Part shown: positions 1 through 25,138 of the stretch, in pieces
Position numbering within the stretch: position 1 is the stretch's first letter
How the letters are laid out: each line of letters opens with the position of its first letter
DNA from: a virus
Direction: 5' to 3' (one strand)
Virus record (IMG/VR): IMGVR_UViG_3300005525_000096
Span: 1 to 25,138 of that record
DNA length: 25,138 nt
Position numbers and translations under genes: made by a program
Notes under the pieces: model-generated
Databases searched by the model: none
Seen by the model: only the letters and a program-made list of their open reading frames with translations
Told to the model about the DNA's origin: nothing

Positions 1-30
1 CAGCGCGCGCTGGCCCGCAGGGAGGGGTGA
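1..30 (+). CDS. C-terminal tail of an upstream gene (partial)
   Basis: Frame 1 reads eight codons (QRALAREG) into a TGA at 28-30, four bases before the endolysin start. The tight packing matches the other gene junctions here, so this is probably the end of the gene preceding the lysis cassette. Too little is present to assign a function, and a chance reading of the endolysin leader cannot be excluded. Confidence 0.3.
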   Translation, partial: QRALARREG

Positions 31-33
31 TAG

Positions 34-798
34 ATGCAGGTTTCCAACCGCGGCCTGAATGTCATCAAGGAATTCGAGGGCTGGCGCCCGCGGGCCTATG
101 TCTGCCCGGCCGGGCACTGGACGATCGGCTATGGCCACACCGCCATGGCAGGCCCGCCGACCGTCGTGGCCGGCATGGTCATCAGCCGCGAGGAAGGCTT
201 TGCCATCCTGAAGCGCGACGTGGCCAAGTTCGCCGCCGAGGTGCTGCGCCTGGTCAAGGTGCCGCTGACGCAGGGCCAGTTCGACGCCCTGGTCTCGTTC
301 CACTTCAACACCGGCGCGCTGGGCAAATCGACCATCCTGAAGCGCGTCAACGCCCGCCGCTTCGAGGATGTGCCGGCACAGCTGATGCGCTGGACGCGGG
401 CTCGCGACCCGAAGACGGGGCAGATGGTGCAACTGCAGGGCCTGGTGCGCCGCCGGCGCGCCGAGGCCGCCCTGTGGCGCGAGATGAGCGAAGGGCCTGT
501 GGCGACCCGCGCCGGCCGCGGCGAGGTGGCCGAGGTCGAGGAAGCGCCGACGGAGACGCCGCCGGCGAAGAGCTGGACCTTCCGCTCCATCGTCTCGGCC
601 ATCTTCGGCGGCAGCTTCATGCTGCCCTTCGGCGTGGACAACCTCTGGGCCTTCCTCGCCATCGCCGTGCTGCTGGTCCTTCTCGCCGTCGTCGGCGTGA
701 TGATCTGGACCGGCCGCCTGACAGTCGCCGGCCCGGCCGACAGCGTGCCGCTCGACACCGAGACCGGCACCGAGCCGATCGAGGAGGGCGGCGGATGA
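34..798 (+). CDS. Endolysin, GH24 lysozyme (muramidase) with C-terminal membrane segment
   Basis: Peptidoglycan-cutting lysozyme for host lysis. Residues 5-150 carry the GH24 pattern: E15 in EFEGWR, then C24, T30 and the GYGHT stretch. The E-8aa-C-5aa-T spacing matches the T4 E11-D20-T26 triad, with Cys replacing Asp, a substitution known in P1/R21-type endolysins. A charged linker (about 150-180) leads to a hydrophobic region: a weak segment near 184-200 and a clear transmembrane helix near 204-225, then an acidic tail. There is no N-terminal signal or SAR domain, so a C-terminal membrane anchor is inferred. The start is set by GGAGGGG seven bases upstream. The stop overlaps the next start (ATGA). 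It is first gene of the lysis cassette in this window. The GH24 call is secure; the role of the tail is inference. Confidence 0.92.
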   Translation: MQVSNRGLNVIKEFEGWRPRAYVCPAGHWTIGYGHTAMAGPPTVVAGMVISREEGFAILKRDVAKFAAEVLRLVKVPLTQGQFDALVSFHFNTGALGKSTILKRVNARRFEDVPAQLMRWTRARDPKTGQMVQLQGLVRRRRAEAALWREMSEGPVATRAGRGEVAEVEEAPTETPPAKSWTFRSIVSAIFGGSFMLPFGVDNLWAFLAIAVLLVLLAVVGVMIWTGRLTVAGPADSVPLDTETGTEPIEEGGG

Positions 799-887
799 GC
801 CTGCCCGAACCGATCACCACCATCTTTCTGGTGTTCGCCGCGCTCTTCGTGGCGGCCAGCATCGCCCGCATCTGGGGGTGGCCATGA
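795..887 (+). CDS. 30-residue single-span membrane peptide
   Basis: A tiny frame, MSLPEPITTIFLVFAALF onward, ending RIWGWP. Almost the whole product is one hydrophobic helix (about residues 8-24) with a positively charged/aromatic C-terminus. Its ATG overlaps the endolysin stop (ATGA), and its TGA overlaps the ATG of the next gene in the same way, so it fits the translational coupling seen throughout the window. Between an endolysin and spanins, a holin-related or lysis-accessory peptide is plausible, but nothing in the sequence proves that role. The double ATGA overlap is the main reason to call it real. Confidence 0.5.
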   Translation: MSLPEPITTIFLVFAALFVAASIARIWGWP

Positions 888-1147
888 CCTGGCTGATTTC
901 GCTCATCACCGGATCGCGCCTCGGCCGCTGGGCCGCCGCTGGCCTTCTGGTGGCGGCCGCGCTGGCCGTCGCCGTCTTCCGCCTCATCGCCATCGGTGCC
1001 CAGCGCGAGCGCGCCCGGCAGACGCAGGCCTCCCTCGACAACCTCCGCAACAGGGTCAGAACCGATGACGATCTCGCGCGTCTTTCAGCTGATGAGCGTC
1101 GCCGCCGTCTCGCTCGCGATTGGGGCGTGCCAGACCGCCGGCAATAG
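884..1147 (+). CDS. Inner-membrane spanin-like protein (Rz-like)
   Basis: The 87-residue product has an N-terminal transmembrane helix (about 14-34) followed by a charged helical region (IGAQRERARQTQASLDNLRN) and a basic C-terminus. This is the i-spanin plan: an inner-membrane anchor plus a periplasmic helix that partners an outer-membrane lipoprotein to fuse the membranes at the end of lysis. The ATG at 884 overlaps the previous stop (ATGA); a GTG at 878 in the same frame is the alternative start. The last third is overlapped in another frame by the lipoprotein gene at 1065, the classic Rz/Rz1 arrangement. It is shorter than lambda Rz (153 residues). The assignment rests on architecture and position, since spanins diverge quickly. 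Confidence 0.72.
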   Translation: MTWLISLITGSRLGRWAAAGLLVAAALAVAVFRLIAIGAQRERARQTQASLDNLRNRVRTDDDLARLSADERRRRLARDWGVPDRRQ

Positions 1148-1274
1148 CTGCGACGGCTGGCGGCCGATCCGGCCGACGCAGGCGGAGATCCGCGCCATGT
1201 CGGATGCGCAGGTCTCCCAGCTGCTGGCGCATAACGAGCACGGCCGCCGCACCTGCGGCTGGCGCGGCAGGTGA
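1065..1274 (+). CDS. Outer-membrane lipoprotein spanin (Rz1-like), nested start
   Basis: A 69-residue protein with a signal peptide (hydrophobic stretch about 9-20) and a lipobox I19-G20-A21-C22, predicting cleavage before Cys22, lipid attachment and a mature peptide of about 48 residues. Its ATG lies inside the Rz-like gene in a different frame, with an 83-base overlap, and it ends downstream. In lambda and many other phages the o-spanin is a short lipoprotein encoded this way. An upstream in-frame ATG at 996 would put a basic, non-signal extension in front, so 1065 is preferred. Two further cysteines (29 and 65) could form a disulfide. It probably acts with the product of the gene at 884. 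Confidence 0.75.
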   Translation: MTISRVFQLMSVAAVSLAIGACQTAGNSCDGWRPIRPTQAEIRAMSDAQVSQLLAHNEHGRRTCGWRGR

Positions 1275-1289
1275 GGGGAGGGGCAGGCG

Positions 1290-1592
1290 ATGACCATCAA
1301 GACGGACTGGAAGCTCAACGTCCCCAGCTTCGCCATGACGGCGCTGGCCAGCGCTGCCGGATGCGTCGTCGCCTTCGTGGTGTTGCAGAGCGACGTCAAG
1401 GCCCTCAACGGCCACGTGCTGCGGGTGGAGCAGCGGGTGGAGCGGATCGAGGCGCGCCGCGAGGCCGACCGCGAAGAGAGCCGCATCCAGCGCAATGCCG
1501 ATCGCGAGGCCGTCCTCACCATGCAGGGCGACATCCGCGTCGTTCGCCAGATCCTCGAAGGCATGCGCACGAGCCCGTCCGGGCCGCGCTGA
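1290..1592 (+). CDS. Small membrane protein with coiled coil, lysis cassette
   Basis: 100 residues: a short polar N-terminus, one hydrophobic segment (about 14-34, ending VVAFVVLQ), then a long charged helix with heptad-like spacing (about 38-90, with LRVEQRVERIEARREADR in the middle). The ATG follows a strong ribosome site (GAGGGGAGGGG, about 9 bases upstream). It is the last gene before the rightward terminator at 1669. The anchor-plus-coiled-coil shape resembles small holin-like or spanin-accessory proteins of alphaproteobacterial phages, but I do not recognise the family with confidence. Confidence 0.75.
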   Translation: MTIKTDWKLNVPSFAMTALASAAGCVVAFVVLQSDVKALNGHVLRVEQRVERIEARREADREESRIQRNADREAVLTMQGDIRVVRQILEGMRTSPSGPR

Positions 1593-1668
1593 ACCGTTCG
1601 GCCGTTCGTGAGGCGGCCGGAGCAGTGCAGTGCATGCAGCCCTCCTTGGGCGTTTCCTCCCTGAACTC

Positions 1669-1706
1669 GAGCCCGCGTCGCCAACCGTCCGGCGCGGGCT
1701 CTTTTT
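1669..1706 (+). terminator. Rho-independent terminator after the lysis cassette
   Basis: A perfect 9-bp stem, GAGCCCGCG (1669-1677) pairing with CGCGGGCTC (1693-1701), has a 15-base loop and is followed at once by TTTTT (1702-1706). It closes the rightward late/lysis transcript and insulates the attachment region next to it. Confidence 0.9.
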
Positions 1707-1776
1707 CATGGCGGAAACACCGCAAGGTCACACGGCCGCCCTCGCCAAGCCATTGACGGACCAAGGGTCGGTTGAA

Positions 1777-1822
1777 ACTTTTAATCATGTGGTCGAGGGT
1801 TCGATCCCCTCCCCGCTCACCA
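1777..1822 (+). other. attP: attP core: 3' half of tRNA-Lys(TTT)
   Basis: The stretch reads as a tRNA from the anticodon loop to the end. CTTTTAA loop at 1778-1784 (anticodon TTT), 3' anticodon stem TCATG, variable loop TGGTC, T stem GAGGG/CCCTC (1795-1799 with 1807-1811) around TTCGATC, 3' acceptor strand CCCGCTC (1812-1818), discriminator A and CCA (1820-1822). The 5' half is missing: the bases before the loop (TGAAA) do not pair with TCATG, and no GAGCGGG acceptor strand or D arm lies about 75 bases upstream. A 3' tRNA fragment beside a tyrosine integrase is the usual phage attachment core, which restores the host tRNA on integration. Identity with the host is expected to begin near 1777 and may extend past 1822. 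Confidence 0.88.
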
Positions 1823-1894
1823 TCCACAAACCCGCATGAATGCTGGAAAGTGCGGGGCCGTCGGTCGGCCGAATTTCAGAACAAGATGAGAACG

Positions 1895-1938
1895 TGTGAC
1901 CTGAAAACAGGGTCACAAAGGTCACACGTGTGACCCTG
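1895..1938. repeat. GGTCACA/TGTGACC repeat cluster beside attP
   Basis: Four copies of one 7-bp element lie in 41 bp: TGTGACC at 1895-1901, GGTCACA at 1911-1917 and 1920-1926, TGTGACC at 1929-1935. The last two form a perfect 16-bp palindrome (1920-1935), and the second and fourth sit inside a wider inverted repeat (CAGGGTCACA with TGTGACCCTG). There is no T run, so a terminator is unlikely. Repeats about 70-160 bp from an att core are typical of integrase arm-type or excisionase sites; an operator is the alternative. The cluster overlaps the 3' end of the leftward gene that stops at 1922. Confidence 0.65.
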
Positions 1939-2311
1939 CCGGTTTCGGGGCCGCCGCCTTCACGCTTTCAAGGTCCGTCGTCACGATCATCGACTTGTCG
2001 CAAACCGTGATGACCTGGATCAGGATCACCCCGTCTCGCCACCCTGCCGGCTGGCCGCATCGAGCATGCGCGGCATGCATATCGACATGGGGAGGGCAGA
2101 TCAGGATCGATACCGGATTGCCGCTCCGGACGAGCTGCTGCGCCGAACCATGACGAGCCACGGTCCACGCCAAGGCCGCTTCGACTGCTCCCGCATATTC
2201 CTGCACGATCCGGTCCAGCAATGCCGCAGCCTCGCCTCTGAAGGGCTGCCGCGACAGGTCGATCTTGAGGTCTGCCAGCACGTCGCGCGCCTTGCGGTCC
2301 ATCCCCGTCAC
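1922..2311 (-). CDS. Hypothetical protein, last gene of the integrase operon
   Basis: 129 residues, start GTG at 2311 overlapping the integrase stop (GTGA); an ATG three codons further in (2302) is the alternative. The N-terminal part is helical and mixed-charge (DRKARDVLADLKIDLSRQ), the middle is Ala-rich, and the C-terminal half is more beta-like with several isolated Cys and His residues but no clear zinc pattern. No signal or membrane segment. Its stop lies in the GGTCACA repeat cluster. The overlap suggests co-translation with the integrase, so a role linked to integration is possible, but I do not recognise a family. Confidence 0.65.
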   Translation of the reverse strand: MTGMDRKARDVLADLKIDLSRQPFRGEAAALLDRIVQEYAGAVEAALAWTVARHGSAQQLVRSGNPVSILICPPHVDMHAAHARCGQPAGWRDGVILIQVITVCDKSMIVTTDLESVKAAAPKPAGSHV

Positions 2312-3663
2312 CCCGTCTGCTGGTCAAACCACGCCACGGCCGCGGCGATCGCCTGGTCGCCATAGTCCTTGTGCGCCACCAGGTAGTGCTTGAGAATGGC
2401 GTGGATCGTCACCAGCGAATGGCCGGTGACGGCGGCGATGCGGATGGGGTCGTTGCCGGCGCGGGCGAGCCAGGTGACGCAGGTGTCGCGCAGGTCCTGG
2501 TCGGTCAGGTCGGCCACCGAAGGCATCGGCTCGAGCGCCCATGAGGCGAAGCGGGGGCCGGCGATAATTTTCTCCGGCTCATCCGAGGCGACATGCAGGC
2601 CGCCGTCCTTGTCGCGCCAGATGCCGGCGGCCGCCGCCGCGCGGACGCGGGCGAACATGGCGGCATAGGTGGTGCCGTGGCTGAAGGGCTGGCGCGTCTG
2701 CGAATTGACCACCAGCGGCAGGTCGATCTCCTCCACCTTCCAGTCCTTGCGGCGGGTCTTGATGGCGGCGATGCGGGCGACCAGCTCCGGCGCCTGGGGG
2801 AAGTCGACGCGGGCCAGCGTCTTCTGCTGGCGCTCCACCACCCGGCCGGAGGCCATGTGGGCGGCGGTCATGGTGAGGCGATCGGCCTGGCGCTGGCCTG
2901 TCCAGACGCCGAGGATGGTCATGTCGCCGACCTCCGGCAGGGCGACGAGGGCGTGGTGGCCCTTGCGCTGGGTCGGATAGACCGGCAGCTCGGAGGCCGC
3001 CACCAGCTGGCGCAGCTCGGCCGGCGTCGCGGCCCGCAGGCGCGGCTCCGGCGTCTCCATGGCCAGATCCTTCGCAGGGTGGACGACGAGGCCCGGCACC
3101 TTGCCGGCGCGCATGGCCCATGACAGCACGACCGACATGGAGGCGAGGGCGGCGCGGGCGGTGGCAAGGCCGCGCTCGGCCCAGAGCGCCTCGTAGAGCC
3201 CGCGGCAATGGGGCTGGCGCAGCGCCGCCGCCGGGCCGTGGTAGAGGTCGGCGTCGGCCTCCTCGATGCGCAGCAGGCCGCGCCTGTAGAAATCCACCGT
3301 GGCCTTGGCCTTCGGCTTCGTGACGCGCTTGCCCTGCCGGCCGCCGGTGACGACGGGGGAGGCGAAATAGGCCTCGGCCAGGGTGCAGAGCGAGGGGCCC
3401 ATGTGGTTGCGCCGGATCTTCGCCAGCGCCTGGCGCGGGCGGGCGCGGCCGTCGGCGGCGGCGCGGTCGGCCTTCCACTGCTCGACCCAGGCGAGCGCCT
3501 CCTCGGCGGTGAACCAGCGGCCGTCCGGGTGTTTCATGTCCTCGCCCTTCACGCCATAGCGGCGGCGGGTTTCAGGACCGGGGGTGAAGCGCGGTCGGCC
3601 CCCCCGCCACGAGACGGAGGGGATGGTGATGGTGACTTTCGCCATGGTGCGTCGGCTCCGCAT
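2308..3663 (-). CDS. int: Tyrosine recombinase (phage integrase)
   Basis: Integrates and excises the phage genome at the tRNA-Lys site about 0.5 kb away. The 451-residue protein has an N-terminal arm-binding-like region (about 10-90), a core-binding helical region (about 95-205), and a catalytic domain. Catalytic residues visible: R258 in TGQRQAD, K281 in RQQKT, R392 in DQDLRDT, H415 in TGHS, and nucleophile Y427 in LKHYL. The His that normally begins the H-x-x-R box is Gln389 here; this position varies in the family. The start at 3663 is chosen because GAGGA lies nine bases upstream; ATG at 3645 (MAKVTITIP) is the alternative. It is fifth in a leftward operon of six small genes. The family call is secure. 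Confidence 0.95.
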   Translation of the reverse strand: MRSRRTMAKVTITIPSVSWRGGRPRFTPGPETRRRYGVKGEDMKHPDGRWFTAEEALAWVEQWKADRAAADGRARPRQALAKIRRNHMGPSLCTLAEAYFASPVVTGGRQGKRVTKPKAKATVDFYRRGLLRIEEADADLYHGPAAALRQPHCRGLYEALWAERGLATARAALASMSVVLSWAMRAGKVPGLVVHPAKDLAMETPEPRLRAATPAELRQLVAASELPVYPTQRKGHHALVALPEVGDMTILGVWTGQRQADRLTMTAAHMASGRVVERQQKTLARVDFPQAPELVARIAAIKTRRKDWKVEEIDLPLVVNSQTRQPFSHGTTYAAMFARVRAAAAAGIWRDKDGGLHVASDEPEKIIAGPRFASWALEPMPSVADLTDQDLRDTCVTWLARAGNDPIRIAAVTGHSLVTIHAILKHYLVAHKDYGDQAIAAAVAWFDQQTG

Positions 3664-3675
3664 GGTGAGGCGTCC

Positions 3676-3951
3676 TCATGCAGCGGTGCGTCGGGGCCCG
3701 ATGTCAACCTGCCGGTGCTCGGCCATGCGGCCGGCCGCGCCGATGGACGGGCGGATGATGGCCGGCGTGGTCTTCGTTCCGAGGCGGTGCACCGACAACA
3801 GGCCCTTGCGGATGAGGGCGCGGATGATGCTGCCGGGCAGCACCGTGCCCTCGGCGGTGGCGAAGTCGCGGCCGTCGGTGCCGCGCAGCTCGCCGACGGC
3901 GATGACGATGGCGAGGACGCGGCGCTCGACCGGGGTGAGGCGGATGGTCAT
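3676..3951 (-). CDS. Small winged-helix-like protein, integrase operon
   Basis: 91 residues from the ATG at 3951, which overlaps the upstream gene's stop (ATGA); an upstream in-frame ATG at 4002 would add a low-complexity extension and is rejected. The sequence LTPVERRVLAIVIAV, followed by a loop, GSIIRALIRKGLLSV and a beta-like end, looks like a compact winged helix: helix, turn, recognition helix ending in KGLL, then a wing. That would make it a DNA-binding accessory of the integration module. The stop lies 12 bases before the integrase start. The fold call is by eye and tentative. Confidence 0.7.
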   Translation of the reverse strand: MTIRLTPVERRVLAIVIAVGELRGTDGRDFATAEGTVLPGSIIRALIRKGLLSVHRLGTKTTPAIIRPSIGAAGRMAEHRQVDIGPRRTAA

Positions 3952-4211
3952 GGCGTCGGGGCCTCGACCAGGTCGGAGAGGAGCACAAGGAGCAGCGGCC
4001 ACTCGTCCGAAATCATCACCCGAATGAAGGGTCCCAGACGCGCCGTCTCGGCCACAAGGCCGCGGAAGGTGCGCTCTCCGCAGCGAAACCAGACGGTGTC
4101 GCCGATCCGCAAGACCTGCTCGACTTCACCCTGCAGCTTCGCCTCGGCGAGCTTGACCACTTCGACGCCGGTCCTGATGCGCTGCAGCTTCTCGGAATAG
4201 GTCAGTTCCAT
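3948..4211 (-). CDS. Hypothetical 87-residue protein, integrase operon
   Basis: N-terminal charged helix (about 4-37, SEKLQRIRTGVEVVKLAEAK), then a beta-rich part (IGDTVWFRCGERTFRGLV) and a hydrophobic C-terminal stretch (about 66-82). The ATG at 4211 has a G-rich ribosome site (AGGGGGGA, about 8 bases upstream), and the stop overlaps the next start. The beta-rich part with RIGDTVWF resembles a small SH3/KOW-like barrel, but this is only an impression. No function can be assigned. Confidence 0.7.
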   Translation of the reverse strand: MELTYSEKLQRIRTGVEVVKLAEAKLQGEVEQVLRIGDTVWFRCGERTFRGLVAETARLGPFIRVMISDEWPLLLVLLSDLVEAPTP

Positions 4212-4214
4212 CGT

Positions 4215-4568
4215 TCAATCCCCCCTGTCGATGCGCTTCGTGCGGTTGTCCCAGAGCCGGCGCAGCTCGGGGTCCTTGCCCATGGCCGTCTCGAAGTCCG
4301 CCGGCGACAGGAAGCCGTTGATGGCGTCCGACATGGTCTTCAGGCGGGCGTCGTCGGTGAAGGCCGGCGGCCGGTCGCGGTCCTCGCCGGCGGCGTCGCG
4401 GCGCGCCGGGCCCGCTTCGAGGAGGCCGACACGGCGGCGGATGTCGGCGCCGAGATCCACCATGCGGGTGAGAATACCGCGGATCGTCTCGACATGATCG
4501 TCGATGCGGCCGAGCGCGGCGGCGATGCCCTCGCGCGCCTCGGCGGAGGGGTCCGGTCGCGGGGTCAT
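4215..4568 (-). CDS. Hypothetical helical protein, integrase operon
   Basis: 117 residues from the ATG at 4568, overlapping the stop of the excisionase-like gene (ATGA). The frame stays open further upstream, but that extension only mirrors the neighbouring gene. The N-terminal half is one long helix with heptad-like hydrophobics (IAAALGRIDDHVETIRGIL, then ADIRRRVGLLEAG), likely a coiled coil. The C-terminal half (about 75-117) is short acidic helices ending in basic RTKRIDRGD. There are no cysteines and no membrane segments. Family not recognised. Confidence 0.7.
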   Translation of the reverse strand: MTPRPDPSAEAREGIAAALGRIDDHVETIRGILTRMVDLGADIRRRVGLLEAGPARRDAAGEDRDRPPAFTDDARLKTMSDAINGFLSPADFETAMGKDPELRRLWDNRTKRIDRGD

Positions 4569-4840
4569 GGCGCAACTCCATAGCGCTGGTCGAGAAGGGA
4601 GCGGTGCTGGGCGACGGCGTCGGCCGGGCGATCGTTCGCCGGCGCAGGCGCTGCGAAGGCGCCGCCATTGGTGCGGAACCAGAGGTCGACGCAGTGGCGG
4701 GAGAAGCGCGCCGGCAGGCCCGGCAGCGCATGGGGGAAGCCGTGCTTCTCCTGCAGCCGGCGCACGGTGGCGCGGGCCGTGGTTTCTTTCACATGGAGCT
4801 GGCCGGCCAGCTCTTCGAGGGTGATGATGGGTGTGGCCAA
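4565..4840 (-). CDS. Excisionase-like / HTH DNA-binding protein
   Basis: 91 residues, first gene of the leftward integration operon. Residues 7-30 read as a helix-turn-helix (LEELAGQLHVKETTARATVR), followed by RRLQEKHGFPHALPGLPARF and a short strand, the plan of a small winged-helix excisionase of the MerR/AlpA-like class. Such proteins bend att DNA and steer the integrase toward excision. The start is a TTG at 4840: no ATG lies nearby and a full GGAGG sits five bases upstream (plus-strand 4846-4850), which fixes it. The promoter must lie in 4841-4960, where the repressor-type operator occurs, so lysogenic repression is likely. The exact role is inferred from position and fold. Confidence 0.72.
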   Translation of the reverse strand: MATPIITLEELAGQLHVKETTARATVRRLQEKHGFPHALPGLPARFSRHCVDLWFRTNGGAFAAPAPANDRPADAVAQHRSLLDQRYGVAP

Positions 4841-4878
4841 GGGCGCCTCCGCAAATCAGGTGCACGTGCAGAGGTAAC

Positions 4879-4912
4879 ATGCAGATCAGGACCTGCAAAG
4901 ATGCAGATCAGG
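4879..4912. promoter_or_regulatory. Operator region upstream of the excisionase/integrase operon
   Basis: Contains a perfect dyad CTGCA-N4-TGCAG (4893-4906, spacer AAGA) and two exact copies of ATGCAGATCAGG (4879-4890 and 4901-4912) spaced 22 bp apart, or two helical turns. The same dyad with a different spacer occurs at 5999-6012 in the repressor/cro intergenic region. The site lies between the leftward excisionase-like gene and the rightward membrane gene at 4963, so it could control both. Repressor binding is inferred from the shared sequence. Confidence 0.72.
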
Positions 4913-4962
4913 GAAAAAAGTGATCTTGCAGCGCAGCAGGTTTTCCACCGCACAATGCCGCC

Positions 4963-5262
4963 ATGCAGCAGATGCTTCATGATGCGTTGCGTGTCGCGGT
5001 TGCGTTGTCGGTCCTCGGCGCGCTGGGGTTCACCGCAGTGGCCTTGCCCTGGCTGCTGCACCGCCACTACCAGATGCAGGCCAATCGCTGGCATGCCGCG
5101 CGGCTGCAACGAGAAGAAAGCCCCCGCTCCCTTGCGCCGGTCGCGCCCTGGACGGGGCCCGACGTGCCGTTGCTGCCCTACCAGCGCCGTCGCGTGTGGC
5201 TGCTGGCGCTGGCCGGCTTGGTGTGGTTCGGCTATGTCGTGGGGAGGCTTCGGGCCTTCTAG
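4963..5262 (+). CDS. Two-span membrane protein beside the repressor
   Basis: 99 residues: a first transmembrane helix (about 9-31, VALSVLGALGFTAVALPWLL), a hydrophilic middle with several Pro residues (about 35-76), and a second helix (about 78-94). The polar middle would lie on one side of the membrane. The gene runs opposite to its neighbours, is preceded by the operator at 4893-4906, and its stop overlaps the repressor's stop by four bases (convergent genes). Phage genes in this position are often lysogenic-conversion or superinfection-exclusion functions, but no known family is recognised. The ribosome site is weak. An ATG at 4954 is in another frame. Confidence 0.65.
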   Translation: MQQMLHDALRVAVALSVLGALGFTAVALPWLLHRHYQMQANRWHAARLQREESPRSLAPVAPWTGPDVPLLPYQRRRVWLLALAGLVWFGYVVGRLRAF

Positions 5263-5963
5263 CCGCGCCGGCGGACCAGGTCGGTCATGACGCCGACGAT
5301 GCGGCGTGTGGTGCCGTTGATGCTCTCCGGCCGGACGGCGCGCGGATCGAAGCTGGCGCCCACGAGGTTCGGCATCTGAAAGATGCGATAGACCGTGGTT
5401 GCGCCCATGCCCTCCTCGAGCTGGGCGCAGACGACGTCACCGTCGGCCGGCGCCACCAGGGGGTCGATGATCATGATGTCGCCGGGGCGCACGCCCGCCA
5501 GCTCAAGCGCGGTGGACTGCATCACCATGGCATAGGCATGCGGCCGGCCGGCGAGCAACGCGGCGACAGCGCCGGTGCGGGCAGGCGCATCGCCCTCCGC
5601 CACATAGGGCACGGCCTCCTCGCGGAATGACCGCATGGGCGCCTGGCCTTCGTCGGCGCCCGGCCCGGCGATCCCTGTGTATTCCGAGATCCGCTGGACG
5701 GTGAGGGGGTTCAGCACGCCCTGGTAGTTCGGATTGTTCAGGAAGCGGGTGACCGTGGTGTCGGAAACCCCTGCCGCCTTCGCGATCTGCGACGCGCTCT
5801 CGCCCCGCGCGCGGACAGCTGTCTGAAGCCATTGCCGTTGCGCATTCCTGATTGCTTCTCGCGTGTCTGTCTTGGGCAGGCGTCGGGCCAAAAGCCGGCT
5901 CCGGTCGGTGAATTTGCCGACCGGAATATGCATCTGCGAAAAGCCGGTTGATGCCTGAAACAT
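5259..5963 (-). CDS. cI: Phage repressor, HTH plus S24/LexA-like domain
   Basis: CI-type lysogeny repressor. From the ATG at 5963 it is 234 residues: HTH about 56-77 (ASQIAKAAGVSDTTVTRFLN), a linker about 95-140, and an S24-like C-terminal domain about 142-225 (RPGDIMIIDPL, then DGDVVCAQ). The candidate nucleophile is S150 in MQSTA. The usual Lys of the Ser-Lys dyad (LexA TVKRL) reads TVYRI here, with Tyr192, so self-cleavage may be lost. Open frame continues to 6167, but that part runs through the operator and the cro gene and is rejected. ATG 5933 is an equally possible start; neither has a clear ribosome site. It is divergent from the cro-like gene, with an operator between them. Confidence 0.85.
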   Translation of the reverse strand: MFQASTGFSQMHIPVGKFTDRSRLLARRLPKTDTREAIRNAQRQWLQTAVRARGESASQIAKAAGVSDTTVTRFLNNPNYQGVLNPLTVQRISEYTGIAGPGADEGQAPMRSFREEAVPYVAEGDAPARTGAVAALLAGRPHAYAMVMQSTALELAGVRPGDIMIIDPLVAPADGDVVCAQLEEGMGATTVYRIFQMPNLVGASFDPRAVRPESINGTTRRIVGVMTDLVRRRG

Positions 5964-5998
5964 TGCCGTTGACGGTTGGCCGCAAATCAGATTGACCT

Positions 5999-6012
5999 CT
6001 GCAAATATGCAG
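5999..6012. promoter_or_regulatory. Repressor/Cro operator between divergent genes
   Basis: Perfect dyad CTGCA-AATA-TGCAG, the same 5-4-5 layout as 4893-4906, in the 70-bp gap between the leftward repressor start (5963) and the rightward cro-like start (6034). ATGCAGAT is shared with both direct repeats at 4879-4912. A further TTGCAG half-site follows at 6014-6019. It is the natural operator for both divergent promoters. I could not place convincing -35/-10 boxes. Confidence 0.75.
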
Positions 6013-6033
6013 ATTGCAGGGGCCACCCTAGAC

Positions 6034-6249
6034 ATGAAGCCGATGTCAATCAAGCAGCGCGCTGCCAGAATTCGCCTGCCTTTGAAGGAGCTGGCGGCAC
6101 TGGCCGGCGTCTCCGAGGACAATCTGCACCGGGTGATCCGCGGGAATGTCGACCCGCGCGTCTCCACGGTGGAGAAGATCGAGGGGGCGCTGGCGGCCGA
6201 GGAAGAGCGCCTGCGCCGCGAGCTGGGCCTTGCCGGAGACGCGGCATGA
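6034..6249 (+). CDS. Cro-like HTH regulator
   Basis: 71 residues. Residues 4-40 form an XRE-type helix-turn-helix (LKELAALAGVSEDNLHRVIR), followed by STVEKIEGALAAEEERLRRE, the usual fourth/fifth helix. It is divergent from the repressor and first in the rightward early operon, the position of Cro. The start at 6034 is favoured because AGGGG lies about 10 bases upstream; ATG 6043 is possible, and an upstream frame start at 5992 would run through the operator. The stop overlaps the next start (ATGA). Expected to bind the CTGCA-N4-TGCAG operators and oppose the repressor. Confidence 0.82.
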   Translation: MKPMSIKQRAARIRLPLKELAALAGVSEDNLHRVIRGNVDPRVSTVEKIEGALAAEEERLRRELGLAGDAA

Positions 6250-6827
6250 TGGCCGCGCCGGGCAAATCAGCGACGGCACCGCTGCGCAGGCAAGTGTCTG
6301 TGTTAAGCGCTTCGCCCGCCTCGCCGCGCTCCATGGACGAGCTGCGAAAAAAAATCGAGGAGGCGGGGGCCTCTGTTGCGGCCGTCTGCCGCCGCGCCGG
6401 TGTGGACACGCCGCACTTCTATCGGACGGCCGCCGGCAAGAAGACCGCCTCCCGCTGGTTCATCCGCCGCTGCGAGCTGGCGCTGGACAGCCTCCTCTCC
6501 GGCGAGGGCATGCCGGCCGACCCCGGCGAGAACCACCTGCGCGCCCATTACCGCGCCTTCCAGCACCAGCTGGCCGAGGCGCTGGGCGCGGCCGGCGCCG
6601 ACCCCGACGACCGGCGGCCCACCGGCACCGCGGCGCTGGCGCGGCATGCGGCCTGGTATCTCCTTTCAACCGAATTCGCCGTGCGCCCGGCGCGGATCGC
6701 CGACCTGTTCGGCGTGACGCGCGCCGCCGTGACGCAGGCGCTGCAAGCCATCGAGGACCGGCGGGACGAGCCCGCCTTCGACGCCGCGCTCGAGACGATC
6801 GGCCGGCGCATCATGGGGAGGACGTGA
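6246..6827 (+). CDS. HTH protein with DnaA domain IV-like C-terminus
   Basis: 193 residues with two DNA-binding-like parts. Residues 30-84 look like an XRE-type HTH (ASVAAVCRRAGVDTPHFYRT). Residues 130-187 follow the spacing of DnaA domain IV: a helix like the iAmyL helix (RHAAWYLLSTEF), then ARIADLFGVTRAAVTQALQA, then IEDRRDEPAFDAALETI. The DnaA-box signature DHTTV is not conserved (TRAAV here), so specificity must differ. There is no AAA+ domain, so it is not an initiator ATPase. As the second early gene after cro, it may mark an origin or regulate early transcription. The ATG overlaps the cro stop. The domain IV call is by eye and moderately sure. Confidence 0.75.
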   Translation: MMAAPGKSATAPLRRQVSVLSASPASPRSMDELRKKIEEAGASVAAVCRRAGVDTPHFYRTAAGKKTASRWFIRRCELALDSLLSGEGMPADPGENHLRAHYRAFQHQLAEALGAAGADPDDRRPTGTAALARHAAWYLLSTEFAVRPARIADLFGVTRAAVTQALQAIEDRRDEPAFDAALETIGRRIMGRT

Positions 6828-6828
6828 C

Positions 6829-7179
6829 ATGGGTTTCCGCCGGAGTGCAGTCTTTGTTGGTGCTGCCGCTTTGGGGTTGGCCGGTATGTTCGCCTCGCCC
6901 GATGTCGGGCGCGTCGCGCCATTGCCGAGCCGCGTGGTGATGCCTGCGCCGCCACGTGATCGGCGGCGCAAGAAGAAGGGGCCAGCCCCCAAGCCGATGA
7001 ACCGCAAGCACCTTGGTCCGCAGTCGGCGTTCATGCGCCAGCTCGCAGAGGAGCGCGCGATCGGCGTTCATCCCAAGTATCGGCACGCCGCGGCCCGCCG
7101 CCGCGGACCGACGCCGGCCGAATGGGAAGACATGCGCCGACAGTGGCTGGAGCAGAACCCCATCGGAGGCCGGGCATGA
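6829..7179 (+). CDS. Hypothetical basic protein with N-terminal hydrophobic segment
   Basis: 116 residues. The N-terminus (MGFRRSAVFVGAAALGLA) looks like a signal peptide or short anchor, and the rest is very basic (DRRRKKKGPAPKPMNRKH) with a C-terminal helix around GPTPAEWEDMRRQW. No lipobox cysteine is present. It starts one base after the previous stop and overlaps the next gene (ATGA). Family not recognised; the basic part could touch nucleic acid or membrane. Confidence 0.7.
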   Translation: MGFRRSAVFVGAAALGLAGMFASPDVGRVAPLPSRVVMPAPPRDRRRKKKGPAPKPMNRKHLGPQSAFMRQLAEERAIGVHPKYRHAAARRRGPTPAEWEDMRRQWLEQNPIGGRA

Positions 7180-7388
7180 GCCCCGCGACCTCGGCCCTGC
7201 CGCTGGCCATCATGATCGTCACCGGCCTCGGCGCGCTGGTGGTGGCCGCCGGCGCCGCCTTCGTGGCGCTGCGCTGCCCGCTCAGGCAACGCCGCGAGGC
7301 GCTGGCGGCCTGCTTCGCCGCCCTGCTGGTGGCGCTGCTGGTGGCGGCCGTCGCCCAGCATCCGGCCTTCTGGCGGGGGCTGGCATGA
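7176..7388 (+). CDS. Small two-span membrane protein
   Basis: 70 residues with two hydrophobic helices (about 8-32 and 43-62) joined by a short basic loop (PLRQRREAL); both termini are predicted on the same side. ATGA overlaps at both ends tie it to its neighbours in the early operon. It looks holin-like in shape but is far from the lysis cassette. No family recognised. Confidence 0.7.
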   Translation: MSPATSALPLAIMIVTGLGALVVAAGAAFVALRCPLRQRREALAACFAALLVALLVAAVAQHPAFWRGLA

Positions 7389-7711
7389 CCGCGGCCCCGG
7401 AGCACAAGCTCGAGATCGTCCTCGGCGAGGGGCCTTTCGTCACCGACGACGACAAGCGGCCGGACGGGCGGTGGCTCGGCCGCACGCCGGACGGCCGCGT
7501 GACGCTGGTGAAGCGGCGCGACGGGGCGGAGACGATCGCCTTCCAGCCCATCGACTTTGCCACCGCCGTCGGCCTGGCGCACCGCGTCATCGCCGGCGAC
7601 GCCCGCACCATCACCGACCCGCTGACCCTCGCCGCGCTCGCCGTGGTGGTGGCGGAGCTCGGCCTGCATGCGCCGCCGGCGGAGCCCGCGGCGAGCCAGA
7701 AGGAGGGCTGA
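7385..7711 (+). CDS. Hypothetical 108-residue early protein
   Basis: The ATG at 7385 overlaps the upstream stop (ATGA). The N-terminal half is beta-rich and polar (HKLEIVLGEGPFVTDDDKR, then DGRVTLVKRRDG); the C-terminal half is helical (about 58-95). There are no cysteines, signal or membrane segments. The layout resembles a small beta-barrel plus helix, but no known family is apparent. It sits just upstream of the ParB-like gene in the same operon. Confidence 0.72.
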   Translation: MTAAPEHKLEIVLGEGPFVTDDDKRPDGRWLGRTPDGRVTLVKRRDGAETIAFQPIDFATAVGLAHRVIAGDARTITDPLTLAALAVVVAELGLHAPPAEPAASQKEG

Positions 7712-7715
7712 CGCC

Positions 7716-8693
7716 ATGGCTTTGCGACCGATCATCCCGGTGGAGGACATCACCGTGCAGGCGGCGACGCCGGCGAACGACCGCGGCCCCGCGCCGCAGC
7801 TGCAGTGGCTGAAGATCGCCGACCTGGTGGTGGACGAGACCTATCAGCGGCCGATCGGCCGGGCCGGCCGGGCCAATGTCAAGGCGATCGCCGAGGGCTT
7901 CCGCTGGCAGTCCTTCTCGCCGGTCATCGTCTCGCCGATCGACGGCGGCCGCTTCGCCATCGTCGACGGCCAGCACCGCGCCACCGCCGCCGCCCTCTGC
8001 GGCATCGAGACTGTGCCCTGCCAGGTGATCCTCGCGACACCCGACGGGCAGGCGGCAGCCTTCGCCCAGATCAACGGCCGCACGACGTCGGTGCATTCCA
8101 TGTCGCTTTTCCGTGCGGCGGTGGCCGCCGGCGACCCGGCGGCGCTGGTGACGCAGTCGGCTGCGGACCGCGCCGGCGTGACGATCCTGCCCTATCCGAA
8201 GCCGGTGGCCGAGCAGAAGCCGGGTGAGACGATGGCCCATGGCGCCATCGGGCTGGCCGTGCGCGAGCATGGCGTCGACCTGACCGCGCTGGCGCTGAAG
8301 GCGATGCGCGGGCCGAACAACGACCACCGGGGCGTGCTGGTGGCGCCGCTCATCCGCGCCGTCTGCAGCGTGGTGGCGCAGCTGGCCAAGGCCGGGAAAA
8401 CGGCGGCCGAGATCCACGCGGCGATCGACAGGCTGCGGCTGGCGCGCGAGCTGGACAGCACCATGGTGGCGGCGCGCGAGAAGGGCCGACCGCTCATTCC
8501 GCTGCTGGCCGAGCGGCTGCTGCACCACGCCACCCGCACCCTCGAGGGCGGAGGCGTTGCGCCGCCGCTGGCCGTCCCGCCGAAGCCCGCCGCGGTGGTG
8601 CAGGCCGCAAGGCCGGTGGTGCCCAGCGCCCATGCCGAGGCGGTGGAGCGCGCCAAGGCGGCGGTGCCCAGCCGCATCGACAGCCTGCGCTGA
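7716..8693 (+). CDS. ParB-like nuclease/CTPase-fold protein
   Basis: 325 residues. Residues 30-110 form a ParB N-terminal-like domain: LKIADLVVDETYQRPI, VKAIAEGFRWQSFSPVIV, then the signature DGQHR (84-88), as in ParB/Srx-fold proteins. Residues 110-265 are helical (AQINGRTTSVHSMSLF), typical of phage ParB-like proteins with a helical middle, and the last 60 residues are Ala/Pro-rich. No ParA partner gene is visible nearby, so plasmid-type partition is unlikely. Phage members are usually linked to DNA binding, nicking or replication control. The start follows AAGGAGG. Family secure at fold level; biochemical role unknown. Confidence 0.82.
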   Translation: MALRPIIPVEDITVQAATPANDRGPAPQLQWLKIADLVVDETYQRPIGRAGRANVKAIAEGFRWQSFSPVIVSPIDGGRFAIVDGQHRATAAALCGIETVPCQVILATPDGQAAAFAQINGRTTSVHSMSLFRAAVAAGDPAALVTQSAADRAGVTILPYPKPVAEQKPGETMAHGAIGLAVREHGVDLTALALKAMRGPNNDHRGVLVAPLIRAVCSVVAQLAKAGKTAAEIHAAIDRLRLARELDSTMVAAREKGRPLIPLLAERLLHHATRTLEGGGVAPPLAVPPKPAAVVQAARPVVPSAHAEAVERAKAAVPSRIDSLR

Positions 8694-8697
8694 CATC

Positions 8698-9750
8698 ATG
8701 CCCGACCTGACCGTCGCCGCCATCAAGGACCTGCTGGTGCCGCGCCTGGCCGAGCTGCTGGTGCGGCTCGCGCCGGGCATGCGGCGGCATGGCGGCTACT
8801 GGCAGGGGCCGAACCCGACGCGGGCGAAGGACGGCAAGACCAGCTTCACCGTGTGGCACAACGGCGCCTGGAAGGAATTCGACAGCGGCGAGAAGGGCGA
8901 CATCATCGACCTGATCGCCTATTGCCGGCAGGGCACGCGCGGCCAGGCCATTGCCTTCGCCAAGGATTTCCTCGGCCTGCGCAACATGCCGGAGGCCGAG
9001 CGCCGGCGACTGGACGAGCAGGCCCGCGCCCGCGCCGAGAGGCACCGCAAGGCCGAGGACGACGAGCGCCAGGCGAAGCAACGCCGGGCCTTCGAGATGT
9101 GGCTGGCGGGCCGGCCGGTGACGCCGGCGAGCGTGACCGGCCGCTATCTCGCCGGGCGCGGCATTGCGCTGGCCGAGCTGGTCAATGCCGAAGGCGACCT
9201 GAAGGACAGCGCGGGGTCTCTGAAATACTGGGGCCCGCGCGGCGAGGGCGACCGGCCATGGCTGGGCCCGGCGATGCTGGCGCCGATCCGCCAGCTCACC
9301 GGCGAGATCCTCGGCGTTCACGCGACCTTCCTGAAGCCCGACGGCACCGGCAAGGCGCCGGTGCTCAATGCCAAGCTGATGCTGGGCCTGAAGCAGGGCG
9401 GCTTCGTGCGCCTGTCGCGGGGCGTGAGCGGGCTGCCCTTCGGCGACCTCGAGAAGGTGGGCCTTAGCGAGCCGCTGGTGCTGGGCGAGGGGATCGAGAC
9501 CTGCCTTTCCGTGGCGCTGGCGGTGCCGGAGGCGCGCGTCTGGGCGGCGCTGGACCTCGGCAACATGGCGACGCTGCAGCCGCACCCGGGCATCGGCCCG
9601 CTGGTGATCCTGAAAGAGAACGACACCAAGCCCGCGGCGATCGACCAGCGCCAGCGCGTGATGGACCAGCTGGCGGCCAAGGGCTTCGACATCCGGGAAA
9701 TGGTGCCGCCGGCCGGAAACGACTTCAACGACACCCTGAAGGAGGAGTGA
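8698..9750 (+). CDS. Toprim-domain primase-like protein
   Basis: 350 residues, probably primes phage DNA synthesis with the helicase encoded at 10787. The N-terminus (about 28-95) follows the DnaG CHC2-zinc-finger layout (FTVWHNGAWKEFDSGEKGD, then LIAYC) but lacks the zinc-binding Cys/His set. A charged linker (about 98-132) leads to a central domain. A Toprim domain at about 259-345 shows LGEGIET with E264, ALDLGNMA, and VILKENDTKPAA where DxD is usual (E307-N-D309), ending GNDFNDTLKE. This matches phage/plasmid Toprim primases of the DUF7146 type. No strong ribosome site is seen. The Toprim call is firm; priming activity is inferred. Confidence 0.85.
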   Translation: MPDLTVAAIKDLLVPRLAELLVRLAPGMRRHGGYWQGPNPTRAKDGKTSFTVWHNGAWKEFDSGEKGDIIDLIAYCRQGTRGQAIAFAKDFLGLRNMPEAERRRLDEQARARAERHRKAEDDERQAKQRRAFEMWLAGRPVTPASVTGRYLAGRGIALAELVNAEGDLKDSAGSLKYWGPRGEGDRPWLGPAMLAPIRQLTGEILGVHATFLKPDGTGKAPVLNAKLMLGLKQGGFVRLSRGVSGLPFGDLEKVGLSEPLVLGEGIETCLSVALAVPEARVWAALDLGNMATLQPHPGIGPLVILKENDTKPAAIDQRQRVMDQLAAKGFDIREMVPPAGNDFNDTLKEE

Positions 9751-9753
9751 GCG

Positions 9754-10677
9754 ATGGATAGGGCGATATGGAGTGCATTCGGGGCGGCCAGCACGGCGGC
9801 CATGGCGGCCGTGATGCCGGCGGACCCGGCGGAGCGCGAGCTGGCGGCGGCTTTCGACGGCAGCTGCTGGCCCTTCATGGGCGAGATCCCGGTGGCGATC
9901 ACCACGGCGCGCGCCGAGGGCGGCTTTCGCGCCTATGAGGCGGCCTTCATGGAGCGGATCGCGCCGCTGGTGGAATTCGCCCGCACCTGGCCGGACGCGC
10001 CCCTCGAGGCTCTCTATCGCCATGCCCGCAGCTGCGGCGTGCACGACCGCCCCAGCGACGGCTTCGACGACGTCGAGCCGGCCTTCCGCATCGCCTATGC
10101 GGTGTTCCGCGCGACGCTGATCGAGGCCGACCGCGTCTTCGCCGAGGAGGAGGCCCGCGCGGCGCGCAAGGCCGCCGCCGACAGGCCGCAGGCGCCGGTG
10201 CTGGTGCGGGCGGAGGACACGATCCTGGAGCAGCACGGCACGATCTTCGAGAAGGTCGACGACCCCGCGCCCATGGTGAACCTGGGCGGGCCGGTGGTGA
10301 AGGAAGGGGAGGGCGGCGATGCGGCGGAGCATCTGGAACAACTGGCAGGTGGCGCAGCGGATCAGGGCCACGTGGACCTGGCCGCGGGTGCTGCAGACGG
10401 GAGTGACCCCGCATCTGCAGGACCCGGCGTATCTGGTGATGATCAGCGCGTTGGTGATGCAGACTTCGCCGCCCACCAGGCGGAAGCCGAAGCCGGGGCC
10501 GCGCCGGCGGCGGATGATGCCGGCAGTGCCCAAGGCGTGGCGGGCGGAGCGGCGCAGCCGATTTCCGCCGACGGCGTGGATGGGCCTGCTGCCGCCGACC
10601 CCGCGTCCGAAGCGCCCTCGGCCGACGCCCTCGAGGCCGAGGCGAAGGCCGTGAGCCCGGCGCGCCGCAAGCGCTGA
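9754..10677 (+). CDS. Hypothetical protein with low-complexity C-terminal half
   Basis: 307 residues, starting after AGGAGG four bases past the primase stop. Residues 20-145 look like an ordinary globular, mostly helical domain (AFMERIAPLVEFARTW, then FRIAYAVFRATLIEADRVF). From about residue 185 it becomes Ala/Gly/Asp-rich with no recognisable fold, and third-position GC drops clearly over about 10319-10500. In that stretch another frame (10319-10654) has strong coding character and its own ribosome site. Either two genes overlap here or the tail of this protein is shaped by the overlap. Family not recognised; location suggests a replication accessory. Confidence 0.7.
   Translation: MDRAIWSAFGAASTAAMAAVMPADPAERELAAAFDGSCWPFMGEIPVAITTARAEGGFRAYEAAFMERIAPLVEFARTWPDAPLEALYRHARSCGVHDRPSDGFDDVEPAFRIAYAVFRATLIEADRVFAEEEARAARKAAADRPQAPVLVRAEDTILEQHGTIFEKVDDPAPMVNLGGPVVKEGEGGDAAEHLEQLAGGAADQGHVDLAAGAADGSDPASAGPGVSGDDQRVGDADFAAHQAEAEAGAAPAADDAGSAQGVAGGAAQPISADGVDGPAAADPASEAPSADALEAEAKAVSPARRKR
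10319..10654 (+). CDS. Nested +1-frame small basic protein
   Basis: 111 residues entirely inside the 9754-10677 gene, one frame forward. Evidence for translation: GGGGAGGG (10306-10313) lies five bases before the ATG; third codon positions are almost all G/C over the first 60 codons while the host frame is poor there; and the sequence is protein-like at first (SIWNNWQVAQRIRATWTW, then DPAYLVMISALVMQ). After about residue 52 it becomes Arg/Pro-rich and less convincing. A hydrophobic patch (about 36-47) might contact membrane. No family recognised. It could instead be a chance open frame, since stop codons are rare at this GC. Confidence 0.45.
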   Translation: MRRSIWNNWQVAQRIRATWTWPRVLQTGVTPHLQDPAYLVMISALVMQTSPPTRRKPKPGPRRRRMMPAVPKAWRAERRSRFPPTAWMGLLPPTPRPKRPRPTPSRPRRRP

Positions 10678-10685
10678 CACCCTTT

Positions 10686-10756
10686 CCCGCGCGGGCTTCC
10701 TGCTCACATCACCGCGCGGGGACCGGCCGGCAGGCGAGGCCATGCGCCTGCCGGCC
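10686..10756 (+). promoter_or_regulatory. Two strong hairpins upstream of the helicase gene
   Basis: In the 109-bp gap, CCCGCGCGG (10686-10694) can pair with CCGCGCGGG (about 10712-10720). A second, perfect 12-bp inverted repeat, GGCCGGCAGGCG (10725-10736) and CGCCTGCCGGCC (10745-10756), has an 8-base loop. No T run follows, so an intrinsic terminator is weak. An attenuator, RNA-processing site or protein-binding dyad is possible. They separate the primase block from the helicase block in an otherwise gapless operon. Confidence 0.55.
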
Positions 10757-10786
10757 ATGTTCCATCCGCATCCCTGAAAGACCGCC

Positions 10787-12682
10787 ATGAGCCAGAAGGG
10801 CAAGAGCAACATCCGCGCGAGCTTCGCGGATGCGCTGGAGGGCCGCGTCTCCGTGACGCGGCGGCCGGACCCGCCGGCGGGCGACGACCGCCCGGTGGCC
10901 GAGGGCGGCTGGGGCTATGCCGCCAACCAGTGGGCCGGCGCGCCGGCCGACCGCATGCCGCCGGGCTGCCCTGTGATCGCGCTGGGCCGCGACGGCGAGC
11001 ACTACGTGTTCATGGACAGCATGGGCCAGCTGAACAAGGTGAAGCGCACGGAATGGTCGAAAAAGACCGTGCTGGACCTGTTCGCGGCCACCCCCAACTT
11101 TCCCATTCACCACTGGGCCCGCCTTTCGCCGCCGAAGAAGGGCGACGCGCAGTGGATCATCAACGGCATGGACGTGGACGACGCGGTGCAGTGCCTGATG
11201 CACGCCTGCGCCCTCGAGGGGGCCATTTCCATCGCCAACACGGTGCGCGGCCGCGGCGCCTGGACGGTGGGCCCGCTGGCGGCGCTGCCCGGCCAGGGCG
11301 AGCTGGTGTGGCATGGCGGCGACGGGATCTATCGCGTGCGGCGGGGCAAGCTGGAAAGCGCCGGCCCCTCGGCGATCGACGGCGTGGTCTATCCCGGCCG
11401 GCCGCCGGTGCTGGCGCCGTGGAAGGAGCCGGTGCCGGTGAAGGACAGCCCGGCCACCGAGATCTTCGGCTGGCTGAAGACGTGGAACTTCGGCCGCAAG
11501 GTGCTGGACCCGGTGCTGGTGCTGGGATGGATCGGCGCGGCGCTGCTGGGCGGCGCCTTGCCCTGGCGGCCCTATATCTTTCTCGTGGGTGACCGCGGCG
11601 TCGGCAAGACGACGCTGCAGAACCTGGTGCGCGCCGTCCTCGGCGACACGCTGCTGCGCACCGCCGACGCGACCGCACCGGGCATTCGCCAGATGCTGGG
11701 CGCCGACAGCCTGCCCGTGGCGGTGGACGAGCTGGAGGGCGGCGCCGACGACCGGCGCGCCACCGGGATCCTCGACCTGGCGCGCATCGCCGCCTCGGCC
11801 GACAAGGCGATCCGCGGCTCTTCCGACCATGAGGCGGTGAGCTTCACCATCCAGAGCGCCTTCATCTTCTCGGCCATCAACCCGCCGCGGCTGACCGTGG
11901 CCGACAAGAGCCGCATGGCCTTCATCACGCTGGAGAAGCTGGCCCGCAGCCGCAGCGGCAAGGAGCCGGTGATCAACGACCAGGCGGTGGGCCGCCGGCT
12001 GCTGCGCGCCCTGATGGACGCATGGGCGGCCGACGGCGACACCGCCGGCTTCGCCCGCACCTTCGAGAACTGGCGGGCGGCGCTGCGCGAGGCCGACATG
12101 GAGGACCGCGCCCAGATGACCTATGGCACGCTGCTGGCCCTCGCCGAGCTGATGCTGGGGCCGGAGGCGCTCGAGGAGCACGGCGTGCCGATCGCCGAGC
12201 CGGCCCGCCTCGGCCAATGGGTGCGCGAGCAGACCGTTTCCGAGCGCGCCGAGCAGCGGGCCAACTGGACGCTCTGCCTCGACCGGCTCTTCGCCCACAC
12301 GATTTCCGCCTGGCGCGACGGCGTGCAGCCGACCGTGGGCGAGGTGGTGGACGCCTACATGCGCGACGAGCCGAACATGGGGAAGGAGGGCGCCCAGGCC
12401 CGCCTGAAGCTCGCCGGCCTTTCGGTGAAGGAGGACGGCGCAGGGGACGGGCGGCGGCCCTATCTCGCCGTGCCGATCTCGGCCGAGCTGGGGCCCGCCC
12501 GCGCCTTCGAGGGGACGCAGTGGCAGGGCGGCGGCTGGGCCACGGCGCTGAAACAGGCGCCGCCGGAGATCGTGATCCGCGACAGACAGAACTGGCAGGT
12601 GATGAAGATCAACGGCCGGGCTGCGCAGTGCCTGATGGTGGATTTGCTGGCGCTGGAGAGCGCAGGGAAAGAGGAGGAATAG
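10787..12682 (+). CDS. Replicative helicase/ATPase (SF3/AAA+ type)
   Basis: 631 residues. The ATPase core is at about 225-400: Walker A GDRGVGKT (268-275), Walker B VAVDE (311-315), sensor Asn N365 in FSAINPP, and a likely arginine finger R376 in DKSRMAF. This fits the phage/plasmid D5/P4-alpha/VapE-like helicases that pair with a primase. The N-terminal 200 residues (with a GGWGYAANQWAG stretch and a beta-rich middle) are not recognised. The C-terminal 230 residues are helical with a possible winged helix. With the primase gene 1 kb upstream, it likely unwinds DNA at the phage origin. The ribosome site is weak (GAAAG); the stop abuts the next start (TAGATG). Confidence 0.88.
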   Translation: MSQKGKSNIRASFADALEGRVSVTRRPDPPAGDDRPVAEGGWGYAANQWAGAPADRMPPGCPVIALGRDGEHYVFMDSMGQLNKVKRTEWSKKTVLDLFAATPNFPIHHWARLSPPKKGDAQWIINGMDVDDAVQCLMHACALEGAISIANTVRGRGAWTVGPLAALPGQGELVWHGGDGIYRVRRGKLESAGPSAIDGVVYPGRPPVLAPWKEPVPVKDSPATEIFGWLKTWNFGRKVLDPVLVLGWIGAALLGGALPWRPYIFLVGDRGVGKTTLQNLVRAVLGDTLLRTADATAPGIRQMLGADSLPVAVDELEGGADDRRATGILDLARIAASADKAIRGSSDHEAVSFTIQSAFIFSAINPPRLTVADKSRMAFITLEKLARSRSGKEPVINDQAVGRRLLRALMDAWAADGDTAGFARTFENWRAALREADMEDRAQMTYGTLLALAELMLGPEALEEHGVPIAEPARLGQWVREQTVSERAEQRANWTLCLDRLFAHTISAWRDGVQPTVGEVVDAYMRDEPNMGKEGAQARLKLAGLSVKEDGAGDGRRPYLAVPISAELGPARAFEGTQWQGGGWATALKQAPPEIVIRDRQNWQVMKINGRAAQCLMVDLLALESAGKEEE

Positions 12683-12985
12683 ATGGAGGGCGTGCATGTG
12701 TTTCCGGCGACCTTGAAGGTCGCATGCTTCGACTGCGAAGAGCCGCCCGCCGTTACGTGGCTGGGCGACGCTTCTGCACTTCGCGAGGCCGGCTTCAGGC
12801 CCTCCATGTTCTTCGGCGGCCCGCCGGGCTGCGGAAAGACGACGGCGGCGATGGCGTTTGCCAGGGGCCGCGACACGAAGATCTGCAATGCCCGGCTCAC
12901 GGACGGAAGCGAAGGCCACGTGGTCTTCGTGCGCGACCCTGTGGTGGCGCAGCCGGCCGAGATCGCCGCGACGAAGGAGGGCTAG
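12683..12985 (+). CDS. Short protein with an isolated Walker A motif
   Basis: 100 residues, starting on the base after the helicase TAG with GAGGAGG in front. It contains a textbook P-loop, GPPGCGKT (46-53), then AAMAFARGRDTKICNARL, but only about 45 residues follow, too few for a full P-loop NTPase; HVVFVRDP (79-86) might serve as a strand. C15-x2-C18 and C50/C68 could bind metal but no full zinc set is evident. Third-position GC supports this frame. It could be a trimmed ATPase, a helicase accessory, or a coincidental motif. Its stop is followed directly by gapR, with AAGGAGG overlapping its 3' end. Confidence 0.7.
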   Translation: MEGVHVFPATLKVACFDCEEPPAVTWLGDASALREAGFRPSMFFGGPPGCGKTTAAMAFARGRDTKICNARLTDGSEGHVVFVRDPVVAQPAEIAATKEG

Positions 12986-13231
12986 ATGGTCGACACGCAA
13001 TCGGTGGCGGCCGACCAGCTGAAATCCATCATCGAGCGCATCGAGCGGCTCAACGAGGAGAAGAATGCCCTCTCCGACGACATCCGCGACGTCTATGGCG
13101 AGGCCAAGGCCAACGGCTTCGACAAGCGCGTGCTGAAGCGGATCGTGGCCCTGCGCCGGCAGGACCGCGACCAGCGGATGGAGGAGGAGGCGATCCTCGA
13201 ACTCTACATGCAAGCCCTGGGGATGGCGTGA
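12986..13231 (+). CDS. gapR: GapR-family (DUF2312) DNA-binding protein
   Basis: 81 residues that match the DUF2312/GapR pattern along the whole length: an N-terminal coiled-coil helix ([18 protein letters not shown]), the signature [20 protein letters not shown], a basic helix [17 protein letters not shown], and the ending [13 protein letters not shown]. Caulobacter GapR is an essential nucleoid-associated protein that clamps overtwisted DNA ahead of forks and RNA polymerase and stimulates type II topoisomerases. The phage copy, next to helicase and primase genes, probably manages supercoiling during phage replication, or acts as a decoy for host GapR. The start has AAGGAGG. The family is one of the surest calls here and supports an alphaproteobacterial host. 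Confidence 0.93.
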
Positions 13232-13416
13232 TGAGCGGGCCGCCGTTCATTCGGGCCTATCTGACATCCTATTCCGACTGGCTTGCAGCGAGGGCTGACG
13301 AGGTCGAGCGCCGCGGCCGCATGAATGGCCTGTCTGCCCCGCAGGCCCGTCTCGTCGTCATCGAGCTGCGACGCGAGGTCAAGGCCTGTCGCGCAGCCCT
13401 GAAGGCCCTCGGCTGA
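13231..13416 (+). CDS. Small hypothetical protein, end of early operon
   Basis: 61 residues; the ATG overlaps the gapR stop (TGATG). It has a short N-terminal aromatic part (FIRAYLTSYSDWLAARADEV) and two amphipathic helices (APQARLVVIELRREVKACRA). The last helices look like a small helical hairpin. It closes the rightward early block before the non-coding repeat region. No family recognised; overlap and codon composition support it. Confidence 0.68.
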   Translation: MSGPPFIRAYLTSYSDWLAARADEVERRGRMNGLSAPQARLVVIELRREVKACRAALKALG

Positions 13417-13500
13417 CAACCTGACGCCCCGCGCCCCGTCATGGGTGCGAAGCGTCTTCCGCGTTCTCCCTGCCCCGGCCCGCTGGGGGTTCAAGCGGAC

Positions 13501-13552
13501 CGCGCCGGGTTGCTCCGGATCGGCCTCGACCACGGCCGATCCGGCCGGCGCG
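13501..13552 (+). terminator. Large two-part GC hairpin after the early operon
   Basis: Inner stem: CCGGATCGGCC (13515-13525) and GGCCGATCCGG (13534-13544), 11 bp perfect with an 8-base loop. Outer stem: CGCGCCGG (13501-13508) and CCGGCGCG (13545-13552), continuing the helix after a 6-base one-sided bulge. There is no T run, so it is a possible transcription stop or barrier rather than a classic intrinsic terminator. It lies about 85 bases after the last early gene. Confidence 0.5.
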
Positions 13553-13610
13553 GGCAGTTAACGCGGGCTGGACCGTGCATCAATGCAAGGGGTGGCGACA
13601 GGTGCCGCGC

Positions 13611-13850
13611 GGCGGTTAGGAGCCTAACCGCCATGTAACCGGGCCGTAACCGGGAAACCGCAGCAACATCAACGGGTTAGGGTGGCGGTTACAGGGTTAT
13701 GGCCTTTCGCGCGCGCGTCACGTGCGTGTGTATCGCGTATGCATGCGCATGTGAGGGCGGTGTCTATAACCCTATAACCCTATAACCGGAGAGGTTAAGT
13801 CTATGAGAATGCAGGGGATTTCCGGTTAGTGGCGGGTTATGCGGCGGTTA
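13611..13850. repeat. Phased TAACC/GGTTA repeat array (candidate ori or terminase site)
   Basis: Fourteen copies of GGTTA or its complement occur in about 240 bp. Forward GGTTA starts at 13614, 13675, 13687, 13695, 13793, 13824, 13835 and 13846; TAACC starts at 13625, 13636, 13647, 13767, 13775 and 13783. Two triplets are spaced exactly 11 bp (13625/13636/13647 and 13824/13835/13846) in opposite orientation near the two ends. The central triplet is an 8-bp tandem, TATAACCC twice then TATAACCG (13765-13788). GGCGGTTAGG and CCTAACCGCC (13611-13632) form a 10-bp inverted repeat. Helical phasing suggests cooperative binding of one protein, as in iterons or terminase-binding arrays. Confidence 0.85.
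13708..13753. other. Alternating purine-pyrimidine run (Z-DNA prone)
   Basis: 46 bases alternate pyrimidine and purine with only two phase breaks (at 13718/13719 and 13733/13734), starting as CG repeats and continuing as GT/GC/AT steps. Such runs can flip to Z-DNA or melt under negative supercoiling. It sits in the middle of the repeat array, between the left and right TAACC/GGTTA groups. Confidence 0.6.
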
Positions 13851-13925
13851 CATGGGCCGCCGATCATGCGCCGGGTGCATGGCTCGCGAGGGCCAAGGGA
13901 TTGAATATGCGAGGGAAATCGGCCG

Positions 13926-14561
13926 ATGGCCAACCGCCTGCCAGCTGACGACGCCGAGGGGTCCGTTTCCGGGGCCGAACAGGGCGCACACGCGGGGATT
14001 TCCCAGCGGGAGCCGGCCGGCGGCAACGTCCAGGCCGTGGCCGACCAGGCGGCGGCCGACCATCTCGCCTTCGAGGACGGGCTCGACGGTTTCAGCGGGC
14101 AGGCGATCGCGCCGCCGGCCAAGCGCGGGGCAGGGCGCCCGGCCGGATCGCCGAACCGGGCGACGTCCAAGGTGCGGGAATATCTGCTGGCGCGCGGCTA
14201 TCGCGACCCTCTGGAGCAGGCGGCGGCGCTGGTGACGGCCGATCCGCGCGAGCTGGCGGCGAAACTCGCGAACAAGGCGCCGCAGCTGGTGACCTTCGGC
14301 GAGGCGCTGGCCGTCCTGGCCGAGCAGGGGAAGGCGAGGGGGCAGCTGCTGCCCTACTTCCACCAGGAGATGCCGAAGCCGAAGGAGCCGGAGCGCGAGG
14401 TTGAGAGACATTTCGTCGTCATCGTCGACAGCCCCGAGAAAGCGCAGCAGGTTCAACGGGTTATCGATGCGCGGGCGAACCCCTCACAAGGCGAGGCCGA
14501 CGACTGGCTCTCTGAACCCGTTGTGATCACTGACGAATTCCGTGTGAGGGACCATGATTGA
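13926..14561 (+). CDS. Terminase small subunit-like protein
   Basis: 211 residues. After a disordered, Ala/Gly/Asp-rich N-terminus (1-65) comes KRGAGRPAGSPNRATSKV (66-83), the basic GRPxGSxN motif common near the DNA-binding start of phage small terminase-like proteins, then helices (REYLLARGYRDPLEQAAAL and APQLVTFGEALAVLAEQ) and a charged C-terminal part that may bind the large subunit. It would recognise the packaging site and load DNA onto the motor. The ribosome site GAGGGAA precedes the ATG. Direct adjacency to the large terminase and to the repeat array supports the call; the family is inferred rather than proven. Confidence 0.7.
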   Translation: MANRLPADDAEGSVSGAEQGAHAGISQREPAGGNVQAVADQAAADHLAFEDGLDGFSGQAIAPPAKRGAGRPAGSPNRATSKVREYLLARGYRDPLEQAAALVTADPRELAAKLANKAPQLVTFGEALAVLAEQGKARGQLLPYFHQEMPKPKEPEREVERHFVVIVDSPEKAQQVQRVIDARANPSQGEADDWLSEPVVITDEFRVRDHD

Positions 14562-14859
14562 AAATCACGTGCTCCACCTCGGCCGCCTGGCCCCGCGCGT
14601 TCCGCCCGCGCTCGCGGGTGCGCGCATGCCCCCCCGCCCCCTCGCGCGCCCGCCCGCGCCCGCCCGCGCGCGCGACCTCGAAAAACCGGCCCCGGCCCCC
14701 CCTCCCCGGGGGGTGCTCCAGCACACTCACCGCCGATCGAAAGGTCGCCCTCGGCCGGGGCGGGGCGGGCGGTCCATCGGGCTCGGGCAAGGGGCGCGGG
14801 GGCCGGGCGGTCCCGGTGCGCCGATCATCCGGGCGGCGGGCCAGCGGGGGCGGGCATGA
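14554..14859 (+). CDS. Possible Pro/Arg-rich protein between terminase genes
   Basis: 101 residues starting eight bases inside the small terminase gene and ending with a TGA that overlaps the large terminase ATG (ATGA). Both junctions look like the coupled junctions elsewhere in the window. The sequence, however, is low complexity (Pro/Ala/Arg then Gly/Arg), and at this GC level open frames arise by chance in several frames. Translation may be real mainly to couple the terminase genes. Treated as doubtful. Confidence 0.3.
   Translation: MIENHVLHLGRLAPRVPPALAGARMPPRPLARPPAPARARDLEKPAPAPPPRGVLQHTHRRSKGRPRPGRGGRSIGLGQGARGPGGPGAPIIRAAGQRGRA
14575..14855. other. Extreme-GC linker with strand-asymmetric C and G runs
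   Basis: Between the terminase genes the left half is C-rich (tracts near 14629-14640 and 14693-14707) and the right half G-rich (GGGG at 14757-14760 and 14762-14765, GGG at 14767-14769, and more to 14855). The G runs could form a quadruplex on the plus strand and the C runs one on the minus strand. CG-alternating stretches (about 14643-14675) lie between. Composition this unlike the neighbours suggests a DNA-level role, for example a packaging site, rather than ordinary coding. Confidence 0.5.
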
Positions 14860-16523
14860 CCGACATCCTCACCTCGGGCGAAAAGCTGTCCAGCCGCCAG
14901 CTCGAAGATCTGATGAATTCCTATCGCGGCCTCGGCGAGACGCCCTTCCGCATGCCTCAGCAGGCCACCTTCTCGCTCGGAACCTACACGCCGCCGGGCC
15001 CGGTCTGCGGCGCCTATATCCGCTCCGAGGGGCCGATCGACGCCATCATGGGCCCCGGCGGCTCCGGCAAGACGATCGGCAGCGCCTTCAAGGCGGTGCG
15101 CTTCGTGGTGAAGCTGATGCCGATCTGCCTCGACGGCGTGATCCGCGGCAAGGTCACGGTGGTCCGCGACAACTACCGCCAGCTCTACAAGTCCACCCTG
15201 CAGAGCTGGTTCCACTGGTTCCCGACCACGCGCCACCCGGACTTCTCCGGCGGTCAGGACCGCCCCGGCACGCACCGGCTGAAGCTGATGACCTATCGCG
15301 AGATCCGCGGCGTCATGCGCGAGGTGAAGGTCGACCTGCAGGTGGAGTTCTTCGCCATCGCCGATATCGACTATGAGTTCGCCTTCAAGTCGTATGAAAC
15401 CAGCTACGCCTGGCCCACCGAGGCCGACAGCCTGCCGCCGGCGTCCATCCCGTTCTTCTTCTCGCGCACCGGCCGCTATCCCTCGCTGGACCTGCTGCCC
15501 GACGAGGTGCGCGCCCTGGACGAGCCGCTGCCCCGCGCCCTCGGCTGGGACATGAACCCGCCGCCGCCCAAGCATCCGACCCTTGTGGCGGCCCAGCGCG
15601 GCTCCTTCCGCGAGGACTTCGACCCGGCGAAGGACCGCCGCACCATCAACTTCTTCGTCCAGCCCTCCGGCCTCGCCGAGAACGCCGAGAACCGCGCCGG
15701 CAAGACCCGCCGCGCCTACGAGCTCGAGCTCGAGGTGATGCCGAAGGACGACGCCCGCCGCATGGTGCTCGGCCTGCCGGGCCGCGTGAAGGACGGCCTG
15801 CCGGTCTATGACGAGGACTTCGACCGCGAGAAGCATGTCGCGCCGTCGGCCATCGAGATCCTGCCGAACGTGCCGCTGCATCTCGGCTTCGACCAGGGCG
15901 GGCAGTCGGGCGGCGCCGGCCAGCCGGCCGTCGTCGGCTTCCAGGTCGCGCCGAACGGGCAATATCGCGGCGTTCTGTCCATCGCCACCAAGCCGGGCAC
16001 CGGCGCCGAGCGCTTCCTCGACCAGCTGGTGCCGGTCCTGCGCGGCCGCTTCCGAAACGTGCCGCCGGGCGTCTGGACGGGCGACCCCGCGGGCTTCATG
16101 GGCGGCGACAAGGTCTATGGAACGCTGTCATGGTTCGAGATCGTGCAGCGCACCCTCGGCCACCGCATCGATCCGGCGCATACCCAGCAATGGACCGAAC
16201 GGCTCGAGGCGCTCGGCACGCTCATGCGGCGCGACATCAGCCGCGACACGCCGCGCCTTCTCCTGTGCCCCATTCATTGCGGCCCGCTGATCGAGGCGCT
16301 GGCCGGCGACTTCAAGTTCGGCAAACGCCACGACGGCACCTATGACCCGCTGCCGGTCAAGAACATGGCGGCCAACGTGGCTGAAGCCGCGCAATATGTC
16401 TGCCTCGGCCTGCAGGGGCTCGCCGGCGTGGCGGGCATGATCACCAACTCCTTCAACCCCTCCAACGTCCATTCCCTCACGCCCCGCGCCGTCGTGCAGA
16501 CGGGCGACTGGCCGGTGTTTTGA
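14856..16523 (+). CDS. terL: Terminase large subunit (packaging ATPase/nuclease)
   Basis: 555 residues. Motor ATPase: Walker A GPGGSGKT (66-73), with WPTEAD (186-191) as a likely Walker B/catalytic Glu region. RNase H-like nuclease: first acid D346 in LGFDQGG and second D410 in WTGDPAGF, with a third likely in the C-terminal PVKNMAANVAEA region. It cuts concatemeric DNA and pumps it through the portal. Length is close to T7 gp19 (586). The ATG at 14856 overlaps the preceding possible frame; no strong ribosome site is seen other than the G-rich leader. It is followed by a TGATG overlap. Confidence 0.92.
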   Translation: MTDILTSGEKLSSRQLEDLMNSYRGLGETPFRMPQQATFSLGTYTPPGPVCGAYIRSEGPIDAIMGPGGSGKTIGSAFKAVRFVVKLMPICLDGVIRGKVTVVRDNYRQLYKSTLQSWFHWFPTTRHPDFSGGQDRPGTHRLKLMTYREIRGVMREVKVDLQVEFFAIADIDYEFAFKSYETSYAWPTEADSLPPASIPFFFSRTGRYPSLDLLPDEVRALDEPLPRALGWDMNPPPPKHPTLVAAQRGSFREDFDPAKDRRTINFFVQPSGLAENAENRAGKTRRAYELELEVMPKDDARRMVLGLPGRVKDGLPVYDEDFDREKHVAPSAIEILPNVPLHLGFDQGGQSGGAGQPAVVGFQVAPNGQYRGVLSIATKPGTGAERFLDQLVPVLRGRFRNVPPGVWTGDPAGFMGGDKVYGTLSWFEIVQRTLGHRIDPAHTQQWTERLEALGTLMRRDISRDTPRLLLCPIHCGPLIEALAGDFKFGKRHDGTYDPLPVKNMAANVAEAAQYVCLGLQGLAGVAGMITNSFNPSNVHSLTPRAVVQTGDWPVF

Positions 16524-16987
16524 TGCTCACGCTGGTCTCGCCGGTGGACCTGTTCGAGGCCCGCCAGCTCTATGCCGACTGCCTCCGCGAGGGGCTCTTC
16601 AAGCCCGGCCGGCGCGGGCTCATCGCGCGCCAGCTCGCCGGCGGCGCCATGATGGGCTTCGAGAAGGACGGCCGGCTCATCGCCCTCATGGTGGCCACGC
16701 CCACGGATCTGATCACCGACGGCCTGCCGACGCTGGAGATCTCCGTCTGCGGCCGGCGGGCCGAATGCGCGGCCCTGATGCTGCCGCTCGCACGGCTGGC
16801 GCGCTTAACCCTCGATGCCTGGCTGCATGATGGCACCGTGGCGCTCTGCTGCGTGGTGAAGGCCGGCCACCGGCCGGGCGAGAAACTCGCCCGCCTCGGC
16901 CTCTTCGGCCGCATGCAGAGCGAGAACGGGCTGCAGCTCTGGACGAGGTATCCTGATGGACGCGATCAAGACCCTGATCTTCGGTGA
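16523..16987 (+). CDS. Small protein with GNAT-like layout
   Basis: 154 residues, starting TGATG with the terminase stop. The pattern is N-terminal helices (LFEARQLYADCLREG), strands (GGAMMGFEKDGRLIALMVA), LEISVCGR, a helix LPLARLARLTLDAW, a strand VALCCVVKAGHRPG, then KLARLGLFGR, which echoes the GNAT acyl-CoA loop and the closing kxGF element. Phage homologues of this size near the portal are often annotated as acetyltransferase-like. The R/Q-x-x-G-x-G/A loop is not clear, so catalytic activity is doubtful and a structural use of the fold is equally possible. Its 3' end overlaps the next gene by 32 bases. Confidence 0.7.
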   Translation: MLTLVSPVDLFEARQLYADCLREGLFKPGRRGLIARQLAGGAMMGFEKDGRLIALMVATPTDLITDGLPTLEISVCGRRAECAALMLPLARLARLTLDAWLHDGTVALCCVVKAGHRPGEKLARLGLFGRMQSENGLQLWTRYPDGRDQDPDLR

Positions 16988-17186
16988 CGGCGGCGCCTCG
17001 AAGCGCGCGGCCGATGAAGCCCGCCAGCAGGCGGCCGTGGCCGCCACCCGCCAGCAGTCGCTGGCGCAGGAGGAACAGGCCCGCGCCGACACCCAGGCCG
17101 GCAAGACGATCGCCACGCCGCGCGGCCGCCGCCTGCTGCTGGACGGCCCCGCCGGTGGCTCCAACCTGTCCGCCACGGTGGGCTGA
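16956..17186 (+). CDS. Small structural-type protein upstream of portal
   Basis: 76 residues: hydrophobic start (MDAIKTLIFGDG), a long Ala/Gln-rich helix (about 15-45, AADEARQQAAVAATRQQ) and a conserved-looking tail TIATPRGRRLLLDG. Proteins with this helix plus RGRRLL tail commonly precede portal genes in T7-like phages of Proteobacteria. Role unknown, perhaps virion assembly. It overlaps the GNAT-like gene by 32 bases in another frame and ends four bases before the portal ATG. Confidence 0.72.
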   Translation: MDAIKTLIFGDGGASKRAADEARQQAAVAATRQQSLAQEEQARADTQAGKTIATPRGRRLLLDGPAGGSNLSATVG

Positions 17187-17189
17187 CCC

Positions 17190-18824
17190 ATGGCGGAACC
17201 CGCCTTCGACCTGAAGCGCCACGCCGGCCGCATGGCCCATGCCTGGTCGCACAAGGGCATCTGGGACAGCTACACCCGCGAGGCCTATGACTACGCCATC
17301 CCCTTCCGCCGGCCCGTCTCCGGCGCGCAGTCCTCCGGCCGCACCGACGTCGTCTTCGACGTCACCGCCATCGACAGCACCTTCCGCGGCGCCGGCCAGC
17401 TGAAGGAGGACCTGTTTCCCTCGGGGCAGGACTGGTTCAAGCTGAAGGGCGGCCCGCTGGCGAAGAAGCTGGTGAAGGCCTCCAACGACAATGCCGGCCG
17501 GCTCGCCTTCGAGCGCCAGCTCGAAAACCTCACCGACCAGATCCTGCCGCATTTCCAGACCGGCGAATTCGACCTGGCCGCGGCCGAGATGTGCCTCGAC
17601 ATCTTCGCCGGCACCGGCATCCTGCTGCCCGTCCGCGGCGACGATCTCAACCCCATCCGCTTCGTCTGCCTGCCGGTGGAGGAATGCTGCCTCACGCTGG
17701 ACGGCTTCCGCCGCCCCAACGGCCTGTCCTGGGGCCGCATGTGGAAGGTCGCCGACATCAAGGACGCATACCCGTCCTACCAGCTGCCGGAGAAGCTCGA
17801 GAAGGAGCTGGCGGCCAACGCCGAGGCCGAGGTGAAGCTCTTCCAGGAGTTCGTGCGCGAGGGCAAGCGCTGGCGCTGCCTCGCCCGCCTCGAGGACGAC
17901 AAGGCCCCGCCGCTGCGCATGTGGTGGCGCAAGGCGCAGCCCTTCGTCGCGGCCCGCTATCACGTGGTGCCCGGCGAGACCTATGGCCGCGGCCCGGTCA
18001 TGCTGGCGCTGTCCACCATCAAGGTGGTGAACAAGGTGAAGGAGATGGCGCTGCGCTCGGCCGCCATCAACCTGCTCGGCCTCTGGGGCTACAGGCCCGG
18101 CGGCGCCTTCAATCCCGACGTGCACAAGATGCGCCCCGGCGCCTTCTGGCCGGTCAATTCCACCGGCGGCATGCTGGGGCCGGACGTCGCCCGTCTCGAC
18201 ACGCCCGGCAAGGGCATGGACGTCGCCAACATCGTCCTCTCCGAAGAGCGCGCCGTCATCCAGCGCATGCTCCACGACGAGGTCACCGACGGCAAGGGCA
18301 AGACGCCGCGCTCGGCCGAAGAGATCCTGATGATCGCCCAGCGCATCAAGCGGGCCTATGTCGGCGCCTTCGGCCGGCTCATCAACGAGATCATCCCGGT
18401 GCTCATCCCGGCGGTGTGCGAGATCCTGCACGAGCAGGGCCTGCTCACCATGGAGCTGACCTTCGACCAGCTGCTGCTGGCGGTGGAGGTCACCTCGCCG
18501 CTGGCCGCCACGCTGAAGGCCGGCCACCTCGAGCCGCTGATCCAGGGCTTCCAGCTCATCGCCGCCCTCGGCCGCAATCCCGACCGCGAGCTGATGCTGG
18601 ACGAGCTGCTGCCGCAGGTGCTGCAGGACACCGGCATCAAGGCCGCCCACATCGCCGACGAGGCCCACAAACAGGCCTTCGACCAGAAGGCCGCCATGGC
18701 GCAGATGGCCGCCGCGGCCGCCGAGATGGCGACGAAAAACCCGGAGCTGCTCATGGGCGGCGAAGGCGGCCAGGCTGACCCGGCCGCCGGCGGCAATGTC
18801 GTGCCGATGCGGGGGGCCGCATGA
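17190..18824 (+). CDS. Portal / head-tail connecting protein (T7 gp8-like)
   Basis: 544 residues, near T7 gp8 (536). Forms the dodecameric ring through which DNA enters the head and onto which the tail assembles. Visible family features: N-terminal helix and YTREAYDYAIPFRRP, the stretch AIDSTFRGAGQLKEDLFP, RYHVVPGETYGRGPVMLALS (about 250-270), KVVNKVKEMALRSAAIN, and GKTPRSAEEILMIAQRI (about 370-386) in the crown/wing region, then an Ala/Met-rich C-terminus. These match the head-tail connector family of podoviruses rather than lambda/HK97 portals. The stop overlaps the next start (ATGA). Strong call. Confidence 0.92.
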   Translation: MAEPAFDLKRHAGRMAHAWSHKGIWDSYTREAYDYAIPFRRPVSGAQSSGRTDVVFDVTAIDSTFRGAGQLKEDLFPSGQDWFKLKGGPLAKKLVKASNDNAGRLAFERQLENLTDQILPHFQTGEFDLAAAEMCLDIFAGTGILLPVRGDDLNPIRFVCLPVEECCLTLDGFRRPNGLSWGRMWKVADIKDAYPSYQLPEKLEKELAANAEAEVKLFQEFVREGKRWRCLARLEDDKAPPLRMWWRKAQPFVAARYHVVPGETYGRGPVMLALSTIKVVNKVKEMALRSAAINLLGLWGYRPGGAFNPDVHKMRPGAFWPVNSTGGMLGPDVARLDTPGKGMDVANIVLSEERAVIQRMLHDEVTDGKGKTPRSAEEILMIAQRIKRAYVGAFGRLINEIIPVLIPAVCEILHEQGLLTMELTFDQLLLAVEVTSPLAATLKAGHLEPLIQGFQLIAALGRNPDRELMLDELLPQVLQDTGIKAAHIADEAHKQAFDQKAAMAQMAAAAAEMATKNPELLMGGEGGQADPAAGGNVVPMRGAA

Positions 18825-19204
18825 GCGACGGCGTCGTCATCCCGCCGAGCCACGGCGCGCGCGAGATCCTGCCGGCCGAAAGCTATGTCGGCAATGCGTG
18901 GAAAGCCCTCGAGGTCGGCGGCGGCCCGAAATCGGAGATCGCCGAGGCTTTCCACCGGATGAAGGTGGAAGAGCGCGACGGGGCCGTGCGCGCCGCCGTG
19001 CGCCTCCTCGAGGACGCCTCCCTGCGCCCGCTGCTCGAATTCCTCACCGACATGACGTTGCGCCGGCCGGTCGCCCTCGGCGTGACGAAGGAAGACTGGC
19101 TCCTCGCGCAGCGCCGCGAGGGTGCCAACGGCGTCGTCTGGGTCCTTTACCAGCTGATCGCCGAAGCCCGCGGCCAGATGCCGCCCCCCAGAGAAGGACT
19201 GTAA
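18821..19204 (+). CDS. Hypothetical virion-module protein (Bbp19-like?)
   Basis: 127 residues; ATGA overlap with the portal. Mostly helical: GGPKSEIAEAFHRMKVEERD, LRPLLEFLTDMTLRRP, then AQRREGANGVVWVLYQLIAEA. The last pattern, Glu-Gly followed by a hydrophobic helix about 20 residues from the C-terminus, recalls the Bbp19-like proteins found between portal and scaffold genes of podoviruses. That resemblance is weak; the position in the head module is the better evidence. Confidence 0.75.
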   Translation: MSDGVVIPPSHGAREILPAESYVGNAWKALEVGGGPKSEIAEAFHRMKVEERDGAVRAAVRLLEDASLRPLLEFLTDMTLRRPVALGVTKEDWLLAQRREGANGVVWVLYQLIAEARGQMPPPREGL

Positions 19205-19207
19205 CCC

Positions 19208-20098
19208 ATGACCGACGCAGCCACTGCCGCCGGCGCCGCCGGCGCCGCCGCTTCCCCCGATCTCGCCGCCGCCGGCGCTGCCGCCGGCGCCGTCACCCCC
19301 GATCCGAAACCGGCTGCCGCGTCTGGGGGCGCGGCGCCGGCAGGGCAGGCCCCCGCCGATGCCGGAGCGTCGGCCGTCTATCGGCCGGAGGGCCTGCCCG
19401 ACCACTTCCTCGGCAAGGACGAGCGCGAGACGATCGACAAGCTCTTCAAGGCGGTCGACGGTTACCGCAAGGGCGATGCCGCGCGCGGCGAGAAGATCGG
19501 CGCGGTGCCCGATGCGCCGGAAAAATACGCCTTCACCCCGGCCGCCGAGGTCGCGGCCTACCTGCCCAACGTCGCCGACGATCCGGTCCTGAAGATCGCC
19601 CAGGCCGCCGCGCACAAGTTCGAGCTGGGCGGCAAGCAGTTTTCCGGCTTCATCAACGAGTTCATGCAGGGGCTGGTGACCGGCGGCCAGCTGGACGACC
19701 CGTTCTCGGCCGAGAAGGAGCGCGCCATCGTCGCCGGCGACGTCGCCGACCCGCAGGAGCGGGCGAAGGTCGCGGGCAAAGTCGCCAACGACACGATCGC
19801 CTACATCGACGCCCTGCAGCAGCAGGGCAAGATCGACCAGGCGACGGCCGACTGGGCCAAGGGCCGCACCGATCGCGGCCACTTCCTGAAGCTGATGCAG
19901 ACCATGCGGTCCACCGCGCCGACGCTCGAAGTGGGCGGCGCTGCCGCCGGCGGCCAGAGCATCGACAAGATCCTCGACGCCCGCATCGCCGATCCCCGCT
20001 CGAAATGGGGATCGTCGACCTATGACCCCGCCTTCGTCGCGGAGACGAAGAGGCTGGCGCAGCAGGGCATCGGCGACGGCGAGCCGGGCCGCGCTTAA
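19208..20098 (+). CDS. Scaffolding (capsid assembly) protein
   Basis: 296 residues, similar in length to T7 gp9 (307). The N-terminal 55 residues are an Ala/Gly/Pro low-complexity segment; the middle is helical (HFLGKDERETIDKLFKAVDG, then KYAFTPAAEVAAYLP); the C-terminal half is an extended charged helical region (ALQQQGKIDQATADWAKGRT) ending basic. Acidic, disordered-plus-helical composition, position directly before the major capsid gene and length all fit an internal scaffold that shapes the procapsid and leaves before packaging. Motif evidence alone would not prove it. Confidence 0.8.
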   Translation: MTDAATAAGAAGAAASPDLAAAGAAAGAVTPDPKPAAASGGAAPAGQAPADAGASAVYRPEGLPDHFLGKDERETIDKLFKAVDGYRKGDAARGEKIGAVPDAPEKYAFTPAAEVAAYLPNVADDPVLKIAQAAAHKFELGGKQFSGFINEFMQGLVTGGQLDDPFSAEKERAIVAGDVADPQERAKVAGKVANDTIAYIDALQQQGKIDQATADWAKGRTDRGHFLKLMQTMRSTAPTLEVGGAAAGGQSIDKILDARIADPRSKWGSSTYDPAFVAETKRLAQQGIGDGEPGRA

Positions 20099-20125
20099 CG
20101 CGCGCGCCACGCGAGCATGATCGAG

Positions 20126-20182
20126 GGCGGACTGACGGGAAGGACCCGCGGTCCGCCTCCGCTTATCCGGCGCCGCGCCGGA
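20126..20182 (+). promoter_or_regulatory. Hairpins in the leader of the major capsid gene
   Basis: The 148-bp gap before the capsid gene holds GGCGGAC (20126-20132) pairing with GTCCGCC (20151-20157), with CGGG/CCCG able to extend it inside, then TCCGGCGC and GCGCCGGA (20166-20182). There is no T run. It may modulate capsid mRNA stability or expression, as leader and processing hairpins do in other podoviruses. No promoter boxes could be placed. Confidence 0.45.
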
Positions 20183-20246
20183 CCGGGGGCGGCCCGGCCA
20201 ATCGCCCCGAGGTGAACCCCAATCCCATCACCTTCGGAGAACAATC

Positions 20247-21119
20247 ATGACCGCTCGCGCTTATGCGTGGTTCGAAACCCTCTACGTCAAGGGCGCAATG
20301 CATGCGCTCCAGGACAGCGGCTACCGCAGCAAGGGCCTTTTCGCCACCGCCGCCAACATGAAGGGCAACACCGTCACCTGGAAGATCGCCGGCAAGGGCG
20401 AGGCGACGGAGATGAGCGAGAACATCGAGGTCCGCCCGACCATCAATGCGGCGCGCACCACGGTGACCTCCACTCTCAAGGCCTACGAGGCCAACGAGGA
20501 CATCAACGTCACCGACCTCACCCAGATGTCGGAGAACGAGATCGCGATCGCGCAGCAGTCCTGCGCCATGGCCATCGGGCGCAAGTTCGACAAGATCCCG
20601 TTCCAGGCCATGGACGACGCCACCTCGTCCATCACCACGATCGGCGACGGCTCGGCCCAGATCTCGCCCATCGACCTCCTCGCCGGCCAGGCCGCGATGC
20701 TCGCCCAGGGCATCACCGGCTCGCCGATCATCCATGTCGGCGTCTCCTACAACCAGCTCGCCTCCCTGCTGCGCTACAAGGAGATCAACAACGCCGACTA
20801 CGGCGGCGACAATCCGCTGCTCCGCCAGCTCGGCGCGCGCACCTGGATGGGCATGAACATCATCCCCTTCCCGGACGACACGCTGAACACCTACGACACC
20901 GACGAGAAGGCCGGCTACATGTGGTTCAAGGACTGCATGGGCTTCCACACGCCGACCGGGCCCGACGGCAAGATCGCGATGGCGACGCGCATCGACTACA
21001 TCCCGCGCGAGAAGTGCCATCACGCGGCGAACACCATCCAGGCGGCCGCCAAGCCCATCCTCTTCGAGGGCATCCGCCGGCTGCGCTTCCTCAACACGGC
21101 TCCCACCGCCTTCGCCTGA
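20247..21119 (+). CDS. Major capsid protein
   Basis: 290 residues forming the icosahedral shell. Features of an HK97-fold capsid protein: an N-terminal arm (YAWFETLYVKGAMHALQD), the extended loop KGNTVTWKIAGKGEATEM, a spine helix region (DINVTDLTQMSENEIAIAQQ), a domain with SPIIHVGVSYNQLASLL, and the closing beta part GYMWFKDCMGFHTPT with RIDYIPREKCHHAANTIQ. It is smaller than T7 gp10 (345) and resembles the capsid family of rhizobial and roseophage-type podoviruses. It has longer leaders and spacers than its neighbours and a good ribosome site (CGGAGA), in keeping with high expression. Confidence 0.88.
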   Translation: MTARAYAWFETLYVKGAMHALQDSGYRSKGLFATAANMKGNTVTWKIAGKGEATEMSENIEVRPTINAARTTVTSTLKAYEANEDINVTDLTQMSENEIAIAQQSCAMAIGRKFDKIPFQAMDDATSSITTIGDGSAQISPIDLLAGQAAMLAQGITGSPIIHVGVSYNQLASLLRYKEINNADYGGDNPLLRQLGARTWMGMNIIPFPDDTLNTYDTDEKAGYMWFKDCMGFHTPTGPDGKIAMATRIDYIPREKCHHAANTIQAAAKPILFEGIRRLRFLNTAPTAFA

Positions 21120-21125
21120 TGAGCT

Positions 21126-21152
21126 GCCGGGCGCGCCACCCGCGCGCCCGGC
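21126..21152 (+). terminator. 11-bp perfect hairpin just after the capsid gene
   Basis: GCCGGGCGCGC (21126-21136), loop CACCC, GCGCGCCCGGC (21142-21152), starting seven bases after the capsid stop. No T run follows. A partial terminator or a 3'-stabilising structure for capsid mRNA is plausible; T7 also has its partial terminator directly after the capsid gene. Confidence 0.55.
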
Positions 21153-21216
21153 CGCCACCGCATGAGCGCGCGCCGCGCGTTTCCGCCCATCACGTCATCC
21201 GCTGGAGACCAGCACC

Positions 21217-21513
21217 ATGTCCTTCTCGAAGCTGTCCCTCGCCCGCGTCACCAAGCAGGTGGCCGTGGGCCTCACCACCGGCCTGCCGGGCGCCCTCCAG
21301 GTCGCCGGCTACATGTATGCCACCGACGACGCTGCGGCGACCGTCGAAACGGCGGGCTATTTCAACAATGCCCGCAATCTGGTCCGGAAGGGCGACTTCC
21401 TCGTCGCTGTCATGGTCCATTCGGGCACCGTCGTCATCAAGCTCTTCGTCTTCGACGCCGTGCCCGCCTCCGGCAACGTCACCATCAAGGTGGCCTCCGT
21501 CACGGCCGCCTGA
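21217..21513 (+). CDS. Small virion protein after the capsid gene
   Basis: 98 residues, mostly beta: VTKQVAVGLTTGLPGALQVA, then GDFLVAVMVHSGTVVIKLFV and GNVTIKVASVTAA. No cysteine, signal or membrane segment. The beta-sandwich-like pattern and position between capsid and tail genes suggest a head-decoration or head-completion protein. The ribosome site GGAGA lies ten bases before the ATG. No family recognised. Confidence 0.75.
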   Translation: MSFSKLSLARVTKQVAVGLTTGLPGALQVAGYMYATDDAAATVETAGYFNNARNLVRKGDFLVAVMVHSGTVVIKLFVFDAVPASGNVTIKVASVTAA

Positions 21514-21530
21514 TCCCGGCCGCCGTCAAC

Positions 21531-21564
21531 AGCCCCGCCCTCGCGCCACCGGCGCGGGGGCTTT
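21531..21564 (+). terminator. Weak intrinsic terminator
   Basis: AGCCCC (21531-21536) pairs with GGGGCT (21557-21562), with two further pairs after a one-base bulge, followed by a short TTT. It lies between two virion genes and may cause partial termination. Confidence 0.45.
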
Positions 21565-21583
21565 CCCGCAACGGAGCCTCGCC

Positions 21584-22036
21584 ATGACGATCGTCGCAGC
21601 CAACGACACGGTGACCTATCTCGACCACACCGGCCAGCCTCGCGCAGCGCAGGGCGTCCAGCTCCTCGGCCGCGCCGCCGAGCGCGTGGAGGGCCCGCAC
21701 GAGCAGATCGCCTTCCGCTCGCTCGCCACCGCCAACCCGCTGGTGCTGCACGCCGGCGCCTGCCGCCTGCTGGCCAGCGCCCTCGGCAATGTCGGAACCG
21801 GCTGCTTCCTGAAGTTCTACGACAAGGCCACGGCGCCGAGCGAGGCCGACACGCCTGTGCTCACCGTGGCGCTCGCCGCGAGCACCTTCCAGGGGCAGGT
21901 GCAGGACTATCTCGCCGGCCGCGGCATCCATTTCACCAACGGTTGCGCCATCCGCATCACCGGCGCCGTGGCCGACAACGACACCACGGCGATCGCCGCC
22001 GGCCAGGTCGCGGGCTTCTTCGCGCTGGTGAGCTGA
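21584..22036 (+). CDS. Small virion protein upstream of tail tube genes
   Basis: 150 residues, start ATG 21584 with GGAG eight bases upstream; the frame is open much further upstream, but that part only shadows the capsid gene. Beta-rich: IVAANDTVTYLDHTGQPR, LVLHAGACRLLASALGN, FLKFYDKATAPSEADTPV, then a Gly/Ala-rich end IHFTNGCAIRITGAVADN. The CFLKFYDKA stretch resembles phage head or tail fibre-like beta proteins. It is probably a virion component. Function unknown. Confidence 0.72.
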   Translation: MTIVAANDTVTYLDHTGQPRAAQGVQLLGRAAERVEGPHEQIAFRSLATANPLVLHAGACRLLASALGNVGTGCFLKFYDKATAPSEADTPVLTVALAASTFQGQVQDYLAGRGIHFTNGCAIRITGAVADNDTTAIAAGQVAGFFALVS

Positions 22037-22037
22037 C

Positions 22038-22703
22038 ATGCCGGACGTCCTGGACGACCTCGCGATCGCCAACAAGGCGCTGGCCGTCTTCGCCGGCGGC
22101 TCCATCACCGGCTTCGACGAGGGCACGCCGCTGGCCAACACCTGCGCCGCCATCGTGCCGCGCATCATCGACCGCTGCCTGATCGCCCAGGGGTGGAAGA
22201 TGAACCTCGTGACGCGCCAGCTCGAGCGCATCGCCTTCACCACCGAGGACCCGCTGCCGCCCAACGGCTTCCGCTACGGCTATGCCTTCCCGTCGAACGC
22301 GCTGCGCGGCCCCTTCCGCGTCTCCCGCCACCGCGACATCCGCACCGGCGCCTTCCGCGAGTGGAGCCGCGAGGGCCGCCGCATCTTCACCGATGCGGAG
22401 GAGGTCTTCGCCACCTTCCTGCTGCGCCTCTCGGCCGATCAGTGGGGACCGACCTTCCTCGACTTCTGCATCACCGCGGTGGCGGCCGAGCTGGTGGTGC
22501 CCGTCTGCGACGACAAGGACCATGCGGCCGAGCTTTTCGCCAAGGCCTGGGGCACGGCCCGCGAGGGCGGCCGCGGTGGCCTCTCCGCCAAGGTGCTGGA
22601 CGAGGACGTTTCCACCGACACCGGCTTCGACGCCTCCGGCGACGACGGCGAGCTGGTGGCCGCCCATATCTCCGGCCAGCCGACCTTCATGGACTTCCGC
22701 TGA
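22038..22703 (+). CDS. Tail tubular protein A (T7 gp11-like)
   Basis: 221 residues (T7 gp11 is 196). Forms the gatekeeper ring joining the portal to the nozzle. Pattern: N-terminal helix and LAIANKALAVFAGGSITGF, LANTCAAIVPRIIDRCLIAQ, WKMNLVTRQLERIAF, FRYGYAFPSNALRGPFRV, and ATFLLRLSADQWGPTFLDFC followed by AVAAELVVPVC. This is the family plan of tail tubular A/adaptor proteins. It is directly followed, with TGATG overlap, by tail tubular protein B, as in T7. Strong by context, good by motif. Confidence 0.87.
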   Translation: MPDVLDDLAIANKALAVFAGGSITGFDEGTPLANTCAAIVPRIIDRCLIAQGWKMNLVTRQLERIAFTTEDPLPPNGFRYGYAFPSNALRGPFRVSRHRDIRTGAFREWSREGRRIFTDAEEVFATFLLRLSADQWGPTFLDFCITAVAAELVVPVCDDKDHAAELFAKAWGTAREGGRGGLSAKVLDEDVSTDTGFDASGDDGELVAAHISGQPTFMDFR

Positions 22704-25132
22704 TGGTCGCGCGCCCCGGCCTCCAGTTCCTGTCGTGGAATTCCGGCGAGCTGGCGCCAGAGTTCCATGCGCGCCGCGACGTCAAGAACTTTCATTCGGG
22801 CTTCGCCGCCGGCCGCAACATGGAGGCAAACCCGCTGGGCGGCGGCCGCCAGTCGCCGCGCACGCGCTACAAGGGCCGCGGCGGCCGCCTGGTCACCACC
22901 GGCGTCAATGCCACGGTCGGCGCCACCGGCTCGATCTCGTCCGGCACCGTCGTCGCCACCGCCGATCTCGGCGCCGATGGCGCGCTCTGCGGCGCCGACA
23001 TCAGCTTCACCGGCGTTTCGGCCGTGGCGGACGGCCTGCGCGTCGAGCTGCAGGATAGCGGTGGCACATGGGCGGCCATCTCGGCGACGATCGACGTTGC
23101 GGCCTCGGCGCGGGCCTATCGCATCTGCATCGCCCCCGGCGCGCCGGTCACCGGCCGCCGCGCCCGTCTGGTGGCGGCCGCCACCATCAACCTCTCGGCC
23201 GCCTCCGTCACCGTCCTCACCGAGACAGCGACGACGGCCGGCCGGCTTCTGACGCATACCTTCTCGACCTCCGAGGCCTATGCGCTGACGGTCGCCGCCG
23301 GCCATGCCGACATCTGGAAAGCCGGGACCTTCGTCGGCGCCGTCGCCATCCCGCACACGGCCGGCCAGCTCGCCACCCTGCAAAAGACGCAGCGCGGCGC
23401 CTCCATGCTCCTCTGGCACAAGGACGTGGCGCCGCACGAGGTCCGCCGCGACGGCGCGGACCACCAGTGGACGCAGGCCACCCGCACCTGGCTGGCCATT
23501 CCCGAGGTCGACTATGGCGGCACCTATGTCGACACGGCCGAGAAGTGGAACGTCTATGTGACCTGGACGACCGACGGTGGCTTCACCATTGTCGGCCAGA
23601 GCATCGTCGTCACCGTCAACGGAGAGGACACAAGCCCGGTCGAAGTGCCGACGACGGGCTTTTCCGCCGACTGGCCGGCCTTCGCTTCCGCGCTCGAGAC
23701 GGCGCTGGAGGCGCTCGCGGCGCTTGAAACCGGCATCACCTGCGCCGTGGTCGGAACACCGTCCAGCACCGCCGCCACGATCTCGATCGAGTTCACCGGC
23801 ACCGGCAATGCCGGGGCGCAGTTCGTCGTCACCGCGAAGGTGGCCACCAACAGCGACAAAGCCGCCGCCAATGTCGGCCGCACCGTGCGCGGCCGCGCTG
23901 GCGGCGAGGCCGTCATGTCGGTGACGCGCGGCTGGCCGCGCACCGGCATCTATGCCGAGGATCGCCTCTTCATGGGCGGCTTCGCGTCGCGGGGCGACGC
24001 CTATCTCGGCAGCCGCACCGGCGAATATTTCGACCTCAATGCCGAGCTGGAAACCGCCGCCTCCGCCTTCGTCTTCGGCCTCAACGCCGACGGCGCCGAG
24101 GACATCCTGCGCTTCCACCGCGGCCCGCATTTCATCATCTTCACCAATGAGCGCCACTATTACGTGGCCAACCCGCCGTTCAACCGGCAGCAGCCGCCCA
24201 ATCAGCGCGTCTCCGAGACGCCCGGCATCCAGCCCAATTGCGAGCCGGTGGAGATCGAGGGCCGCATCATCTATGTCGGCAACGACGGATCGCAGCTTTT
24301 GGCCGCGCAATACTCCGACGTCACCCAGAAATACGATACGAGCCCGATCAGCCTGCTCGCCAACCACCTGGTGCGCGGGATCGTCTCCACCGCGCTGCAG
24401 CGCGCCAGCTCCGACACGGTGGCCAACCGCCTCTTCATGGTGCGCGACGACGGCGACATGACGCTGGGCGGCATCGTCCGCAACCAGGACGTCACCGGCT
24501 TCTGGCCGTGGCAGACCGACGGCGATGTGCTGGACGTGGCGGTGGACGGCACCGGCGCCGCCTGGCTGCTGGTGAAAAGGCCGATCGGCGAAGGCGAGGC
24601 GCTGACCTTCGAGCAGCTCACCCTCGACACGCAGCTCGACTGCACCGTCACCGTCAGCCAGGCCGAAAGCGTGACCGTCGCGGGCCTCGGCGTGCATGAG
24701 GGCCGGGAAGTCTGGGCCAAGGCCGGCGGCACCTATGCCGGCCCCTTCACCGTGACGGGCGGCGCCATCACGCTGCCCTGGACGGCTGCCGCCATCGAGG
24801 TCGGCCGCTGGATCGCGCCGCGGCTGAAGGTGCTGCCGATCCAGCGCGAGCTGAACGAGAAAAGCGTCGTGGTGCGGCCCGGCCGCATCCACACGGCCAA
24901 GATCACCGCCAATGCCGTCTCCTCGCTGGCGATCGCCGCCAATGGCCAGCCGGCCTTCGACGTGCCGCTGGCGAGCGGCGACGACGATGCCGAAGGCCCC
25001 TGGGACCCGGTCACCGGCCTCATCACCGTCACCGGCCTCGCCGGCTGGCAGGTCGGCGCCCAGCTCGAGCTGACCCAGCTGCGGCCCGGCGCCTTCGACA
25101 TCCGCGACATCACGCTGGAGGGACGTTTCTGA
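22703..25132 (+). CDS. Tail tubular protein B / nozzle (T7 gp12-like)
   Basis: 809 residues (T7 gp12 is 794). The N-terminus has the nozzle signature: LSWNSGELAPEFHARRD, then a stretch with GRNMEANPLGGGRQSPRTRY. About residues 60-200 form a beta-rich domain that may be an insertion (SISSGTVVATADLGADGAL). Further on: GGFASRGDAYLGSRTGEYFD (about 428-447), NERHYYVANPPFNRQQPPN (about 480-500) and IIYVGNDGSQLLAAQYSD, the beta-propeller-like core of gp12, and a C-terminal jelly-roll-like part. The frame opens far upstream (22193), but the start is fixed at 22703 by TGATG. It carries DNA through the tail. The stop overlaps the next start. Confidence 0.88.
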   Translation: MVARPGLQFLSWNSGELAPEFHARRDVKNFHSGFAAGRNMEANPLGGGRQSPRTRYKGRGGRLVTTGVNATVGATGSISSGTVVATADLGADGALCGADISFTGVSAVADGLRVELQDSGGTWAAISATIDVAASARAYRICIAPGAPVTGRRARLVAAATINLSAASVTVLTETATTAGRLLTHTFSTSEAYALTVAAGHADIWKAGTFVGAVAIPHTAGQLATLQKTQRGASMLLWHKDVAPHEVRRDGADHQWTQATRTWLAIPEVDYGGTYVDTAEKWNVYVTWTTDGGFTIVGQSIVVTVNGEDTSPVEVPTTGFSADWPAFASALETALEALAALETGITCAVVGTPSSTAATISIEFTGTGNAGAQFVVTAKVATNSDKAAANVGRTVRGRAGGEAVMSVTRGWPRTGIYAEDRLFMGGFASRGDAYLGSRTGEYFDLNAELETAASAFVFGLNADGAEDILRFHRGPHFIIFTNERHYYVANPPFNRQQPPNQRVSETPGIQPNCEPVEIEGRIIYVGNDGSQLLAAQYSDVTQKYDTSPISLLANHLVRGIVSTALQRASSDTVANRLFMVRDDGDMTLGGIVRNQDVTGFWPWQTDGDVLDVAVDGTGAAWLLVKRPIGEGEALTFEQLTLDTQLDCTVTVSQAESVTVAGLGVHEGREVWAKAGGTYAGPFTVTGGAITLPWTAAAIEVGRWIAPRLKVLPIQRELNEKSVVVRPGRIHTAKITANAVSSLAIAANGQPAFDVPLASGDDDAEGPWDPVTGLITVTGLAGWQVGAQLELTQLRPGAFDIRDITLEGRF

Positions 25133-25138
25133 TGGAAC
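25132..25138 (+). CDS. Start of the next tail-module gene (partial)
   Basis: ATGGAAC begins with TGATG overlapping the stop of the nozzle gene and runs off the window. By T7 order an internal virion protein or tail fibre gene would follow. Only two codons are visible. Confidence 0.45.

Follow-up and report, generated by a model that had tools for sequence, protein, structure and literature searches.

What is the function of a two-sided array of short repeats that lies between the replication and the terminase genes of a phage? An earlier note on this DNA had proposed an origin or a terminase site. The window, by which we mean the whole stretch of 25,138 nucleotides that was analysed, comes from a phage record in IMG/VR. 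A 36,462-bp contig identical to the window overlaps its own end by 70 bp, and the genome is therefore, as assembled, a circle of 36,392 bp. Its genes run from lysozyme through a divergent left region and an S24-type repressor on the minus strand to the early genes, which encode the HTH/DnaA-IV-like protein F6, a ParB-like protein, a primase, the helicase F2 and GapR; these are followed by the array, terS, terL, portal and capsid. The array thus does lie between replication and terminase genes, with the replication genes, GapR and a small ORF on its left and the small and large terminase on its right. In a DNA similarity search against named phages, the GapR gene was the sole match, and a search for TerL in bacterial genomes returned 505 pattern matches, none of them a confirmed relative. 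The genes on which the argument turns are:

8557-9750, plus strand: Toprim/DUF7146 primase, the likely partner of F2; its start codon is possibly downstream of 8557.
10787-12682, plus strand: F2, the proposed initiator, a 631-aa AAA+ helicase (phrog_21086) with a P-loop at about residues 268-276.
13926-14561, plus strand: putative small terminase (TerS), assigned by position and family conservation and without a profile match.
14856-16523, plus strand: large terminase (TerL).

The array comprises 14 TAACC/GGTTA elements at 13614-13850, where about 0.9-1 would be expected by chance; 2,000 dinucleotide shuffles of the region gave a mean of 0.96 elements and a maximum of 6. The remainder of 13417-13925 contains other conserved blocks and zero elements. 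With the elements labelled as putative iterons, the parts of the array are:

13614-13651, no strand: left outer cluster, GGTTA at 13614 and TAACC at 13625, 13636 and 13647, with 11-bp steps throughout; kept in the relatives L003, L006 and L065.
13652-13674, no strand: left spacer arm from outer to inner iterons, AT-enriched across the family and weakly so in the window.
13675-13699, minus strand: left inner iterons, GGTTA at 13675, 13687 and 13695, with 12- and 8-bp steps.
13700-13766, no strand: centre, containing the alternating purine-pyrimidine tract 13708-13753.
13767-13797, plus strand: right inner iterons, TAACC at 13767, 13775 and 13783 (8-bp steps) and an inverted GGTTA at 13793.
13824-13850, minus strand: right outer iterons, GGTTA at 13824, 13835 and 13846, with 11-bp steps.
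13762-13821, no strand: candidate unwinding element, the 60 bp of lowest stability in the 36,392-bp circular genome.

The element count, the two opposed 11-bp triplets, the octamer tandem and the 10-bp inverted repeat that the earlier note had described were all found as claimed. TAACC 13625/13636/13647 and GGTTA 13824/13835/13846 are the only triplets at 11-bp steps that any 5-mer forms in the window. The octamer tandem, TATAACCC at 13765-13788, corresponds to the right inner iterons, and the inverted repeat, GGCGGTTAGG-AG-CCTAACCGCC at 13611-13632, is formed by the first two left outer elements. The reported 46-base alternating run does extend over 46 nt (13708-13753), but phase breaks at 13719 and 13734 divide it into runs of 11, 15 and 20. 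The unstable segment 13762-13821 has a stability of -1.261 kcal/step (genome mean -1.67, sd 0.084), coincides with the AT-rich peak, and overlaps the right inner tandem and its arm.

Absence or scrambling of the array in close relatives had been named beforehand as a ground for refutation; the comparison was made, and the array is kept. The TerL proteins of L003 and L006 are 65-67% identical to that of the window, and both TerL and F2 of L065 are ~65% identical (tblastn). The element positions recur in all three, with 14 of 14 retained in L006, one lost in L003 and most present in L065. Across these diverged relatives the element bases match at 69/70, 70/70 and 64/70 positions, and the spacers at 57-67%. 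The spacings of L006 equal those of the window except for a centre 9 bp longer, and the centre is the only part of the array that changes length in close relatives. Together, the shuffles and the conservation of the elements rule out chance repeats.

The same layout extends through the family. Profile searches with TerL and F2 gathered ~100 loci, and the array was present in 78/78 F2-bearing contigs that reach the relevant region (80 F2 loci in all). After dereplication to 63 arrays, 52 passed a strict test of symmetry, and several of the other 11 apparently failed only by a centre of 47-49 bp. The inner tandems of the dereplicated arrays have a step of 8 bp and the outer clusters steps of 10-12 bp, most often 11. 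The centre measures 53-78 bp in most; an AT profile over 60 arrays revealed two AT-rich arms between the inner and outer sets. This geometry is kept while the element word varies (GGTTACC, GGTTGAC, GGTAGAC, AATTAG, TGTAAC, GAGACA, AGACAC, TGGAAC, GGGACA and others). A search for the array pattern in bacterial genomes found none.

Which protein, then, follows the word? Two loci provide a natural swap: L058 carries GTTAC and L045 carries AATTAG, at element positions that agree to within 2 bp in the left half of the array and differ by as much as ~14 bp in the right, and DNA similarity returns ~25 bp past the last element. Across this swap TerS is 91% identical, TerL 94%, primase 96% and F6 85%, and F2 is 56% identical. 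When the word is the same, as in L058 and L047, F2 is 84% identical, TerS 69%, and primase and F6 70%. The swapped block holds other, variable genes, and the pair alone therefore does not single out F2; F2, however, turned up in the swapped block of all loci of sufficient length, which holds for no other gene. A family-wide partial Mantel test (63 loci), in which word similarity was measured crudely as shared 6-mers, associated F2 with the word given TerL, TerS and primase (r=0.214, p=0.001), and TerL kept a weak residual link (r=0.174, p=0.002). Given F2, no association with the word was detected for TerS (p=0.145). Within F2, the C-terminal third correlated best with the word (0.467). By these sequence comparisons, word changes track F2 and not the small terminase. 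It is this family-wide test, together with the plasmids described below, that singles out F2.

Arrays also occur beside F2 homologues, confirmed as such by profile E-values, on elements without a related terminase. On the Arsenophonus linear plasmids pArsFIN16, paNv_CAN17 and paPv15, an F2 homologue is directly followed by 13-14 elements in the same layout; no TerL is annotated on pArsFIN16, on paPv15 or on the half of paNv_CAN17 that was examined, and the annotated small terminase of paPv15 lies far from its array. In Roseobacter phage-plasmids (Phaeobacter, Leisingera), a looser array of 7-8 copies is found directly 3' of F2 and not at the terminase, and the terminase and head genes are unrelated to those of the window phage. 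Twelve elements lie directly 3' of the F2 homologue in the Atlantibacter element pLH84-a-B (L152), which encodes an integrase, an HTH protein, a fused primase-Rep and terS in a PICI-like order, and 12 lie directly 3' of the primase-helicase of Bdellovibrio phage phi1422. F2-like proteins without such an array directly downstream were encountered in PBb001 and Acjo_20. As separate observations, L152, a 19-kb recorded 'plasmid', looks like a Gram-negative PICI, and the array of paPv15 (L155, 3154-3450) is AT-rich and nearly symmetric, with 4 outer and 2 inner elements, a centre, and 2 inner and 4 outer elements. At 7.9 kb, the linear plasmid paPv15 offers a compact experimental model of the proposed origin.

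F2 gave zero matches to Pfam and NCBIfam. Its AlphaFold model (mean pLDDT 77) resembles SCCmec Cch, SaPI5 Rep, NrS-1 and D5-type helicases in Foldseek, all at low TM-score; the matches to 5dgk and 7ola have E-values of 1e-9 to 1e-6 and a TM of about 0.3-0.4. The likeness to SaPI Rep and Cch is thus structural only, with no sequence or Pfam match. The C-terminal domain (~residues 471-631), the proposed DNA-binding part, is modelled confidently (pLDDT 92.5) with a winged-helix-like order of elements. Foldseek found no significant match for it in the PDB and a single one among viral models, an 838-residue protein equal in length to phi1422 gp23 and, judged by that length, probably gp23 itself; the phi1422 array sits just downstream of gp23.

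The conserved geometry, the words that follow F2, the co-occurrence with F2 where no related terminase is present, and the instability minimum lead us to conclude that the array is very probably the replication origin of the phage, and its elements iterons to which the C-terminal domain of F2 would bind. The origin half of the original proposal is supported, and the terminase half is not. In the mechanism that we infer, each 5- to 7-bp element would be recognised by the C-terminal domain of F2. The elements form two mirror-image sets, whose outer clusters, at 10-11-bp steps, share a helix face and whose inner tandems, at 8-bp steps, face each other over a centre of 50-100 bp. F2 would bind directly, assemble as two facing hexamers, melt the weakly paired 13762-13821 around the right inner tandem and its left counterpart, and unwind outwards; the Toprim primase (8557-9750) would prime and the host polymerase extend. 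At the origins of SV40 large T antigen and papillomavirus E1, opposed short pentamers or hexamers position two helicase hexamers. Those origins share with the array short elements in opposing orientation and differ in that an N-terminal domain recognises them; the helicase family and the hosts are also others. The SV40 and papillomavirus comparison has also been drawn in PMC7581432.

The best reading of such an F2-bound origin, as far as sequence comparison goes, is an organisation like that of SaPIs and PICIs. SaPI Rep uses its C-terminal domain to bind iterons located 3' of its own gene, and it apparently does so as two hexamers (PMC7581432). Every PICI origin contains an AT-rich region with a set of iterons on either side (PMC6092414). 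As in those origins (PMC6092414; PMC7581432), two sets of short iterons here flank a central region downstream of the helicase gene, iteron sequences differ among elements, and terS can come after the origin; the self-loading Rep helicase with its iteron-recognising C-terminal domain likewise resembles the role proposed for F2. There are also differences. The present arrays are found on apparently complete temperate phages, phage-plasmids and linear plasmids; their iterons are nested (inner 8 bp, outer 10-11 bp); F2 does not match the solved Rep structures in sequence; and GC-rich members have an alternating purine-pyrimidine centre in place of an AT-rich one. In the window the centre is 63% GC and the arms are AT-rich, and in AT-rich relatives the centre is itself AT-rich. 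F2 directly adjoins the array in the plasmids and phi1422; in the window the two are 0.93 kb apart, separated by GapR and two small ORFs (phage median 1,025 bp). Because the window centre is not AT-rich and the homology of F2 to Rep is structural only, we do not claim outright membership in the SaPI/PICI type. In SCCmec, Cch2 is likewise a helicase whose C-terminal domain binds 5-nt iterons (AAGTG) 3' of its gene, but these number only three and lack the two-sided layout (PMC7581432).

More tentatively, and with somewhat more doubt than confidence, the arrays could represent a widespread class of origin: on an unchanging geometry, the recognition domain of the initiator helicase and a dozen iterons would change their code in concert, so that each phage has a replication password of its own, shutting out related phages, prophages and satellites. 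If the origin reading holds, a large phage group and several plasmids would be built on one plan that links satellites with ordinary phages. The pairs of F2 domain and word would be a natural resource for studying DNA recognition by such initiators, and they hint at reasons for coexistence or exclusion among relatives.

A point against an origin pure and simple is that phage arrays almost always end ~50 bp before terS, which origins do not need. The adjacency leaves room for a second role, and the F2-bound origin might also mark the start of packaging or of late transcription of the terS operon. Such a dual site contains the origin reading, so confidence in the two overlaps; we consider it rather unlikely. 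The array constantly adjoins terS in phages while its distance to F2 ranges from 22 to 4,183 bp, but in phage-plasmids, phi1422 and the linear plasmids it sits by F2 instead. Cumulative GC skew has a peak, not a minimum, near the array (14,475), and the skew difference between an early and a late gene across relatives is small; GC skew was therefore treated as uninformative.

A packaging site alone, pac- or cos-like, at which TerS would bind the two-sided array and the terminase would cut its centre, is highly improbable. At P1 pac, PacA binds a two-sided array and the terminase cut falls in the centre. The present arrays resemble P1 pac in being two-sided, made of short elements and placed beside a small-terminase gene (median 51 bp from array end to terS in 58 phages). 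However, the elements do not co-vary with the small terminase as those of a terminase site would, since TerS stays 91% identical despite a complete change of word and contributes nothing beyond F2, and arrays occur beside F2 homologues where TerL is unannotated or the terminases are unrelated. On these two grounds packaging was rejected as the main function. Moreover, the interval from terS to terL contains a separate conserved, GC-rich block (14554-14800) that could serve for packaging.

Nor does the F2-bound origin have a serious competitor in an operator or partition site for F6 (5976-6827), the ParB-like protein or GapR, which is very unlikely although all three are phage-encoded candidates for DNA binding. 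F6 is 85% identical across the swap and, like the primase, has no association with the word beyond F2 (63 loci); GapR was not found in L012, L042 and L045, all of which have arrays; and the ParB-like family occurs in only 6/26 loci by the gene clustering used. Of the four binders that the earlier note had named (these three and the small terminase), none fits, and F2, the indicated one, was not among them. DnaA boxes are not in excess, with 4 one-mismatch matches in the window against 4.75 expected, so the array does not qualify as a DnaA-type origin.

It is equally hard to credit that function resides chiefly in a Z-DNA element, with the repeats secondary. The alternating purine-pyrimidine centre is real, with a run of at least 14 nt in 41/52 centres against 0.5% of control windows. 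Yet a long unbroken tract is not common to all members: that of the window is broken twice, and in the Arsenophonus plasmids, phi1422 and Atlantibacter the centre is A/T-rich with short TATA runs only, so Z-DNA is not required. The iterons, moreover, are fixed while the length and sequence of the centre vary.

Several further features of the genome were observed. Upstream of the array, a block at 13420-13600 with the motifs GCGCGGGCA[G/C]TTAACGCG and GTGCATCAATGCAAGGG is kept in three close relatives and partly in distant ones; it is possibly the promoter or terminator of the early operon. Conservation in L003 and L006 is strong for the block at 14554-14800, a candidate cos/pac site that shows CCCCCTCCCCGGGGGGTGC and then a CACACTCAC-type tract; the 101-aa ORF within it is rich in proline and arginine and is possibly not a gene. 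F6, encoded opposite the S24-type repressor, combines an N-terminal HTH with a C-terminal DnaA-IV-like HTH, and the recognition region of the former diverges strongly among otherwise close relatives. Finally, 1632-1714 matches the alphaproteobacterial sRNA suhB/mmgR in Rfam (52.8 bits), ~0.6 kb from a 451-aa minus-strand ORF (2308-3663) at whose place relatives show a weak tyrosine-recombinase match, and this sRNA gene may be the integration site of the phage.
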